IMG/VR virus record: IMGVR_UViG_3300047564_003078
Location: 1 to 64,000 of that record
DNA: 64,000 bases
Origin: a virus
Direction: 5' to 3' (one strand)
The notes beneath the pieces are model-generated. The model was not told the origin of the DNA. It did no database searches and worked only from the letters and a program-made list of their open reading frames with translations. This document shows positions 1-64,000 of the stretch, one piece after another. The translations under genes and the position numbers were made by a program. How positions within the stretch are numbered: position 1 is the first letter of the stretch; the number at the start of each line of letters is the position of its first letter.

Positions 1-38
1 TCACTTAACGTAGATACTATCTCTGAAGCAATAGTTTA

Positions 39-650
39 ATGAAACTAGCAATCTGTGTTCCTGCACGTGATACTGTTCATGCGGGATTTGCTAAAGCACT
101 GGCAAATCTCGCTGCACAGTTGCAGAAAGATGGCATAGATTACGAAATACTAATAAACTTAGGCAGTGTTATACCGCAACAGCGTAATACACTTGTGCAA
201 GAAGCACAACAAATCGATGCAACACACACGCTTTGGTTAGACAGTGATATGTATTTTCCAGCTAGTACAGTAAATCAATTGCTAAAACATAACAAGCCAA
301 TTGTTGCAGCTACTTATAGTACAAGGGTCAAACCTTTACGAAGCGTAGCGTTTGTTGACCGTGATGACCTAAATATCAGATTAACATCTAATGCTGGATT
401 GCACGAAGTATTTGGGGTCGGAATGGGCTGTATGCTGGTAGACATAGAAGTTTATAGATATGTTCAGCGTCCGTGGTTCCAGTACTTGTACAATCGAGAC
501 ACCCAAGATCTCAGCGGAGAAGATATTTGGTTTTGTCAATGTGCAAGAGATGCAGGCTATGAAATTTACGTTGATGCAGACCTAAGCAACAACGTAGCAC
601 ACTTTGGAACCAAAGCATTTTTAATAGGTGAAACCGATGACAGCATTTGA
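39..650 (+). CDS. GT-A-type glycosyltransferase-like protein
   Basis: Predicted cytoplasmic sugar transferase of 203 aa. The N-terminus (MKLAICVPARDTVH) starts a Rossmann-like GT-A fold, and LWLDSDMYFP (about residues 66-75) is the DxD motif that normally binds Mn and a nucleotide sugar. A second acidic patch, SGEDIWFC, fits the acceptor side. The stop overlaps the start of the giant repeat protein, whose last domain has a related DxD-like motif, so the two probably act together. Donor and acceptor cannot be inferred. Confidence 0.7.
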   Translation: MKLAICVPARDTVHAGFAKALANLAAQLQKDGIDYEILINLGSVIPQQRNTLVQEAQQIDATHTLWLDSDMYFPASTVNQLLKHNKPIVAATYSTRVKPLRSVAFVDRDDLNIRLTSNAGLHEVFGVGMGCMLVDIEVYRYVQRPWFQYLYNRDTQDLSGEDIWFCQCARDAGYEIYVDADLSNNVAHFGTKAFLIGETDDSI

Positions 651-3600
651 TATATTTGATCGTTTAGGACAAAAAACCTACACCGGTCAAGATATTCTTA
701 AAAATCATATCTTAAAAAGACATCCAATACATTACACAACTGACGTTGATGATTATTCACAAGTAGATCAATATGCAGATCAGCATGAATTTGTTTGGCT
801 TGTTGAAAAGGATTTTGAAGTTATAAGAAGTTTTCCTTGGTTTTTTGTTCCGGCAACAGAGGACAAAACCAGTGTACATTTATTTCCGTACATATACAAA
901 GCCAGCAAACGTATAAAGAGCTGGAAAAAAGTACAATTAGTACCTACTAAAAACAGAACAAATAAAAAAGTTACACAGAATCATATTGTGAATGTTTATG
1001 ACTTCTACAATGGCAAAGATAGCTTTGATATATTTTATCAAGGCAGTGAAACCGACGAACAGTATCTCAAACTACTAGAACGATTTAAAAATATAAGAAG
1101 CGTAGAAAGCTACTGGCAAGCACAAGAATTGTCAGAAACTGACATGTTCTGGTTAGTACCAAATGACATTGAAGTAAGTCCTATATTTAAATTTAGCTAC
1201 CAACCAGATGACTGGAGTCATAAATTCACGCACGTCTTTGTTAATGGAGATGATTGTAGAGATGGTATTGCATTGTTTCCAAAACAATATAATCCTACTG
1301 ACAAAGAATTAAGATATAGATACTACACAAATAAAAAAGAACTAAACATTGTAGCAAGTATTCCAAAAAAATATCCAATCTACAATTTTAAAAACTATCA
1401 AGAATACAAGTCTGTGCTGGATACTACAGACAGCGACTTGTTTTGGTTTGTTCCAGACGATGTGGAAGTTGCAAAGGATTTTGATTTTAGCACATACTTC
1501 GAACATAAAAATCAGTATGACAGAACAACCAACCACGAGTTTTTAAATGATGCTAACTATGACGGTATTGTACTGTTTAGTAAGCACAATCCTATTACTG
1601 AAAAAGAATTTGATCATAGATTTTATACAAATAAAAAACAATGGGAGGTGGTAGCAAGCCGGCCAAAAAAGTTTGATCAGTTTGTAGTTAATAACTATGC
1701 TGACTACAAACTGGCACTTGAGCGTAGCACTACTGAAATGTTTTTTGGTATACCCGACGATGTAGAGATTAATTCATCTTTTAAATTTGATACTTATTTT
1801 ACTCATCATAATCAGTATGACAGAAACATTACACATGTTTTTTTAAATGACAAAACCTATGATGGTGTAGTGTTGTTTAGTAAAAATATTCAATTAGCAG
1901 AACGTGAAGTAAACAACAGATTTTACGTGAAGAAAAAAGAATGGGAAATAGCAGCAAGCAAACCTAAACCATTTGACTTGTTTGATATCGACAGTTATCA
2001 AGATTATTTAGATGCAATTGCCAATAGCACCACACATTTGTTTTGGGCAAGCAGCAAAAATTTAAAAATCAACGATTTAGAAAAACTAGAAAATTTTTAT
2101 ATTAGTCATCACGAATTAGTAGACAGAAATCAAAATCATGTGTTTTTACATTATGCAAATGATACAGTTTATAAAAATGGCGTAATGCTGCTTAGTAAAA
2201 GTAAAAAGCTTACCGAAAAAGAAATACTGTATAGATTTCCGTTAGAACGCAAAGAATGGGAAATAGTTTTAAGTGGCCCTGTAGATTACAGTCAGTATAA
2301 CATCGAAACTTATGATGATTACCTTAGTGCTATGGAAAACAGCAAAACAGAATTGTTTTGGGCAACAACACACAACATTGATTTTACTATACCAAACATT
2401 TATTTTTCGCATGACAACGAATACGACAGAAAAAACAATCATGCCTTTGAGCATGTAGTAGATGGAAAAGTATTGTTTAATGGACTGTTTTTGTTGAGTA
2501 AACATAAACCACTAACACAACGAGAAATTGAACATAGACATATTATCGATGTAAAAGAATGGCCTATTGTAGGTTCTCACAAAACAGCATATGAAATATT
2601 TGATATAGAAACATATGAGCAGTATCTAGATGCTATCAAGACCAGTAATACTGAACTGTTTTGGATGTCTAGTCAAAATATAGATACAGCTGATTTTAAT
2701 TTCGATTTATATTTTTCACACGATAACAATTATGACAGAACACGTAATCATAGCTTTATTCATCGTGTAAACGGAAAAGATCACCGCAATGGAGTATTCT
2801 TATTAAGCAAACATGCTCCTGTAACTGAAAAAGAAATTGAACATAGATTTATTGTCAATGCTAAGGAATGGGATATTGTAGCAAGTGGTCCAGTTGAATA
2901 CGATAATTTTACTATTGACACATGGAACGATTATGTTGATGCTGTAAGACATTCGACTACAGAATTGTTTTGGGCAACATCTAACAACATAGACACAGAC
3001 GACTTTGACTTTAGCAGTGTTTATTTTACACATGACAACGAGTATGATAGAAAAATAAATCATTGTTTCTCTCATTTAGTAGATGGTGTAAAACATTACA
3101 ACGGTTTAATGTTACTAAGCAAGCATTCTCAACTGACTCCTCGTGAAGTTGAACATAGATTTCCTGTAAACAGAAAAGAATGGGATACAAATGCAAGTAA
3201 ACCGGTACAATATGATTTCTACAACATCGAAACATACAACGATTATATCAATGCATTAGATGATGTAGGAACCGAATTGTTTTGGGCTGCATCAAAAAAC
3301 ATAGAAGTTTACGACGAACTCGTAAAACAAATATATTTTACTCATGATAACGAGTATGATAGAAAAACCAATCATAGTTTTGTTCATCGTGTAGATGGCA
3401 AAGATTATCGCAATGGATTGTTTCTATTAAGCAAACATGCAATTGTAAGTCAAAAAGAAATAGAACACAGATTTATCGTTAATGCCAAGCAATGGAAAAC
3501 TGTAGGTAGTACAAATAAACAATATAATAAATTTACAATTAACAATTACGACGATTACATCCTTGCACTACAAGAATCAGATACAGAAATGTTTTGGGGA

Positions 3601-5130
3601 GTTCCCGATGATGTAATTGTAGATCCTAATTTTACATTTGATTTGTATTTTACTCATGACAACGAGTACGATCGCAAAACAACTCATGTGATGCTCAATG
3701 GAGAACATAGAGATGGTATTGTACTGTTTAGTAAACATGCACCTGTTACACAAAAAGAAGTTGAGAATAGATTTTACATAAACAAAAAAGATTGGGACAT
3801 TATAGCAAGTACACCAAAGCCGTATGAATTTTATAACATTGTAAGTTACAACGATTATCTCGAAGCTTTGGAAAATTCGCCTACTGAACTGTTTTGGGCA
3901 AGTACTCCTAACATTAAACTCAACAAAGACTTTGATGCTAATTTATATTTTAGTCATCATAACACATACGATCGTAGTATTAATCACACTTTTGTACATC
4001 GTGCCAACGGTGAAGATCATTACAATGGATTGTTCTTGTTGACAAAACGTGCTCCTCTAACAGAAAAAGAAATTGAGTATAGACTAATAGCAAAGCGTAA
4101 ATCATGGGATATAGTTGCAAGCGGTCCTGTAGAATACGAAAAGTTTATTGTAGACACATACGAAGATTACGAAACTGCAAGAAATTCCAGTGAGACTGAA
4201 ATGTTCTGGATGATACCTCCAGAAGTAAATGTTGATCCTAATTTTAAATTTGATCTATACTTTACTCACGATCAATGGTTTGAACGTAAAACAAATCATG
4301 TGTTTATGAACGGTAATGCGTGGGATGGCATTAGTCTAGTAAACAAAAAGTCTCTGATAACTGATCGTGAGATACGTATGCGTTTTCTTGCAAATAAAAA
4401 ACAATACAATATTGTTGCAAGTAACCCAACACTTTATGATATTGTGTTTATCAGCAAAGACGAAGAACATGCAGATATAAATTACAACAAACTTGTAGAA
4501 CGTTTTCCAAGAGCAAAACGTATACACGGAGTTGAAGGCATTCATGCTGCACACATTGCGGCAGCAAAACAGTGTAATACAGATATGATTTGGATTGTAG
4601 ATGCTGACGCTGAAATCATAGATAAATTTAATTTTGATTATTACGTTCCGGCATATGATCCTGATAGCAGAAAAACTGTTCACGTCTGGAAATCACAAAA
4701 CCCAATTAATGGATTGGTTTATGGATATGGGGCTGTAAAACTGTTGCCAAGAACGTTAACTTTAAATATGGATACAACCAAGCCTGATATGACCACAAGT
4801 ATCAGTCCGTTGTTTAAAACTATAAATCGTATCAGTAATGTTACACGGTTCAACACAGACGAGTTTAGTACTTGGCGTAGTGCATTTAGAGAATGCGTAA
4901 AACTTTCAAGTAAAATAATAAACGGTCAGCTTGATGAGGAAACTGAATTTAGATTGAATGTATGGTGTACTCGTGGTAAAGACAAACCGTTTGGACCTGC
5001 TGCAATCAGCGGTGCTAATCTCGGCAAAGAATACGGAGAAAAACACCGTGATTCTACGCAAGAGTTGCGTAGAATAAATGACTTTGATTGGTTAAGAGAA
5101 CAGTTTGATCAAAGTAAAAACAGTTTCTAA
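637..5130 (+). CDS. Giant tandem-repeat protein with degenerate GT-A-like repeats
   Basis: About 1,498 aa from the ATG at 637, which has AGG 8 nt upstream; a GTG at 628 is in frame. Residues about 250-1275 are ten tandem units of 100-105 aa. Each unit has an alternating Y..Y..A start, TE(L/M)FW, a YFTHDNEYDR-like block, NH.F, (D/N)G, (L/F)LSKH and KEIEHRF...KEWDIVAS. Two less regular units precede them. The last domain keeps WIVDADAEI where the repeats have VPDDVEV or ASKNIEV, so the repeats look like copies of a GT-A half-domain that lost its DxD. No signal peptide or membrane segment is seen. Function unknown; a scaffold or multivalent glycan-binding enzyme is an inference. Confidence 0.75.
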   Translation: MTAFDIFDRLGQKTYTGQDILKNHILKRHPIHYTTDVDDYSQVDQYADQHEFVWLVEKDFEVIRSFPWFFVPATEDKTSVHLFPYIYKASKRIKSWKKVQLVPTKNRTNKKVTQNHIVNVYDFYNGKDSFDIFYQGSETDEQYLKLLERFKNIRSVESYWQAQELSETDMFWLVPNDIEVSPIFKFSYQPDDWSHKFTHVFVNGDDCRDGIALFPKQYNPTDKELRYRYYTNKKELNIVASIPKKYPIYNFKNYQEYKSVLDTTDSDLFWFVPDDVEVAKDFDFSTYFEHKNQYDRTTNHEFLNDANYDGIVLFSKHNPITEKEFDHRFYTNKKQWEVVASRPKKFDQFVVNNYADYKLALERSTTEMFFGIPDDVEINSSFKFDTYFTHHNQYDRNITHVFLNDKTYDGVVLFSKNIQLAEREVNNRFYVKKKEWEIAASKPKPFDLFDIDSYQDYLDAIANSTTHLFWASSKNLKINDLEKLENFYISHHELVDRNQNHVFLHYANDTVYKNGVMLLSKSKKLTEKEILYRFPLERKEWEIVLSGPVDYSQYNIETYDDYLSAMENSKTELFWATTHNIDFTIPNIYFSHDNEYDRKNNHAFEHVVDGKVLFNGLFLLSKHKPLTQREIEHRHIIDVKEWPIVGSHKTAYEIFDIETYEQYLDAIKTSNTELFWMSSQNIDTADFNFDLYFSHDNNYDRTRNHSFIHRVNGKDHRNGVFLLSKHAPVTEKEIEHRFIVNAKEWDIVASGPVEYDNFTIDTWNDYVDAVRHSTTELFWATSNNIDTDDFDFSSVYFTHDNEYDRKINHCFSHLVDGVKHYNGLMLLSKHSQLTPREVEHRFPVNRKEWDTNASKPVQYDFYNIETYNDYINALDDVGTELFWAASKNIEVYDELVKQIYFTHDNEYDRKTNHSFVHRVDGKDYRNGLFLLSKHAIVSQKEIEHRFIVNAKQWKTVGSTNKQYNKFTINNYDDYILALQESDTEMFWGVPDDVIVDPNFTFDLYFTHDNEYDRKTTHVMLNGEHRDGIVLFSKHAPVTQKEVENRFYINKKDWDIIASTPKPYEFYNIVSYNDYLEALENSPTELFWASTPNIKLNKDFDANLYFSHHNTYDRSINHTFVHRANGEDHYNGLFLLTKRAPLTEKEIEYRLIAKRKSWDIVASGPVEYEKFIVDTYEDYETARNSSETEMFWMIPPEVNVDPNFKFDLYFTHDQWFERKTNHVFMNGNAWDGISLVNKKSLITDREIRMRFLANKKQYNIVASNPTLYDIVFISKDEEHADINYNKLVERFPRAKRIHGVEGIHAAHIAAAKQCNTDMIWIVDADAEIIDKFNFDYYVPAYDPDSRKTVHVWKSQNPINGLVYGYGAVKLLPRTLTLNMDTTKPDMTTSISPLFKTINRISNVTRFNTDEFSTWRSAFRECVKLSSKIINGQLDEETEFRLNVWCTRGKDKPFGPAAISGANLGKEYGEKHRDSTQELRRINDFDWLREQFDQSKNSF
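1381..4440 (+). repeat. Ten tandem about 300-bp coding repeats
   Basis: In-frame units within the giant gene. Some blocks are nearly identical at the DNA level, for example the CATGACAACGAGTATGATAG-like stretch near 3030, 3345 and 3657, which suggests recent unequal duplication. Two sub-types alternate: PDDVEV-type (units 1, 2, 8, 10) and SSKNI-type (units 3-7 and 9). Confidence 0.85.
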
Positions 5131-5526
5131 CTTTTTTTGATTGGTTTTACTTCTTAGAGTATTGGATAACCCATGATGTAACGGCTTTGGCCATTTGCCA
5201 AAGTTTACCCAGGCGTATCCGTCGTGTTCGCTATTAAGCTTTGGTATAAATTCATTTTCAACTACACATAGGTAAGTGTGAAAATAAAAATGATTATCGT
5301 TGCTTACAAACGTTTCTAAAGGAATTGTTTTTTTAATGTCAGGCAAAGATCCAATTTCTTCTTCAATTTCTCGTTTTAGGCCTTCCCAAGGAGTTTCTTT
5401 TTCCTCATTGGTTCCGCCTACTAATCCCCAAACATCATTTTGTTTACTTTGAGTACGATGTAATAATAAAAATCTATTGGTATCTAAGGTGTAAAATAAA
5501 GCACCACTACAAATTATTTTCTTCAT
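5092..5526 (-). CDS. NUDIX hydrolase
   Basis: 144 aa. The NUDIX box is complete: GG at about 38, then REIEEEIG at about 52-59, matching GX5EX7REUXEEXGU. It should hydrolyse a nucleoside diphosphate linked to X (nucleotide sugar, oxidised dNTP or capped nucleotide); the substrate cannot be assigned. It is convergent with the giant repeat gene and overlaps its last 39 bp, and lies just downstream of gp15 on the same strand. No late box is seen at its start. Confidence 0.85.
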   Translation of the reverse strand: MKKIICSGALFYTLDTNRFLLLHRTQSKQNDVWGLVGGTNEEKETPWEGLKREIEEEIGSLPDIKKTIPLETFVSNDNHFYFHTYLCVVENEFIPKLNSEHDGYAWVNFGKWPKPLHHGLSNTLRSKTNQKKLETVFTLIKLFS

Positions 5527-5534
5527 ACAAATAG

Positions 5535-7058
5535 TTATGCGTCTAAATACAACATCCAGGTGCCATGTGAATATTCACCTTCGTAGGATTGTATCCATTC
5601 TGTGCCTGTCCACTTGTATTGTGTTCCTGTTGTGAGATTGCTAATGTAAGTTATATCAGTTGCATCAGTTGCATCAAACACAACATGCCAACGAGATCCG
5701 TCCCATTCTACAATGTCACCGTATCCAGCCACAAAATCGTAACTGCCGTTAACCAATATACTGTGTTTCCATGCATCCGGGCCGTCATATGCAAATGTAT
5801 ATGGTGTTTCACCAACTGTCTGTCCTACATTTTCGCTTGGATTTAAATCGCCTAAGATCATCAAACGTAATCCGGGTGTTTTGTCATTTGTAGGATTGTA
5901 GGTTAGAGGATCTACAATTTTGTCAAGTGTACTCCAACTACTGGGATTTCTAGCAGGACCTTCTAGTACATTGTTTGTTGGCAATGTATCCATGTCCCAA
6001 TTAATAGAAATTTCAGTTTCATTTAGCGGATTAATTGTAAACGTTCCTATAACATAATTAGTAGAATCAGATTTTCTTAGTCTTATTTGACTTATACCTG
6101 CTTTGTAAGTGCCCGGATAGCTGTCAGTAATAATACGCCAACTTACAGTGCCGACAACATTTTTATCAATGATTTGTCCTGTTGTTGATGTAATGTACAC
6201 TCCATAATTTCTATATGTAGTACTCAATGTTGCTCTATTGTCGGATGTAGGAGAAACTGTCAATGAAGTATCAATATCAACATTGCCGTCTTGAACTGTA
6301 GTTGTGGTGCTGTTGCTAACTGGAAATTGTTCATCGCTATACGCACTAATTTCTGGATAACTTTCTCCTAGATTTATGGTGCCTATTTGTTCGTTAAAAA
6401 TACTTGTTATAACATTAGTAATTACACCTAGACGTTTTACTTTAGCTGGCGGAGAAATATAAATCGGTGTACTAAATGCTAGAGTAGCAATGTCTATTTC
6501 GCTTTCAACACCTACAGGAATACTTCTACTACTAAATTCAGTTCTTTCTAGATTGACTACACTTAAACTTGTCCAATCCACAAAATTGTCTGTGGTTTGA
6601 ATTTCCAAGCTTGGGTTGAACAACATTAAAATCTGTTCTAATATTTGAAGTTTTTGATCAGTGTTTGTTGTCCATATATCAACATTTACACTTAGTGTAT
6701 ATGGTGTAGGCATTAAACGTTCAACTGTATAATTTTTGCCTTGTGTATTTAGATATTCATTACCATCAGCATCAAATGCTCTTTCTCTAATATTAACTTT
6801 ACTTACATAACTACTATCGCTGGTTCTATTTCTATCCATTTCTAAACCGGTAACATAAACAGCCATGCGTGGAGCACTAGGTAGTTTATTTTCAGAATTA
6901 TCTCTCATAATACTGGCAACTTGTCTTGACAGATCTCCGTAAGTCACTGGCACTTGACGCAAACTTCCTTCGCCGTCTTTGTAGCTAAAATTGCTCATCA
7001 TTCTAACAATCTGAGTAATATATCTTCGTATTTGACCGTCATAAAAGTGAAGACTCAT
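5535..7058 (-). CDS. 15: Tail sheath stabilizer/completion protein, gp15-like
   Basis: The N-terminal half matches T4 gp15: FYDGQIRRYITQIVRMMSNF, then RQVPVTYGD, then MPTPYTLSVNVDIWT and QILEQILMLFNP. In T4, gp15 forms the hexameric ring at the top of the tail that holds the sheath and joins the neck. At 507 aa it is nearly twice T4 gp15 (272 aa). The extra C-terminal part is Thr/Ser-rich and ends in Trp-repeats (VEWDGSRWHV, YKWTGTEWIQ) like those of tail-fibre-type decoration modules. SD GGAGAAAG precedes ATG 7058. It runs leftward with gp14 and a homing endonuclease. Confidence 0.85.
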   Translation of the reverse strand: MSLHFYDGQIRRYITQIVRMMSNFSYKDGEGSLRQVPVTYGDLSRQVASIMRDNSENKLPSAPRMAVYVTGLEMDRNRTSDSSYVSKVNIRERAFDADGNEYLNTQGKNYTVERLMPTPYTLSVNVDIWTTNTDQKLQILEQILMLFNPSLEIQTTDNFVDWTSLSVVNLERTEFSSRSIPVGVESEIDIATLAFSTPIYISPPAKVKRLGVITNVITSIFNEQIGTINLGESYPEISAYSDEQFPVSNSTTTTVQDGNVDIDTSLTVSPTSDNRATLSTTYRNYGVYITSTTGQIIDKNVVGTVSWRIITDSYPGTYKAGISQIRLRKSDSTNYVIGTFTINPLNETEISINWDMDTLPTNNVLEGPARNPSSWSTLDKIVDPLTYNPTNDKTPGLRLMILGDLNPSENVGQTVGETPYTFAYDGPDAWKHSILVNGSYDFVAGYGDIVEWDGSRWHVVFDATDATDITYISNLTTGTQYKWTGTEWIQSYEGEYSHGTWMLYLDA

Positions 7059-7579
7059 TATTCTTTCTCCATCCAGACTCGTTTTCCATCAACTAGTTTC
7101 CAAGTTTTATTTTTAAGCATTTTTTTAAGTTTTTCTTGCACTGGTTTTAATTTCTCTTTTTGCTCTTCTGACCAAGTCCATCCGGAAGTTTTTTTAGTTT
7201 TTGTAAAAGTATCTTTGCCAAGTTCTCTTCTTCGTTGATGTGCTTTTATTTGTGCCTCACTCATGCGTTTTTTACTTTCGTTTGAGTGAAGTTTATTTCC
7301 GCCACCTTCTCTCAAATTATAACCGTTTTCGATCGAATTAAATTTTTTTATATAAAAATCTTCTAGGTAGTTTAATTCATCTATCGACGACGCAAACACA
7401 ATTACTTCCCAATCAAACGCATCCACGCCATATTTTCTTATAGCGTTATGAAAATGATATGTTTTTTTAGTATGTCGTGCATTAGAAATATGCTCGAGTC
7501 GTCGTTGATTAGGATCTTGCACAGATTGCCCGATATACGTCATACCCGATTCTTTATGTGTCCACTTATAGATATGCAT
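7058..7579 (-). CDS. GIY-YIG homing endonuclease
   Basis: 173 aa. The N-terminal GIY-YIG nuclease appears as IYKWTH...YIGQS (residues 3-19), followed by the conserved Arg helix (RRLEH) and an ENGYNLREGG block with the metal-binding Glu. The Lys/Arg-rich C-terminus (NESKKRMSEAQ, HQRRREL) resembles NUMOD3-type DNA-binding repeats. It sits exactly between gp14 and gp15 with 1-nt overlaps at each end, the classic site of a free-standing phage homing endonuclease. It probably cleaves the equivalent gp14-gp15 junction of related phages. Confidence 0.9.
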   Translation of the reverse strand: MHIYKWTHKESGMTYIGQSVQDPNQRRLEHISNARHTKKTYHFHNAIRKYGVDAFDWEVIVFASSIDELNYLEDFYIKKFNSIENGYNLREGGGNKLHSNESKKRMSEAQIKAHQRRRELGKDTFTKTKKTSGWTWSEEQKEKLKPVQEKLKKMLKNKTWKLVDGKRVWMEKE

Positions 7580-8730
7580 TAATTATCCGCCTTTGGCCTT
7601 AGTGCTTTACTCAAGCTCTGACGCTCTTCTACAATGTCTCCACCGATTGTATTTGTTGTGGTGTTGTTTACAAATGTAGTTTTTTGAGTTTTTCTTGTAG
7701 TAGTATTAGACATGGTCATTCTTACGTTATCTTCGACTTTGACCCAGCGTCTTCCGTCGTATCTAAACAATCTGTTTGGCATAAAGTCAGTTCTTAAAAA
7801 ATAGTCTCCTTCGGCACTGGAAGTTGGAAATCCAATACCGCTGCCAAATGCTTCGCCGTTTGGAGCAATTCCATCTCCTAGAAGATATCCTGTATATCCT
7901 TCACGTTCAGGACTTTTAGAAATTCTGTCAGCAAGTGCAGAACTAGTTGCATCTAATGTATTAATATCTGTTGTTAGTAACTCTGGTCTTCCTTGTTCGT
8001 CAACTTGCAATGTATAAAAATGACTGGTTTCATAACCACTTAGACGAGCATCAGCTTCTGCTTGTGCAACTACAGCATTGTTTATTTGCATATCTTTTTC
8101 AAAAGTGCTTAACACATCTCTAAGAGTATTTTCACCATCACCTGCTGGAAGATCTAGTATGTCCTTGTATTCTTGACTGTCTAATATTTGTTTTAATTTA
8201 ATTCTATACAAATGAGGATACCAAGTTTGACTGAATCCTTCGGCAGCTCGGTTTACATCTTCGACGACATAAAATCTTTTAAGAGCAACACTGTAATCAT
8301 TTAATGCATACTCATCTTTTAGATGAGGTAATTCTATTACATCGCCTGGCATGATTTTTCTGCCTAAGGTTTTTACAGTAGCATTAATGTGTATGGTCAT
8401 AAAAAGAGTATCATTGCTCAAGAATAATCCAAATTGACTTAGATTAAAATCGTTATCACTGACATTGTAAACTCCTCGTATAGAGTAAATATCAGGATCA
8501 TATTTTCTGTCTCGATTTTCTAAGAACAACATATCTTGAATGTTTGTTTCTTTGATAACATCGTACTGAGGTTGATCTGCGGTTGCATTACCGTCACTAG
8601 GATTTTTTGGTCCTAGATATTTGTGAACAAAAGCATCAGTACCGCCTACAGAAAATTGTTCAAGAACAATTCTATCTATAAATTCGTAGTCTGATGTTTT
8701 ATTTGGTCTATATAAACTAAGTCTTGGCAT
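7579..8730 (-). CDS. 14: Neck protein gp14-like
   Basis: Head-closure/neck protein. The core ILGRKIMPGDVIELPHL-like stretch (LGRKIMPGDV) and GFSQTWYPHLYRIKL are as in gp14 of T4-like marine phages. ATG 8730 (MPRLSLYRPNK) is chosen over the in-frame ATG 8745 and TTG 8763 because a GCTAAATA late box (8736-8743) lies 5 nt upstream of it. 383 aa, longer than T4 gp14 (256 aa); the C-terminus carries a GEAFGSG...YDGRRWVKVE module like that of gp15. Confidence 0.8.
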   Translation of the reverse strand: MPRLSLYRPNKTSDYEFIDRIVLEQFSVGGTDAFVHKYLGPKNPSDGNATADQPQYDVIKETNIQDMLFLENRDRKYDPDIYSIRGVYNVSDNDFNLSQFGLFLSNDTLFMTIHINATVKTLGRKIMPGDVIELPHLKDEYALNDYSVALKRFYVVEDVNRAAEGFSQTWYPHLYRIKLKQILDSQEYKDILDLPAGDGENTLRDVLSTFEKDMQINNAVVAQAEADARLSGYETSHFYTLQVDEQGRPELLTTDINTLDATSSALADRISKSPEREGYTGYLLGDGIAPNGEAFGSGIGFPTSSAEGDYFLRTDFMPNRLFRYDGRRWVKVEDNVRMTMSNTTTRKTQKTTFVNNTTTNTIGGDIVEERQSLSKALRPKADN

Positions 8731-8735
8731 ACGTA

Positions 8736-8743
8736 TATTTAGC
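8736..8743 (-). promoter_or_regulatory. Late box, leaderless gp14
   Basis: GCTAAATA read leftward, 5 nt before ATG 8730. Confidence 0.6.
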
Positions 8744-8750
8744 ATAAATA
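8743..8750 (+). promoter_or_regulatory. Late box for gp13
   Basis: CATAAATA, followed by SD TTGGAGA and ATG 8766. It abuts the leftward gp14 box, making a divergent late promoter pair. Confidence 0.6.
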
Positions 8751-8765
8751 CTGTTGGAGACAAAT

Positions 8766-9530
8766 ATGGCCGACAATGAATTAGTAACCCAGAAACAAGA
8801 AGTATTTGATTATGTGCATGCCTTTCTTGGCGGCGGCATGGTTGACGTAGAATTAGATCCTATACATTACGAAACTGCATTGACCAAAGCACTCACACGC
8901 TATCGTCAACGCAGCGATGCTAGTGTTGAAGAAAGCTATATTGCTTTGAGATTGGTAGAAGATCAAAACGATTACATTCTTCCACATGAAATAATGGAAG
9001 TGCGTCAAATATTTAGACGTAGTGTAGGATCTCGTAGTGGTGGCGGAGATGGTAGTTCGCTATACGAACCGTTTAACCTTGCATACACAAACACCTATTT
9101 ACTTGCAGGATCAGGAATGGGCGGACTTGCAACTTATGAATTATTTGCAGGACAGCAAGAACTTGTAGGACGTATGTTTGGTAGTTTTATTGAGTTTAAC
9201 TGGTCTCGTTCTACAAAAAAATTACAAATATTACAAAGACCTCGTGCAGGTGAAGAAGTATTGTTATGGTGTTACAACTATCGCCCAGATAGTCAATTGT
9301 TAACCGACTATCTTGCAAAACAGTGGATTAAAGATTTTACGTTGGCTAGTTGCAAATACATGCTAGGTGAAGCTAGAGAAAAATTTGCCACTATTGCAGG
9401 ACCACAAGGCGGAACAACACTAAATGGTACAAGTTTAAAAGCTGAAGCACAAGCTGAAATGGAAAAGCTAGAAAACGAAGTAAGTTTAGCAGTTCCGGGT
9501 GGAACAGGTTACGGATTTTTAATTGGTTAA
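8766..9530 (+). CDS. 13: Neck protein gp13-like
   Basis: 254 aa from ATG 8766, with SD GGAGA 5 nt upstream; an in-frame TTG at 8754 is less likely. Its content (VDVELDPIHYETALTKALTR, LPHEIMEVRQIF, WIKDFTLASCKYMLGEAREK) is typical of gp13 neck proteins, which with gp14 close the packaged head and join the tail. Divergent from gp14 with overlapping late promoters, so the two neck proteins should be made together. Confidence 0.8.
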   Translation: MADNELVTQKQEVFDYVHAFLGGGMVDVELDPIHYETALTKALTRYRQRSDASVEESYIALRLVEDQNDYILPHEIMEVRQIFRRSVGSRSGGGDGSSLYEPFNLAYTNTYLLAGSGMGGLATYELFAGQQELVGRMFGSFIEFNWSRSTKKLQILQRPRAGEEVLLWCYNYRPDSQLLTDYLAKQWIKDFTLASCKYMLGEAREKFATIAGPQGGTTLNGTSLKAEAQAEMEKLENEVSLAVPGGTGYGFLIG

Positions 9531-9533
9531 TGG

Positions 9534-9560
9534 TTGACATACTTTTAAAAATATCATAAT
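9534..9560 (+). promoter_or_regulatory. Sigma70-type promoter for kinase gene
   Basis: TTGACA (9534-9539), 15-nt spacer, CATAAT (9555-9560), with TATAAC overlapping at 9560-9565. The -10 lies only 7 nt from ATG 9568, so the mRNA may have almost no leader. Confidence 0.55.
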
Positions 9561-9567
9561 ATAACAC

Positions 9568-10065
9568 ATGAGAAAAAAATTACTAATTATTGGACATGGC
9601 AGACATGGTAAAGATACTGTCTGCGAAATGCTACGTGATAAGTATGGATATAGCTTTGAATCGAGCAGCCAGTTCTGCTCTAAACTGTTTATCTTTGACC
9701 AACTAAAGGACAATTATGGATACGCTAATGAAGAACAGTGTTATGCTGACCGGCACAATCACAGAGCAGAATGGTATGATGCTATCTGCAATTATAATGT
9801 TCCTGATGCAAGTCGCTTAGGTAGAGAAATATTTCGGGCACATGACATTTATTGCGGACTACGCAATAAGCGTGAATTTTTTGCTATGAAAAACACAGGT
9901 GTTTTTGACTATGCAATTTGGGTTGATAGAATCGACCATCTGCCTCCGGAATCAAAAGATTCAATGAGCCTCGAACAGTGGATGGCTGATTTTACAATTG
10001 ACAACAATGGAACGTTAAGTGAATTGGAATTTAATGTGGATCAATTGATTAATTACATTCATTAA
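9568..10065 (+). CDS. P-loop (d)NMP kinase-like protein
   Basis: 165 aa. The N-terminus is a P-loop, LLIIGHGRHGKDT (Walker A with GKDT), of the type in phage deoxynucleoside monophosphate kinases, which make dNDPs for DNA synthesis. A following ARG-type helix and VDRIDHLPPESKDSMS near residue 133 fit an adenylate-kinase-like fold. It has its own sigma70-type promoter although it lies between virion genes, so it is probably expressed early. Substrate specificity is not visible. Confidence 0.65.
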   Translation: MRKKLLIIGHGRHGKDTVCEMLRDKYGYSFESSSQFCSKLFIFDQLKDNYGYANEEQCYADRHNHRAEWYDAICNYNVPDASRLGREIFRAHDIYCGLRNKREFFAMKNTGVFDYAIWVDRIDHLPPESKDSMSLEQWMADFTIDNNGTLSELEFNVDQLINYIH

Positions 10066-10108
10066 CTACTAATATTACCTGCAAAACCCCATTTTTCTAC
10101 TCGTATTA

Positions 10109-10116
10109 GCTAAATA
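10109..10116 (+). promoter_or_regulatory. Late box for gp18
   Basis: GCTAAATA, 37 nt before ATG 10154; SD GAGGAGA follows. Confidence 0.55.
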
Positions 10117-10153
10117 ACTATAACAACATTAGATCCACGAGGAGAAAATTAAA

Positions 10154-13100
10154 ATGGCTTTAGTATCACCAGGTGTACAGGTTAATGTAATCGACGAGAG
10201 TTTTTACACTCCAGCCGAGCCAGGTACCACACCAATTATATTTGTAGCAACAAAAGAAAATAAAACAAACCCAGGCGGTACAGGTATTGCTCCTGGTACA
10301 TTAAAATCAAATGCTGGTAAAGTATACCTAATGAGTTCACAGCGTGAGTTAGCTGAAACCTTTGGTGATCCAACATTTTACACAGATGCAAACAACAATC
10401 CGATACATGGTGGCGAGCAAAACGAATACGGCTTGCAAGCTGCTTACAGTTTCCTTGGTGTAGCAAATAGAGCATACGTAGTTCGTGCAGATGTTGACCT
10501 GGCAGCACTTACAGCCAGTGCAGAAGAAACTGCCGGTAAGCCTACAGATAACTCATATTGGTTTGATACAAATGATTCGTTATATGGTATCTTTGAGTGG
10601 AATGGTGCAGCCGCAACTACAACAAACGGACAAAGCTTTTCAAACAAAGTTCCTACTGTAATTACAGATACTACTAAAGTTGTTAACTATACAGGCGGCG
10701 ATTATACCCCAAAGGGCAGCGTAGGTGCACTAGGTGATTATGCACTTGTCGCAGTAACAAACGTAAATCGTTTATGGTACAAGTCAGCAGGATATGGCAC
10801 CAATCATACAACAACCAAAGGTACATGGGTGCCAGTCGGTAGTGCAAACTGGAAAGCAAGTCATGCATTTGTAACTGGTACAGCAGCTAACCCATCTATC
10901 ACAGCAGGACATTCTATTATATTCAGCTTAACTAGCGATAGTAGTGGTACACAGTATGAAGTAATTGCAACTGGTACTACACTTGCAAGCCTAGTAAGCG
11001 ATATCAACGGTACATCAGCATTGGTTACAGCAGGTATTACTGCACAGGTAAAAAATAGCAGACTAGCTCTTTATTACAGCGGTAGTGCAGGCGATGTTGT
11101 TGAAATTTATGGTACAGATGCTCTATTTACAGCAATCGGTATTGCTCAAGATGAATACTTTGCACCAGAAGTAACAATTGCACCGCATACCAGTGTTCCT
11201 TCATATAAGACTAACGATACAAACCCAAGACCTACTGGTAGTATTTGGGTTAAGACAACTACTCCTAATCTTGGAGCAAATTGGTCTGTTAAAAATTATT
11301 CAGCAAGCACTGCATCGTGGACAACTGTAAATGCACCATTGTATTCAACTGGTAACAGTGCAATATACGGTATTGACAGCACAGGCGGTGGTGCCAACAT
11401 TAGAGAAGGTTCACTGTTTGTACAGACAAACGTAGGTGAAGATTCTGAACCACTTGCAAACTTCAAAATTTATCGTAAAAATGCAAACGGTGCAACAACT
11501 ATTACCAGCAGTAAAATTATTTCAAGCTCATTCCCAAGTGGATCGTATTCATTTACTATCAGCGAGAGTTTAAGCGGTCAAGCAGCAATGGATACTGCAA
11601 AAACTATTTCGTTTACAGCAACAGGTGCTACAAGTGATGCAGAACTTATTGCAAATGCAATAAACGCAGCAGGGTTCACAAACGTAACTGCAAGCGTAGA
11701 TAGTCAAAACAGACTTGTAATTTCACATGCACTTGGCGGCGACATGAGAATTAACGATGCTGCAAATCAAATATTTGATAATATATATGAAGTTTTTGAT
11801 GCAACCGATCCTACTTCAACTGTTAACTTATACGAAAATCCTGCATTGGCAAACAACTACATTGCAAGTCTTTGGAAAGTGCTAACATACACTGCAAAGG
11901 ATGGCGAACCAACAACTGTTCCAGCTCAAGGTGCTCTATGGTATAGCAGTGTAGTAGACGAAGTTGACATGCTGTATCACAACGGTACTACTTGGGTAGG
12001 TTATAGAGACAGTGCAACTGGTTTCCCAAACACTGATCCAAATGGTCCAATTGTTGCAAACAGCGAACCAACCTTACAGTCAGATGGTTCTGCACTTCAA
12101 AATGGCGACATTTGGGTAAGCACTGCTGACATCGAAAATTATCCTACAATTTATCGTTACAACGGCTTAACAAGCAAGTTTGTGTTACTGGATAAAACAG
12201 ACCAAACAACTGAAAACGGTGTGCTATTTGCAGATGCACGTTACAATACAGCAGGTGCAAACAGTGATACAGCAGGTTCTATTGTAGACTTGCTAGAAAG
12301 CAACTATCTTGATCCAGATGCTCCAGATCCTGCACTGTATCCAAAAGGTATGCTATTGTGGAATCTACGCAGAAGTGGTTTCAATGTAAAGCGTTTCGAA
12401 AGAAACTGGATTGACGTAAACGATTTAAATACTCGCTTTGGTGATGAGTCAATGGCTGGTTACAAAGCAAATCGTTGGGTAACTGAAAGTGCTAATGAAG
12501 TTGACGGTTCTGGTAGCTTTGGACGTAAAGCACAGCGTAAGGTTGTTGTACAAGCTCTACAATCATTACTAAACAGCAATCAAGATATTCGCGACGATGA
12601 AACAAGAATTTTCAACTTGATGGCAACACCTGGTTATCCAGAACTTATCGGTGAAATGATTACCCTAAACAATGACAGAGGCTTAACAGCATTTATCGTA
12701 GGCGATAGCCCAATGAGACTACAGCCAAATACAACTGCAATTAGCAACTGGGCAACAAACGTAAATCTAGCTGTTGAAGACAACGATCTAGGTTTAGTTA
12801 GCAGAGATGAATATCTTGGTGTATACTATCCATCAGGTTTCAGCAGTGACAATGCAGGTAACAATATTGTTGTGCCAGCAAGTCACATGGCACTACGTAC
12901 TATTGCACTTAACGACCAAGTTGCATATCCATGGTTTGCACCAGCAGGTACAAGACGTGGCGGTGTAACTAATGCAACTGCAAGTGGCTATATTAGTTCA
13001 GAAGGCGAATTTGTAAGTGTTGCACTTAACGAAGGTCAACGTGATACTCTATACCAAAACAATGTAAACCCAATTACATTCCTAAATGGTGCAGGACTAG

Positions 13101-13462
13101 TAGTATTTGGTCAAAAGACTCGTGCAAGAAATGCAAGTGCTCTTGACAGAATTAACGTTGCAAGACTGGTAATTTATCTACGCAGTCAACTTAAAACACT
13201 TGCTAAGCCTTACATCTTTGAACCAAACGATAAAATCACACGTGATGAAATCAAACAACAGGTTGAAAGCTTAATGGTTGAGCTAATTGGTCTAAGAGCA
13301 ATTTATGACTACTTGGTAGTTTGTGATGAAACCAATAATACACCGAGCAGAATCGATCGCAACGAACTTTATGTAGATATTGCTATCGAACCAGTGAAGG
13401 CTGTAGAATTTATTTACATTCCGCTACGCCTTAAAAACACAGGAGAAATCGCAGGTTTATAA
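10154..13462 (+). CDS. 18: Tail sheath protein gp18
   Basis: 1,102 aa, against 659 in T4. The N-terminus VSPGVQVNVIDES and the C-terminal part (RIFNLMATPGYPEL, LYQNNVNPITFLNGAG, LRSQLKTLAKPYIFEPND) are hallmark gp18 segments of the contractile sheath. The extra 400 or so residues in the middle (about 130-650) are Thr/Ser/Gly-rich, with repeated short blocks such as PTGSIWVKT, GALWYSS and NGDIWVSTADI, and probably form surface insertions on the sheath. Strong SD (GAGGAGA) precedes the ATG. High expression as a late gene is expected. Confidence 0.95.
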   Translation: MALVSPGVQVNVIDESFYTPAEPGTTPIIFVATKENKTNPGGTGIAPGTLKSNAGKVYLMSSQRELAETFGDPTFYTDANNNPIHGGEQNEYGLQAAYSFLGVANRAYVVRADVDLAALTASAEETAGKPTDNSYWFDTNDSLYGIFEWNGAAATTTNGQSFSNKVPTVITDTTKVVNYTGGDYTPKGSVGALGDYALVAVTNVNRLWYKSAGYGTNHTTTKGTWVPVGSANWKASHAFVTGTAANPSITAGHSIIFSLTSDSSGTQYEVIATGTTLASLVSDINGTSALVTAGITAQVKNSRLALYYSGSAGDVVEIYGTDALFTAIGIAQDEYFAPEVTIAPHTSVPSYKTNDTNPRPTGSIWVKTTTPNLGANWSVKNYSASTASWTTVNAPLYSTGNSAIYGIDSTGGGANIREGSLFVQTNVGEDSEPLANFKIYRKNANGATTITSSKIISSSFPSGSYSFTISESLSGQAAMDTAKTISFTATGATSDAELIANAINAAGFTNVTASVDSQNRLVISHALGGDMRINDAANQIFDNIYEVFDATDPTSTVNLYENPALANNYIASLWKVLTYTAKDGEPTTVPAQGALWYSSVVDEVDMLYHNGTTWVGYRDSATGFPNTDPNGPIVANSEPTLQSDGSALQNGDIWVSTADIENYPTIYRYNGLTSKFVLLDKTDQTTENGVLFADARYNTAGANSDTAGSIVDLLESNYLDPDAPDPALYPKGMLLWNLRRSGFNVKRFERNWIDVNDLNTRFGDESMAGYKANRWVTESANEVDGSGSFGRKAQRKVVVQALQSLLNSNQDIRDDETRIFNLMATPGYPELIGEMITLNNDRGLTAFIVGDSPMRLQPNTTAISNWATNVNLAVEDNDLGLVSRDEYLGVYYPSGFSSDNAGNNIVVPASHMALRTIALNDQVAYPWFAPAGTRRGGVTNATASGYISSEGEFVSVALNEGQRDTLYQNNVNPITFLNGAGLVVFGQKTRARNASALDRINVARLVIYLRSQLKTLAKPYIFEPNDKITRDEIKQQVESLMVELIGLRAIYDYLVVCDETNNTPSRIDRNELYVDIAIEPVKAVEFIYIPLRLKNTGEIAGL

Positions 13463-13472
13463 TATCATAAAC

Positions 13473-13500
13473 ATTAGGGTCGATGAAAGTCGACCCTAAT
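13473..13500 (+). terminator. Intergenic hairpin gp18/gp19
   Basis: Perfect 11-bp stem ATTAGGGTCGA / TCGACCCTAAT with a 6-nt loop (13484-13489). No T-run follows, so it is an mRNA-stabilising or processing hairpin or a weak terminator. The gp19 late box starts 2 nt later. Confidence 0.6.
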
Positions 13501-13502
13501 AT

Positions 13503-13510
13503 GATAAATA
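13503..13510 (+). promoter_or_regulatory. Late box for gp19
   Basis: GATAAATA, 22 nt before ATG 13533; SD TAGGAGA lies between. Confidence 0.6.
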
Positions 13511-13532
13511 CTTGTGAATAGGAGAATATTAT

Positions 13533-14150
13533 ATGGCAATCTCATCACTAAGCAAAATTACAGTTCCATTAGCAACCAACGATAGTGCATCAGCACAAGG
13601 TTTGCTAATGCCAAAACTACAATATCGCTTCCGTGTTACACTAGAAGGATTTGGTGTAAGTACTCCGACTACTGAACTTACAAAGCAAGTAGTAGATGTT
13701 ACTCGTCCAAATATTACTTTTGAAAGCATGGAAATTCCAGTGTATAATTCAAAAGTTTACCTTGCAGGCAAGCATACTTGGAACCCACTTACACTTAACT
13801 TACGCGAAGATGTTAACAACAACGTACAAAAGCTTGTTGGCGAACAACTACAAAAGCAATTTGACTTTATGGAACAAGCAAGTGCTGCATCCGGTATTGA
13901 CTACAAGTTCTTAACAAGAATTGAAATTCTAGATGGCGGTAATGGTGCATTTACGCCAACTGTACTAGAAACATGGGAAGCATATGGTTGCTTTATCACT
14001 GAAGCAAATTACGGCACACTTGCTTATGCAAACAACGAACCTGTTAGTGTTGCACTTACTATACAATATGACAACGCAATTCAATTAGGTGAAGGTGTTG
14101 GTCAAAATGTAGGAAGAACTACTGGTACATCAACTACTGGTGCTGGCTGA
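13533..14150 (+). CDS. 19: Tail tube protein gp19
   Basis: 205 aa. Typical gp19: ends of the beta-barrel at LQYRFRVTLEGFG and VTRPNITFESMEIPVYN, then the GKHTWNPLTLNLREDVNN loop and a C-terminal EAYGCFITEANYG. It polymerises into the inner tail tube through which DNA passes. The Ala/Gly/Thr tail at the C-terminus is short. A late box and SD precede it and a strong terminator follows, so it is a one-gene late unit. Confidence 0.92.
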   Translation: MAISSLSKITVPLATNDSASAQGLLMPKLQYRFRVTLEGFGVSTPTTELTKQVVDVTRPNITFESMEIPVYNSKVYLAGKHTWNPLTLNLREDVNNNVQKLVGEQLQKQFDFMEQASAASGIDYKFLTRIEILDGGNGAFTPTVLETWEAYGCFITEANYGTLAYANNEPVSVALTIQYDNAIQLGEGVGQNVGRTTGTSTTGAG

Positions 14151-14175
14151 TAGTATCTAAAAATGATTGCCATAC

Positions 14176-14202
14176 AAAAAGGGGACTTGGTCCCCTTTTT
14201 TT
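14176..14202 (+). terminator. Rho-independent terminator after gp19
   Basis: GGGGAC / GTCCCC stem with TTG loop, extended by A-T pairs and followed by a run of seven T. Confidence 0.9.
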
Positions 14203-14226
14203 ATTATCTGCGTATATTATATTTTA

Positions 14227-14234
14227 GATAAATA
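14227..14234 (+). promoter_or_regulatory. Late box, leaderless
   Basis: GATAAATA, 5 nt before ATG 14240; no SD. Confidence 0.65.
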
Positions 14235-14239
14235 TATGT

Positions 14240-15295
14240 ATGAGTTACTTATCAGGTTTTTACGACAATTTTAAGCAGTTCGGCTCTCTTAAAGGCGATT
14301 TAGGAGATTATCAACATGCTTCGAGATTGTATAGAGCAAATAACTTTAGGCTTGCTCCTAAGTTTAAGCATCTTTATCATGTTGTATTAAACATAAATCC
14401 TTTTGTTAGAGAACGCAGTCCCTTAAGAGAACAGTTATATGTTCCAGAAGTAAACCTGTTGTGCAAAAGTGTAGATTTACCCAAATACAATATACAAACA
14501 GATACAGTAAATCAATACAACAGAAAAAAAGTAATTCAAACAAGAGTAGACTATCAACCTGTGAATATGTCTTTTCATGATGACAATGCTGGCTTGACAA
14601 CATTATTATGGGAGTCATATTTTCGTTATTACTATACCGATAGCAATTATGTAGAAAAAAATCCCGACGGTACTCCTGCAATTACAGTAGATGCTTATGC
14701 TCGTGGACCAAACGGTATTAACAATGTATACAGTACCGGTGAATCTCAAAGTTACAGATTTGGGTTGGACAGACCTAACAAAGCAGCCAACTTCTTTACA
14801 AGCATTGTGGTGTATCAGTTGTCCCCGCAAAATAGTCAAAGCACATATACAAGTTTTACTTTGATCAATCCATATATAGAAGCATTCCAACACGATTCTA
14901 TGGTTGCCGAAGGAACCAACTTTAGTGAAAACATATTAACTATATCTTATGAAGCAGTTCAATATAACAGAGGTTATACCAAAGTAGACAGTGCTCCTCC
15001 TAGCTTTGGTACTTGGCATTATGATAATACACCAAGTCCTTTATCAGCAGATCAATCAATTGTATCGGCATCGCTTGCCACAATTGCAGGATCTAATAAT
15101 ACAATACCTGAATTGAAAGATGGAAACTATAGACCGTCACTGACTGTTTCTCAATTAAAAGTTCCTAACTTAAAAGATTTACAATCTCAAAAATCAGTCA
15201 CCGGAACAGTGACAGAAAACAACTTTGGCAGTACAGCGTTTCCATCATCGGCAGTACAAGGTTCGGTTACAGAAGCAACACAGTCAAATATATAA
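14240..15295 (+). CDS. Tail-tube-fold baseplate/tube initiator-like protein
   Basis: 351 aa. Segments FKHLYHVVLNINPF, YVPEVNLLCKSVDLPKYN, MSFHDDNAGLTTLLWESYFR and ISYEAVQYNRG have the pattern of gp19-fold proteins, where a K..LP loop precedes the barrel. In T4 the gp19-like proteins at the tube base are gp48 and gp54; this could be the counterpart, acting at the baseplate-tube junction. The C-terminal 90 residues are low-complexity. Exact T4 equivalence is not certain. Late box 5 nt before the ATG suggests a leaderless mRNA that continues into the next genes. Confidence 0.6.
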   Translation: MSYLSGFYDNFKQFGSLKGDLGDYQHASRLYRANNFRLAPKFKHLYHVVLNINPFVRERSPLREQLYVPEVNLLCKSVDLPKYNIQTDTVNQYNRKKVIQTRVDYQPVNMSFHDDNAGLTTLLWESYFRYYYTDSNYVEKNPDGTPAITVDAYARGPNGINNVYSTGESQSYRFGLDRPNKAANFFTSIVVYQLSPQNSQSTYTSFTLINPYIEAFQHDSMVAEGTNFSENILTISYEAVQYNRGYTKVDSAPPSFGTWHYDNTPSPLSADQSIVSASLATIAGSNNTIPELKDGNYRPSLTVSQLKVPNLKDLQSQKSVTGTVTENNFGSTAFPSSAVQGSVTEATQSNI

Positions 15296-15304
15296 GGTAA
15301 AAAA

Positions 15305-15673
15305 ATGTCTAGCACAGAACAAATAACACCAACAACAGACAGTCAACAACCAACAAGAGAAATATTTGATAGATTTTTTACCAAATCTATTTCCTATCCA
15401 AGCAACAAGGTTGACGCAGTAATTGGTTTTTTTGAAAAAAGAGGGTTTGATAAAAATGCTGCAATCAGTGTTGCAAGTGTTTTACTTGAACAATCTGTTA
15501 TCGACGGTGTGAACGTGTTTGAATTATTAGACAAACTAAAAGGTTATGATAACATCAAATTAAACAGTTTAGTCACTGCAATATTAAACAACAGTAGAAG
15601 TAAAATAAGCAAGCTTGGATATCGTCAAGAACGAGAAATCAATCAATTAGAATATCGTAATGTTATAGTATAA
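15305..15673 (+). CDS. Conserved virion-module protein, unknown function
   Basis: 122 aa, predicted helical. Segments NKVDAVIGFFEKRGFDKNAA, VLLEQSVIDGVNVFELLDKL and KLGYRQEREINQ match a small protein found beside tail genes in T4-like marine phages. It may be a baseplate-hub assembly factor, but this rests on position only. The stop overlaps the gp4 start by 1 nt (TAATG), indicating translational coupling. Confidence 0.6.
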   Translation: MSSTEQITPTTDSQQPTREIFDRFFTKSISYPSNKVDAVIGFFEKRGFDKNAAISVASVLLEQSVIDGVNVFELLDKLKGYDNIKLNSLVTAILNNSRSKISKLGYRQEREINQLEYRNVIV

Positions 15674-16110
15674 TGTCAAAATATGCACAAGGAAAATTTA
15701 CACCAAAAAATCCAGAAAAGTATGTAGGAGGAAGATCGCCTACATACAGGAGCAGTTGGGAATTTGCCTTTATGAGATTTTGCGACGAACATCCTAGCGT
15801 CAATCGTTGGGCCAGTGAAGCAATTAAAATTCCATATAGAAATCCGTTTACTGGTAAATTTACAATTTATGTGCCTGATTTTTTTATAGAATATGTTGAT
15901 AAGACTGGCAAAAGACATGTTGAGATTATAGAAGTTAAACCTATTAATCAAACAGTGTTAGAAAAAACCGGAAGAAACAAAAGAAATCAAGCTCACTTTG
16001 TTTTAAATCAAGCCAAATGGGAAGCTGCTAGAGCGTGGTCAAAACAAAACAATATATTGTTTAGAATAGTAAGCGAAGAAGATATTTTTCATACTGGCAA
16101 ACGTAGATAA
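15673..16110 (+). CDS. 4: Head completion nuclease gp4
   Basis: 145 aa. Residues RSSWEFAFMRFCDEHP, YVPDFFIEY and EIIEVKP give the E / PD / E-x-K layout of a PD-(D/E)XK nuclease, as in T4 gp4 (gp50/4). In T4 this protein acts on the packaged DNA end or neck before tail joining. Length matches the family (about 150 aa). Coupled to the upstream small gene. Confidence 0.85.
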   Translation: MSKYAQGKFTPKNPEKYVGGRSPTYRSSWEFAFMRFCDEHPSVNRWASEAIKIPYRNPFTGKFTIYVPDFFIEYVDKTGKRHVEIIEVKPINQTVLEKTGRNKRNQAHFVLNQAKWEAARAWSKQNNILFRIVSEEDIFHTGKRR

Positions 16111-16113
16111 ATA
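16106..16113 (+). promoter_or_regulatory. Late box for gp16
   Basis: GATAAATA overlapping the gp4 stop, 26 nt before ATG 16140. Confidence 0.55.
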
Positions 16114-16139
16114 ATAGTAGTATATAATGGGATATTACT

Positions 16140-16628
16140 ATGACCAAAAAACTTGAAGATTTATTGGGTTTACCTGAATCCAAAGAAATAATTGCAGAAG
16201 AAAAAAAGGGAAAAATAGTTCCGCCTTCTCAAGAAGACACATTTAGAGATATTGCTGAGTTAGATAAAATAGCCGCTGCATTACCAGCAGTTCAAGGCTT
16301 AGGCGAAATGGCTGACAGAGAACTCAATGAAGTTGCAGACAAAGCCATGCAAGCATACGAAGATTTAATGGATCTCGGAATGAATGTTGAAGCACGTTAC
16401 AGCGGCAGGGTATTTGAAGTTGCTGGAAACATGCTACGTACTAACTTGGATGCCAAAGTTGCCAAGCTAGATAAAAAATTAAAGATGGTTGAATTACAAC
16501 TTAAGAAGCAAAAACTAGACAGCGATACGTTTAACGATAATGGTGGATTCACTGAAGGCGAAGGGTATGTGGTTACTGATAGAAATAGTCTACTACAGCG
16601 TCTAAAAGGCCTTGATAAAGATAAATAA
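16140..16628 (+). CDS. 16: Terminase small subunit gp16-like
   Basis: 162 aa. The central helical region NEVADKAMQAYEDLMDLGMN / VARY..GRVFEVAGNMLRTNL and the coiled-coil AKLDKKLKMVELQLKKQKL are as in gp16 of T4-like phages, which forms a ring and stimulates the gp17 packaging motor. Acidic/charged N- and C-termini. It lies two genes upstream of gp17. Late box upstream. Confidence 0.75.
   Translation: MTKKLEDLLGLPESKEIIAEEKKGKIVPPSQEDTFRDIAELDKIAAALPAVQGLGEMADRELNEVADKAMQAYEDLMDLGMNVEARYSGRVFEVAGNMLRTNLDAKVAKLDKKLKMVELQLKKQKLDSDTFNDNGGFTEGEGYVVTDRNSLLQRLKGLDKDK
16620..16627 (+). promoter_or_regulatory. Late box overlapping gp16 stop
   Basis: GATAAATA, whose last bases lie in the TAA stop of gp16; 25 nt before ATG 16653. 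Confidence 0.5.
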
Positions 16629-16652
16629 TACTAATAATAGGATCCTACAATT

Positions 16653-17201
16653 ATGAAAAGTTTTAAAGAATACCTAAGCGAGTCTAAAAAGACTTATCCT
16701 TTCAAAATAGTAGTTGCCGGCGACTTACCAGAAGAGTTTAACAGTCGCCTACGCACTGCAATGGAAAGATTTGGATTAGCATCAATGAGCGGTGGTAAAA
16801 AAACACCAATACAAGAACGCCCATTAGATTTTCCACAATTAGAAAACACAGAAGTTACATTTTGGGATGTAGAAGTAAATTATCCAACCACTGATTCAGT
16901 TGTGAAAAATTACCTAGGACAATGCTGTAGTATACACGAATCACACATAGTTGTAAGAAACGCAAACAGTTCTTTGGAAAAACAAAACAAACAAGAAACA
17001 GATACTACCTATGAGACACTGCTTACCAAAGAAGAACTAGGCGGCGAAAGTGCCCAAAACAGTGTAGGTAACAATCGTATAATGGAACTATTAAAAGAAT
17101 TAGAAGCCGCACGCAAAGAGCGTGCAGACGGTACCGACGGCTTTAAGGCAGAGGCTATAAAAGAGGAACCGCAAAACACCAAAAGTGCAATGGGGAGTTA
17201 A
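16653..17201 (+). CDS. Possible internal head protein with capsid-targeting-like N-terminus
   Basis: 182 aa, function unknown. The first ten residues MKSFKEYLSE resemble the T4 capsid-targeting leader of internal proteins (MKTYQEFIAE in IPIII), which the gp21 protease cuts after an L/I-x-E site; LSE fits. The middle has a beta-rich domain (FKIVVAGDLPEEF, TEVTFWDVEVNYP) and the C-terminus is a Lys/Glu-rich helix (MELLKELEAARKERAD). Lies between gp16 and gp17, 2 nt from the next gene. The packaged-protein role is inferred from the leader alone. Confidence 0.55.
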   Translation: MKSFKEYLSESKKTYPFKIVVAGDLPEEFNSRLRTAMERFGLASMSGGKKTPIQERPLDFPQLENTEVTFWDVEVNYPTTDSVVKNYLGQCCSIHESHIVVRNANSSLEKQNKQETDTTYETLLTKEELGGESAQNSVGNNRIMELLKELEAARKERADGTDGFKAEAIKEEPQNTKSAMGS

Positions 17202-17203
17202 TC

Positions 17204-18973
17204 ATGAGCGATATGCGTAAAATTTTAAAAAGCTTTGATGCTGTACAGAGAAAAACATTAAATGAAGCATTTGTTGTAGAATGCCCACCAGATATGCCAA
17301 CTATGGAAACTGGCGGAGATTTAAGTATTAACATTACCGGCGATGCTGCGAGTATGTCACAAATACTTAGAGCACTTGCAGGAATTCAAGGCGGAAGAAT
17401 GTCAATGGGTACATCTATGCATGACGACCCTAGCAATCCAGGCCGTGATGACGTAGAAGGCGACCAGGATCTAAACCAAGGAATAATTGGTACAACACTA
17501 GGCGGAGCACTAGGTGCCGGCTTAGGATTAGCAACAGGTGCAGGTCCAATGGCTACTACACTTGGTGCATTGTCTGGGGCTGCCGCAGGTGATAGTCTTA
17601 CTGATCGAGACGAAGATGATCCACGTATTCCAGGACGTGATGATGTCGAAGGTGATATGGATTTACAACAAGGTGTATTAGGCAATATAGGTACAACTGC
17701 TGGACAAACTGTTAAACACGGAGCAGTAGGTGCCGGCATAGGTGCAGCATTAGGTGGTGCAGCAGGAATGGCGTTAGGCGGTCCTGCAGGTGCAATACAA
17801 GGTGCTAAACTAGGCGGTCTCGGAGGAGCAGCATTAGGTGGTGCTGCTGGCCGAGGTGCTGCTACTGCTAAAATGACCAAACGAGAACTACAGGCTGGCT
17901 CTAAAGACAATCCACGTATTCCCGGTCGTGATGATGTCGATGGTGATACAGATTTACAACAAGACATCAGTGGTTTAGCAACCGGAGCATTAGATGCTCT
18001 TAAAGGTTTTGGTGCTCAGGCAGCAGATGCAGTAGCACAAGGTTCTCAAGCAGCCGGAGACGCTATTACTACTGGTGCTAAAGCCGCAGGAGATGCAGCG
18101 GCAAGTACTGGACTTGGACAACGTGCAATCGGTGCAATGGGTCAAGCAAGCGACTGGGCAGCCGATAAAGGTGCTAGTATCGGTTCAAAGATAGGAAGTG
18201 CTTTAGGTGGTGCATACGGTGGTGCTACAGATGGCATAACAGGAGCAGGTATAGGAGCAGGACTTGGCGGTTACAAGGGTGCAGAAATTGGTGCACAAAT
18301 TGGTAAAGTTGCTCCGGCGGCAGCAGCGGCAGGTGCTGGCCTAGCAGTTGGATCAAAAGCACTAGGTGGTTCGGGTGATAAAAAACTAAGACAAAGTGCA
18401 GCAGAGATGGAATCGGAATATGATGCGTCAACTGAACCAAATGAAAAATATTGGGATCACAAACTTATGACCAAAGACTTAAGTGGCGGCATCAATCGTC
18501 AAAAGAAAATGCATAAGCCAGCAGCAAAGGGCGACAACCCAATGGCAGTTGAAATGAAATCCCGTCTTGAAGCTAAACTTGCAGAAAAGAAAAATGCAAA
18601 ACCAGACTTCCTTGATATGGACAAAGACGGCAACAAAAAAGAGCCAATGAAAAAGGCTGTTGCTGATAAGAAAAAAGCACCCTTTAAGGAAGGTACTACT
18701 AACTGGCGTGGTGAAGAAGTTAATCCACAAGTAGGCGATATGGTTGAATTGTATGCTTCATATGACGACGGTTCTCCTATTAGAGGTATAATAGTAGGCC
18801 CTGGTACAAGAGGCGAAAGTTCATTTGCTATCAAGTTTAAAAATATGTTAGGCAAAATTGTGGTAGATTCTTTCCATGCTAATGATGAATTTGAAGTTAT
18901 TAAAAAAGCAACAAACGAAGCAGCAGATTCAGAACTAGCTAGAATCAAACAAACATTATCAAGATTACTTTAA
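17204..18973 (+). CDS. Glycine-zipper virion-type protein with three GRDDVEGD repeats
   Basis: 589 aa. A helical N-terminus contains KTLNEA, a possible gp21 protease site. Three copies of a GRDDV(E/D)GDxDLxQ motif (about residues 80, 144, 241) each precede a long Gly/Ala-rich zipper (about 93-130, 158-222, 255-385), a pattern that can pack as membrane-inserting helices. A charged linker with KPDFLDMDKDGNKKEPMKK follows, then an SH3-like end (VGDMVELYASYDDGSPIRG). No signal peptide. Between the terminase subunits and probably a structural or injected protein; not a recognised T4 gene. Confidence 0.6.
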   Translation: MSDMRKILKSFDAVQRKTLNEAFVVECPPDMPTMETGGDLSINITGDAASMSQILRALAGIQGGRMSMGTSMHDDPSNPGRDDVEGDQDLNQGIIGTTLGGALGAGLGLATGAGPMATTLGALSGAAAGDSLTDRDEDDPRIPGRDDVEGDMDLQQGVLGNIGTTAGQTVKHGAVGAGIGAALGGAAGMALGGPAGAIQGAKLGGLGGAALGGAAGRGAATAKMTKRELQAGSKDNPRIPGRDDVDGDTDLQQDISGLATGALDALKGFGAQAADAVAQGSQAAGDAITTGAKAAGDAAASTGLGQRAIGAMGQASDWAADKGASIGSKIGSALGGAYGGATDGITGAGIGAGLGGYKGAEIGAQIGKVAPAAAAAGAGLAVGSKALGGSGDKKLRQSAAEMESEYDASTEPNEKYWDHKLMTKDLSGGINRQKKMHKPAAKGDNPMAVEMKSRLEAKLAEKKNAKPDFLDMDKDGNKKEPMKKAVADKKKAPFKEGTTNWRGEEVNPQVGDMVELYASYDDGSPIRGIIVGPGTRGESSFAIKFKNMLGKIVVDSFHANDEFEVIKKATNEAADSELARIKQTLSRLL

Positions 18974-18996
18974 GTCTTTGACTAACTGTAACAGGT

Positions 18997-19025
18997 CAAA
19001 TAGCACCTTCGGGTGCTATTTTTTT
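18997..19025 (+). terminator. Rho-independent terminator
   Basis: AAATAGCACC, TTCG tetraloop, GGTGCTATTT, then T-run to 19025. Confidence 0.92.
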
Positions 19026-19034
19026 GACTAAATA
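19026..19034 (+). promoter_or_regulatory. Late box, leaderless gp17
   Basis: GACTAAATA directly after the terminator T-run; last base 5 nt before ATG 19040. No SD. Confidence 0.65.
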
Positions 19035-19039
19035 TTAAC

Positions 19040-20618
<1,579 letters not shown>

Positions 20619-20620
<2 letters not shown>

Positions 20621-20626
20621 TAAATA
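20619..20626 (+). promoter_or_regulatory. Late box overlapping gp17 stop, leaderless
   Basis: GATAAATA beginning inside the TGA stop of gp17, 4 nt before ATG 20631. Confidence 0.65.
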
Positions 20627-20630
20627 CAAT

Positions 20631-22367
20631 ATGAAAAATTTAAATAGTATAGCATCTGATCTTTTCAATAAAATTAGAGGACGTTTTCAGGACGTTACTA
20701 TAGGCAACGAGAATGGCCAAGTTACTAATGTACCTGAAGATGCACGTTATTTCGATTTTAGCTTTCAAAATAATGGCGTTGACTTGGGCAAGGTCAGTGT
20801 AAGCTTAGATGAAGACGAAGGCATTGTTTTAGTAGTTGGTAGAGACATTGTTCAAAATCAAACAGAAGATATACAAGATCGTTGGTTTAATTTTTTAAAA
20901 GAATTAAGAGTTTTTGCAAAAAAAAGATTGCTTAACTTTGATGTAAGAGATATTAACAAAAGTAATTTAAACAAAAGAGATTACGAATTTTTAGCAGCAA
21001 ATCGTACCGGAGAAAAAACCATGGCCGAAACAAAAATGTATGGCACAAATAAAACCAGTTTTCAAAAAATTGGTAATGCACGTTTGGTTATCAAACATCA
21101 AGCACCGATTAACATGGAAAGCACAAGTGGACGTACACAAAAAATTAATGCAATTTTTATAGAATCTCCAGCAGGCGAAAGATTCCGTTATCCATACAAG
21201 CATTTAAGTGGTGCAAGAGCAATGGCAATGCACGTAAGCGAAGGTGGTCATGCGTATGATGACTTTGGCAAATACATTTCAGGCCTCAGCGAAGAAATGA
21301 CAAAACTGCGTAAGTTCAATCAGTACATGAATCGCAGTGCTGTAATGGCAGAAGGCTTGAAAGATTATTCCGGTGTTGTTAAAGAACGTGTTGCTATTGT
21401 TAAAAAAGAAATTCAAAATCTCCAAAAACCATCATATTATGCAGAAGCGTTAGCAAGTTATGTTGTACCTATGGTAGAAGACGTACCTGAAGATGTTGCA
21501 GAAAATTGGATAGACCAACTTACTATTAAACAATTCAATGAAGAATTAAAAGATGTGTTTCCTTACATTTATAGTCTTGTAGGCGAAGCAACTAAGGCAA
21601 AAGAATTAGAGTTTGAAGACATTGTTGCAGAAGCAGAAAAGCAAAAAGGCGTCGATGGTAAGGCATGTTGGGACGGCTACAAGCGTATGGGCACCAAAAT
21701 GAAAGGTGGCAAGCGTGTAGATAACTGTGTACCAATTAAAAAAGAATCTCTCGAAGGCATGGTTGAAGCAGCCGTTGACCAATTAATGGGTCAGTTTGCT
21801 GAAGCTACAATCGAAGAAGGTTTAGGCAGTTTATTAAAAAATATTGCAGGCAGTTTAAGAAATGCATTTAAGCCAGGTGTCGCAATTACTCCAGGCAGTG
21901 TTAAACAAGCAGAATATATTTTACAAAAAGTATTGCAAGGTGGATTTGATAGTCTTAACAATAGAGAAAGACAATTCATGACCAATTTTAGTGATGCAAC
22001 ACTTAAAGGTCTACAAGCACAGGCTGCTGAAGGCGAAGATAAAATTTCCAAAGATAAGCCAACTGACATGGATGTACAAATAGGTCCAGACGGTTCGATT
22101 GGCAAGGCCGATGCAGAACCTGAAAAAGAACAAACTCCAATCGGAGAATATATCTTAAGTTATTTTGACAGAGAAACTGGTAAATTTCCAAAAGGCGAGA
22201 CAGCAGTATTAACTGCGGTGCAAAAAGAATACGGCGACGAATCTGTTAAACCTGCCGCCCAATTTATGAAACAAATAGAGACTGTAGTAGCTCAGAAAAA
22301 GGCCGAATCAATGGCTCAAAGCCGTTACCCAGAAACAGAGATGATTAAAAGATTAGCAGGGGTATAA
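20631..22367 (+). CDS. Conserved phage protein with CWDGYKR...NCVP motif
   Basis: 578 aa from ATG 20631; an in-frame ATG at 20580 lies inside gp17 and is rejected because the late box is 4 nt before 20631. The N-terminal 230 residues form a mixed alpha/beta domain with FDFSFQNNG and GRDIVQNQTEDIQDRWFNFL. Residues about 347-374 contain CWDGYKRMGTKM...VDNCVP, a Cys-bounded motif shared by several T4-like marine phage proteins of unknown role. The C-terminus has a helical EYILQKVLQGGF domain. Function unknown; possibly structural. Confidence 0.65.
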   Translation: MKNLNSIASDLFNKIRGRFQDVTIGNENGQVTNVPEDARYFDFSFQNNGVDLGKVSVSLDEDEGIVLVVGRDIVQNQTEDIQDRWFNFLKELRVFAKKRLLNFDVRDINKSNLNKRDYEFLAANRTGEKTMAETKMYGTNKTSFQKIGNARLVIKHQAPINMESTSGRTQKINAIFIESPAGERFRYPYKHLSGARAMAMHVSEGGHAYDDFGKYISGLSEEMTKLRKFNQYMNRSAVMAEGLKDYSGVVKERVAIVKKEIQNLQKPSYYAEALASYVVPMVEDVPEDVAENWIDQLTIKQFNEELKDVFPYIYSLVGEATKAKELEFEDIVAEAEKQKGVDGKACWDGYKRMGTKMKGGKRVDNCVPIKKESLEGMVEAAVDQLMGQFAEATIEEGLGSLLKNIAGSLRNAFKPGVAITPGSVKQAEYILQKVLQGGFDSLNNRERQFMTNFSDATLKGLQAQAAEGEDKISKDKPTDMDVQIGPDGSIGKADAEPEKEQTPIGEYILSYFDRETGKFPKGETAVLTAVQKEYGDESVKPAAQFMKQIETVVAQKKAESMAQSRYPETEMIKRLAGV

Positions 22368-22383
22368 CCCTGCTAATTCTTTT
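22352..22383 (+). terminator. Rho-independent terminator around stop codon
   Basis: ATTAGCAGGG / CCCTGCTAAT 10-bp stem with the TAA stop in the loop (22362-22367), followed by TCTTTT. Confidence 0.85.
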
Positions 22384-22420
22384 GGTAAACAAAACCATTG
22401 AATTATAAGCAAAAAAACGA

Positions 22421-22449
22421 TTGACAAGATAAATACATTTGTGTAGTAT
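22421..22449 (+). promoter_or_regulatory. gp32 promoter: sigma70-type with late box in the spacer
   Basis: TTGACA (22421-22426), 17 nt, TAGTAT (22444-22449). The spacer contains GATAAATA (22428-22435). Leader about 55 nt, then SD AGGAGG before ATG 22509. Confidence 0.75.
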
Positions 22450-22508
22450 GTAAGAGTGCTGCACATATTAGGCACAAAGCACATAGGCAATATATAGGAG
22501 GCATAACT

Positions 22509-23519
22509 ATGGCATCATTAGCAGAAATTAGAGCAAAGCTCAAAGAACAAGAAACACGTTCAACAGGTGGTTCTACAGGCGGCGGCGACAACGCAATTTA
22601 CCCATTTTGGAATATGAAAGAAGGCGATACAGCAACGATTCGCTTCTTGCCCGATGGCGACTCGTCAAACACTTTCTTTTGGAGAGAACGTTTGATGATT
22701 AAACTTCCTTTTGCTGGAGTAAAGGGTGAAACCGATAGTCGTCCAGTACAAGTGCAAGTTCCGTGCATGGAAATGTATGGAGAAAGCTGCCCTATTCTAG
22801 CAGACGTCCGCGGATGGTTTAAAGATCCTACTCTTGAAGATATGGGTAAAAAGTATTGGAAAAAGCGTAGCTATATTTTCCAAGGATTTGTGACAGACAA
22901 TCCGCTCAATGACGATACTAAACCAGAAAATCCAATTCGTAGATTTATCATTGGTCCTCAAATTTTCCAACTGATCAAAGCAGCACTTATGGATCCTGAT
23001 ATGGAAGAACTTCCTACTGATTATACAGCAGGTGTTGATTTCCGTCTTAGCAAAGGTTCTAAAGGTGGTTATGCAGACTACGGTGCTAGTAACTGGGCAC
23101 GTAGAGAGCGTCCGCTAAGTGATGCAGAAATGAAAGCAATCAATGATAACGGATTGTTTAGTCTTAATGATTTCCTTCCTAAAAAGCCCACTGACGTAGA
23201 ACTTAAAGTTCTTACTGAGATGTTTGAAGCTAGCGTCGACGGTGAAGCATATGATCCAGATCGCTGGAGCAATTACTTCCGTCCTGCAGGTATGGCAGCA
23301 CGTACAGGCGATCCAAATGTAGCAGCAAGTCCTCGTGCTACTGCTACAAGCCAAAGTGCTCCGTCGTATGAAGAGGATGACGACATTCCTTTTAAGTCAA
23401 CTGAGGAGGTCAAACAGGCCGCTGCTCCTGCTCCTCAAAAAGCAGCTATGCCGGAAGCAGGCGGAAGCGGTGCAATGGATATCCTTGCAAAAATCCGAGC
23501 ACGTCAAAACAACGGTTAA
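22509..23519 (+). CDS. 32: Single-stranded DNA-binding protein gp32
   Basis: 336 aa. The basic N-terminal segment (LAEIRAKLKEQETR) for cooperative binding is followed by the OB core with PFWNMKEGDTATIRFLPDGD and RRFIIGPQIFQLIKAA, then an acidic C-terminal tail (SYEEDDDIPF) that recruits replication partners. VPCMEMYGESCPI keeps two of the Cys of the T4 zinc site, but the full set is not obvious. An extra C-terminal DILAKIRARQ tail resembles the N-terminal basic segment. Very strong SD; early and late promoters overlap upstream. Confidence 0.95.
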   Translation: MASLAEIRAKLKEQETRSTGGSTGGGDNAIYPFWNMKEGDTATIRFLPDGDSSNTFFWRERLMIKLPFAGVKGETDSRPVQVQVPCMEMYGESCPILADVRGWFKDPTLEDMGKKYWKKRSYIFQGFVTDNPLNDDTKPENPIRRFIIGPQIFQLIKAALMDPDMEELPTDYTAGVDFRLSKGSKGGYADYGASNWARRERPLSDAEMKAINDNGLFSLNDFLPKKPTDVELKVLTEMFEASVDGEAYDPDRWSNYFRPAGMAARTGDPNVAASPRATATSQSAPSYEEDDDIPFKSTEEVKQAAAPAPQKAAMPEAGGSGAMDILAKIRARQNNG

Positions 23520-23529
23520 TCAAACAATT

Positions 23530-23558
23530 CTACAGGCTTGAACAAATCAAGCCTGTAG
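23530..23558 (+). terminator. Hairpin after gp32
   Basis: Perfect 12-bp stem CTACAGGCTTGA / TCAAGCCTGTAG with loop ACAAA; no T-run, so partial termination or 3' protection before the next gene. Confidence 0.65.
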
Positions 23559-23588
23559 ACTTTAAGGCTTAATTTAGGAGAAATATAA

Positions 23589-23777
23589 ATGGCAAAACTA
23601 AACAAAATTAAAAAAGTAGACGACTCGTTTACTGTACACATGTATGACAATGGATACATGATCGAAGTGCCAGGACGTGACAAAAACGATGACTGGGCAA
23701 CTGCAAAAATTCTTTGTAATACTATGGACGATTTGATTACTGTAATCAAAGAAGTATCGGAAATGGAGCGTAGCTAA
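23589..23777 (+). CDS. Small conserved protein between gp32 and uvsX
   Basis: 62 aa, charged (KLNKIKKVDDSFTVHMYDNG). SD TAGGAGAA. Its stop overlaps the uvsX start (TAATG), so it is translated together with the recombinase. Similar small proteins occupy this place in marine T4-like phages. Function unknown. Confidence 0.75.
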   Translation: MAKLNKIKKVDDSFTVHMYDNGYMIEVPGRDKNDDWATAKILCNTMDDLITVIKEVSEMERS

Positions 23778-24868
23778 TGGCATCCAAATCTTTTGATCCA
23801 AGTAAGTTTAGAAACAGTCTAACTAAATCTATTAAAGGTATGAGTGCAGGGTTTCACGATCCTACTGATTGGATCAGCACAGGTAACTATGCTCTTAATT
23901 ACTTGCTCAGCGGAGATTTCCGCAAAGGTATTCCACTGGGCAAAGTAAGTGTATTTGCAGGCGAAAGTGGTGCAGGAAAGAGTTATATCGTATCAGGTAA
24001 CATTGTTAAACACGCTCAAGAGCAAGGCATCTTTGTTGTTCTTATTGACAGCGAAAATGCTCTTGACGAAAGTTGGCTACAAGCACTCGGTGTTGAAACC
24101 AGCGAAGACAAACTGCTAAAACTAAACATGGCTATGGTCGACGACGTTGCAAAAACAATTTCGACGTTCATGGATGATTACAGAGCAATGGATGAAAAAG
24201 ATCGTCCAAAGGTATTGTTTGTCATTGACAGCCTAGGTATGCTGATGACTCCTACTGAAGTCAATCAGTTTGATGCAGGTGACATGAAGGGTGATATGGG
24301 TCGTAAGGCCAAAGCACTTAAAGCACTGGTTACTAATTGTGTTAACATGTTTGGTGCTCACAATGTAGGTATGGTTGTTACTAACCACACTTATGCAAGT
24401 CAAGACATGTTTGATCCTGATGACAAGATTTCGGGTGGTTCGGGCTTTGTGTATGCAAGTTCAATGGTTGTAGCTATGAAAAAGCTAAAACTAAAAGAAG
24501 ACGAAGACGGCAACAAAACTTCAACTGTACAAGGTATTAGAGCAGCTTGTAAAGTTATGAAAACACGTTATGCTAAACCGTTTGAAAGCGTACAGGTTAA
24601 GATTCCATATGAAACTGGCATGGATCCTTACAGCGGATTGTTTGATCTGTTTGAAGCAAAAGGCCTGCTAGAAAAGCAAGGCAACCGCTACAAGTATATC
24701 AGCAGCGAAGGCAACGAAACACTAGAATATCGTAAAAATTGGACAGGTGAATTACTCGAAATGATCATAGACGATCTACCAGCAAAAGAAGCACAAATGG
24801 TAAATATCGACAACACAGACGAAGAAGCTGTGATTGATCATAACGAGGAGTTCCATGCTGATGAATGA
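23777..24868 (+). CDS. uvsX: UvsX RecA-like recombinase
   Basis: 363 aa. Walker A GESGAGKS (about 66-73), Walker B KVLFVIDSLG, DNA-binding loops around GDMGRKAKALKALVTNC and ISGGSGFVYASS. Catalyses strand exchange on gp32-coated DNA for recombination-dependent replication. C-terminal acidic tail (NTDEEAVIDHNEEFH). In an operon with the 62-aa protein, a small acidic protein and the UvsY-like mediator. Confidence 0.95.
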   Translation: MASKSFDPSKFRNSLTKSIKGMSAGFHDPTDWISTGNYALNYLLSGDFRKGIPLGKVSVFAGESGAGKSYIVSGNIVKHAQEQGIFVVLIDSENALDESWLQALGVETSEDKLLKLNMAMVDDVAKTISTFMDDYRAMDEKDRPKVLFVIDSLGMLMTPTEVNQFDAGDMKGDMGRKAKALKALVTNCVNMFGAHNVGMVVTNHTYASQDMFDPDDKISGGSGFVYASSMVVAMKKLKLKEDEDGNKTSTVQGIRAACKVMKTRYAKPFESVQVKIPYETGMDPYSGLFDLFEAKGLLEKQGNRYKYISSEGNETLEYRKNWTGELLEMIIDDLPAKEAQMVNIDNTDEEAVIDHNEEFHADE

Positions 24869-25082
24869 AGAACAGATTGCCGATATTTGGATGATGTTCA
24901 AGTCTTATCTTGATAAAAAAAATCTAGACATTGCAGCCGAAAAGTTTGTTGACTTGATGGCAGACTATGGTGTTGATGATTTAATTTTTAAAGAGTTATT
25001 AGGAACAGACAAACATTTAGATTTAGCAATTACCTACTATCTAGATTTAGATAGCGATGTTGATGAAGACGAGGATGATTAA
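24855..25082 (+). CDS. Small acidic protein after uvsX
   Basis: 75 aa from ATG 24855, chosen because GAGGAG lies 4 nt upstream; it overlaps the uvsX end. Helical, ending in a run of Asp/Glu (LDSDVDEDEDD). A regulatory or recombination-accessory role is only suggested by the operon. Its stop overlaps the next start. Confidence 0.7.
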   Translation: MLMNEEQIADIWMMFKSYLDKKNLDIAAEKFVDLMADYGVDDLIFKELLGTDKHLDLAITYYLDLDSDVDEDEDD

Positions 25083-25537
25083 TGGGATGGTATAGTCGGG
25101 TTAGCCGAAATATCACAGAGATTCCAGCAGCAATACAACACTTTGAGGATGAACTAAATGTTGCTCGTAGTGAAGTAAAGATTAGCGGCAGTATTGAAAA
25201 AGCTGCCGCTAGTATGCCTGGTATTGTTGAACATAGATTCAACCAACTTCAAGAACTTGAAGCAATACTCGAATATCTCAATATTGAGTTAAGAAAACTT
25301 CGTAGTATTCATTTTAAAAAATATCTAGAAAACTATCAACGTGCATTAAGCAGTCGAGATGTTGAAAAATATGTTGACGGTGAACCAGATATTTGCGATT
25401 ACGAAAAAATTATCAACGAATTTGCATTGATTAGAAACAAGTGGCTAGGTGTTCTTAAAGCACTAGATCAAAAGCAATGGCAATTAACTAACATTGTAAA
25501 GTTGCGAGTTGCAGGAATGGAAGATGCAACCTTATAA
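25082..25537 (+). CDS. UvsY-like recombination mediator
   Basis: 151 aa. All-helical, with RFNQLQELEAILEYLNIEL, RKLRSIHFKKYLENYQRALS and a C-terminal WQLTNIVKLRVAGMED. The size and the end resemble T4 UvsY (IKHIQDMRAFEAG), which loads UvsX onto gp32-covered DNA; the position right after uvsX agrees. Sequence similarity to T4 UvsY is weak by eye, so the assignment is moderate. Confidence 0.6.
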   Translation: MGWYSRVSRNITEIPAAIQHFEDELNVARSEVKISGSIEKAAASMPGIVEHRFNQLQELEAILEYLNIELRKLRSIHFKKYLENYQRALSSRDVEKYVDGEPDICDYEKIINEFALIRNKWLGVLKALDQKQWQLTNIVKLRVAGMEDATL

Positions 25538-26165
25538 TATTTTAATCGGATGTGATCAAAAATACTTTGACGATTGGGGCATTACTTTATTAGAAAGTTT
25601 AAAAAAATACGCTCCATTTATTTCTTTACATTGTCATATTGTAAATCCAACTAAAAATAATGTTTTAGAAGGTGTAAATATTACAAATGAATCAATTAAC
25701 TTTATTAGTAAAGAATCAAAAATTTCTTATTTGCAAGCAGTTAGATTTTTAGTTGTTGCTAACAACTTTTTGTTAGAAGAAAACGTTGTAGTTATTGATG
25801 CTGATACTATTTGTACAAAATTAATTACAGAAAAGGATTTTAAAAAACTTTTTAAAGAACAATATGTATTATCTCATAAAAAAGATAACAGATGGCTTGC
25901 AGGCTTTGTAACTTTTACAAATAATAATTTTAGATACGATTTTGCAAATTATCTCAAAAGAATACCAATAGAGGAATGGAAATGGGGACGGGATCAAGAA
26001 ATATTAAAAGAACTGTCCGTTCAATATAATTTTATACAGCTTCCTTTAGAATGGATGGCAATAGGAAAAAATAAAAAAAATAGTTATTTTTTAACTCTCA
26101 AGGGTGATCAAAAAGAAACAGATAAGTATCTTAAAGAATACAACAAATATAAGGTGCAAGAATGA
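25524..26165 (+). CDS. GT-A-type glycosyltransferase
   Basis: 213 aa from ATG 25524 (an in-frame TTG at 25509 is less likely). VVVIDADTICTK is the DxD motif after a GT8-like start NILIGCDQKYFDDWGITLL. First gene of the glycan block: its start overlaps uvsY-like and its stop overlaps the FkbM gene (ATGA). Markedly A/T-rich with Lys/Asn-rich protein compared with its uvs neighbours. Confidence 0.75.
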   Translation: MQPYNILIGCDQKYFDDWGITLLESLKKYAPFISLHCHIVNPTKNNVLEGVNITNESINFISKESKISYLQAVRFLVVANNFLLEENVVVIDADTICTKLITEKDFKKLFKEQYVLSHKKDNRWLAGFVTFTNNNFRYDFANYLKRIPIEEWKWGRDQEILKELSVQYNFIQLPLEWMAIGKNKKNSYFLTLKGDQKETDKYLKEYNKYKVQE

Positions 26166-26788
26166 AAAAAGTTTATAATTATTGGATGCCTGACACTGAT
26201 ACACATTTTGAAAGATTAATTACAAAACGTATTAGTCAAGGCGGTCCTGCCGAATATCAAGACCTTGTTAGAGAAGAGTCATACAAGTATGTAACTGATT
26301 TTGAAGTATGTATTGATGTAGGTGCAAACGTTGGACTATTTACTGTTCCGTTATCTAAGAAATTTAAAAAAATTATCGCATTTGAACCAGTCGATCAAGT
26401 ATACGAGTGTTTAGAAAGAAACACACAAGGCCTAAATGTAGAACTGTATAAATGTGCATTAGGAAATATCAATAGTACCGTTGACATCGAAATTAATAAT
26501 GAAAATACAGGTATGAGTTTTGTTAAAGATAATTCAATAGGCAACGGTAGTATTCAAATAAAACGGTTAGATGATTTAAATTTACCCAAGTTTGGCCTTC
26601 TTAAAATTGATTGCGAACGCTACGAATTAGAAGTACTAAAGGGCGGTATTGAAACTATTTTAAAATACAAACCTATCATTGTTGTTGAGCAACATTCTGA
26701 TACAGAGTATTGTGCAGGCACTTATTTAAAAAGCCAAGGTGCAAAAGAAATTACCAATGTCAGAAAAGACTACATATTTGGCTGGTAA
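26162..26788 (+). CDS. FkbM-family methyltransferase
   Basis: 208 aa. SAM-binding motif I VCIDVGANVGLFT, motif II FEPVDQVYECLERN, and the FkbM signature LLKIDCERYELEVLKGG. Usually O-methylates sugars on glycans. Coupled to the preceding glycosyltransferase by an ATGA overlap. Confidence 0.85.
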   Translation: MKKVYNYWMPDTDTHFERLITKRISQGGPAEYQDLVREESYKYVTDFEVCIDVGANVGLFTVPLSKKFKKIIAFEPVDQVYECLERNTQGLNVELYKCALGNINSTVDIEINNENTGMSFVKDNSIGNGSIQIKRLDDLNLPKFGLLKIDCERYELEVLKGGIETILKYKPIIVVEQHSDTEYCAGTYLKSQGAKEITNVRKDYIFGW

Positions 26789-26790
26789 CT

Positions 26791-26798
26791 ATTAAATA
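26791..26798 (+). promoter_or_regulatory. Late box, leaderless
   Basis: ATTAAATA, 5 nt before ATG 26804. Confidence 0.6.
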
Positions 26799-26803
26799 AC
26801 TTT

Positions 26804-27577
26804 ATGAAAACAATAGTATTAGTTTCAGGCGGCTTTGACCCTTTACACAGCGGACATGTTTCTTATTTTGAAGAAGCTAAAAAATTAGGTGACGAACTAT
26901 GGGTTGGTGTAAATTCTGACGCATGGTTAGTTAGAAAAAAAGGCAGACCATTTATGCCTTTTGCAGAGAGAACAAACATTATTCGAAATCTTAGAATGGT
27001 TGATCAAGTTTTAGGTTTTGAAGATGATGAAATCGGCAGCAGTAATCATTGTATAGAAAAAATTCTTGAGTTAACAGGAATGGACACAAAGATAATTGTA
27101 GCCAATGGCGGCGACAGAAATCCAGGAAATATACCTGAAGTAATCAAATACGGAAATCATCCAAGGGTAGAATTTGCATGGAGCGTAGGCGGCGATGACA
27201 AAAAGAATTCTAGTAGTTGGATTCTAGAAGAATGGAAAAATCCAAAGACAGTGCGTAACTGGGGTTGGTATAGAGTGCTCGACGACAAGCCGGGCTATAA
27301 AGTAAAAGAACTAGTTATCGAACCTGGAAAGAGTCTTTCAATGCAAAGACATTTTTTAAGATCTGAACACTGGTATGTTCTTAAAGGCAAATGCGTTTTA
27401 GAAACAGAATACAATAATATCGGTCAAAAAATTACATTGTCAGAATTAAATTCGGGCTACATAATAGAAAATAAAGTATGGCACAAGGCCTATAATTGCA
27501 CAGATGAATTATGTCACATTTTAGAAGTGCAATACGGCGAAGAATGTGTGGAGAGTGATATTGAACGTAGAAGTTAA
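26804..27577 (+). CDS. Cytidylyltransferase-cupin fusion (sugar nucleotide synthesis)
   Basis: 257 aa. Residues 1-135 are a TagD/RfaE-type nucleotidyltransferase: VSGGFDPLHSGHVSYFEEAK contains the HxGH motif, and FAERTNIIRNLRMVDQV follows. Residues about 145-257 are a cupin like the C-terminus of type II phosphomannose isomerase (WGWYRVLDD, MQRHFLRSEHWYVLKG, YGEECVESDIERR). It would activate a phospho-sugar with CTP and isomerise or bind a sugar phosphate. Late box close to the ATG. Confidence 0.85.
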   Translation: MKTIVLVSGGFDPLHSGHVSYFEEAKKLGDELWVGVNSDAWLVRKKGRPFMPFAERTNIIRNLRMVDQVLGFEDDEIGSSNHCIEKILELTGMDTKIIVANGGDRNPGNIPEVIKYGNHPRVEFAWSVGGDDKKNSSSWILEEWKNPKTVRNWGWYRVLDDKPGYKVKELVIEPGKSLSMQRHFLRSEHWYVLKGKCVLETEYNNIGQKITLSELNSGYIIENKVWHKAYNCTDELCHILEVQYGEECVESDIERRS

Positions 27578-28301
27578 TCCGTTAAGAGTTTACATAGGTT
27601 GGGACAGCAGAGAAGATATTGCATATCAAGTTGCTAAGTTAAGTATAGAAAATCTTGCAAGTGTTCCAGTTGAAGTTATTCCATTAAAGCAAAAGGTACT
27701 TAGAAAAGACGGATTGTATTGGAGAGATGTAGATGCTCTTGCTGCAACCGAATTTACCTTTACTAGATTTTTAATTCCAGAATTGAACAACTTTGACGGA
27801 TGGGCATTGTTTATCGATTGTGATTTTGTATTTCTTGACGATGTAAAAAATATATTTGATCAAGCCGACGACAAATACGCCATCATGTGTGCCCAGCACG
27901 ATTACACACCCGATGAGGGTGTTAAGATGGATGGACAGAAACAAACTCAATATCCAAGAAAAAATTGGTCAAGCATGATGCTTATAAACTGCGGGCATCC
28001 TAGTAATAAACAGGTTACAAAGGATTTTGTAAATGATCCTCATAAAACCGGTGCCTTTTTGCACAGATTTAGTTGGCTCGACAATGAAGAAATTGGAAAA
28101 CTAAGCCACGAATACAATTGGCTAGTAGGATGGTATAAAGAACCCAAAGACGGATCACCAAAAGCATTGCATTATACAGAAGGCGGCCCGTGGTTTAAAC
28201 AATACGAAAACTGCGAATATGCTAACGAATGGTATCGTGTTGAAAGACTATACTTAAGAAACGAATTAGAAGTTCAAAAAAAAAATTTACAAAAGAGCTA
28301 G
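27546..28301 (+). CDS. GT-A glycosyltransferase, candidate 5' half of a frameshifted fusion
   Basis: 251 aa. VYIGWDSREDIAYQVAKLSI and LFIDCDFVFLDD (DxD) mark a GT-A enzyme of the glycogenin-like type common in phages. Start uncertain: GTG 27546 as given, or TTG 27561 which has GGAGA 6 nt upstream. Near the 3' end an A10 run (28276-28285) precedes an early TAG; the -1 frame stays open through the next 140 nt into the following gene, with coding-like sequence. Confidence 0.75.
   Translation: MWRVILNVEVNPLRVYIGWDSREDIAYQVAKLSIENLASVPVEVIPLKQKVLRKDGLYWRDVDALAATEFTFTRFLIPELNNFDGWALFIDCDFVFLDDVKNIFDQADDKYAIMCAQHDYTPDEGVKMDGQKQTQYPRKNWSSMMLINCGHPSNKQVTKDFVNDPHKTGAFLHRFSWLDNEEIGKLSHEYNWLVGWYKEPKDGSPKALHYTEGGPWFKQYENCEYANEWYRVERLYLRNELEVQKKNLQKS
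28276..28285 (+). other. A10 homopolymer, candidate -1 frameshift site
   Basis: Ten A residues followed by TTT. In the GT frame it reads CAA AAA AAA AAT; slipping back one base gives AAA TTT and opens the frame of the downstream gene (frame 2) as far as its stop at 29251. Confidence 0.5.
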
Positions 28302-28438
28302 ACAGACCCAAGTCGATTGACGATTTAACATTTACAAAAACTGTTAAGTCTATTTTAAAGTCATACTTAAATACGTTAATTGATCCTGAACATGAGATTT
28401 ATGACAACACAGAATTAAAAAAAGAGGTTGATACGTTT

Positions 28439-29251
28439 ATGGGAATAAAAGTTGCAGCAATTGCATCCGACGGATTTAACTACGAAGTCAAGGGATTGCA
28501 ATATGATCCTTATCTCCAATCATTTATATTGGGTTCGGGCGGACGTATATGTAATTTTGAATTAAAAAAAGGCACCGGCAACACCCTGGTAATTCGTGGA
28601 CTAGGCGGACGTGGCCAGAAAGCTATAAAATATTGTTTAGAAAATAAAATAGATTTTTATGCTGTTGATTCAGGATATATTCAACCTAATACAAAAAAAG
28701 ACTATCATCGTATTACTAAAAATGCATTACAAAACTTAGGACCTATAAAAGACAGAGATCTTGATAGACTAAGAAAGTTAAACTGGAAATACAAAAATAG
28801 AACTAGACAGACTGGTAGTAAAATTTTAATATGTCCGCCGTCTGACAAAGTAATGAAGTTTTATGAAAAAGATCTTGACGTTTGGTTAAAGGAAACTATT
28901 GATACAATTAAGACATATACTGATCGTCCAATTGAAGTTAGACTCAAACCTGATCGGTCTGAAAGAGTTACAACGAATACAATTTGGAATGCATTAGATG
29001 ATGCATATTGCTTGGTTACGTTTAACAGCATTGCAGCAACCGAAGCATTACTTTACAGTGTACCGGCTATAACACTAGCACCAAACGCTGCTTCTGTATT
29101 GTGTAATACCGAACTTAAACAGATCAATAGTTTATATTTGCCCACCAAAGAAGAAACTGTTAGATTTGCAGCACACTTGTCTTATTGTCAGTTTACTGCT
29201 ACCGAAATGCAAAACGGATTTGCATGGAGCATACTAAATGAAGATAGTTAG
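28439..29251 (+). CDS. GT-B-like phage glycan protein (family A), possibly C-terminal half of a fusion
   Basis: 270 aa from ATG 28439, but its frame is open upstream to the A10 run (residues ELDRPKSIDDLTFTKTVKS and onward). Segments ILICPPSDKVMKFY, ETIDTIKTYTDRPIEVRLKP and AYCLVTFNSIAATEALLYSV resemble GT-B-fold capsule/teichoic-type transferases. Paralogous to 60919-61701, with the same AHLSYxQF...GxAW end. No good SD before 28439, which favours the fusion. Substrate unknown. Confidence 0.65.
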   Translation: MGIKVAAIASDGFNYEVKGLQYDPYLQSFILGSGGRICNFELKKGTGNTLVIRGLGGRGQKAIKYCLENKIDFYAVDSGYIQPNTKKDYHRITKNALQNLGPIKDRDLDRLRKLNWKYKNRTRQTGSKILICPPSDKVMKFYEKDLDVWLKETIDTIKTYTDRPIEVRLKPDRSERVTTNTIWNALDDAYCLVTFNSIAATEALLYSVPAITLAPNAASVLCNTELKQINSLYLPTKEETVRFAAHLSYCQFTATEMQNGFAWSILNEDS

Positions 29252-30167
29252 TTATCTTAAAACTGTTCCAGCAAACAATACCAATCAGCAAAAAACAGAT
29301 CTTTTATTAAAATTTATCACCGGTGTTGTAAAAAACAGCGACGAAGGAATAATAGAAAATACCGGCAAAGTATTGTCTGCAGATGTAGGAGTTATACAAG
29401 GGTGGGTATATGATGATATCTCGTCTCCGCATTTAAAGTTAAGAAAACAAATAATCGATACTCAACTAAAAAACAAAAAATATGTAGTAGTTGCTGATGC
29501 AAATTTGTTTTTGTATTCAAACAAAATCAATCCTCACGGATATCTACGATATAGTTTCAACGGAGTTTTTCCTAATACAGGAATCTATTGCGACGATAAA
29601 GTAGATCCTGCTAGATGGCAACAAATATCTAGAGATTGTAAGATCAATATAGAAAACATAAAACCACACGGCAAGCATATACTTTTAATGTTACAAAGAA
29701 AAGGCGGCTGGAGTATGGGCGGCGTAGACACACAACAATGGGCGTTGGATACAATTAAAAAAATTAGAAAACATTCAAGCCGACCAATTTTAATTAGACC
29801 GCATCCTGGAGACAAACAGGCTAAAATCTATTTAGATCCTAGAAAAACCTTAATAAAAAACTTGCCAAATGTATCGATCAGTAATTTTAACAATTCTTTA
29901 GAAACCGATTTAGCAAATGCCTGGGCAGTGGTTAATCATAATAGCAGTGCAATTGTAGGACCTATTATCAAAGGATATCGTGGATTTATTACAGACCCAG
30001 TAAAAAGTCAATGTAAAGATGTTGCAAATACAGACTTTAGTAAAATAGAAAATCCAGATGATTTTGATAGACAACAATGGCTAGAAAGAATATCGATGTT
30101 TCATTGGAAGTTTAGTGAACTCGAAGACGGCTCAGCTTGGCGTCATATGAGAAATTATTGCCAGTAA
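29238..30167 (+). CDS. GT-B-like phage glycan protein
   Basis: 309 aa, distant paralog of the preceding gene. Middle region ILLMLQRKGGWSMGG, then RKHSSRPILIRPHPGDKQ and NAWAVVNHNSSAIVGPIIKG: the RPHPGD and NSSA stretches are as in GT-B-type polymer transferases. Overlaps the upstream gene by 14 nt and is convergent with the leftward glycosyltransferase (13-bp overlap). Cytoplasmic; function inferred from fold-like motifs only. Confidence 0.65.
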   Translation: MKIVSYLKTVPANNTNQQKTDLLLKFITGVVKNSDEGIIENTGKVLSADVGVIQGWVYDDISSPHLKLRKQIIDTQLKNKKYVVVADANLFLYSNKINPHGYLRYSFNGVFPNTGIYCDDKVDPARWQQISRDCKINIENIKPHGKHILLMLQRKGGWSMGGVDTQQWALDTIKKIRKHSSRPILIRPHPGDKQAKIYLDPRKTLIKNLPNVSISNFNNSLETDLANAWAVVNHNSSAIVGPIIKGYRGFITDPVKSQCKDVANTDFSKIENPDDFDRQQWLERISMFHWKFSELEDGSAWRHMRNYCQ

Positions 30168-30973
30168 CTTTCGTTGCGTTTTACGATTAAATCAGTTTGT
30201 TTGCTTTTACCAGTATTTTTTCTATCACCCTTTAAATGATCCAAATACCGACCAAGGTCACTGTTAATCAACGGATGCCCTTCTCCGTTTACTAAATCTT
30301 TACTAATATTAATGATTGCATCATTGGGATAGTTTGCGTATATTTTCTTACGTACTTCTTCAAACACAAAACTATCATGCCACTCATCCATGCGGAATAT
30401 TCCATATTCGGCATGTTCGTATACATGTTCAAATTCTTTTAAAAATTCTTGTCCGGTAGAGTGTTTTAGATTTATACCATAAAACCCACATTCTGGCCAT
30501 TTTTTACCTCTGCCTAAATAGCACAACCATGCTTTTTTACTCATATGTTTTTCAAATGCTTCTTGTGGCATATAGGAATGTACAAATGTATCTGCATCCA
30601 TCCAAAACAACCAATCTGCATCTGTGCGTTTTGCAGCATCAAATACTGCATAAACTTTATTAGCAAATCTTATTGCATCCCATTTAAATGTTTTATTCCA
30701 ATCTTTTCTTTTACGTTTAATATCGTCAGGTGGTATTCCATTTGCACGAGGATCGTTTTTCCAATACTCTTTGAATGCATTTAATTTTGGAAGATTTTCT
30801 TTTTGATCTAATATGGTAATTCTACTGTCATTTGTAGTAGGAACACAATCTTCTGCATATAGTAAAAGTTCTATTTTAGGATCAATATTTTTGCTAAAAC
30901 TATCAATAAACCGCTGACCATATAAGTCCAGCACCGGAGCATGAAATGTACTAACTACAGAAATTTTTGTCAC
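30155..30973 (-). CDS. GT-A glycosyltransferase
   Basis: 272 aa, GTG start with SD AAGGAT. ISVVSTFHAPVLDLYGQRF and DWLFWMDADTFVHSY (DxD) define a GT-A protein. Clear paralog of 36502-37248 (TFGPAHYKTYGRYF, WLDADTEV; both end in a HxKGD basic tail). The only leftward gene of the glycan block, so it is likely to have been inverted or inserted separately. Confidence 0.75.
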   Translation of the reverse strand: MTKISVVSTFHAPVLDLYGQRFIDSFSKNIDPKIELLLYAEDCVPTTNDSRITILDQKENLPKLNAFKEYWKNDPRANGIPPDDIKRKRKDWNKTFKWDAIRFANKVYAVFDAAKRTDADWLFWMDADTFVHSYMPQEAFEKHMSKKAWLCYLGRGKKWPECGFYGINLKHSTGQEFLKEFEHVYEHAEYGIFRMDEWHDSFVFEEVRKKIYANYPNDAIINISKDLVNGEGHPLINSDLGRYLDHLKGDRKNTGKSKQTDLIVKRNESYWQ

Positions 30974-30985
30974 TATAAAATCCTT

Positions 30986-30993
30986 ATTAAATA
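30986..30993 (+). promoter_or_regulatory. Late box
   Basis: ATTAAATA, 18 nt before ATG 31012, with TTGGAG between. Confidence 0.5.
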
Positions 30994-31011
30994 TACTTGG
31001 AGTATTTACTT

Positions 31012-31857
31012 ATGAAATTTAGTTTATTCAAAGAATATGGAGCATTAAACAGTAAACCTGTGTTTGAAGCATTCGAACATAGTTTACGTTCTGCAGGTCA
31101 TACTGTTGTCTACAATGATATGAATGCAGATGTTGCTGTTATATGGAGCGTGTTGTTTTATGGACGTATGGCCAAAAACAAAGACGTATGGAATAGTTTT
31201 CGTAAAAATAATCGTAATGTAGTTGTGTTAGAAGTCGGCGGTATCAAACGTGGAACAACATGGAAAGTAGGACTAAATGGAATTAACAGGGATGCTTATT
31301 TTGGGCCTGGTGGTATGGATGATCTACGCAGTCGCAAATTAGGACTAGAATTAAAACCATGGCGACAAGATGGTGAATGTATTTTAATTTGTGGACAACA
31401 CGATAAAAGTTTACAGTGGCAAGGCATGCCATCTATGAGCAAGTGGGTAATGGATACAATCGAAGCGTTGCAAATGCATTACAACTATCCTATTATATTT
31501 CGCCCGCACCCGAGATGCAGACTTCCAGACATTGAACGTCAATACAAGAATGTTTATAGGCAAGAACCAAAGCAGATATCAGGCACATACGACGACTTTG
31601 ATATGAACTTTGCTAATGTAAAATACACTGTAAGTTGGAGTAGTAATCCAGGGATACACAGTATCATCAATGGTGTACCTGCGTTTGTTAGTCCATATAG
31701 TTTAGCGTTTGATGTAGCATGTCCGCATTTGTTAATGGTAGACAATCCTCATTTGCCAGATAGGCAACAATGGCTCAACAACTATGCACACACTGAATGG
31801 ACAGTAGAAGAAATATCGCAAGGTATCCCTTTGAAAAACTTGACACAGAAACTTTAA
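31012..31857 (+). CDS. GT-B-like phage glycan protein
   Basis: 281 aa from ATG 31012 (TTG 30997 in frame, rejected because the SD TTGGAG lies between them). MHYNYPIIFRPHPRC and VKYTVSWSSNPGIHSIINGVPAF match the RPHP and NS(S/N) regions of the 29238 gene; together with 28439 and 60919 it forms a four-member paralog group. Ends 17 nt before the next gene. Confidence 0.65.
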   Translation: MKFSLFKEYGALNSKPVFEAFEHSLRSAGHTVVYNDMNADVAVIWSVLFYGRMAKNKDVWNSFRKNNRNVVVLEVGGIKRGTTWKVGLNGINRDAYFGPGGMDDLRSRKLGLELKPWRQDGECILICGQHDKSLQWQGMPSMSKWVMDTIEALQMHYNYPIIFRPHPRCRLPDIERQYKNVYRQEPKQISGTYDDFDMNFANVKYTVSWSSNPGIHSIINGVPAFVSPYSLAFDVACPHLLMVDNPHLPDRQQWLNNYAHTEWTVEEISQGIPLKNLTQKL

Positions 31858-31874
31858 TATGCTAAATTTACTGT

Positions 31875-33083
31875 ATGTTCATAGAAGATATACTACAAAC
31901 CCTAGTGGATAATCACGACATTAATCCGTCAGACAAGCCCATTCTTGTTAGCATTAGTCAACAGGTAAAAAAAGGCACTGCTCTAACTGATCGTCAACAT
32001 GCTCTTGTTAAATCAAAGCTGCTTAATTACAAGCACTGTTTTGATGTTAACATTGATGAAATGTTAGATAACACTAGATTGCCGTTGCGTATAATCAACC
32101 GCGAACATTCGATTACTATTGTAAATCATCAAAACATGATGGGTGACGCTCCATATGAGAGTTACAAACAAAAATGGAAATGGATTAAGATTAAATTTCC
32201 ATTTAGTAAAAAAAATATTGTTGCAGTTGAACAACTTAATTCAAGTTCAAAAAGAAATAATTATTTTCATCAACGCGGTAGTCATGAACACTATTTTCGT
32301 TTAACTGAAAATAATGTTTATAATGTTGTACATTCTTTTATAGAAAAGAAGTTCGACATTGATACTCAACTGATTGAATGGTACAACGAAGTTAAATCTT
32401 TAAAAGAGAACGAACGTTCTCTGTACCCTAGTGTAATCAATTACACTGTAAAAAATATAAGCGATGACGGTTGTCAATTAATCGAAAAAGAAATTGGCAA
32501 TATTGACAAGTCAAATATTTTAAAAATCATTGATCGTAAACGTAGATATGGCATTGTAACAGTTGATTATGATAACGTGCCTGCTGGCTTAATTGGCGAA
32601 ATTGCTTTTAGGACAGATAAAGAAATCAATATCAATCCAGAATCGTTTAATTTAAATTCAATTGCAGAAGCAACTATGCATCTTGATAGATTTCCGCTAC
32701 TTGTTGTAATTGACAAAGAAGATGCTTTAAAACAAGTGTCGTCTGTTTATGATGCGTTTTCTTATCTAGTTCCTTCTGAAAAACAAAGTGTTTTATTTAG
32801 AGTAGAAACCGAAAACAAATACAATGTTAACGATTTTATTCACGAGCGGTCTTTGAACAACTGGCTTGACACAAACACTGAAATCGTGTATATTTGTAAA
32901 AATAAACTTCCTAAATTGTTGTTAAAAACAGATTGGAAACCTAGTGCTGCATTAATTATTACCGGCACTAGAAGTCATACACACGTTAATTATTATATTA
33001 ACGATTGTTGCGATCTTGTCATGGTACATGATAAAGATTCTAGTTTAATAGGAAAACTGAATAAATCGTATGCCTACTTGTAA
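31875..33083 (+). CDS. Conserved protein upstream of uvsW, unknown function
   Basis: 402 aa. No Walker motif or signal. N-terminus resembles a short helical domain (KKGTALTDRQHALVKSKLL); the C-terminus has alternating strands (SAALIITGTRSHTHVNYYI, CCDLVMVHD) that could be a RecA-like or Rossmann fold without catalytic residues. It overlaps uvsW by 14 nt, so a role with the helicase is plausible. I do not recognise the family. Confidence 0.6.
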   Translation: MFIEDILQTLVDNHDINPSDKPILVSISQQVKKGTALTDRQHALVKSKLLNYKHCFDVNIDEMLDNTRLPLRIINREHSITIVNHQNMMGDAPYESYKQKWKWIKIKFPFSKKNIVAVEQLNSSSKRNNYFHQRGSHEHYFRLTENNVYNVVHSFIEKKFDIDTQLIEWYNEVKSLKENERSLYPSVINYTVKNISDDGCQLIEKEIGNIDKSNILKIIDRKRRYGIVTVDYDNVPAGLIGEIAFRTDKEININPESFNLNSIAEATMHLDRFPLLVVIDKEDALKQVSSVYDAFSYLVPSEKQSVLFRVETENKYNVNDFIHERSLNNWLDTNTEIVYICKNKLPKLLLKTDWKPSAALIITGTRSHTHVNYYINDCCDLVMVHDKDSSLIGKLNKSYAYL

Positions 33084-34533
33084 ACTAATAATTGAAGATG
33101 AAGTCAATATCAAGCTCGAAGGACTTGATATTGACGTTCGTCGTAAACTTGCAAATGCACTAAAGTTTGAAGTGCCGTATGCAAAACACATGCCTCAATT
33201 CAAGCTTGGACGTTGGGATGGCAAAGTTGCGTTCTTTGGAATCGGCGGCAGCGGCTATGTTAATCATTTGGATATTATTGTTGACATTCTACAAAAGAAC
33301 AATGTTCAAATTGTAGACATCGAAGATAACAGGCATCCAATACAATTAAATCTTCAACCAGTAACCGAAACCTATTGGGCCGATCAAGGCGTGCGTTGGC
33401 CAAAAGGCCATCCAGCTGAAGGCGAACTTATTATGCTTCGCGACTATCAAGTTGAAGCAATCAACAACTTTATTGCTAACCCGCAAAGTCTACAACAGAT
33501 TGCTACCGGTGCAGGTAAAACTATTACCACAGCAACACTAAGTCACATTAGCGAACCATATGGTCGCAGTCTTGTCATTGTACCTAACAAGAGCTTGGTT
33601 GAACAAACTGAAGAAGATTATATTAACTGCGGACTTGACGTAGGTGTTTATTTCGGTGACAGAAAACAACTAGGAAAAACACACACTATTTGCACTTGGC
33701 AAAGTTTAAACATTCTTGATAAGCGTCACAAAGACGGTGATGCAGTACTAAGCCTAGCAGAGTTCTTAGAAGGTGTAAGCACAGTTATTGTTGACGAAGT
33801 ACACCAGGCCAAAGCAGAAGTACTAAAAAATCTACTTACACGCAACTTGCGTAACGCTCCAATTCGCTGGGGACTAACTGGTACAGTGCCCAAAGAGAAG
33901 TTTGAGTTTGAAAGTATTCACGCAAGCCTTGGCCCGGTTATTGGACAGATTACAGCAAAAGAATTACAAGACAAAGGTGTGCTAGCAGACTGTCATGTTA
34001 ACATTGTACAGCTAATTGATACTGTGGCACATAGAGGCTATCAAGAAGAATTAAAATATCTAGTTAGTAATAAAGAACGTATAGAATACATAGGCAAATT
34101 ATTAAACACTATAAAAAACTCAGGCAATACTCTAATTCTTGTAGATAGAATTTCTGCAGGAGAGATGCTACAGGAACTTATACCTAATAGCACCTTTATC
34201 AGTGGTGCTGTTAAAGTAAAAGACAGAAAAGAAACATACGACACAATTCGAGAAGGCACAAACGAAGTAATTATTGCTACGTATGGTGTTGCTGCGGTTG
34301 GACTTAACATTCCACGTATTTTTAATCTTGTGTTGCTTGAACCTGGTAAAAGTTTTGTAAGAGTGATTCAAAGTATCGGTAGAGGCGTTAGAAAGGCAAA
34401 AGACAAAGACTTCGTACAAATATGGGATCTTACAAGCACATGTAAGTTTGCGAAGCGGCACCTTACCGAACGAAAGAAGTTTTACAAGGAAGCTCAATAC
34501 CCATTTACCATTGAAAAGGTAGATTGGAATTAA
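33070..34533 (+). CDS. uvsW: UvsW superfamily 2 helicase
   Basis: 487 aa. An N-terminal DNA-binding domain (FKLGRWDGKVAFFG) is followed by Walker A QQIATGAGKTITTA, DEVH box VIVDEVHQAK, motif III GLTGTVP and motif VI QSIGRGVRKAKD. In T4, UvsW unwinds R-loops at origins and branched DNA, switching replication from origin- to recombination-dependent mode. Length equals the family. Its presence makes R-loop origins plausible here. Confidence 0.95.
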   Translation: MPTCKLIIEDEVNIKLEGLDIDVRRKLANALKFEVPYAKHMPQFKLGRWDGKVAFFGIGGSGYVNHLDIIVDILQKNNVQIVDIEDNRHPIQLNLQPVTETYWADQGVRWPKGHPAEGELIMLRDYQVEAINNFIANPQSLQQIATGAGKTITTATLSHISEPYGRSLVIVPNKSLVEQTEEDYINCGLDVGVYFGDRKQLGKTHTICTWQSLNILDKRHKDGDAVLSLAEFLEGVSTVIVDEVHQAKAEVLKNLLTRNLRNAPIRWGLTGTVPKEKFEFESIHASLGPVIGQITAKELQDKGVLADCHVNIVQLIDTVAHRGYQEELKYLVSNKERIEYIGKLLNTIKNSGNTLILVDRISAGEMLQELIPNSTFISGAVKVKDRKETYDTIREGTNEVIIATYGVAAVGLNIPRIFNLVLLEPGKSFVRVIQSIGRGVRKAKDKDFVQIWDLTSTCKFAKRHLTERKKFYKEAQYPFTIEKVDWN

Positions 34534-34539
34534 TTTTAG

Positions 34540-35046
34540 ATGAGAATACTGACATTAGAAAATAAATCATTTTCTTTGAATCGATTACCAGACAGCGTTG
34601 ACGATACACTAAGATTTGCCGTACTAGACAACAGTAACCCAGTAGATCCAGATTTCTTTTTTAACCCACTGATTTTTTTAGAAAGTTTTAATAGTCCTGC
34701 TATAGTATTAGAAATTAATGGCAATGAAATCACAATGCCATTAGACTGGTGTGTAGCTGTTGGCTGTAGTGAAGCAGGCAGTGACTTAGAAGTATTACCG
34801 CTTACAAGTTTAAATGATAGAGGCTTTGAAGCCTTTTTGTTTAATCCGTTAACCGGAAATATGGCACAGTTTGGTAATATAGAAATAACTAATTTTTATA
34901 ATGATGTAAAATGGTTTTTTCCGAAAATGAGAAACGGACATCTTTTATGTGTACCAATAACTGAAGGACCTAATCCACAGTGTGCATACTTTGTCAAGGA
35001 TATAAACCGTCAAAGTGAAATTATTGATTTTGGAAAACTATTATAA
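34540..35046 (+). CDS. Conserved phage protein, unknown
   Basis: 168 aa, beta-rich, with MPLDWCVAVGCSEAGSDLEV and NPLTGNMAQFG. Begins 6 nt after uvsW, thus in the same operon. Acidic; no nucleotide-binding motif. Similar proteins follow uvsW in marine T4-like phages; function unknown. Confidence 0.65.
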   Translation: MRILTLENKSFSLNRLPDSVDDTLRFAVLDNSNPVDPDFFFNPLIFLESFNSPAIVLEINGNEITMPLDWCVAVGCSEAGSDLEVLPLTSLNDRGFEAFLFNPLTGNMAQFGNIEITNFYNDVKWFFPKMRNGHLLCVPITEGPNPQCAYFVKDINRQSEIIDFGKLL

Positions 35047-35058
35047 AGGAGAATTAAA

Positions 35059-35205
35059 ATGAAAACATATGAAGCAATTGTAACTGTTGGTGGCATGAGC
35101 ACAAAAACTCAAGTAAGTGCCAAAGATACTGTTAGTGCTAAAAAACTTATCGAAGCACAATACGGTAAAGATAATGTAAAATCTGGCGTATACGAGGTTA
35201 GATAA
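35059..35205 (+). CDS. 48-residue small protein
   Basis: MKTYEAIVTVGGMSTKTQVS... ending GVYEVR, with a strong SD (AAAGGAGA) 7 nt upstream. The beta-alpha-beta-like pattern (VxVGG, AKKLIEAQYG) is that of tiny phage proteins resembling ribosome-associated or DUF-type domains. One nucleotide of spacing at most separates it from the next gene. Confidence 0.65.
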   Translation: MKTYEAIVTVGGMSTKTQVSAKDTVSAKKLIEAQYGKDNVKSGVYEVR

Positions 35206-35361
35206 ATGGAGTTGGTTGCATTACTAATTGTAATATTTGTAGGACTGTTAGCACTTGTTGTTTTAGGTAAATTGTTTTCTTGGGCATTAAGAAACAACAA
35301 TTCGGCAATTTTGCTATTGGTAATTGCACCAATACTAGCATACATTGCATATAATATTTAA
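35206..35361 (+). CDS. 51-residue membrane protein
   Basis: Starts directly after the preceding stop. Two hydrophobic segments (LVALLIVIFVGLLALVVLG and SAILLLVIAPILAYIAY) separated by a short KLFSWALRNNN loop indicate a two-pass inner-membrane protein. Could be a superinfection or holin-type factor, but nothing specific is visible. Confidence 0.65.
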   Translation: MELVALLIVIFVGLLALVVLGKLFSWALRNNNSAILLLVIAPILAYIAYNI

Positions 35362-35372
35362 GGAGAATAACA

Positions 35373-35738
35373 ATGGCGACACGAGCAGGAAAAATTTGGG
35401 GTACTACAGATTTTATATTTGGTAATGGTGCATTAGAGTTTCATAGGATTGCATTTAAGGCTGGTTACAAATGCAGCGAGCATCATCACAAATACAAGTG
35501 GAATGGATTTTACGTAGAACATGGAAAGATGATAATTCGTGTTTGGCAAGACGAAGATCAAAACGGATTAGTTGATGAAACAGTTCTTCACGGCGGACAA
35601 TTTGCAATGGTTAAGCCAGGCAAGGTGCACCAGTTCGAAGGCCTAGAAGATGGCGTAGCATTTGAACTATACTGGGCAGAATTTAATCACGATGATATTG
35701 TTCGCAGGACTATTGGTACAGCAGTGGACAAAAACTAA
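35373..35738 (+). CDS. Cupin-domain protein
   Basis: 121 aa. CSEHHHKYKWNGFYVEHGKM and PGKVHQFEG carry the metal-binding His of cupin motifs 1 and 2. Resembles sugar-phosphate isomerase-type cupins and may act on a nucleotide sugar with the neighbouring glycan enzymes. Strong SD (AAGGAGA). Its TAA stop overlaps the late box of the next gene. Confidence 0.8.
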   Translation: MATRAGKIWGTTDFIFGNGALEFHRIAFKAGYKCSEHHHKYKWNGFYVEHGKMIIRVWQDEDQNGLVDETVLHGGQFAMVKPGKVHQFEGLEDGVAFELYWAEFNHDDIVRRTIGTAVDKN

Positions 35739-35741
35739 ATA
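35734..35741 (+). promoter_or_regulatory. Late box over cupin stop, leaderless
   Basis: ACTAAATA, 5 nt before ATG 35747. Confidence 0.65.
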
Positions 35742-35746
35742 TCTGT

Positions 35747-36505
35747 ATGAAAAAGTACGCATTTATTACAAGCATGAATCAACGATACTATGATCACATA
35801 GGTAGATTCATGCTTGAAAGTTTTTTAAAATATGCACCAAAACATTTTGTTTTGCATCTATATGCCGAAAGTATTATTAGCAAATTACCCAAAGCACTTA
35901 ATTTAGTAATCTATGATTGGAATAAAGTGTGCAAAGAAGACTGGGAAAAGTTTGCAGTTAAAACCGATGATAACAGTGCAAGAAAATTTGGCAAAAAAGG
36001 ATGGGCAAGTATTCATGCTTGGGAAAACATAGATGCAGATTACCTTATTTGGTTAGATGCAGATTTATTATTTCACAATCCGTTCGACGAAGATGTTATA
36101 AAACTTACTATTAAAAAAAATATGTTAATTGGATTGTTTAATCACGCCTACATTGCTCATACAAAAAATGAAGTACCTATAGGATACAGTGCCGAAACAG
36201 GATACGTCATTATAAACAAACGTCATAAAGATTTTTTAAAATTTGTAAAAAAATATAGAGAAATATATGAGTTACCTTTTAAGCCAACCGACATAGTTAA
36301 ATGGTGGGACAATCAAATTTGTATGATGGTTGCTAATATGTTTATAGAAAACGTATTTGATTTAAGTATTATTAGAACAACTGATAAAACACAAACTCCA
36401 TTAAATCATAGCGAATTAAGCAAATATTTTAGTCATCAAAAAGGTAAAAGTAAAAAACATATGAATGCTACACAAATGCAATCACTAATTGGATTAAAAG
36501 AATGA
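35747..36505 (+). CDS. GT-A glycosyltransferase
   Basis: 252 aa. SMNQRYYDHIGRFMLESFLK and DYLIWLDADLLFHN (DxD) show a GT-A fold; VPIGYSAETGYVIIN is the acceptor-site region. Basic C-terminus (HQKGKSKKHMN). ATGA overlap with the next transferase. Very A/T-rich. Confidence 0.75.
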   Translation: MKKYAFITSMNQRYYDHIGRFMLESFLKYAPKHFVLHLYAESIISKLPKALNLVIYDWNKVCKEDWEKFAVKTDDNSARKFGKKGWASIHAWENIDADYLIWLDADLLFHNPFDEDVIKLTIKKNMLIGLFNHAYIAHTKNEVPIGYSAETGYVIINKRHKDFLKFVKKYREIYELPFKPTDIVKWWDNQICMMVANMFIENVFDLSIIRTTDKTQTPLNHSELSKYFSHQKGKSKKHMNATQMQSLIGLKE

Positions 36506-37248
36506 AAATAACAATCATTTCAACTTTTGGTCCAGCTCACTATAAAACTTACGGCAGATATTTTGTCGAAAGCCTAGAGAAATTTTTAGATAATCGTGTT
36601 GATGTTGTTCTATATACAGACACACCATTGACTTTATTTAAGCCAAATTTTAGCAACAGAATCTTAAACCAGTGTTCTCCTAATTTAGTAGAATTTAAAA
36701 AACGCAACAGCGACAAAGTTATACCTACTGGAACCAAAGGATGGATAAGAGATGCAGTAAGATTTAGTCATAAAAGTTACTGCATAATACATGCAAGCAG
36801 AACAATCGAAACTGATTTGCTTATTTGGTTAGACGCCGATACAGAAGTTATTGCTCCTATCACTCACCAATATCTAAGCGAACAATTAGATTTAGATTAT
36901 TTTGTGAGTTATTTAGGTAGACCCAATAGATATAGTGAAACTGGTTGGTTATGTTTTAATTTAAGGAATAAGTGGTCAAAAACGTTTTTTGATCGTTGGG
37001 AATGGTATTATAATACAAATGAAATTTATAACTTGCCTGCTCAACTAGATTGTCACGTATTTGACGCTGTAAAGGAAGAAATGGAATCATTGGGTAAAAT
37101 TAAAGCTCAAAATATAAGTCCACCAGATTTAAGCTCTCAGCATTTTGATAGAAAATTTATAGGAAAAATAACTCATTACAAGGGAGACAAAAAAGAAAAC
37201 AGAGATCAAAATTTAAAAATTGCAAAACTGCGGGCTAGAAAAAAATGA
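36502..37248 (+). CDS. GT-A glycosyltransferase
   Basis: 248 aa. ISTFGPAHYKTYGRYFVESL and LLIWLDADTEVIAP (DxD). Paralog of the leftward gene 30155-30973. Coupled at both ends by 4-nt overlaps, so genes 35747-38902 are one translationally coupled operon. Confidence 0.75.
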   Translation: MKITIISTFGPAHYKTYGRYFVESLEKFLDNRVDVVLYTDTPLTLFKPNFSNRILNQCSPNLVEFKKRNSDKVIPTGTKGWIRDAVRFSHKSYCIIHASRTIETDLLIWLDADTEVIAPITHQYLSEQLDLDYFVSYLGRPNRYSETGWLCFNLRNKWSKTFFDRWEWYYNTNEIYNLPAQLDCHVFDAVKEEMESLGKIKAQNISPPDLSSQHFDRKFIGKITHYKGDKKENRDQNLKIAKLRARKK

Positions 37249-38111
37249 AAATAGTATTAACAGGCCACAAAGGTTTTATCGGTAGTCATTATTTAGATTA
37301 TATAAAAGACCGAGTCGAAGTAGAATCAGTTTACGGGTTTGATAAAGACTCGGGCGAAGATCTGTGCAATACAAGAACTGCTTACGAAAGTCCGGATTGC
37401 GATGTACTGGTACATATGGCTGCAACCAATGGTACAAAACTGTTTTATGAAATTCCAACTGAAGTTGCAACCAACAATACACTGCCTACTTTCAATCTAG
37501 TACACAGATATCAAAATACCAATACTAAGATTGTGTTTACAAGTACTTGCGAGATTTTTAATACTACTGTAGATAGAAATCTACACAGTGTCCCCACTGA
37601 CGAATCTGTACCAATAATGTTTGAAGATATAACTAATCCTAGATGGAGTTACAGTCTTCCAAAAGCATTAGGTGAAAACTTAGTTGCCAATTGTGGTGCA
37701 CCTTGGCTTATCATTAGATATTTTAATATCTATGGTCCAAGACAACGAGATCACTTTATCAGTGAATTTGTTGAACGTGTAAAGAACGGCGAATATTATA
37801 TTAAAGGCAACGATACTAGAAGTTTCTGCTACATTGATGATGCTGTTGTTATGACACATAATCTTGTCCAACATCATAATGGTTACATTGTAAACGTAGG
37901 TCATCAAGAAGAAATTGAAATAAGTACTGTAGCAAAAACAATTATGAATATTATGGGTGTAGATCCAGATCGGTTAGAAATCTTACCAGGGCTTGCAGGA
38001 AGTGCTAAACGCAGATGTCCTGATACTAGTTTAGTTCGTATGCTTACTGGATTTAAAGATTACACGCCGTTGGAATTAGGACTTAAAAAAACAATAGAAA
38101 GTCTAATATGA
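37245..38111 (+). CDS. NAD-dependent sugar epimerase/dehydratase (SDR)
   Basis: 288 aa. NAD-binding VLTGHKGFIGSH (GxxGxxG), catalytic WSYSLPKALGE (YxxxK), Thr/Ser in FTSTCE, and the nucleotide-sugar region FNIYGPRQRDHFISEFV. Extended SDR of the UDP-sugar 4-epimerase/decarboxylase type. With the following dehydrogenase it could make UDP-uronic acid-derived sugars. Confidence 0.85.
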   Translation: MKIVLTGHKGFIGSHYLDYIKDRVEVESVYGFDKDSGEDLCNTRTAYESPDCDVLVHMAATNGTKLFYEIPTEVATNNTLPTFNLVHRYQNTNTKIVFTSTCEIFNTTVDRNLHSVPTDESVPIMFEDITNPRWSYSLPKALGENLVANCGAPWLIIRYFNIYGPRQRDHFISEFVERVKNGEYYIKGNDTRSFCYIDDAVVMTHNLVQHHNGYIVNVGHQEEIEISTVAKTIMNIMGVDPDRLEILPGLAGSAKRRCPDTSLVRMLTGFKDYTPLELGLKKTIESLI

Positions 38112-38902
38112 AATTAGGTATAGTAGGGTTAGGTGCTGTAGGAAGTGCAAACAAACAAGGGTTTGAATATCTTGGTCACGAAGTAAGTGTACACGACATC
38201 AAATTGCCCACACTAATAACTGATGTACTAAACACCGAAATAGTATTTATTTGTGTTCCAACTCCTCAAGCAGCAGATGGTAGTTGCAATACAAGTATAA
38301 TCGAAAGTGTAATACAAGAATTACAAGACCACACATACAAGGGTATTGTAGCTATACGTAGTACCGTAGTTCCTGGTTTTACACAACGAATGATAGATAC
38401 ATATAAAAATCTAACTATTTGTTTTGTTCCTGAATTTTTAAGAGAACGTTGTGCTGCTGACGATTTTATAAACAATCACAAACTACTTGCTATTGGAACA
38501 CATGATATTTGGGTGTATAGAAAACTTGTAAAAGCTCATGGCAACTTACCAGAGAATACAGAACATCTTACGCCCAGTGAAGCAGAGGTGCTAAAATATT
38601 ACAATAACGTATATGCAGCTCTACGTGTTACCTTTGCAAATGTTATGTACGAAATCTGTGATAAACTAGATTGCGATTACACAACTATTAAAAATGCTTA
38701 TATTAAAACAGGAAAAGCAGTTGACATGTATCTTGATGTGAGTCCTGGGCTAAGAGGTTACGGCGGAATGTGTTTGCCAAAAGATACACAAGCTATTGCT
38801 GCATTGTTAAATCAACTGAACTTGGACTTTGATCTAATACAAAGTATAAACAATGATAATAACAAACTTAAAAAAACAGTGTTTAACGGAATGAGAGAAT
38901 GA
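38108..38902 (+). CDS. UDP-glucose/GDP-mannose dehydrogenase-like, short form
   Basis: 264 aa. NAD-binding GIVGLGAVGSA, IRSTVVPGF, the Glu/Asn helix KYYNNVYAALRVTFAN and the catalytic Cys in YGGMCLPKDTQA are present. The usual C-terminal UDP-binding domain (full enzymes are about 390-440 aa) is missing, and the family's central dimer helix is the end of the protein. Possibly active on a different sugar or dependent on a host partner. Confidence 0.8.
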   Translation: MKLGIVGLGAVGSANKQGFEYLGHEVSVHDIKLPTLITDVLNTEIVFICVPTPQAADGSCNTSIIESVIQELQDHTYKGIVAIRSTVVPGFTQRMIDTYKNLTICFVPEFLRERCAADDFINNHKLLAIGTHDIWVYRKLVKAHGNLPENTEHLTPSEAEVLKYYNNVYAALRVTFANVMYEICDKLDCDYTTIKNAYIKTGKAVDMYLDVSPGLRGYGGMCLPKDTQAIAALLNQLNLDFDLIQSINNDNNKLKKTVFNGMRE

Positions 38903-39498
38903 AAAAGAATCCTTTACTCGGAAAGTCCGAAGCACAAGCAGGACAAGATTTATTTGCATTAGAAATATGCAAAAATAAAACCTATATTGAGATTGGTGGC
39001 AGTCATCCTAGACGCATTAATAACACATTCAATCTAGATTCTAATCACGGATGGAAAGGATTTAGTATTGAACTAAACGACAAATGGAACAATGCATGGG
39101 ACACGTCGTCGAGAAACAATCCTTGTTATTTTGAAAACGCACTTACATTTGATTACCTTGCAGCAATTCGCGAACAAGGAATGACCACCAAAGTTGGATA
39201 TTTGAGTTGCGACATTGAACCGCCTGAAAATACCTATGCAGCTTTGCAGCGTGTAATCAATCAAGGTGTTGAGTTTGAATCTATTACATTTGAACACGAC
39301 TGGTATAACTTTCCTGATACAACCTTTAATGAACAAGCAACTGAGTTTTTAAAGAAGCATGGATACAAAGTTGCTGTTAGAGATGTGTTTTGTAAAAAAT
39401 CTTGGCTACCATATGAAACATGGTATGTAAGAGAAGACATAGTATTCGAAGAACTAGACTTTCAACAATGGCGTGCAAACAAGGTACAAACTCTATAA
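38899..39498 (+). CDS. FkbM-like methyltransferase
   Basis: 199 aa. AGQDLFALEICKNKTYIEIG is the motif-I region of FkbM-like enzymes, followed by GYLSCDIEPPENTYAALQ. The glycine-rich loop is degenerate (IGGSHP), so activity is likely but not certain. Linked by 4-nt overlap to the dehydrogenase and 1-nt overlap to the next gene. Confidence 0.65.
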   Translation: MKKNPLLGKSEAQAGQDLFALEICKNKTYIEIGGSHPRRINNTFNLDSNHGWKGFSIELNDKWNNAWDTSSRNNPCYFENALTFDYLAAIREQGMTTKVGYLSCDIEPPENTYAALQRVINQGVEFESITFEHDWYNFPDTTFNEQATEFLKKHGYKVAVRDVFCKKSWLPYETWYVREDIVFEELDFQQWRANKVQTL

Positions 39499-39782
39499 TG
39501 TTAATAGACCGTCCTGATTTAGTTGAACTGATTGGTGAGTCATTGATATATGAACAAGCCAACAGTGTGACATATGCACGTTTTAGAGATGAACCAAAAA
39601 AAAGTTTATATGCAGGACGTTGGATAATCGGCGGCAGTGCCGAGGAGATTGCTGTAGCACAAGGTTATTTGAGTTATGATAGTTGGAAAGAATTATTCAG
39701 TTTAGCAGACAAAAATCCTACTCTTAGAAAACAACTTGACAAAACTCTTGACATATATTATCTTATAAAAAATGGAAAATAA
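39498..39782 (+). CDS. Conserved small protein, unknown
   Basis: 94 aa. ATG 39498 overlaps the preceding stop (TAATG), so the longer in-frame start at 39420 inside the FkbM gene is not needed. Sequence MLIDRPDLVELIGESLIYEQ is helical. Position in a coupled chain between the methyltransferase and KdsA suggests a glycan-pathway accessory. No motif recognised. Confidence 0.6.
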   Translation: MLIDRPDLVELIGESLIYEQANSVTYARFRDEPKKSLYAGRWIIGGSAEEIAVAQGYLSYDSWKELFSLADKNPTLRKQLDKTLDIYYLIKNGK

Positions 39783-39783
39783 A

Positions 39784-40575
39784 ATGAAAATTATTGCAGG
39801 CCCATGCCAGCACGAAACTCTAGAACAGAGTTTAGAAATTGCTCAAGAATGCAAACGTGTATGTGAAAAATACGGCGTTGAATATTATTTCAAGGCCAGC
39901 TATGATAAAGCAAACCGTACAAGTATGTCAGGTAAGCGAGGACTAGGTCTCGAAAAAACCATGTATGACTTCAGAAGCCTAAAAGAACAATTAGGAGTAA
40001 ATACACTAACAGACGTACACGATATAAACCAAGTAACTTATATCAATACAGTTTGGGGAGATTCAGTTGACGTTTATCAGATCCCTGCTTTTCTTTGTCG
40101 CCAAACAGATCTTATTAGAGCTTGTGTGGCAACAGGCAAAACGGTTAATATTAAAAAAGGACAGTTTCTTGCACCGTGGGATGTCGCGGGTATTCTTTCG
40201 AAGATCGAAGGAGCCAAAGAAGTTTGGATAACAGAGAGAGGAACTAGCTTTGGATATAATGCCTTGGTTGTTGATTTCACCGGCCTTAACTATATGCTCG
40301 ATAATTTTAGTGTACCTATTGTACTCGACGCCACGCACAGTGTACAAAAACCAGGCGGCCGAGGAACTAGTAGCGATGGCAATCGTTCTTATGTTCCTGG
40401 CTTGGCTCGTGCAGCTAGTGCTCTAGGCGTAACCAACTTCTTCCTAGAAGTACACCCTGATCCGGACAACGCACCCAGCGATGGTCCTAATATGTTACAT
40501 TTAAAAGACTTTGAAGATGTTGTAAAACAAATTAAAGTAGTCGGTGATGCAGCAAGAGGATACACTTGGCTATGA
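39784..40575 (+). CDS. kdsA: KDO-8-phosphate synthase KdsA
   Basis: 263 aa from ATG 39784 (GGA 8 nt upstream; ATG 39772 also in frame). Condenses arabinose-5-phosphate with PEP. IIAGPCQHE, FKASYDKANRTSM, QIPAFLCRQTDLI, NIKKGQFLAPWD, ERGTSFGYNALVVDF, DATHSVQKPGG and HPDPDNAPSDGP are all conserved. The Cys in AGPC places it in the metal-dependent class. Its stop overlaps the kdsB start. Confidence 0.95.
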   Translation: MKIIAGPCQHETLEQSLEIAQECKRVCEKYGVEYYFKASYDKANRTSMSGKRGLGLEKTMYDFRSLKEQLGVNTLTDVHDINQVTYINTVWGDSVDVYQIPAFLCRQTDLIRACVATGKTVNIKKGQFLAPWDVAGILSKIEGAKEVWITERGTSFGYNALVVDFTGLNYMLDNFSVPIVLDATHSVQKPGGRGTSSDGNRSYVPGLARAASALGVTNFFLEVHPDPDNAPSDGPNMLHLKDFEDVVKQIKVVGDAARGYTWL

Positions 40576-41252
40576 CAACAGCAATACTAATCCCTGCAAG
40601 ATATGCCAGTACTAGATTTCCTGGAAAGATGATGGCAAAGTTAAACGGTGTTCCCCTTGTAGAACATGTTTACAACAAGTGTGCTGCAACAGGACTTAGT
40701 ACATATGTGCTAACTGATAACCAAGAAATTTACAACTACCTTGGTGCTAAAAAATGTTTGTGGACTACAGAAGCAGAAAACGGTACAGAACGTTGTATGC
40801 AAGTTATTGACGAAGTGTTGCAATATGATCGCTACATTAATGTGCAAGGAGACATGCCAGACATTACTCCTGAAATAATTCTTAAGGTAGAATCAGAATT
40901 ACAAAAAAGTGATGTATCAACTGCATATACACAGATGGATTTTAACTTGCGTAATAATCCAAACACTGTTAAAATGATACACAGTAGAGGAAGAGCACAT
41001 TGGTTTCTACGTGCAAGCCTACAATATGGTGATCACCATCTTGGAGTATATGGCTACAACAGAGAAGCAAAATCAATGTATTCAACCAGCACCAAATTTA
41101 TTGAAGAAGACATTGAAAAACTAGAACAACTAAGATGGATACAGAACGGTGTCAAAATCGGAGTTGTTGAAGTAGAGTTTGACGGTATAGAAATTAACAC
41201 ACCAGAAGATTTGGTAGAATGGCACAAACGTAATGGCGAACAAACATATTGA
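40572..41252 (+). CDS. kdsB: CMP-KDO synthetase KdsB
   Basis: 226 aa from ATG 40572. AILIPARYASTRFPGKMMAK is the CTP-binding N-terminus; INVQGDMPDITP carries the metal-binding Asp; TAENGTERC-like TEAENGTERCMQ and GVYGYNREA follow. Activates KDO as CMP-KDO. Slightly shorter than bacterial KdsB (about 250 aa). Coupled to kdsA; no KdsC or KdsD is seen, so the phosphatase and isomerase steps would use host enzymes. Confidence 0.92.
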   Translation: MTTAILIPARYASTRFPGKMMAKLNGVPLVEHVYNKCAATGLSTYVLTDNQEIYNYLGAKKCLWTTEAENGTERCMQVIDEVLQYDRYINVQGDMPDITPEIILKVESELQKSDVSTAYTQMDFNLRNNPNTVKMIHSRGRAHWFLRASLQYGDHHLGVYGYNREAKSMYSTSTKFIEEDIEKLEQLRWIQNGVKIGVVEVEFDGIEINTPEDLVEWHKRNGEQTY

Positions 41253-41700
41253 TCTTTTTAAGGAAATGATTCCTGCTATTGACTTAGGAATCAAAGAACT
41301 TTGGGATGCAGCAACCGACGAAGGCAAGAAAGAAATAAAACTTGACTTGTGGAATCTCAATCGTTATATTAGTAGTGTTGGCGGCAGCTTTGAAAAACAA
41401 GCGTTGGCGTTGGTCAAAGTTAATGCATATTACAATAAGAACTGGGCAGTGTTAGGAGCAAATCATCCTAAGCTACAATGGCAACTGTTGTGTGTTGCTG
41501 GTAAAACTGGTAAAAAAGAATTCCATCCGTGGATAGGGCTTAAAAAGAAAAAGGATGATAGTAGTAAAGCAGTAAAGTTATTATTACAAATTTATCCAAA
41601 TATGAAGTTAGATGAGGTTGAAACGCTTGCTAGAATATCTACAAAAAAAGAGCTCCAAGAACTTGCCCGTGAACACGGATACGATAAAGTTGACCTCTAA
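41233..41700 (+). CDS. Conserved phage protein, unknown
   Basis: 155 aa. Helical start (LFKEMIPAIDLGIKELWDAA), LNRYISSVGGSFEKQALALV, then WQLLCVAGKTGKKEFHPWIG and a C-terminal helical IYPNMKLDEVETLARIS. Similar proteins occur in T4-like marine phages without known function. Overlaps kdsB by 20 nt and the next gene. Confidence 0.6.
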   Translation: MANKHIDLFKEMIPAIDLGIKELWDAATDEGKKEIKLDLWNLNRYISSVGGSFEKQALALVKVNAYYNKNWAVLGANHPKLQWQLLCVAGKTGKKEFHPWIGLKKKKDDSSKAVKLLLQIYPNMKLDEVETLARISTKKELQELAREHGYDKVDL

Positions 41701-42373
41701 AAGTTACACATGTGAATATTGCAACAAAAGTTACACTAAAGAAAGTACACTCGTTGCACACCTGTGTGAACCTAAAAGACGTTGGCTTCAGAAAGATGAA
41801 AAACGAGTACAGTTAGGGTTCTATGCCTTTCAAAGATTTTATCGACTAAGTGCAGGTGCTAAAACAGACAAGACATATGATGAATTTGTAAAGTCAAGTT
41901 TCTATAATGCGTTTGTAAAGTTTGGTAGCTTTGTTAACAATGTAAGACCGCTGTATATGGAAAAATATATCGATTATGTTGTAACCAGCGGAATTAAATT
42001 AGATCAATGGTGCAAAGACGAACTGTATGAAAAATATGCAATTGAGTTGATACGCAAAGAAGGTGTTGAAACAGCACTGGAGCGTAGTATAAATACAATG
42101 GTTGCTTGGGCTGCTGAACATAACAGCGTTTACAATCACTATTTCAATTACGTATCATTGAACAAACTCACATGGGATATTAGAGATGGAAAGATATCTC
42201 CGTGGTTGGTTTTGAATTGCAAGAGCGGTAAAACAGCACTTGGCAAACTAAACAACGAACAGTTAAACATGTTGACCAATATCTTAGATCCACAACACTG
42301 GGCTGTGAGATTTAAAAGACAGCCAAAAGATGTAGAACTTGTAAAACAAATTTCACAGGAAGCCGGACTTTAA
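41690..42373 (+). CDS. C2H2-like zinc-finger phage protein
   Basis: About 227 aa. YTCEYCNKSYTKESTLVAHL has C-x2-C and a downstream His as in a C2H2 finger, followed by CEPKRRWLQKDEKRVQLGF. The rest is helical (YIDYVVTSGIKLDQWCKDEL) and may bind DNA or a replication partner. Start uncertain: TTG 41690 with ACGGA upstream, or GTG 41669 or ATG 41612, which would overlap the previous gene by 89 nt. Confidence 0.65.
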   Translation: MTSKSYTCEYCNKSYTKESTLVAHLCEPKRRWLQKDEKRVQLGFYAFQRFYRLSAGAKTDKTYDEFVKSSFYNAFVKFGSFVNNVRPLYMEKYIDYVVTSGIKLDQWCKDELYEKYAIELIRKEGVETALERSINTMVAWAAEHNSVYNHYFNYVSLNKLTWDIRDGKISPWLVLNCKSGKTALGKLNNEQLNMLTNILDPQHWAVRFKRQPKDVELVKQISQEAGL

Positions 42374-42376
42374 TTA

Positions 42377-42946
42377 ATGCCTGATATCGACATAGACTTT
42401 GCAGACAGAGACGTTGTACTATCAAAGTTACAACATCGTGTCGCACGATTGGAAACAGGTAAAAAACATAATACGGGCGTGTACGTTACTGAGGTGCCAC
42501 ACAATCCTATAGATAATATTGCAACCATTGATTATAATACTGCTGAGGACAGAGGGTATTTTAAACTTGACTTTCTTAACGTACACATTTACAAAGATGT
42601 ACGTGACGAAGCTCACATGCAAGAGTTGATGAATAAAGAACCATTATGGGAATTACTTGAACATTTTGAGTTTTGCACACAGGTGTTTCATCTAAGTGGC
42701 AACGAAAATTTAGTAAAAAAACTAGCACCTAAAAGTATAGAACAACTAGCTGCTACACTGGCTATTATTAGACCTTCAAAAAGATATCTAGCTAACACAG
42801 TAGATTGGAATAGAATAAACAACGAAGTTTGGACTGTACCAGACGACGGCAGTTACTACTTTAAAAAAGCCCATGCGTTTAGCTATGCTATGGCTGTGGT
42901 AGTACACATGAATTTGTTATGTGAAAAAGTCAACGAATCTTTTTAA
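42377..42946 (+). CDS. Miniature DnaE (Pol III alpha)-like protein
   Basis: 189 aa. MPDIDIDFADRD matches the DnaE palm motif (PD(I/F)DxDF, two catalytic Asp). GYFKLDFLNV matches the third-Asp region (KFDFLGL). FCTQVFHLSGNENLVKKLAP and IIRPSKRYL follow DnaE order (GVFQLE...KPxxF, RPG). KKAHAFSYAMAVVVH near the end matches FNKSHxAAYA. PHP, thumb, fingers and OB parts are missing. Polymerase activity is doubtful but the three acidic positions survive; probably a recruited or regulatory core. Confidence 0.75.
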   Translation: MPDIDIDFADRDVVLSKLQHRVARLETGKKHNTGVYVTEVPHNPIDNIATIDYNTAEDRGYFKLDFLNVHIYKDVRDEAHMQELMNKEPLWELLEHFEFCTQVFHLSGNENLVKKLAPKSIEQLAATLAIIRPSKRYLANTVDWNRINNEVWTVPDDGSYYFKKAHAFSYAMAVVVHMNLLCEKVNESF

Positions 42947-43298
42947 TTAACTGAACGCTTTTTCTTTTTATTCGTTTAAGAGTTAAGTTTGTTACATTAA
43001 CGCATGGCCCTATAACAACTTTAACATCTTTGCTGTTCATAGTCATCATACAATATTTTAGATTATCAATTTCTCTTCTGAGGAATATATTAATAGGAAT
43101 CATTCGATTTGATTCCCACCACCATATTTCTCCTAAATCCAACAACAGTTTTTTATCCTCGGGTGTTCTTAAACCTGTATAAACAAACATGGTAGTAACA
43201 TACTGATCTTGATTTGAGATAATGCCTACATATTCGTTGCCGCCATAAGCAACAACACTAACATAAGGAAATTGATTTTCTATTTCTTTTAATAACAT
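42930..43298 (-). CDS. Conserved T4-like phage protein, unknown
   Basis: 122 aa from ATG 43298 (SD GGAAAA). MLLKEIENQFPYVSVVAYGG, GEIWWWESNRMIPINIFLR and KRIKRKSVQLIKKI are typical of a small conserved protein in marine T4-like phages. Basic C-terminus suggests nucleic-acid binding. Convergent with the mini-DnaE gene (17-bp overlap). Confidence 0.7.
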   Translation of the reverse strand: MLLKEIENQFPYVSVVAYGGNEYVGIISNQDQYVTTMFVYTGLRTPEDKKLLLDLGEIWWWESNRMIPINIFLRREIDNLKYCMMTMNSKDVKVVIGPCVNVTNLTLKRIKRKSVQLIKKIR

Positions 43299-43305
43299 CT
43301 TTTCC

Positions 43306-43313
43306 AATAAATA
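43306..43313 (+). promoter_or_regulatory. Late box
   Basis: AATAAATA, 32 nt before ATG 43346; SD AAGGATC between. Confidence 0.5.
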
Positions 43314-43345
43314 CACTATAATAATTTTTAAGGATCCAGTATAGT

Positions 43346-44119
43346 ATGCAACTAACCCCTAGATATTTAGTCGATAATTTTACTTATGTTATTTCTAGTG
43401 AAACTGGATTTGTAGTGGAGTATAGACCAGTGTATAGCAGACAATTAAAAGTATATAGAGGTATAGACAATACCTTACAGTTTAGATTACTAAATGCTGA
43501 TCAAAAACCTGTATTTGTTGAAGGTACTCCAATTTTTGTTGCCTTTGACGAAAATGGCATTTTGGTTATTGAACGTGACTGTACAGTTACCGACGATAGT
43601 AGTACAGCATTGAAAGGTATGTTTGAGGTAACCATAACCGAAAACGATTTGTTGAATATAAGACAACAGTACCTTACCTATAACATTTATATAAATGGCA
43701 ATTCTAAAACTTTAACCTACGCCAATAGAAATTTTGACAGTGCTGGAATAATATATGTAAACGGCAATAGCTTCCCAGGAGTTAAACCTAGCAAAGTTGT
43801 AAACAATTGGCAATTTTTAAATGACCTTTATTACGGAACATTAGATGAAGATGGTGAACGTATCAGTGCTGACCCTGGAATAAATGGTAACGAAGCATTG
43901 CATACCATTGCAGTTTATTCAAACGGTTACACAGGCAATCTAATTGTACAAGCTACGCTAGACAACAGCACCGATACACTAGATTGGGCAACTGTAACTA
44001 CTGTTACGTTTACCGGCAACGAAACAGAACCAACTCCTGTAAACTTTAACGGTGTTTACAATTATCTAAGATTTGTAGCTGTTGACGATACTATTGAGAA
44101 GATACTCGTTAGAAATTAA
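43346..44119 (+). CDS. Virion structural protein-like (beta-rich)
   Basis: 257 aa, mostly beta-strand, Asn/Thr/Asp-rich. VYRGIDNTLQFRLLNADQKP and a C-terminal IAVYSNGYTGNLIVQATLDN domain are typical of phage tail or fibre-attached structural proteins. Late box and SD support late expression. No enzymatic motif. Exact identity unknown. Confidence 0.65.
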   Translation: MQLTPRYLVDNFTYVISSETGFVVEYRPVYSRQLKVYRGIDNTLQFRLLNADQKPVFVEGTPIFVAFDENGILVIERDCTVTDDSSTALKGMFEVTITENDLLNIRQQYLTYNIYINGNSKTLTYANRNFDSAGIIYVNGNSFPGVKPSKVVNNWQFLNDLYYGTLDEDGERISADPGINGNEALHTIAVYSNGYTGNLIVQATLDNSTDTLDWATVTTVTFTGNETEPTPVNFNGVYNYLRFVAVDDTIEKILVRN

Positions 44120-44148
44120 TTGACATACAGACAGTAAAATGCTACTAT
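44120..44148 (+). promoter_or_regulatory. Sigma70-type promoter for primase, near-leaderless
   Basis: TTGACA (44120-44125), 17 nt, TACTAT (44143-44148). ATG 44154 lies 5 nt after the -10, so transcription should start at or inside the start codon. Confidence 0.7.
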
Positions 44149-44153
44149 GAACT

Positions 44154-45152
44154 ATGAGCATTGTATCTGACGTCTTGACCACTTACTTGCCTGCAAAGCG
44201 TAAAACCACACCTAGTGGTTGGACCAGCTTCAATGCACCTTGTTGTACGTACAATGGTGAAAATGCAGACACTAGAGGACGTGGCGGACTTATCACAGAA
44301 GGCGATGTAATCAGCTATCATTGCTTCAACTGTGGCTTCAAAGCCAGCTGGCAACCCGGACGCAATCTAAGTCACAAGTTTAAAAAATTGTTGGAATGGT
44401 TAAACACACCCGACAGTGAAATTACAAAACTTGCACTGGATGTAATGCGTATCAACGAAGGCGTCGAAGTTCAAATACACAAAGTTGAACTGCCTGAATT
44501 TACAACCGTGCCTTTGCCAGATGACGCTGTGCGTATACGAGACATACCAGACTACAATGAAAACTGTTTGAGTTTTAAAAACTTTTTACAGGTAATTGAT
44601 TATATGGCTGAACGTAATCTAAATCTCGATGATACAGATTATTATTGGAGCCCTAGCCTTGCATATAGAGAACGTTTGATTGTTCCGTTTTACTATGAAG
44701 GTAGGATTGTAGGATGGACTGCTCGCAGTATAAATCAAAACAAAAAACCCAAGTACCTTACAGAAACACAACCTGGATTTGTGTATAACTTGGATGAGCA
44801 ACGTCCACAAAAAGCATTTACTCTAGTATGCGAAGGACCCATCGATGCTATCCATATCGAAGGGTGTGCGTTAACTGGTAGCGAAATAAACGACGCCCAG
44901 GCCTTGTTACTAAACAGACTTGGCAAGGATATATACATTGTTCCGGATAGAGATCAAGCTGGCAGTAAACTAATTGAACAAGCTATTGACAGAGGTTGGG
45001 GTGTTAGTATGCCAGAATGGGGTCCGGGCATAAAAGATATAAGCGATAGCGTAGCCAAGCACGGTAGACTATATACACTGTATAGTATCGTAGCTGCGGC
45101 TGAAACATCGCCGCTTAAAATTAGATTGAGAGCAAAGAAATGGTTTATTTAA
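44154..45152 (+). CDS. 61: DNA primase gp61
   Basis: 332 aa. Zinc-binding N-terminus with CC at 30-31 and YHCFNCGFK at about 55-62; TOPRIM core with VCEGPIDAIHI and IVPDRDQAGSKL. Makes RNA primers with helicase gp41 for lagging-strand synthesis. Length matches T4 gp61 (342 aa). Own sigma70-type promoter; its end overlaps a 40-aa gene. Confidence 0.95.
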   Translation: MSIVSDVLTTYLPAKRKTTPSGWTSFNAPCCTYNGENADTRGRGGLITEGDVISYHCFNCGFKASWQPGRNLSHKFKKLLEWLNTPDSEITKLALDVMRINEGVEVQIHKVELPEFTTVPLPDDAVRIRDIPDYNENCLSFKNFLQVIDYMAERNLNLDDTDYYWSPSLAYRERLIVPFYYEGRIVGWTARSINQNKKPKYLTETQPGFVYNLDEQRPQKAFTLVCEGPIDAIHIEGCALTGSEINDAQALLLNRLGKDIYIVPDRDQAGSKLIEQAIDRGWGVSMPEWGPGIKDISDSVAKHGRLYTLYSIVAAAETSPLKIRLRAKKWFI

Positions 45153-45262
45153 AAAAGATTTGGTCTATACTTACATGGCCCTATAATAAAATCAAAGAAG
45201 AGATTGCATGGCGTAAACGTTTGAAAGAACTACGCAAGAGAGATCCGTTTATTTACAAATGA
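45140..45262 (+). CDS. 40-residue conserved basic protein
   Basis: MVYLKKIWSILTWPYNKIKE... ending KELRKRDPFIYK. Overlaps the primase end by 13 nt and the next gene by an ATGA. The amphipathic Trp-rich N-terminus and Lys/Arg-rich helix are typical of a tiny conserved protein of marine T4-like phages. Function unknown. Confidence 0.7.
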   Translation: MVYLKKIWSILTWPYNKIKEEIAWRKRLKELRKRDPFIYK

Positions 45263-45825
45263 AATATAGAATATTACTAGTAGCATTGGAAGCAGAACTT
45301 CCTTATAAACTTGCACCTAAAAATTATAAAGTAATTTACACAGGTGTAGGAAAAGTAAACGCAGCATTTGAAGCCACTAGAGCTATTGCAGAAGCACACA
45401 GTTTGGGGTTCCATCCTGAAGTTTATAACTACGGCACTGTTGGATCATGTAAACCCGATCTTACAGGCATGCACCGTATTACAAGATTTGTGCAGCGTGA
45501 CATGAATGCAGAACCGCAAGCACCAAGAGGTGTAACTCCATTTGAAGCAGGGCTACCCTATTTGGACTTTTCACTGGATATGACTCATGGTCTTACGCTA
45601 GGCACAGGCGATCAGTTTGTACACGAATTAGAACCGTGGCTGGTAAACAACAGCATTGATGTAGTTGACATGGAAGCATATGCTATTGCTCATGTGTGTA
45701 AACGCATGAATGCACAATTCACTTGCTACAAGTATATCACCGATTATGTAGGTACACCGCATCAAGCAGACACTTGGCAACAGAATGTAGCAAATGGTGT
45801 AGGGGAAATTTTAAAAGTATTATGA
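45259..45825 (+). CDS. MTA/SAH nucleosidase-like (PNP_UDP family)
   Basis: 188 aa. ILLVALEAELPYK, the GVGKVNA phosphate/nucleoside-type loop, VVDMEAYAIAHVCK (purine-nucleoside Glu/Met signature) and YKYITDYVG (catalytic Asp) fit the nucleoside phosphorylase/hydrolase family. It would remove by-products of SAM use or salvage bases. Translationally coupled to the carbamoyltransferase. Confidence 0.8.
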   Translation: MKYRILLVALEAELPYKLAPKNYKVIYTGVGKVNAAFEATRAIAEAHSLGFHPEVYNYGTVGSCKPDLTGMHRITRFVQRDMNAEPQAPRGVTPFEAGLPYLDFSLDMTHGLTLGTGDQFVHELEPWLVNNSIDVVDMEAYAIAHVCKRMNAQFTCYKYITDYVGTPHQADTWQQNVANGVGEILKVL

Positions 45826-47342
45826 TTACTTGGGGAATAAGTGCCAACAGCCACGATGCTGCTCTAGCAGTGTACAAACACGAACATGTGGGTATTGATC
45901 TCAAACTGATGTTTGCAAGTCACAGCGAACGTTACAGTGGAATTAAAAACGACCCCCATCTAAATACTGCATTAATAGATGCAGCAAAACAACACGGAGA
46001 ACCAGATGAAGTTGTTTGGTATGAACAACCTTTACTCAAAACTATTAGACAGTTTAGAGCAGGCCAAGGAATTCGGTTACGCGAAAACAATGTTAAACGT
46101 TATCTTAAATCTCATGGGATACACGCTCCTATTAGGTATGTTGATCATCATCTTGCCCATGCTGCTGCCGGTTTTTATACTAGTGGGTTTACAGAAGCTA
46201 CTGTCGCATGTATCGACAGTATTGGAGAGTTCGAAACCCTTACCATCTGGGAAGGCAAAGACCGAGAACTCAAACGTATATATTCACAATCCTATCCCCA
46301 TTCGCTGGGACTCTGGTATAGTGCGTTCACGCAAAGACTAGGGTTAAAACCGCAAGAGGACGAATATATTCTTATGGGTATGGCAGCCTATGGCGACCCT
46401 CTAAAGTACATGAACGAAATACTTGAAGAGTTTTTTTACCCTATAGAAAAAGAAAATCTCAAAGACATATTCTTTCCTAAACCTAGAATCAAACTGCGTC
46501 ACAATTTACACAGGGGATGTCTATGGTGGCGGCCAGAACTCAATAGCCCCCAAGATATAATGGACATAGCAGCGGCTGTTCAAGCAATATATGCGTACTT
46601 ATTGAAATACATCAGCAACTGGGCTAGATGGAAATCATCCTCGGGTAACCTTGTTCTAATGGGAGGGTGTGCTTTAAATTGTGCTGCAAACAGCGGCATA
46701 TACAAAGATTGGAATCAAGTTTGGATAATGCCCAATCCGGGCGATGCCGGGTCAGCTATCGGAGCACCACTAGCCCATTACAAACAACACGTTGAATGGC
46801 CGGGTCCCTATCTAGGTCACAACATAGAAGGAGATTATCCTGTTGAAGATATTATCCGAGAACTGCTTACCACAGGTATCTGCGGTGTTGCTAGTGGCCC
46901 AGCTGAGTTTGGCCCTCGTGCTCTTGGTCATCGTAGTTTATTGGCTGACCCAAGAGGTGTGGACATCAAGGATCGGGTCAACCGCATCAAGCAACGTCAG
47001 CAGTTTAGACCATTTGCCCCCGCAGTACTTGAAGAACATGCTGCAACCTATTTCGATGGCCCAGCAGGACCCTACATGCAATACACTGCTGTTTGCACAG
47101 ACCCTGGACTACCTGCAATCACGCACGGGGACGGCACCAGTAGGGTACAGACAGTTTCTCGAGATCAAAGCCCGGGCTTTAGACGTTTGCTAGAACGCTG
47201 GTACGAGGAAACTGGATGCCCTATACTGTTAAATACCAGTCTTAACATCAAGGGTCAACCAATTGTTAACACTGTAGAGGATGCTATAGAGTTTGAAAAA
47301 CATTACGGTGTAAAAGTATGCTTGGCTGCTGCGAAAAAGTAA
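45822..47342 (+). CDS. Carbamoyltransferase, NodU/CmcH family
   Basis: 506 aa from ATG 45822 (ATGA overlap). N-terminal Kae1-like domain: ITWGISANSHDAALAV and YVDHHLAHAAAGF (metal-binding His), MGMAAYGDP, LVLMGGCALNCAANS. C-terminal YrdC-like signature GPAEFGPRALGHRSLLADPR and ILLNTSLN. Transfers carbamoyl from carbamoyl-phosphate via carbamoyl-AMP to a hydroxyl. The acceptor may be a glycan or a modified base; neighbours do not decide. More GC-rich than its surroundings. Confidence 0.92.
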   Translation: MITWGISANSHDAALAVYKHEHVGIDLKLMFASHSERYSGIKNDPHLNTALIDAAKQHGEPDEVVWYEQPLLKTIRQFRAGQGIRLRENNVKRYLKSHGIHAPIRYVDHHLAHAAAGFYTSGFTEATVACIDSIGEFETLTIWEGKDRELKRIYSQSYPHSLGLWYSAFTQRLGLKPQEDEYILMGMAAYGDPLKYMNEILEEFFYPIEKENLKDIFFPKPRIKLRHNLHRGCLWWRPELNSPQDIMDIAAAVQAIYAYLLKYISNWARWKSSSGNLVLMGGCALNCAANSGIYKDWNQVWIMPNPGDAGSAIGAPLAHYKQHVEWPGPYLGHNIEGDYPVEDIIRELLTTGICGVASGPAEFGPRALGHRSLLADPRGVDIKDRVNRIKQRQQFRPFAPAVLEEHAATYFDGPAGPYMQYTAVCTDPGLPAITHGDGTSRVQTVSRDQSPGFRRLLERWYEETGCPILLNTSLNIKGQPIVNTVEDAIEFEKHYGVKVCLAAAKK

Positions 47343-47482
47343 ACATAGTACAACACATTGAAAAGATTGAGATTGACACACATACATACTGTATTACAAT
47401 TATATATTGTGAAAATTGTGGCAGTGTGAAAGCAACAACAAACGTGAGACAAATAAAAAATGGCAACAAGACAGAATACTGA
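47318..47482 (+). CDS. Possible 54-residue zinc-ribbon protein
   Basis: ATG 47318 to TGA 47480-47482, overlapping the carbamoyltransferase end and the gp41 start. MLGCCEKVNIVQHIE...CITIIYCENCGS has CC and C-x2-C spaced like a zinc ribbon. No clear SD, and the gp41 promoter lies inside it. Tentative. Confidence 0.4.
   Translation: MLGCCEKVNIVQHIEKIEIDTHTYCITIIYCENCGSVKATTNVRQIKNGNKTEY
47373..47400 (+). promoter_or_regulatory. Sigma70-type promoter for gp41
   Basis: TTGACA (47373-47378), 16 nt, TACAAT (47395-47400); ATG 47460 follows after about 52 nt. Confidence 0.65.
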
Positions 47483-48878
47483 TTACGGATACGATATACA
47501 AAAACTATACTTAGAAATAATGCTCACAGATGCAGAAACATTTGTGCGTTGCCAAAGTGTGTTTGATTCAACTACGTTTGATCGTAGACTGCAAGACACT
47601 GCTAAATTTATCAACGAGTATGTTATTGCACACAACATTGTGCCCACGTTTGATATGGTTAATGCTGCAACCAAATCAGATCTTAAGAATCCAGGAACAC
47701 TTGAAGAAGCACACTATGATTGGCTACTACAAGAATTTGAAACATTCTCGAGACACAAAGCACTGGAAGCTGCTATTCTCAAAAGTGCAGACTTGCTGGA
47801 AAAGGGCGAGTATGGTCCTGTTGAAGAACTTGTAAAGCGGGCTGTACAAATTGGTTTGCAAAAAGACTTGGGTACAGACTACTTTGCTGACCCGCGACGC
47901 AGACTAGAAGCAATCAAAAGCAACAACGGGCAAGTTAGCACAGGCTGGCCCACACTGGACAAGAAACTGTTTGGCGGATTCAACAGAGGCGAACTCAATA
48001 TCTTTGCAGGCGGTTCGGGCTCGGGCAAGAGTTTGTTCCTTGCTAACATGGGTGTAAATTGGGCATTGGCTGGAATGAACGTGCTGTATCTCACTTTCGA
48101 ACTTAGCGAAAACCTAGTCAGTATGCGTATTGACAGTATGGTTACAGACATTCCCAGCAGAGACATCTTTAAGAGCATTGACGATGTTGAAATGAAAGTA
48201 AAGATGATTGGAAAGAAGTCGGGCAGTATACAAGTCAAGTACATGCCCACAGGCAAGAATGCCAATGACTTGCGTAGCTATATCAAAGAATATGAAATCA
48301 AAACAAAGAAAAAACTTGATGTTGTATTGGTAGACTATCTAGATCTTATGCATCCAATCGGACAAAAGATTTCAGCAGAAAATCTATTCGTCAAAGACAA
48401 GTATGTCAGTGAAGAACTGCGTAACCTAGCAATGGAACTGAACACAGTGTTTGTTACAGCAAGTCAGTTGAACAGAGCCAGCGTTGAAGAAATTGAATTT
48501 GATCACAGTCATATTTCCGGTGGTATTTCAAAGATCAATACTGCGGATAACTTGATCGGTATCTTCACAAGTCGTGCAATGAGAGAACGTGGACGTTATC
48601 AAATTCAGCTGATGAAAACACGCTCAAGCTCAGGTGTTAACAGCAAGATTGATTTGGAGTTTGATGTAGACAGTCTGCGTATTAGAGATCTTGGCGAGGA
48701 AGAAGAATTCAACGATTCTGACAAACGCAAGAGCACAGTGTTTGATCAACTCAAACGCAACAACAACGCTCCTACTGCACCTGACAATCCCAGCGAAGGC
48801 GACACTGTTGGAAAAATACGTGCAACCACAGACAGCACTGCATTAAGAAACTTCTTAAACAAACTAGACGTTGAATGA
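47460..48878 (+). CDS. 41: Replicative DNA helicase gp41 (DnaB-like)
   Basis: 472 aa. Walker A FAGGSGSGKSLF (about 180-191), LYLTFELSE, Walker B VVLVDYLDLM, and H4-type loop FVTASQLNRAS with ISGGISKINTADN. Unwinds the fork 5'-3' as a hexamer with gp61 primase. Acidic C-terminal tail. The next gene lies on the opposite strand. Confidence 0.95.
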   Translation: MATRQNTDYGYDIQKLYLEIMLTDAETFVRCQSVFDSTTFDRRLQDTAKFINEYVIAHNIVPTFDMVNAATKSDLKNPGTLEEAHYDWLLQEFETFSRHKALEAAILKSADLLEKGEYGPVEELVKRAVQIGLQKDLGTDYFADPRRRLEAIKSNNGQVSTGWPTLDKKLFGGFNRGELNIFAGGSGSGKSLFLANMGVNWALAGMNVLYLTFELSENLVSMRIDSMVTDIPSRDIFKSIDDVEMKVKMIGKKSGSIQVKYMPTGKNANDLRSYIKEYEIKTKKKLDVVLVDYLDLMHPIGQKISAENLFVKDKYVSEELRNLAMELNTVFVTASQLNRASVEEIEFDHSHISGGISKINTADNLIGIFTSRAMRERGRYQIQLMKTRSSSGVNSKIDLEFDVDSLRIRDLGEEEEFNDSDKRKSTVFDQLKRNNNAPTAPDNPSEGDTVGKIRATTDSTALRNFLNKLDVE

Positions 48879-48894
48879 GATATTATCTAGGAAG

Positions 48895-49656
48895 TCAGCC
48901 TACAAATAGACGCTGCCAAAAGGTCTGTGTTTGAACAGTACGCACCACGGGCAATCTACGCACACCTAATGCTCGGCTAGGATCATAGAGATCAATTCTA
49001 ACCGAGTTCTTTTGATTGCCGCCCAATATTTGCCAATACACCTTGCCATCTACAGTTACAGTGTCCACATAGAATCCTACATGACCTTGCCAGCTTTGTC
49101 TACCACGTGGAAACACCACTATGTCACCGGGCTGTGGATCCTCATGTTTATGATTCACAGGCTCGCCCCATTCTAAGAAACTTCTAGCCATCAACGGATA
49201 TTCACTTACACTCTCTGATCCTGCATGATCGCCGCTGTGCAACACCGAGTTAACAAAAGCTGCACACCACTCCGTCTGTCTTGGATCCACACCCAAAAAG
49301 TCTCGCAGTTCTGATCTGTGCTGTTGTTCGTTCTTGTCCACCCACTCGTAGGCCACATCAAGATAAAAAGTTTCTCTTATCTTAGGTGCAAACAAAGCTT
49401 GAAACAAAGGATCGTTGCGTCGCGGCGGTTCGGGCTCAGGCGGCACCGACACATTTGATATCACAGCATCAGGTCTACTGCGTGGTCGTGGACTGGTTTC
49501 CACCACTGTGACCACGGGCACCGACTCCGGTGTTGCTGGTTCTGTAACAGCATATACCACACCGCTGGCACGTTCTTCTATGTCTTGTGAAACAACTTGC
49601 AATTGACTGCAAGCCCCTAATATGCTGACAGCAGCTACGATTGTTGGTATTCTCAT
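48895..49656 (-). CDS. Lipoprotein with CHAP-like (TIGR02594-type) domain, candidate lysis enzyme
   Basis: 253 aa. Residues 1-16 are a lipoprotein signal with lipobox ILGAC, so it would be anchored to a membrane through Cys16. A Pro/Arg-rich linker (about 45-85) precedes a CHAP-like hydrolase region: EWCAAFVNSVLHSG (catalytic Cys), PGDIVVFPRGRQSWQGHVGF (His) and WQILGGNQKNSV. This would cleave peptidoglycan from the periplasm. SD GGAGGG. Confidence 0.8.
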   Translation of the reverse strand: MRIPTIVAAVSILGACSQLQVVSQDIEERASGVVYAVTEPATPESVPVVTVVETSPRPRSRPDAVISNVSVPPEPEPPRRNDPLFQALFAPKIRETFYLDVAYEWVDKNEQQHRSELRDFLGVDPRQTEWCAAFVNSVLHSGDHAGSESVSEYPLMARSFLEWGEPVNHKHEDPQPGDIVVFPRGRQSWQGHVGFYVDTVTVDGKVYWQILGGNQKNSVRIDLYDPSRALGVRRLPVVRTVQTQTFWQRLFVG

Positions 49657-49725
49657 ACTTGGCCCTCCTAGTACTTATACACACCAACAGAGATACTGCG
49701 TGTGGTAAGCAGGATCTTGCTGACT

Positions 49726-50427
49726 CTACTGTAGAAAATGTTCTATGCTGTGGGCTAAACTGCTGAAGTTGGCTGCTAACCAAGCATGTCCTGCAGGTCC
49801 AGGATGAGCACCATCTCTGGCACCTCGGTCAAAGAACACACCGTTCAACCGTGGATCGTCTATGCTGATCATCTGAACCTCAAACCCGTAGCGTTGGCTG
49901 AGACCGTATAGTGCATAGCGTGTGGTACGTACCATAGCACTCAACACACCTGGATGCATGGCAGTGCGAGTCCAATAACGCCGTATCACCGAAGGATCCG
50001 TCAACGGAACATTGGGACGACTGTGAACACTGAATGTGTCCGCTCGTGCATCCTCATAATGACCCAAATAACGTCTGCCTGGTGTAGGCTCCAAATAGTA
50101 CAGCACACTGATACGGTGGTTGCACTTTCGCAACAGCGTTTCCAAATAGTGTATGCAGGCTTCTTGTCCAGTACCACCTTCGCTGATGTTCATGGTTATG
50201 CCCATAACACTGCTCCAGGTTTGCTCCTCGCGAACTCCTACACCATAGGTACAACTGCAACCTAAACTGGCAGTGGTTGGCTCCGACACTGGCCAATCCA
50301 GTCCTCTAAATCCATAACGATTGTGACGATATTCTATGTCCACACCACGCCAGGCAGGATTGCCAAATCCTCTATCTCCTGCACATAACGGACCTACTGT
50401 ATAAGGCTTTACATGTGTTAATTGCAT
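49726..50427 (-). CDS. SGNH/GDSL-like hydrolase
   Basis: 233 aa from ATG 50427 (late box 5 nt upstream; the open frame further up is not used). Block I LGCSCTYGVGV carries the nucleophile Ser, and RDGAHPGPAGH the Asp-x-x-His. RHNRYGFRG precedes it. Family members remove acyl groups from sugars, possibly the capsule or LPS. Downstream of a leftward small gene, before the lipoprotein gene. Confidence 0.7.
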   Translation of the reverse strand: MQLTHVKPYTVGPLCAGDRGFGNPAWRGVDIEYRHNRYGFRGLDWPVSEPTTASLGCSCTYGVGVREEQTWSSVMGITMNISEGGTGQEACIHYLETLLRKCNHRISVLYYLEPTPGRRYLGHYEDARADTFSVHSRPNVPLTDPSVIRRYWTRTAMHPGVLSAMVRTTRYALYGLSQRYGFEVQMISIDDPRLNGVFFDRGARDGAHPGPAGHAWLAANFSSLAHSIEHFLQ

Positions 50428-50432
50428 ACAGA

Positions 50433-50440
50433 TATTTACC
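50433..50440 (-). promoter_or_regulatory. Late box, leaderless SGNH gene
   Basis: GGTAAATA read leftward, 5 nt before ATG 50427. Confidence 0.65.
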
Positions 50441-50556
50441 AAGAGCCCTAAGCCGCTCGCGGAAAAGCCCCACGCTGCGAAGCAGCTCGCGGTAGCAAAA
50501 AATAACAATTCAGTACCAGCGTACTAGAACCGTATATAAAAACAATTCTACATTGA

Positions 50557-50608
50557 CCACGTCGCTAGCACCCTAACGACACGTCGATAACCGCCTAGCG
50601 ACACGGTG
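50557..50608. repeat. Left border repeats (inverse of 59948-60029)
   Basis: CTAACGACACGTCGATAA (50573-50590) is the exact reverse complement of 59995-60012. Degenerate copies flank it (CCACGTCGCTAGC at 50557-50569 and CCTAGCGACACGGTG at 50594-50608). Confidence 0.8.
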
Positions 50609-50620
50609 TAGAAAAATACA

Positions 50621-50836
50621 TCATTCTATTATGCGTACACCGTCTGTACTCAACAAAAACAGTGTCATATTTTTAGGACTGTGATGAGCTGCACACACTA
50701 TTTCAAAATGTTCACTGGCTAACAGAGTAAACCCACGGTGAACCAATTCTACTCGTACCCATTGAACTTTTCCAAACGGGTACAAAAACATGCTACGGCG
50801 GTCTAACTCAACATGCAGTCGCCAAGTGTACAACAT
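50621..50836 (-). CDS. Small late protein, unknown
   Basis: 71 aa from ATG 50836, chosen because a late box lies 5 nt upstream. MLYTWRLHVELDRRSMFLYP and WVRVELVHRGFTLLASEHFE are beta-strand rich. No known motif. Confidence 0.55.
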   Translation of the reverse strand: MLYTWRLHVELDRRSMFLYPFGKVQWVRVELVHRGFTLLASEHFEIVCAAHHSPKNMTLFLLSTDGVRIIE

Positions 50837-50841
50837 AGAAA

Positions 50842-50849
50842 TATTTACC
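50842..50849 (-). promoter_or_regulatory. Late box, leaderless
   Basis: GGTAAATA read leftward, 5 nt before ATG 50836; nearly the same as the box at 50433. Confidence 0.65.
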
Positions 50850-50881
50850 GGAGCAACGCTCCAGTGCAGGCAGTTGATCAC

Positions 50882-51230
50882 TGCCTTGCAGTTTCAGTTG
50901 AGAGGGGTATACTGCGTAAAAAAAATACTGCAAAAAAAATTTACACGGAGTACTTGAGCAAGGTGGGACCGAGATTTCATACACAGTGAGAAAAAACTTG
51001 TGCTGCGGTTTTTTATAAAGAAGTACTTATAGTTTCAGGGTGGTGATCGTGCAACCCCTGGTATTTAAAATCGCTACTACGCTGTGTAAGCTTTTGTAAA
51101 TAAAGAATTATATGCGACCCCCCGAAGAGAAAAAATATTTTTCTTTGCCGACCTCAAGAGAAAATCCGCAGGTTGTCAAACACTGCGGAAGTTCTGTATA
51201 CATCAACGAAGGAGACAGCCGTTGTGATCG
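50882..51230. other. About 350-bp intergenic region at the end of the early block
   Basis: No convincing gene. Several A-runs and GC clusters. TTGTCA near 51175 and TATACA near 51200 resemble a weak rightward promoter, but only a 17-codon ORF follows. Separates the early leftward transcripts from the late leftward genes. Confidence 0.4.
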
Positions 51231-51605
51231 TTAGTCTGCTCTGCTGCCAGCGTAGGCAGTGTAACCATACTTGGTGAGCACACGAGCAGCAGCACGAGCA
51301 CCTGCTTCCTTAGCGTCCATGCTCTGCCCGGGCCACTGTGCAGGGTTCCACAGTTCGTAAGCCCGACCAGTGTAGTCAGGACGCAGTCCAATCTCCTTAA
51401 GCGTTTGACGCTCCAGCTTACCCAGCTTAGTGTTGCCCTTGTGCTTGGGATATACAGTGACCCAAGCAAAGCCGCAGTACATGGGTTCGCCATAAGCATT
51501 GCCGCCAGTGCTGGCTTTCCACTCTGCGATGTAGTCGTGTGCAGCAGCAGCAGCCGCAGTCAAGGTCTCGTCACGTACTTGGATGGTGTCCATGGTAAAG
51601 GTCAT
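51231..51605 (-). CDS. Early protein, unknown
   Basis: 124 aa. Ala-rich N-terminal helix (ETLTAAAAAAHDYIAEWKAS), then MYCGFAWVTVYPKHKGNTKL and LERQTLKEIGLRPDY. Known phages have similar small early proteins of unknown role. SD AAAGGA. Last gene of the leftward early block. Confidence 0.7.
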   Translation of the reverse strand: MTFTMDTIQVRDETLTAAAAAAHDYIAEWKASTGGNAYGEPMYCGFAWVTVYPKHKGNTKLGKLERQTLKEIGLRPDYTGRAYELWNPAQWPGQSMDAKEAGARAAARVLTKYGYTAYAGSRAD

Positions 51606-51635
51606 CTTGTGTTCCTTTGTGTTGCCTACAGTGTT

Positions 51636-51663
51636 TATATAGTACGCTGCGGTGGAAGGTCAA
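51636..51663 (-). promoter_or_regulatory. Early promoter (gene 51231-51605)
   Basis: TTGACC, 16 nt, TATATA; leader CTGTAGGCAACAC. Confidence 0.75.
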
Positions 51664-51887
51664 GCCACTGTGGCGAAGTTTTCTTGCCGCAGAGGCAGAT
51701 AGTTCTTTGCCACAGCATAGCGGATCAATTGACGATCCAGTTCAGTGAGTGTGGTCACACGGTTAGGAGTCTCCAGTTCAAATGCCAGTTGGCTTGCGGC
51801 ATTGGCGATGCGATCGTTGAGATCACGTTCAGCAGTGCAGCGGAGACGATACATGATCTGTTGGACTTGAGCGGCAGTGAGTTTCAT
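51660..51887 (-). CDS. Early protein, unknown
   Basis: 75 aa, helical (MKLTAAQVQQIMYRLRCTAE). ATGA overlap with the upstream 43-aa gene; SD GGAAGAG. The promoter of the next gene lies immediately downstream. Confidence 0.7.
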   Translation of the reverse strand: MKLTAAQVQQIMYRLRCTAERDLNDRIANAASQLAFELETPNRVTTLTELDRQLIRYAVAKNYLPLRQENFATVA

Positions 51888-52015
51888 TTCTCTTCCTCAT
51901 ATACTAGGACAGGGTCGTGTGCATTGCGTGGTGCAGTGGTCATTGCGATAGCGTCTTCTAGACGTGTGACCACAGCTACGATTTCGCGGGTAAGATAGTC
52001 GCGGATGATATACAT
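51884..52015 (-). CDS. 43-residue early protein
   Basis: MYIIRDYLTREIVAVVTRLE... ending VYEEEK. Starts 1 nt after the membrane-protein stop; overlaps the following gene by 4 nt. Beta-alpha type, unknown. Confidence 0.6.
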   Translation of the reverse strand: MYIIRDYLTREIVAVVTRLEDAIAMTTAPRNAHDPVLVYEEEK

Positions 52016-52016
52016 G

Positions 52017-52208
52017 TTAGTCTCGCTTGATTCGAACAGTGCTCTTGCCAAAGAACGCAACCAGCACAACCATTGCCAGCCAGTTCCAGAAGCTGTAGGC
52101 AATGCCCATAGCGAACAGAGTGTTCAGTGCCCAAATCGCAGCCAAGGGCCAAAGGAAGACCCAAAGGATGATGGTGAGCACAAGGGTAGTTCCAAACCAG
52201 GTCTTCAT
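52017..52208 (-). CDS. Small membrane protein
   Basis: 63 aa with two hydrophobic segments (TTLVLTIILWVFLWPLAAIW and SFWNWLAMVVLVAFFG). Basic C-terminus (KSTVRIKRD) predicted cytoplasmic. Second gene of the operon started at 52467; SD AGGAGA. Confidence 0.7.
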   Translation of the reverse strand: MKTWFGTTLVLTIILWVFLWPLAAIWALNTLFAMGIAYSFWNWLAMVVLVAFFGKSTVRIKRD

Positions 52209-52221
52209 CTCAGTTCTCCTA

Positions 52222-52467
52222 TCAAAATTCGTCGATCAGTGCGAAGTCGTCATCGCCCTCGTAGTGGTCTTGGTAGTCATCTGCACTGTAGGTATAGATT
52301 GTGCTGTATTCGCCGTTGCTGAGGTGAACCGCAACATCAATGGTGTTGTATCCGCCAAAGCCGTCTTCAACATAATCATCTGCCCAACGCAGGGCTTCAC
52401 TGCGAGTGTCAGCTTCATGCAGCAGGCATTCGGTGGTGTAGCCATAGTCGCCATAGATCTTGTACAT
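52222..52467 (-). CDS. Acidic early protein
   Basis: 81 aa, Tyr/Asp-rich (MYKIYGDYGYTTECLLHEAD, ending YEGDDDFALIDEF). Strongly acidic, DNA-mimic-like in charge, but no such function can be shown. First gene of a four-gene operon. Confidence 0.7.
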   Translation of the reverse strand: MYKIYGDYGYTTECLLHEADTRSEALRWADDYVEDGFGGYNTIDVAVHLSNGEYSTIYTYSADDYQDHYEGDDDFALIDEF

Positions 52468-52495
52468 CGTCGTCTCCTGTGTTGCCTACAGTCTA

Positions 52496-52524
52496 CATAT
52501 AGTGTTCTGGTTTCGGTTTGTCAA
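52496..52524 (-). promoter_or_regulatory. Early promoter (operon from 52467)
   Basis: TTGACA, 17 nt, TATATG; leader GACTGTAGGCAACACAGGAG. Confidence 0.8.
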
Positions 52525-52551
52525 CCTCTAACAGCGGGGTTCTGTGATTTT

Positions 52552-52722
52552 TTATTCCAGAGCCTCAGTGCAGTCGCAGTCCATCATATACTCGCTCATG
52601 ATGCTGTCGTATGCAACATCACGCTTGGCCTGCCATTGTCCCACAGTCTCAGGACTGAACACGTACACCAGCACGATGAGCCATGCAGTGGCGAAGAACA
52701 GGTTCGTTGGGTAGTTTTGCAT
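52552..52722 (-). CDS. 56-residue single-span protein
   Basis: MQNYPTNLFFATAWLIVLVY begins with a membrane span; the acidic tail ends MMDCDCTEALE with two Cys. SD GGAGAAA. Follows the 91-aa gene by 1 nt. Confidence 0.65.
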   Translation of the reverse strand: MQNYPTNLFFATAWLIVLVYVFSPETVGQWQAKRDVAYDSIMSEYMMDCDCTEALE

Positions 52723-52723
52723 C

Positions 52724-52999
52724 TTATTTCTCCTCTTTCACGCCCATTGCACGGGCAGCGGCTACACCTGCTTCAGTGAGGTACAGCACACGGTTACGGG
52801 TCTCAGTTTCGACAAACAGGCAACCAGCGTCATCTCCGCGTCCTTGGTTCCAGCTTTGGAGACGTGCATCTGGGTTCTTCAGCAGTGCGGTGAGTGCCAT
52901 CTTGCGAGCACGGTCGCCTTCGTTGTACTTGCCATTGCAGCCGCACATGCAGCCAGGCTTGCCAGCGTATGAACGGACGGTGTGTTCCAGTGCGAGCAT
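52724..52999 (-). CDS. Early protein, Cys-cluster
   Basis: 91 aa from ATG 52999. GKPGCMCGCNGKYNEGDRAR forms a Cys cluster that may bind metal; RVLYLTEAGVAAARAMG resembles a winged-helix end. Conserved small early phage protein type; function unknown. Confidence 0.65.
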   Translation of the reverse strand: MLALEHTVRSYAGKPGCMCGCNGKYNEGDRARKMALTALLKNPDARLQSWNQGRGDDAGCLFVETETRNRVLYLTEAGVAAARAMGVKEEK

Positions 53000-53032
53000 C
53001 GTGTATCCCTCTTCGTTGCTGCCTACATGTTT

Positions 53033-53061
53033 AATATAGTAACCGTTCAACGGTTTGTCAA
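53033..53061 (-). promoter_or_regulatory. Early promoter (operon from 52999)
   Basis: TTGACA, 17 nt, TATATT; the spacer holds the palindrome AACCGTTGAACGGTT. Confidence 0.85.
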
Positions 53062-53456
53062 GAGCCTTCAGCCACTTTTTCTAGGTCTGCCAAAAGATTT
53101 TTCAGAGCCGCGATACGCTCTTGGCTAGGAAAGAAGCGGCCTGAATAGCTGTAGCCCTCCTTGAGTTCCTGCTCCATAGCACGAGCGATTCGCACCTGCT
53201 CCTTGCGACGAGTCTCGCTCTCTTGGATCATACGCAGTTTGGCAGCCTGCATCAAGCTAGGACCATAATCGTCCTTGTAAGCATCTCCCGTCTTGGTGAA
53301 ACGATACTCCCGGTCATCGCTTTGGACGAAGATGTGTCCGTGTCCGTTGACCTTGGTCACAGTGCCAAAGCGGCTCATCAAGATCGTGCCGTGGCGATGT
53401 TGACGAACAATACCAACCGTTTCACCAACCTCAGTAACGAACTCACCGTATGCCAT
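53058..53456 (-). CDS. Early protein with KOW/SH3-like N-terminus
   Basis: 132 aa. VGETVGIVRQHRHGTILMSR and FGTVTKVNGHGHIFVQSDD resemble a KOW or SH3-like barrel; the rest is a charged helix (RRKEQVRIARAMEQELKEG). Similar in style to 58571-58852. May bind RNA or ribosomes; unproven. Confidence 0.7.
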   Translation of the reverse strand: MAYGEFVTEVGETVGIVRQHRHGTILMSRFGTVTKVNGHGHIFVQSDDREYRFTKTGDAYKDDYGPSLMQAAKLRMIQESETRRKEQVRIARAMEQELKEGYSYSGRFFPSQERIAALKNLLADLEKVAEGS

Positions 53457-53494
53457 CTGCTTGTGCTCCTCTAGCAGTGTTGCCCTACATGTTT

Positions 53495-53523
53495 AATATA
53501 GTCATGGTGACCGCAAAGGTCAA
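53495..53523 (-). promoter_or_regulatory. Early promoter (53058-53456)
   Basis: TTGACC, 17 nt, TATATT; GGTTGACC and GGTCACC form an imperfect inverted repeat around the -35. Confidence 0.85.
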
Positions 53524-53542
53524 CCTCGAACTCAATCTTTTT

Positions 53543-53734
53543 TTAGATTCCGTCGTAGTCGGGCAGTGCCTGCAGGCGGGGGATTTCCTTTTGGATGATC
53601 TCCAACTCCTGTGCTTCGGGCACAGGCGGCATGGAGTAGGCCATAGCCAACCAGCCAATGGTGTATTCTGTGCCACACTTCTGACGCAGGAGTTTGACGA
53701 AGTCTTGCTTGACGTAGAACGGTTTGGTTTCCAT
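53543..53734 (-). CDS. Small early protein
   Basis: 63 aa, METKPFYVKQDFVKLLRQKC..., helical with a Pro-rich middle (MPPVPEAQELEII). Own promoter. Unknown. Confidence 0.65.
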   Translation of the reverse strand: METKPFYVKQDFVKLLRQKCGTEYTIGWLAMAYSMPPVPEAQELEIIQKEIPRLQALPDYDGI

Positions 53735-53762
53735 CTTGTGCTCCTTGCTGCCTACACGTTTA

Positions 53763-53791
53763 ATATAGTAGGTGCGACCCTGGTTGTCAAG
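53763..53791 (-). promoter_or_regulatory. Early promoter (53543-53734)
   Basis: TTGACA, 17 nt, TATATT; GGTGCG and CGCACC flank the -35/spacer. Confidence 0.85.
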
Positions 53792-53811
53792 AGCCGCACC
53801 AGAATTTTTTT

Positions 53812-54096
53812 TTACATGCTCCAGTAGGTTTCGCTAGCGGGCGAGCAAGCCAGTGGCGTGTTCACGCTCTCCTCGTACTCAACACCGCTCATCAAATTGA
53901 CTCGCTTCACAGTCCGCTCAATGTGACGGAAGTAGTATTCTTTCTCTGCGATGCCGTAGCAGTAGATTGGATGATTAGGATCTGTTTGCAATTGACCTTT
54001 GCCCATACGAGTCAGTTGGGCCTGAGCAGCGGCGTGCGTCTTGTACTCCTTGCTGACGATGCGAGTGTCGTGCCGATCGTAAAGAAAGTATCCCAT
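53812..54096 (-). CDS. Early protein, unknown
   Basis: 94 aa. MGYFLYDRHDTRIVSKEYKT and AAAQAQLTRMGKGQ resemble a short protein found in many phage early regions. Function unknown. Confidence 0.7.
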   Translation of the reverse strand: MGYFLYDRHDTRIVSKEYKTHAAAQAQLTRMGKGQLQTDPNHPIYCYGIAEKEYYFRHIERTVKRVNLMSGVEYEESVNTPLACSPASETYWSM

Positions 54097-54130
54097 CTTC
54101 GTTCCCTCTTGTGTGTAGCCCTACTCAGCA

Positions 54131-54159
54131 TATATAGCACGCCAAGTAGGGCTCGTCAA
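54131..54159 (-). promoter_or_regulatory. Early promoter, variant (53812-54096)
   Basis: TTGACG, 17 nt, TATATA; leader differs (GAGTAGGGCTACACAC). Confidence 0.7.
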
Positions 54160-54164
54160 CCGGT

Positions 54165-54353
54165 TTATGCTGAGAAATTGTGTTCTCTGAACAGAACGTC
54201 TAGCACACTGTCAATGGTCTCTCTGTCTGTTGCCAGCAGTTGATAACCGTGTGCGAGCAGTGCAGCCTTGATGCTCCAGATCTGTTCATAGCGGTCGGCG
54301 TCTCGGTTGAGGTTGTTGGCTACGAACTTTGCTACTTGTTGATGGAATGTCAT
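54165..54353 (-). CDS. Small early protein
   Basis: 62 aa, helical (MTFHQQVAKFVANNLNRDAD, LDVLFREHNFSA). Own promoter. Unknown. Confidence 0.65.
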   Translation of the reverse strand: MTFHQQVAKFVANNLNRDADRYEQIWSIKAALLAHGYQLLATDRETIDSVLDVLFREHNFSA

Positions 54354-54388
54354 TGTGTGTTCCCTCTGTTGTGTTGCCCTACATGTTT

Positions 54389-54417
54389 AATATAGTAGGT
54401 GGCAGATGGGTTGTCAA
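54389..54417 (-). promoter_or_regulatory. Early promoter (54165-54353)
   Basis: TTGACA, 17 nt, TATATT; leader ATGTAGGGCAACAC. Confidence 0.85.
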
Positions 54418-54437
54418 GAGGTAAGATGAAAAAAATG

Positions 54438-54468
54438 CCCTAGCAGGATGAGGGCGGTCCTGCTAGGG
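54438..54468 (-). terminator. Leftward rho-independent terminator after AAA+ gene
   Basis: CCCTAGCAGGA / TCCTGCTAGGG perfect 11-bp stem, 9-nt loop, then a T-run when read leftward. A second imperfect hairpin (about 54473-54505) precedes it. Confidence 0.85.
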
Positions 54469-54550
54469 CTATGGGGAGCAGAGCGTGAGGGCTACGCTGT
54501 TCCCCTTCAGACCAGGACGAGGGCACATCCCAGCCTAACCGGATACGGAG

Positions 54551-55549
54551 TTACACTCGACGCATCACGGTGTTCTCAGCAAAGACTTCCCAACGATCAG
54601 GAAAGCTCACTGCCAAGTCTGCCACCTTTAGTACAGTCCGAAGACTGAGTTCACGTAGGCGGTTCTTGTTAATATCCACGAACTCAATGATATCTTCTTT
54701 GACTTCGTCACCGAGGTTGTATGCATCCAACATGCCATCACGGATCACTTGACGGATACGCAGCATCTTCTCACGCTCAGTGTCAATGGTCAGGTCCATG
54801 TAGTGGCAGCGGCTTTCCAGAGCTTCTAGGTGCTCACGCAGCTTGCCTTTGACCTTTCCAAACTTGAGGTTGGTGATAAAGATAGCACTTGCCTTGAAAG
54901 TGAAGCAATCTGGAATGCCTTCTTGCCGCAGCTTGTGGCTATCCGTGTTCCAGTGGATCTTGCGGTTCTTCTTTGAGTCCAGAGCTGCCTTAAGAATGTT
55001 CAGCGACAGTTCGTCCGAGAAGATGCTGTCACAGTCGTCGAACACGATCACATTGCCTTCGTCTGCCATCTTGTACAGTTTGGCATAGAGACCCAACGCA
55101 CTCATGGCACCTTTGACCACTTCGTGTGTCTTGCGACCGCCCATGTCTTCCATCATCTTGTAACGATCAAGGACTTCTTCTACACCGTGACTCTTGCCAA
55201 CACCAGGAGGACCTGATACGATCATTGCTCGCACATCGCCCTTCTTCACAGCTTTGGTCATGTCGGTGAGCATATTGAAACGATCACGCAGTCTAGCGAT
55301 GATGTCTTCGTCCGACTCCTCTTGACCCGCGGCGGTTATGGAGCCTTCAGTTTCAACAACCGAGTCTGCACCTGCTACCATCACCTTGATATTGCGGTCT
55401 GGAAACCCAGGGACAGCCGCACCATCAACTGTCACATAACCGCCGCGAACGCCAACCTTGTATCCTTCTGCAACAGGCAAGGTCATGCCTGCTACGCTAA
55501 CCATCTTGCCACGCAGTTTGAATTCGCCGTCTTGGAATTTCATGTTCAT
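54551..55549 (-). CDS. AAA+ ATPase
   Basis: 332 aa. Walker A IVSGPPGVGKSHGVE (about 109-123), Walker B GNVIVFDDCDSIFSD, sensor-1 FITN, and an arginine-bearing helix (LEALESRCHY). A beta-rich N-terminal domain (about 1-80) may bind a partner. Family common in large myophage early regions; clamp-loader-like or MoxR-like remodelling of a phage or host complex is possible. Followed by a terminator. Confidence 0.85.
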   Translation of the reverse strand: MNMKFQDGEFKLRGKMVSVAGMTLPVAEGYKVGVRGGYVTVDGAAVPGFPDRNIKVMVAGADSVVETEGSITAAGQEESDEDIIARLRDRFNMLTDMTKAVKKGDVRAMIVSGPPGVGKSHGVEEVLDRYKMMEDMGGRKTHEVVKGAMSALGLYAKLYKMADEGNVIVFDDCDSIFSDELSLNILKAALDSKKNRKIHWNTDSHKLRQEGIPDCFTFKASAIFITNLKFGKVKGKLREHLEALESRCHYMDLTIDTEREKMLRIRQVIRDGMLDAYNLGDEVKEDIIEFVDINKNRLRELSLRTVLKVADLAVSFPDRWEVFAENTVMRRV

Positions 55550-55575
55550 GTGTTTTGCCCTCGTTGTATCTGTTC

Positions 55576-55603
55576 AGTATACATGTTCTTGCAGTGTTGT
55601 CAA
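55576..55603 (-). promoter_or_regulatory. Early promoter, variant (AAA+ gene)
   Basis: TTGACA, 16 nt, TATACT; the leader lacks the GTAGGCAACAC block. Confidence 0.75.
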
Positions 55604-55605
55604 CC

Positions 55606-55773
55606 TCAAAGACTGTTCATATATAGCAGCCAGCCTAGGAGACCAAACACCGCAAACAGCACCACCGGACGTGTCATGATCTTGAAAATCAAACCAACCA
55701 CACCCAAGATGATCAAGGCACTCAGTGCCAAGACCACTACAGAGAACGAATCCATCATCGCAGGATCCATCAT
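55606..55773 (-). CDS. 55-residue two-span membrane protein
   Basis: MMDPAMMDSFSVVVLALSAL... with hydrophobic segments at about 10-29 and 35-52 (VVLFAVFGLLGWLLYM). ATGA overlap with the upstream gene. Holin-like in size, but early expression argues against that. Confidence 0.6.
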   Translation of the reverse strand: MMDPAMMDSFSVVVLALSALIILGVVGLIFKIMTRPVVLFAVFGLLGWLLYMNSL

Positions 55774-56171
55774 ACCATCGACTCCATCTCTGAGATCACA
55801 GTCTGGATCTGCTGATCAAATAGGCCTTTGTAGGGCAGTCCGAAGTGCCAAGCCACATAGTCCGAACCATAAGCCAGGTCGTTCTCAGTGAATGCTTCAG
55901 CTTCGAGGATCCAACGGATGGCAGTCAGCTCGTCCTTAGCACCAATCAGCATGTAGCCTTGGACACGCTGGTGGAACGCAATCTCTGCACGAGCATAGGC
56001 GTCCTTCTGCCGTGCTGTCTCAGTGGCCAGTTCCTCCAGCAGGTTGTCCCACATGGATTGACGAGTGTCGTCGCCGCACTGGCTCCACTCTTCCCAGAAG
56101 TACTCGGTCGGACGATAGCCGCGAGCGTCCTTGTGGAGGTCGGAAACGATCTGCTCATCGAAAGTATACAT
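55770..56171 (-). CDS. Early protein, unknown
   Basis: 133 aa, helical and acidic (TEYFWEEWSQCGDDTRQSMW, ETARQKDAYARAEIAFHQRV). Conserved type in phage early regions. Coupled to the small membrane protein. Unknown. Confidence 0.7.
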   Translation of the reverse strand: MYTFDEQIVSDLHKDARGYRPTEYFWEEWSQCGDDTRQSMWDNLLEELATETARQKDAYARAEIAFHQRVQGYMLIGAKDELTAIRWILEAEAFTENDLAYGSDYVAWHFGLPYKGLFDQQIQTVISEMESMV

Positions 56172-56206
56172 CTTGTGTCCCTCAGTTCTGTTTGCCCTAC
56201 ACGTTT

Positions 56207-56235
56207 AATATAGTAGCCTCACAACCGTTTGTCAA
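56207..56235 (-). promoter_or_regulatory. Early promoter (operon from 56171)
   Basis: TTGACA, 17 nt, TATATT; leader CGTGTAGGGCAAAC. Confidence 0.85.
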
Positions 56236-56266
56236 GAGGTAGAAGAAGATTTTTTTAAACTTCTTT

Positions 56267-56343
<77 letters not shown>

Positions 56344-56356
56344 AGCAAAAGAAGTT

Positions 56357-56433
56357 TGGTAGGACCTGCAGGACTCGAACCTGCAACCGACCCGTTATGA
56401 GCGGGGGGCTCTAACCAATTGAGCTAAGGTCCC
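56357..56433 (-). tRNA. tRNA with CAT anticodon (Ile2 or Met)
   Basis: Acceptor GGGACCT / AGGTCCT with a G1-U72 pair, anticodon loop CTCATAA, T-arm GGTTCGAGTCC, A73 and encoded CCA. The D-arm and overall body resemble tRNA-Ile2 (lysidine-modified, reads AUA), which T4-like phages often carry; elongator Met cannot be excluded. Confidence 0.85.
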
Positions 56434-56439
56434 AAACTT

Positions 56440-56522
56440 TGGTACGGGCACCCGGACTCGAACCGGGATGCATTAAGCGAGAGATTTTAAGTCTCTTGTG
56501 GCTACCATTTCACCATGCCCGC
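56440..56522 (-). tRNA. tRNA-Leu(TAA)
   Basis: 83 nt with encoded CCA. Anticodon loop CTTAAAA (TAA), short class II variable arm, D-arm TGGTGAAATGG, T-arm GGTTCGAGTCC. G1-U72 acceptor pair. Six nt from the CAT tRNA; the three genes form one leftward cluster. Confidence 0.92.
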
Positions 56523-56532
56523 ATAGATTTAT

Positions 56533-56721
56533 TTATACTGGTACATTCTCGAACATATCGTTAATTCGACATTGACGTTCCGTCTCTTCATCGATTTGAC
56601 GAACTTCTGTTTCCAGCCGAACAATGTATTGATCCAGTGCTTGGCGAATCTTAGCTGTCGGAAGTTCGGCAATATCGCCTAGCTTGCTGATGACTGCGAT
56701 CAGTGTCATGTAATCGTTCAT
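56533..56721 (-). CDS. Small early protein
   Basis: 62 aa, MNDYMTLIAVISKLGDIAEL..., helical and acidic. Starts 10 nt upstream of the tRNA cluster in the direction of reading, so the tRNAs are probably co-transcribed from its promoter. Confidence 0.7.
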   Translation of the reverse strand: MNDYMTLIAVISKLGDIAELPTAKIRQALDQYIVRLETEVRQIDEETERQCRINDMFENVPV

Positions 56722-56851
56722 TGTGTCCCTCTTTGCTGTCTACATGTTTAATATAGTGGCCGTCTTCGGGTTTGTCAAGACCTAAAAAGTCTTTTTTTAG
56801 AATTTCCAGCTGCTCCAGTGCATCCGGATACCGCTCCAGCAGACTGTCCAT
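56651..56851 (-). CDS. Possible small ORF overlapping a promoter
   Basis: Starts MDSLLERYPDALEQLEILKK, with ATG overlapping the stop of the 29-aa ORF (TGATG). The second half runs through the promoter at 56750-56778 and the next gene, so only the beginning looks coding. Tentative. Confidence 0.3.
   Translation of the reverse strand: MDSLLERYPDALEQLEILKKDFLGLDKPEDGHYIKHVDSKEGHNERLHDTDRSHQQARRYCRTSDS
56750..56778 (-). promoter_or_regulatory. Early promoter (56533-56721 and tRNAs)
   Basis: TTGACA, 17 nt, TATATT; GTCTT and AAGAC form a 5-bp inverted repeat around the -35. Confidence 0.85.
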
Positions 56852-56940
56852 CAGCAGGTCTCCATCACATAGCCGTCCTCTTCTGCTTGCCGCAGCAGGT
56901 GTTCAATATAGTCCAGATAATCTTGGATAGTCAAGTCCAT
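56851..56940 (-). CDS. 29-residue ORF with strong SD
   Basis: MDLTIQDYLDYIEHLLRQAE... ending GYVMETC. AAGGAG lies 7 nt before the ATG. Directly after the 94-aa gene, in one operon. Acidic helix; unknown. Confidence 0.5.
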   Translation of the reverse strand: MDLTIQDYLDYIEHLLRQAEEDGYVMETC

Positions 56941-56950
56941 GTCGTTCTCC

Positions 56951-57235
56951 TTATGCCGGAATCTTTTTGATGTTGAGGTCTTGTGCTTCGTAGTCTGCAT
57001 CGATAGTGCCGCTGACGAAGTAACGACGACGAGTGCCGTCGTGCTCAAAGCCCATCTCGTGAGTATAGTTCTCCTTGGGCAGGTAAGCAAAGCCGCGATA
57101 GTTATCAGTCTCCATCAACACGGCTTCGATCACCGCAGCAACCGCCTCACGCTCTTCAGCGGTGGTGTGCTTGGCAGCAAGAAAGTTATTCGCAATCCGC
57201 AGTACCTTGCCAACTTCAATCGTCTTACGTGCCAT
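56951..57235 (-). CDS. Early protein, unknown
   Basis: 94 aa. MARKTIEVGKVLRIANNFLA, TTAEEREAVAAVIEAVLMET, then an aromatic beta part (RGFAYLPKENYTHEMGFEHD). Unknown. Confidence 0.7.
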   Translation of the reverse strand: MARKTIEVGKVLRIANNFLAAKHTTAEEREAVAAVIEAVLMETDNYRGFAYLPKENYTHEMGFEHDGTRRRYFVSGTIDADYEAQDLNIKKIPA

Positions 57236-57269
57236 CTGCGTGCCTCCTGGCGTTGCTGTCTACAGTTTA

Positions 57270-57298
57270 CATATAGTGGCCGCAACCCGCTTTGTCAA
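57270..57298 (-). promoter_or_regulatory. Early promoter (operon from 57235)
   Basis: TTGACA, 17 nt, TATATG; leader CTGTAGACAGCAACG. Confidence 0.8.
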
Positions 57299-57316
57299 GA
57301 GGGCTGCGACATTTTT

Positions 57317-57724
57317 TTATGCTTCTTCTGTTTCCAATGCACGAGCAAGGTCGTAGATGCCGTTGTAGGTGCTCACCTGCCAGCCAGCACCAGGAGTGAA
57401 CAGGTAGTCATACTCCTGCCCGTTCTCAGCAACGAACTGACGCCAGTTGTGTGCAGTGCGAGCATCAACATCACGCTCGCCACGATCGCGAGCATAGGAA
57501 TTGGTTTCGCCCGCAGGAGCATTGTCAAAGTCGTGAGCAGTGCCAATCTCAGCACCAAGCGAACTGATATCGCCAAGACCGATCAACTCACGCACCTTAG
57601 CTTCGTCCGTATAGTTCTCAGCAAGGATTCGGCCGTTGTGGCTCAAGTAGCCGTCCCAGTGGCAGTAGATGCCCGTAACCGAACCGTCTTCATTCTGGAT
57701 CCCAATAGTTGAACGAGTTCCCAT
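57317..57724 (-). CDS. Conserved phage early protein (MGTRSTIG family)
   Basis: 135 aa. MGTRSTIGIQNEDGSVTGIY, CHWDGYLSHNGRIL, LGDISSLGAEIGTAHDFDN and YARDRGERD are the conserved blocks of a family very common in large phages and mobile elements, with no assigned function. Confidence 0.85.
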   Translation of the reverse strand: MGTRSTIGIQNEDGSVTGIYCHWDGYLSHNGRILAENYTDEAKVRELIGLGDISSLGAEIGTAHDFDNAPAGETNSYARDRGERDVDARTAHNWRQFVAENGQEYDYLFTPGAGWQVSTYNGIYDLARALETEEA

Positions 57725-57763
57725 AGTAGCCTCCTCAGGCGTTGTGTTGCTGTCTACAGTTTA

Positions 57764-57792
57764 CATATAGTCACGGGCGACCCAAAGGTCAA
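57764..57792 (-). promoter_or_regulatory. Early promoter (57317-57724)
   Basis: TTGACC, 17 nt, TATATG; leader CTGTAGACAGCAACACA. Confidence 0.8.
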
Positions 57793-57797
57793 GTGGT

Positions 57798-58163
57798 TCA
57801 GGCAAATTCTTTTGCACCTGTGATCACATAATCCTGCCGCCAGCTGCCGATGCGGATATCCGTGTAGTGGCTGCGGTGGAAGTAGTCCGTCATTGAGTCG
57901 TCGTGGTTGAAGTAGTCCGGGCCCTTCATAGCAGCCAGCAACTCAGTGAGGAAGCGACGAGCGACACCAGTGTAATGCTCGTGGATCCAATACTCGTTGA
58001 CATCAATGTTGGTGCCGCCAAAGTCAATGGGTCCGCTCTTGATCTTCACAACCAGAGTGCTGTGATGACCAACGCTGATGGTGCCCTTCATCTTGTACTT
58101 GGCGAGCACGGCACGGATCCCCGGTGCCAGCTTGGACTTGTCTTCCTGCGAAACATATGCCAT
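57798..58163 (-). CDS. Conserved phage/plasmid early protein
   Basis: 121 aa. YKMKGTISVGHHSTLVVKIK, GPIDFGGTNIDVNEYWIHEH and FHRSHYTDIRIGSW are hallmark blocks of a protein widespread in phages and conjugative plasmids; role unknown. Confidence 0.8.
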   Translation of the reverse strand: MAYVSQEDKSKLAPGIRAVLAKYKMKGTISVGHHSTLVVKIKSGPIDFGGTNIDVNEYWIHEHYTGVARRFLTELLAAMKGPDYFNHDDSMTDYFHRSHYTDIRIGSWRQDYVITGAKEFA

Positions 58164-58193
58164 GTCGTGTGCTCCTGTGTTGCCTACATGTTT

Positions 58194-58222
58194 AATATAG
58201 TTGCCCCACCTGGTGTTGTCAA
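58194..58222 (-). promoter_or_regulatory. Early promoter (57798-58163)
   Basis: TTGACA, 17 nt, TATATT; GTTGCCCC and GGGGCAAC, an 8-bp inverted repeat, enclose the -35 and spacer. Confidence 0.88.
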
Positions 58223-58242
58223 GAGGGGCAACGACATTTTTT

Positions 58243-58422
58243 TTATTCTAGCACGGTGCTCCAAGGTTGAGCGTTCTGCCACTCTTCGTAGTTCAGCAGG
58301 TGCAGCAGAGTGAGGTGTGTGCCAGCAGTGATGGTCTTACCACTGTCACGATGACGAGCACGCCAGTTGTTCGAACGATAGATGTTCCAGCCACGCTCTG
58401 CGAGTTCTTGCGAGTTCAGCAT
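58243..58422 (-). CDS. 59-residue early protein
   Basis: MLNSQELAERGWNIYRSNNW... ending PWSTVLE. SD AGGGCA. Second gene after the hydrophobic peptide. Trp/Arg/His-rich (RARHRDSGKT). Unknown. Confidence 0.65.
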   Translation of the reverse strand: MLNSQELAERGWNIYRSNNWRARHRDSGKTITAGTHLTLLHLLNYEEWQNAQPWSTVLE

Positions 58423-58434
58423 TGCCCTGCCCTC

Positions 58435-58506
58435 TTAGGCGAAAGTGATGAAGTGGTGTGCAGCGACAGCAATCATGATCGCGGAAAGCAGGATCGGAAG
58501 TTTCAT
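58435..58506 (-). CDS. 23-residue hydrophobic peptide
   Basis: MKLPILLSAIMIAVAAHHFI..., a single membrane span, with its own promoter and leader. Such peptides can modulate a membrane protein or act as toxins; nothing more can be said. Confidence 0.5.
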   Translation of the reverse strand: MKLPILLSAIMIAVAAHHFITFA

Positions 58507-58536
58507 CGTGTGCCTCTTTGTGTTGCCTACAGTTAC

Positions 58537-58565
58537 TATATAGTCACCGTTGAACCGTTTGTCAA
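58537..58565 (-). promoter_or_regulatory. Early promoter (operon from 58506)
   Basis: TTGACA, 17 nt, TATATA; leader CTGTAGGCAACACAAAG. Confidence 0.85.
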
Positions 58566-58570
58566 GTGGC

Positions 58571-58852
58571 TCAAGCAAATTCTTTTACTGGCTTGAGCAA
58601 GCTTGCATGAACCTTCCACGTGGTGTAGGCATTGTCCTGCTTGACTTGGATGGTCTTGATGTTGACTTTGGTCACAGTGCCCAGCACCTGCATACCACGA
58701 GCGGCAAACGATACACGGTCGCCAACAGCGAAACTCACAGCACTCTGACGAGCAAGGTAGGTGCGGCGGTCTTTGATTGCACGAACCACAGCGTTCAGTT
58801 CGTCGTTGTCCATCTTGTGGATTGCAGTGATGGCGGTTGCAAAGTTGTTCAT
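58571..58852 (-). CDS. Early protein with KOW/SH3-like domain
   Basis: 93 aa from ATG 58852. Helical start (NNFATAITAIHKMDNDELNA), then a barrel AVGDRVSFAARGMQVLGTVT / VNIKTIQVKQDN. Resembles the 53058 protein and small KOW-like domains that bind RNA or ribosomal proteins. Confidence 0.75.
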   Translation of the reverse strand: MNNFATAITAIHKMDNDELNAVVRAIKDRRTYLARQSAVSFAVGDRVSFAARGMQVLGTVTKVNIKTIQVKQDNAYTTWKVHASLLKPVKEFA

Positions 58853-58882
58853 CTTGTGGTCCTCTTTGTTGCCTACAGTGTT

Positions 58883-58911
58883 TATATAGTCACCAGTCAA
58901 TGTAAGATCAA
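58883..58911 (-). promoter_or_regulatory. Early promoter (58571-58852)
   Basis: TTGATC, 17 nt, TATATA; leader CTGTAGGCAACAAAGAGG. Confidence 0.8.
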
Positions 58912-58925
58912 GTGGTGCAGGAAAA

Positions 58926-59297
58926 TTATTTTACATGAACCGAGCAGCTCTCTGTTGCGGGTTTGTACACCACAGCATCTGCCGACACGCCTGCCGCAGC
59001 CAGAGCAGCCAGGAAGTCCGCACGACGACGAGCACGATTCAGCACCACTCGGTTGAACTTGACTTCTGTGTGAGCCTCGCGACGAGCAGTGCGACCCCGT
59101 GCTGTCTCGTATATAGCAGCCCAACCTGCGAAGTATTCACGCATGATGCTCTTCACTGTTTCTACTCGCAGTTGATGGGCAGTGCTGTCAAACAGGTTGC
59201 GGTTGGCAAGATACGCTGCCTCTGCACGAGCATTGATGTCTTCTACTGCGAACCATGCGGGCTGACGAGTGTTTGATTCAGTGTCCTTGATCAGCAT
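58926..59297 (-). CDS. Early protein, unknown
   Basis: 123 aa, basic, helical (RGRTARREAHTEVKFNRVVL, NRARRRADFLAALAAAG). First gene of the leftward early block, next to the repeat region, so it would enter the cell or be transcribed very early. DNA-binding is suggested by charge only. Confidence 0.65.
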   Translation of the reverse strand: MLIKDTESNTRQPAWFAVEDINARAEAAYLANRNLFDSTAHQLRVETVKSIMREYFAGWAAIYETARGRTARREAHTEVKFNRVVLNRARRRADFLAALAAAGVSADAVVYKPATESCSVHVK

Positions 59298-59325
59298 GTC
59301 TGTGCTCCTTGCTGCCTACAGTTAC

Positions 59326-59354
59326 TATATAGTCACCCCTCCTACAGTTCGCAA
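59326..59354 (-). promoter_or_regulatory. Early promoter (58926-59297)
   Basis: TTGCGA, 17 nt, TATATA; leader CTGTAGGCAGCAAGGAG. The -35 is the most degenerate of the family. Confidence 0.7.
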
Positions 59355-59411
59355 GAGGCAGCACGAAAAAAAATTTCCGAAAAAAAAGTGAAAAAATCTT
59401 CCTCCAGCCTC

Positions 59412-59439
59412 TTGTAAAGCTCGCAAGCCGCACTATATT
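59412..59439 (+). promoter_or_regulatory. Rightward promoter into the repeat region
   Basis: TTGTAA (59412-59417), 16 nt, TATATT (59434-59439). No ORF follows for about 870 nt, so it would make a non-coding or primer RNA across the palindromes. Confidence 0.6.
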
Positions 59440-59513
59440 AAGTAGTGAGGCCAGCAAAGCACCGCGGACACGGAGCGAGTAGGGGACGCGAGGGTCGCCG
59501 AACCCTGAACCTA

Positions 59514-59654
59514 TGGTTTAATGATTAAACCATTCTCTCCCCGCGAGATAGTTTAACGTTAAACCTTCTCCTCCGATTGGTTTAACACTAAACCATTCAC
59601 CTCGATTCGGTTTAACTCTAAACCATTGCCTCAAACCAGTTTAACATTAAACCA
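59514..59654. repeat. Five GGTTTAA...TTAAACC palindromes
   Basis: Copies at 59514-59532, 59551-59564, 59578-59595, 59608-59625 and 59637-59654. Copies 1 and 2 are perfect palindromes. Centres are spaced about 34, 29, 30 and 29 bp, so they lie on nearly the same DNA face. Confidence 0.9.
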
Positions 59655-59744
59655 TCTGCTTCCCGCCACCAAGATGCACCTTCTTGCCACCACCACCGCC
59701 CCACCACCACAGACAGTTCAACCAACCGCTGAACTTGACCAGCT

Positions 59745-59894
59745 AACCCATCGATCACGGATAGTGTAATGAAATCAATCACTTATACCACCTATTAGAA
59801 CCACCACATAACCCATTGATCTTACACTAGTAAAAAGATCCAACAAAGTCAATAGGTTACACTGCATAGTAGAACCACAGTGTAACCCATTGAA
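59745..59894. repeat. TAACCCATTGA / TTACACT direct and inverted repeats
   Basis: AGAACCAC-n4-TAACCCATTGA occurs at 59795-59820 and 59869-59894. TCAATAGGTTACACTG (59849-59864) pairs with CAGTGTAACCCATTGA (59878-59893) at 15 of 16 positions. A variant TAACCCATCGATCAC lies at 59745-59759. Confidence 0.75.
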
Positions 59895-59947
59895 AGAATT
59901 CGGTTTTTCTCCAACACGGTAATGCCTGTGCCCTATACTCCACTAGA

Positions 59948-60029
59948 GGCTTACCGACACGCCGCTAGACGGCTATCGACGTGTCGCTAGGGGCTTATCG
60001 ACGTGTCGTTAGACACCGTATGACGTGGT
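59948..60029. repeat. Right border repeats (inverse of 50557-50608)
   Basis: Units GGCTTACCGACACGCCGCTA (59948), GGCTATCGACGTGTCGCTAG (59971-59990) and TTATCGACGTGTCGTTAG (59995-60012), plus a degenerate fourth at 60015-60029. Confidence 0.85.
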
Positions 60030-60190
60030 TGATCTGAGATTTTCTAAACTTTTCAAGGATTTGTAGTAGAAAAATCAGATTGAGGTTGAGGTCTTGAGAG
60101 GCATAGTTCAAATACTTTTCACTACTTTTCACTACTTCTCACCTTAGTCTCAACGATTCTCACCTTTGTTTACAGTGTATAAAAGTTCTC

Positions 60191-60218
60191 TTGACAGTGT
60201 GTGTATACAGTGTATAGT
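60191..60218 (+). promoter_or_regulatory. Sigma70-type promoter for nuclease gene
   Basis: TTGACA (60191-60196), 16 nt, TATAGT (60213-60218); about 90 nt leader to ATG 60314. Confidence 0.6.
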
Positions 60219-60313
60219 GTTGTAAAGCTCTTGCCTTTGTACACACTTCTACTGTGAGATCTCTAGCCGCCCTTTGTGGTGTATGTGCAGTTGACTCGCT
60301 AAGTATGTGTGCA

Positions 60314-60583
60314 ATGTATTTGTATGCTATCAAAGACACCACCACAGGTTTAATCAAGTTGGGTTACAGTTCTGATCCAGTCAGTCGTCTACGTGAGTTA
60401 CAAACAGGCAGCAGCAGTGTTCTCGTTTTGGTACACACAGAGGCAGTATCATCAGATGCACGTATACTAGAGCGAGAGTTGCATAGGGATATAAACCATC
60501 TGCGTGTTCGTGGTGAGTGGTTTCGGTTAACGGAATCTTCAGCACGCAATTTAATTCAGTGGTGTGTGATTCGCTATGACTAA
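60314..60583 (+). CDS. T5orf172/GIY-YIG-type nuclease
   Basis: 89 aa from ATG 60314 (ATG 60305 also in frame). MYLYAIKDTTTGLIKLGYSS shows the Y..I....IK.G layout of the MUG113/T5orf172 branch, followed by RLRELQTGSSSVLVLVHTEA, ERELHRDINHLRVRGEWFRL. About the size of a single domain. Possibly a mobile or origin-linked nuclease; ends in TAACAGCGGGG repeats. Confidence 0.8.
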   Translation: MYLYAIKDTTTGLIKLGYSSDPVSRLRELQTGSSSVLVLVHTEAVSSDARILERELHRDINHLRVRGEWFRLTESSARNLIQWCVIRYD

Positions 60584-60670
60584 CAGCGGGGCCTTTTGTA
60601 CTGTGTGTGTTTCTTGTTTTAACCATATACTAACAGCGGGGCCTTTAGGTATCCGTATTGCGGGGCCTTT
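60581..60670. repeat. Three TAACAGCGGGGCCTTT repeats
   Basis: Copies at 60581-60596, 60631-60646 and a shortened GCGGGGCCTTT at 60660-60670. A related CTAACAGCGGGGTT occurs near 52529. Role unknown. Confidence 0.7.
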
Positions 60671-60863
60671 ACTGTGTACTATACTTTATTGTTAACAACA
60701 ATCGTTCAGCTTCTGTGAATCTACTGGGTAGGTCATAGCGAGCGAAGAAGCCTTCGCTGCATCTGCGATAGCACCATAGTTCTGATCCTGAGTCCCAGCG
60801 ATATTCCGCCCAGGAGAATTGGTTGTCTCGGATTTTAAGTGTGCGTTCTTCTGTGAACTTCAT
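60669..60863 (-). CDS. Small protein, unknown
   Basis: 64 aa, MKFTEERTLKIRDNQFSWAE..., Trp/Tyr-rich (YRWDSGSELWCYRRC). A TATAAT -10-like sequence lies about 17 nt upstream of the ATG. Unknown. Confidence 0.6.
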   Translation of the reverse strand: MKFTEERTLKIRDNQFSWAEYRWDSGSELWCYRRCSEGFFARYDLPSRFTEAERLLLTIKYSTQ

Positions 60864-60918
60864 AGCGTTATTGTATTATACTTGGTGTGTTTAATCAACC
60901 TAAAGGATATATAACTGT

Positions 60919-61701
60919 ATGAATTTCATATGTGTAGAACGATCAGGCAATGACTATGGCATCCATGACTTGTGTCGCGGATCCGGTGGAGTGTTTGTTG
61001 ATGTGGGGACCATGCTGGCGGATACAGTACATGATCGTGCTTGGGCAGGCTGTTACAAGCGTGGTCTACATGATCATTGTACTGCTCATGGGTTATCATT
61101 TTACAACACAGACAGTGCATACTTCGGAGATTCGGGCAAGCACAAGAGTTTGTTTAGACTCAGCCGGAACAGTTATCAAAACTTGAATACTATAGTCTGT
61201 AGACCCTTGGCGAGGTTAGAACGTTTGAGTGTGGATACTACAGTAATACCACAAGGTAGTAGTATAGTGTTGGTACCGCCGGATGAGAAAGCCTGTCATA
61301 GATGGGATTTAGGATCACAAGCGTCGTGGATTGAGAACACTTGTGCGGAGATCCAGCGTTACAGTTCAAGACCAATACGTGTAAGACAGCGTCCTACGCA
61401 TCGTTGTGATAGATTGATTTGGAACAGTTTTGTGGATTACCTGCGTGAGGATGCATTTTGTGTAGTTGGCTACAGTAGTGTAGCATTAGTAGAGGCAGCA
61501 CGACATAGTATCCCTGTGGTAGCATTGGGTGAGAGTGCAGTGTCCAGTTTGTATACTTGTGGTTTGGAGTCAGTGGAAGATCTCCGTCCAGCAGAACAGG
61601 ATCACCAGACTGCTTGGCTAGCACATCTCAGTTATTCGCAGTTTGATCGATCGGAGTTGCGGTCAGGTTATGCTTGGGCTGTGATATCAGGGCAGATCTA
61701 G
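60919..61701 (+). CDS. GT-B-like phage glycan protein (family A paralog)
   Basis: 260 aa. IVLVPPDEKACHRWD, ENTCAEIQRYSSRPIRVRQR and DAFCVVGYSSVALVEAARHS align block by block with 28439-29251 (ILICPPSDK, RPIEVRLKP, CLVTFNSIAATEA); both end AHLSYxQF...GxAW. Distant from the glycan block and in a more GC-rich context, so it was duplicated or acquired separately. Confidence 0.7.
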   Translation: MNFICVERSGNDYGIHDLCRGSGGVFVDVGTMLADTVHDRAWAGCYKRGLHDHCTAHGLSFYNTDSAYFGDSGKHKSLFRLSRNSYQNLNTIVCRPLARLERLSVDTTVIPQGSSIVLVPPDEKACHRWDLGSQASWIENTCAEIQRYSSRPIRVRQRPTHRCDRLIWNSFVDYLREDAFCVVGYSSVALVEAARHSIPVVALGESAVSSLYTCGLESVEDLRPAEQDHQTAWLAHLSYSQFDRSELRSGYAWAVISGQI

Positions 61702-61821
61702 TTGTTGTACTAGACTTTCCAGCATAGCATTGTTGCGGCTAGTGGTGATGAGGTTGCTCACGGCCAAAGCAAAGTTGATCAGTATCAGAGCAGGAAATAT
61801 CAATCGCAGGAGTGGTTTCAT
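61687..61821 (-). CDS. 44-residue single-span protein
   Basis: MKPLLRLIFPALILINFALA then VSNLITTSRNNAMLESLVQQ. Late box 4 nt before ATG 61821. N-terminal anchor with a short periplasmic-type helix could fit a spanin-like or small lysis part; speculative. Convergent with the 60919 gene. Confidence 0.6.
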   Translation of the reverse strand: MKPLLRLIFPALILINFALAVSNLITTSRNNAMLESLVQQLDLP

Positions 61822-61825
61822 CGGG

Positions 61826-61841
61826 TATTTAGCACTAAATA
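61826..61841. promoter_or_regulatory. Overlapping divergent late boxes
   Basis: TATTTAGCACTAAATA: leftward GCTAAATA (61826-61833) 4 nt before ATG 61821, and rightward ACTAAATA (61834-61841) 4 nt before GTG 61846. Nearly palindromic. Confidence 0.75.
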
Positions 61842-61845
61842 TTTC

Positions 61846-62718
61846 GTGGCTACTGCATTATTACACAAAGATGATTTACACACTGTATCCCCGGAGGATA
61901 CTAGTGTAACAGTGTTTTGGTTTGAAGAACTTGCACACAGGAATAATTTGCGTTTGCCTTCTGAGTACCAGTATTGGAATGGCTGTCGTCCTTGGCACAC
62001 TTGTGGCGGCGTGGGTTATCTCTACTATCTATGGATCAGTGCAGTGTTTGACACTGTGGTACCCGAACCCGAACGGCATTTTGTTTGTATGAATCACAAT
62101 CCCAGACCACACAGAATCCAGTTCTTGGATCTACTGTGGGAGGAGGGTTTGTTTGGGTATGCTACAGTGAGTTTCCCAGAGAGTGTGCGGTCACCGTGGC
62201 GTGAGCATACTGTGCCTTGGTTGGGGAGTAACCTGGGTCCTACGAGTGTATTGCCAGTGTTGGCACCACCTGTAGAGACATTTGGCACTGTAGCGTTTAG
62301 TTTGATAACAGAAACCAACACTGAACTGTTTGACATTTCGGAGAAGACATTTCAGTGTTTGAGTGTGGCTCAGCCGTTTCTGGTGTGGGGTTGTGCTGGA
62401 GTGCAAGCTTGGCTACGAGACAGAGGCTTTAGAGATCTACCTGGAGTAGACTACAGCTACGACAGCATCCGGGATACCGATCATAGACGGCGAGCTCTTG
62501 TTGCAGAAGTCCGACGTTTGACCGAGCAGGATCCAGTTGAACTCAGTGCTGCTTGGAGACCGACTGCCCTGTACAATCAAAGTCTGTATCGTCGTTATCA
62601 TCGTCGTTTGCGATTGCCTTTTGAATCCAGTTATGATCGTGTTGGACCCTGGGCACAGCGTCAAATCGATTCGTTGCTGAAGTTGCAAAGAGATTATCTG
62701 TTGTATCAGAACACCTAA
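61846..62718 (+). CDS. Phage glycosyltransferase-like (GT10-type C-terminal pattern)
   Basis: 290 aa, GTG start fixed by the late box 4 nt upstream. NHNPRPHRIQFLDLLWEEGL and FDISEKTFQCLSVAQPFLVW resemble phage and fucosyltransferase-like proteins in which an ExxK(T) helix precedes a QPF/V strand. LRDRGFRDLPGVDYSYDSI continues this pattern. Assignment is tentative. Confidence 0.55.
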   Translation: MATALLHKDDLHTVSPEDTSVTVFWFEELAHRNNLRLPSEYQYWNGCRPWHTCGGVGYLYYLWISAVFDTVVPEPERHFVCMNHNPRPHRIQFLDLLWEEGLFGYATVSFPESVRSPWREHTVPWLGSNLGPTSVLPVLAPPVETFGTVAFSLITETNTELFDISEKTFQCLSVAQPFLVWGCAGVQAWLRDRGFRDLPGVDYSYDSIRDTDHRRRALVAEVRRLTEQDPVELSAAWRPTALYNQSLYRRYHRRLRLPFESSYDRVGPWAQRQIDSLLKLQRDYLLYQNT

Positions 62719-62735
62719 CTGCCGCAATTGTACCT

Positions 62736-62743
62736 GTTAAATA
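62736..62743 (+). promoter_or_regulatory. Late box, leaderless
   Basis: GTTAAATA, 4 nt before GTG 62748. Confidence 0.65.
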
Positions 62744-62747
62744 TTCA

Positions 62748-63455
62748 GTGCAGATTCATATATTAGATACACCTCGTTGTAGACCCAATCGTGCAGTGGA
62801 GCCTGTGCTGGTTCGTGTACCGGAATTGTTCAATACGGTGGACACTGGTGTGTTGGATCGGTTGGGTATAGTTTATCGTACACAAGAGATACCCAGCAGT
62901 GTATTTTGGTATCGCAGTTATCAGCCTCCGTTGGGTCCGGCTCAGCGTTGGTCTGTGAGTTTTCTATCAGAACCTTGGCAGGCGTTGATGCCTGTGTTGT
63001 ATCATGCGGGCTTTGATGCGGGTTACAGTTCACCTTGGCCCACAGTGGGCTGGCGTAAACCCAATCGCGATATCGCCACTGTGGGCAGCATATACCTAAC
63101 TGACGTTGAAGGATTCTCGGGCAGTCTATGGGGACAATTGGCTGCTGGCACGCCTGTGGAGCCAGTGCAAGCATCAGTGAGATCCAGTTTGAGGGATTGG
63201 GGATTTGAATTGTATCTTGCTGGCGATCCTCCTGAAGACAGCGTGGGTTGTGCAGAATGGTTGTTGAACTCGGATACACAGATCTGTGCGGATATAATAG
63301 ATCAAAGACGTGATCGTGCTAGACTGTTGATACAGGCGGCGTTGACGGATCTGTTCCAGGATCCTGTGCCGATTTGGGCTGGCCATCTACGGCAGTTGCA
63401 GCAGGAGATTCGTTGTCATGCACAATCGTGGGGATTCTCGGTGCCAAAGGTTTGA
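62748..63455 (+). CDS. Late protein, unknown
   Basis: 235 aa, GTG start supported by the late box. Trp/Pro-rich (VFWYRSYQPPLGPAQRW, YSSPWPTVGWRKP). No motif recognised; it follows the GT10-like gene and may be a glycan enzyme or partner. Its 3' end overlaps the leftward 63319 gene by 137 bp. Confidence 0.55.
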   Translation: MQIHILDTPRCRPNRAVEPVLVRVPELFNTVDTGVLDRLGIVYRTQEIPSSVFWYRSYQPPLGPAQRWSVSFLSEPWQALMPVLYHAGFDAGYSSPWPTVGWRKPNRDIATVGSIYLTDVEGFSGSLWGQLAAGTPVEPVQASVRSSLRDWGFELYLAGDPPEDSVGCAEWLLNSDTQICADIIDQRRDRARLLIQAALTDLFQDPVPIWAGHLRQLQQEIRCHAQSWGFSVPKV

Positions 63456-63732
63456 ACTCTGGGCCACGCACACGATTGATTAGATCATACAATTCCTGTC
63501 GCAGCGGCACACCTAGGTTGTCTAGATGATAGGCAGCTTCCAGTAGAGCTGCCATTATTTCCGGTGCTGCGGTGATAAGGTGTAGATTGGCTTCGCGTTG
63601 TTCAAATGGTATTGCACCCGACTTAGGCACAGTAGCAATCAAACGATCTGTTTGATCCACCACTTGCCCTCTTCCCCGATTCATGATTCTCCACGGAGGT
63701 TGTGTGAAGCGTAATTTCTTTACGAATAACAT
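63319..63732 (-). CDS. Phage protein of ANxHLIxAAPE type
   Basis: 137 aa. EQREANLHLITAAPEIMAAL has the ANARLIAAAPELL pattern of many phage early/ead-like proteins of unknown role. The C-terminal 40 residues are Pro/Thr-rich and lie over the opposite gene. Late box 5 nt before ATG 63732. Confidence 0.65.
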   Translation of the reverse strand: MLFVKKLRFTQPPWRIMNRGRGQVVDQTDRLIATVPKSGAIPFEQREANLHLITAAPEIMAALLEAAYHLDNLGVPLRQELYDLINRVRGPEFKPLAPRIPTIVHDNESPAATAVDGQPKSAQDPGTDPSTPPVSTV

Positions 63733-63737
63733 GTGAA

Positions 63738-63754
63738 TATTTAACCAATAAATA
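63738..63754. promoter_or_regulatory. Divergent late boxes
   Basis: Leftward GTTAAATA (63738-63745) for 63732, and rightward AATAAATA (63747-63754) for 63782, 1 nt apart. Confidence 0.7.
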
Positions 63755-63781
63755 TCTATACGTAATCAAAGGAGAACTCCC

Positions 63782-63961
63782 ATGAGCAGTCTAAGCAAAA
63801 TCACACTAGATCTAGAACTCGGTCAAACTATCCTAGTAGGAAAGAACAACGAGCCAGCCACTATTACCAAGATTGAGTATTTTGAAAAGTCTGGCGAGGT
63901 AAGTTTGAATACCACTAGAGGTCCAAGAAAGGCTTTGACCTTTCGTATCCCTGCGGAATAA
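63782..63961 (+). CDS. 59-residue conserved late protein
   Basis: MSSLSKITLDLELGQTILVG..., with TKIEYFEKSGEVSLNTTRG and KALTFRIPAE. SD AAAGGAGA. A small beta-barrel-like protein widespread in marine T4-like phages; unknown role. Nothing further is visible between its stop and the window end. Confidence 0.8.
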   Translation: MSSLSKITLDLELGQTILVGKNNEPATITKIEYFEKSGEVSLNTTRGPRKALTFRIPAE

Positions 63962-64000
63962 TTTTATAACAAACTGCATATCAGATAGTTGCATACGATA

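Follow-up and report, generated by a model that had tools for sequence, protein, structure and literature searches.

The window, a stretch of 64,000 nucleotides from an uncultured virus record (IMGVR_UViG_3300047564_003078), carries a giant gene whose product is predicted to end in one live GT-A glycosyltransferase domain (CT), preceded by twelve shortened and catalytically dead copies of the same core (u0 to u11). We are highly confident of this anatomy and of the origin of the array. That the enzyme copy gave rise to the non-catalytic ones, as proposed in a sequence-only reading of the same DNA, is supported by profile homology with controls, by the shared order of predicted secondary-structure elements and by the loss of DxD from every unit, in addition to the full-length stand-alone enzyme found in many phages and some bacteria and to graded unit numbers from 0 to 16.

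The array lies in a single open frame (628-5130, plus strand), which encodes 1500 residues if translation starts at GTG 628 or 1497 residues from ATG 637. The latter, already chosen as the start in the sequence-only reading, appears likelier because AGGTGA stands just upstream. An HMM built only from units of the window found 11 units in the frame, plus a match at the centre of CT (about 1e-6), and together with hhalign it bore out the earlier partition into two divergent leading copies, ten units of 100-105 residues and a final copy (Table 1). The units of the window are pairwise 28-60% identical in protein. At the DNA level their identity is 44-66%, with a best 60-nt stretch of 85% and a longest exact match of 21 nt, which indicates that the copies are old; this comparison rules out recently homogenised repeats, and the nearly identical DNA blocks described earlier did not hold up. 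No transmembrane stretch and no other recognisable domain, including a trimerisation or fibre domain, was found in the giant protein. Searches with the whole protein returned no Pfam or PHROGs family at E≤1, leaving the array unmatched, and no useful match in a PDB sequence search; a PDB profile match to mitochondrial transcription factor A (E 0.03) was judged to be due to chance.

Table 1. Features of the giant glycosyltransferase gene and of other genes in the window
Feature	Position	Strand	Remarks
Small stand-alone GT-A-type glycosyltransferase-like protein	39..650	+	Anp1-like, phrog_1574; overlaps start of giant gene; synteny conserved
Giant glycosyltransferase gene	637..5130	+	u0, u1, ten regular degenerate GT-A units, CT; alternative start GTG 628
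u0, very divergent leading copy	about 715..996 (limits approximate)	+	hhalign against CT; modelled strands and helices
u1, long unit (125 aa)	997..1371	+	N-terminal strand-helix of enzyme domain still kept
u2-u11, ten regular units (100-105 aa)	1372..4434	+	starts at 1372, 1672, 1972, 2287, 2590, 2899, 3211, 3523, 3823, 4135
CT, GT-A glycosyltransferase domain (predicted)	4435..5127	+	motifs VDxDA, GIHxAH, DMTTSIS, FREC, GAxxGxxxG
NUDIX hydrolase	5092..5526	-	conserved convergent neighbour
gp15-like tail sheath stabiliser	5535..7058	-	conserved neighbour
GIY-YIG endonuclease, probably a homing endonuclease	7058-7579	-	between gp15-like and neck-like genes
Tail sheath protein (1102 aa)	10154-13462	+	flagellin-hook IN motif ahead of C-terminal sheath domain; apparently unusually long
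Sugar-precursor genes	26804-27577, 37245-38902, 39772-40575, 45723-47342		cytidylyltransferase fused to mannose-6-phosphate isomerase-type cupin, epimerase, UDP-glucose dehydrogenase, DAHP/KDO8P-type synthase, Nol-like carbamoyltransferase

Comparison of a profile of 68 CTs against a profile of 186 units by hhalign gave a probability of 98.2% and an E-value of 4e-14, with the DxD strand lying within the 61 aligned columns, compared to a maximum probability of 14.3% among 100 column-shuffled controls. The very divergent u0 aligned to CT with a probability of 81% (shuffled maximum 2.6%), a weaker support than for the other units. In u1, the strand and helix that open the enzyme domain are still present; u2-u11 have lost them.

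The AlphaFold model of u10-u11-CT has a pLDDT of 93.1 and a pTM of 0.83. Foldseek search of this model against the PDB revealed 114 matches at E≤1e-3, the best 50 of which are all GT-A enzymes, and the matches include K4 chondroitin polymerase, WrtF, ArnC and GalNAc-Ts. Against predicted viral structures, two uncharacterised phage proteins matched with E of about 1e-27, and the remaining matches were mostly glycosyltransferases. By its predicted structure, CT is thus a GT-A fold glycosyltransferase; the Pfam family Glycos_transf_2 (PF00535, GT2) scores 14.6 bits against it, under the curated cut-off of 23.3. Each modelled unit follows the succession strand-helix-strand-strand-helix-strands-helix-long strand, as does the centre of CT, which possesses an extra N-terminal strand-helix and C-terminal helices beyond this core. 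Structure prediction had been set beforehand as the refuting test of a fold shared between the repeats and GT-A enzymes; the units-only model (u0-u2, pLDDT 89.5) gave no PDB match at E≤1e-3 and found mainly GT-A enzymes, weakly, led by the capsid glycosyltransferase of PBCV-1 (best E 0.016), an outcome that did not refute the shared fold. The TM-scores of multi-domain models were low (0.2-0.5) in all Foldseek searches, probably because the alignments spanned several domains, three in the CT model.

The two kinds of copy are conserved in different ways. In 68 diverse CTs, both Asp residues of DxD are present in 100%, and GIHxAH, DMTTSIS, FREC, GAxxGxxxG and other motifs are almost or fully invariant. 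By contrast, the first Asp position is occupied by Asp in none of the 186 units, and neither does any unit have both, in line with the earlier remark that only the final copy of the giant protein keeps the motif. The units have a conserved residue set of their own, namely H55 (98%), G65 (99%), L68 (99%), E79 (99%), R83 (91%), K89 (92%) and S96 (97%), and their dN/dS in close pairs is mostly 0-0.12, similar to that of CT. Both units and CT are evidently under strong purifying selection. As the DxD is gone, the residue set is their own and dN/dS is like that of CT, the units are, judged by sequence, dead as enzymes yet selected as protein; the near-invariant polar residues H55, E79, R83, K89 and S96, together with the low dN/dS, argue that they are maintained. 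The wide variation of unit number among relatives might suggest that the units are functionless copies accumulated neutrally, a reading already disfavoured and very improbable in view of the dN/dS, equal to that of the enzyme domain, and of residues kept at 91-99% over 186 units.

Relatives of CT occur at no fewer than 597 loci in IMG/VR, from uncultured phages. Bacterial assemblies add 11 loci, several of them in Bdellovibrionia and Oligoflexia. Two bacterial proteins have the CT domain fused to a radical-SAM protein (L163:3747-5708) and to GT2 domains (L165:4920-8651), respectively. A search of 50,697 phage records, a set that may lack those closest to the window, found no match to the family. 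The sequence-only reading knew of no such architecture in T4-like phages, a statement that stands for these phage records and fails for uncultured phages, where the architecture is common. The repeat number in related phages, which it had suggested surveying, ranges from 0 to 16. In a census restricted to complete proteins with non-identical CTs, 39 proteins have 0 units, and proteins with 1, 2, 3, 4, 5 and 6 units number 4, 3, 11, 5, 23 and 4, followed by 7 (2 proteins), 8 (3), 9 (6), 10 (1), 11 (9) and 16 units (3).

Several comparisons capture the growth of the array, whose origin would be repeated in-frame tandem duplication followed by retention through selection. In two near-identical phages, L174 and L180, corresponding units share 87-100% identity and one array has exactly one whole unit more, and in L167 the three adjacent units u5-u7 are 83-85% alike, a recent triplication. 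Between two 16-unit phages, positional counterparts are 72-100% identical, compared to at most 65% within their own arrays. In a tree of units, where the short sequences leave many forks unresolved, the first and the last units cluster mostly by position across phages, and one clade holds 38 interior units, variable in number. From this tree, end units are evidently orthologous by position for the most part, and it is the interior units that expand. Units lacking a CT occur only in truncated contigs or in ORFs directly ahead of a unit-CT ORF. One such array is split into two ORFs of 8 units and of 4 units plus CT (L202:272-2992 and the next ORF), perhaps through a frameshift or an assembly error, and two records (L210, L235) have a separate four-unit ORF ahead of the unit-CT ORF. 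Proteins with two CTs (L091, L103, L142, L146) were rejected as intermediates because their first domain resembles LP299, a larger paralog, a likeness seen clearly in L157 and L160. An apparently shorter array by tblastn coordinates (L001) is really the identical sequence on a truncated contig.

Genomic context falls into two types. In the window and in all arrays of more than seven units, the order is S74 tail fibre, small glycosyltransferase, units-CT, NUDIX(-), gp15(-) and neck(-), followed as far as each contig reaches; the contig of the window begins after the fibre gene. The small glycosyltransferase is a separate gene, agreeing with the earlier proposal of a stand-alone enzyme beside the array; its product scores 24.2 bits against Anp1 (PF03452), under the cut-off of 28.8, and the ortholog in L002 scores 37.0, above it. 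Complete S74 frames in this context span 2,720-3,943 residues. In five records (L194, L196, L222, L226, L234), giant S74-type fibres of about 3,600-3,940 residues lie just upstream of the array genes. In the second context, with 0-7 units, the gene adjoins LP299, radical-SAM, SGNH-like and methyltransferase-like genes, named by similarity and inspection. Six loci (L003, L074, L084, L092, L099, L123) have dense clusters of radical-SAM-like, SGNH-like and methyltransferase-like genes with the CT enzyme, often with LP299. T4-like structural genes are present in the window phage. Its terminase has its nearest counterparts in Pseudomonas jumbo phages, PA5oct among them (54%), and does not support a close kinship with pelagiphages.

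We propose that the giant protein is a soluble, cytoplasmic phage glycosyltransferase, in which CT would be the sole catalytic module, a metal-dependent GT-A enzyme acting via its DxD. The dead copies would make up an elongated arm and keep a large acceptor, either a glycan or a glycoprotein, in place for repeated modification by CT, with the product of the small glycosyltransferase gene as a partner enzyme. Since hundreds of related viruses carry 0-16 copies, a role as docking arm is the probable reason why the broken copies persist. The most likely acceptor would be the neighbouring giant S74-type tail fibre, a proposal that rests on the synteny and on the known glycosylation of virions in other phages, namely mycobacteriophages (reviewed in PMC12619734). 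In few-unit or zero-unit relatives the acceptor may differ, because the neighbours there are radical-SAM genes rather than fibres. Favoured by the position of long arrays between the S74 fibre with the small glycosyltransferase and the NUDIX-gp15-neck genes, and by the sugar-precursor genes of the phage, this mechanism is the most likely of the readings, and taken as a whole its chance of being right is somewhat below even.

The main rival places the same activity at the host surface, where the enzyme would decorate a surface polysaccharide during infection while the units hold the chain, in order to block superinfection or to keep progeny off debris. The LPS-type sugar genes of the window phage fit this idea, as do the bacterial fusions of CT with GT2 domains or with a radical-SAM protein. 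Moreover, the pelagimyophage host recognition cluster, which lies between VrlC and the neck gene gp14, contains many glycosyltransferases that its authors interpret as LPS modifiers (PMC7029224). However, the giant protein has neither a membrane segment nor another recognisable domain, and the strictly conserved arrangement beside fibre and neck genes suits virion assembly at least as well, so that we consider host-surface modification improbable on balance while taking it seriously.

The location within the structural region, and a long, modular array whose length varies as in fibre proteins, could instead point to a component of the particle, namely a glycan-binding fibre with CT as its lectin-like or enzymatic tip. 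Such a role is unlikely given the fully invariant catalytic set of CT, the relatives without units, which are small enzymes in biosynthetic-looking clusters, and the failure to find a trimerisation or fibre domain.

Unit number does not obviously track fibre length in the seven complete fibres (3,930 and 3,943 residues with 16 units, 3,603 with 11, 3,924 with 9, 2,720 with 8, and 3,621 and 3,577 with 5), which counts against the docking mechanism and discards fibre length as a quantity measured by unit number. It also weakens a reading in which the array merely oligomerises or sets a length, with no ligand contact and with the GT-A homology incidental to its present role. The unit-specific and best conserved E79, R83 and K89 could be unit-unit contacts in such a scaffold, and model confidence is high for neighbouring units, but each unit keeps its own identity between relatives, beyond the needs of a plain spacer; a pure scaffold seems, if anything, slightly less probable than a virion component. 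Extending the docking mechanism, the family might represent a new class of multi-seat glycosyltransferase, in which a live GT-A enzyme carries a tunable arm, where as many as 16 dead cores, each conserved in its own right, would have switched from binding a nucleotide sugar to binding one segment each of a giant acceptor, with gain and loss of units setting specificity or reach. This extension is speculative and probably not correct in full.

CT shares its predicted fold, the DxD-bearing strand and the core order with GT2/GT27-type GT-A enzymes, including K4 chondroitin polymerase (2z86), WrtF (9omm), ArnC (9b77) and GalNAc-Ts, but differs from them in belonging to no recognisable sequence family. 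To our knowledge, the number of GT-A domains in a chain of GT2/GT27-type enzymes is one or two, and none has an array of shortened dead copies. The best PDB matches of the units-only model are also viral, namely the capsid-glycosylating enzyme of PBCV-1 (2p6w, a GT-A glycosyltransferase by its title) and mimivirus R699 (9dyt), both weak at E 0.016 and above; as the PBCV-1 chain has about 200 residues, it holds no tandem array. The pelagimyophage host recognition cluster likewise combines tail fibres, glycosyltransferases and radical-SAM cassettes by the neck gene, and a tandem glycosyltransferase array is absent from the covered passages of its description (PMC7029224). The two uncharacterised structural matches from uncultured Caudovirales phage, deposited in UniProt as A0A6J5LK21 (804 aa) and A0A6J5L5L5 (1076 aa), almost certainly belong to the array family by their predicted structures. 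The family is common in uncultured large phages, with no Pfam or PHROG model recognising it, and if the giant tail fibre is the acceptor, this would suggest that large phages of aquatic habitats have receptor-binding proteins that are glycosylated. A limited literature search found no architecture in which as many as 16 minimal dead GT-A cores precede one live copy. Dead enzyme copies usually occur singly, as in CHSY3-CHPF and LH3, where one dead GT-A domain stands beside a live one for assembly or substrate handling. Compared to this single partner domain, the array family has a minimal GT-A core turned into a repeat unit, selected and expanded to as many as 16 copies, and its stages from 0 to 16 units suggest a route from an enzyme fold to a repeat protein. 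Altogether, the kind of enzyme is already known, and what appears to be new is the array of dead GT-A cores before one live copy.
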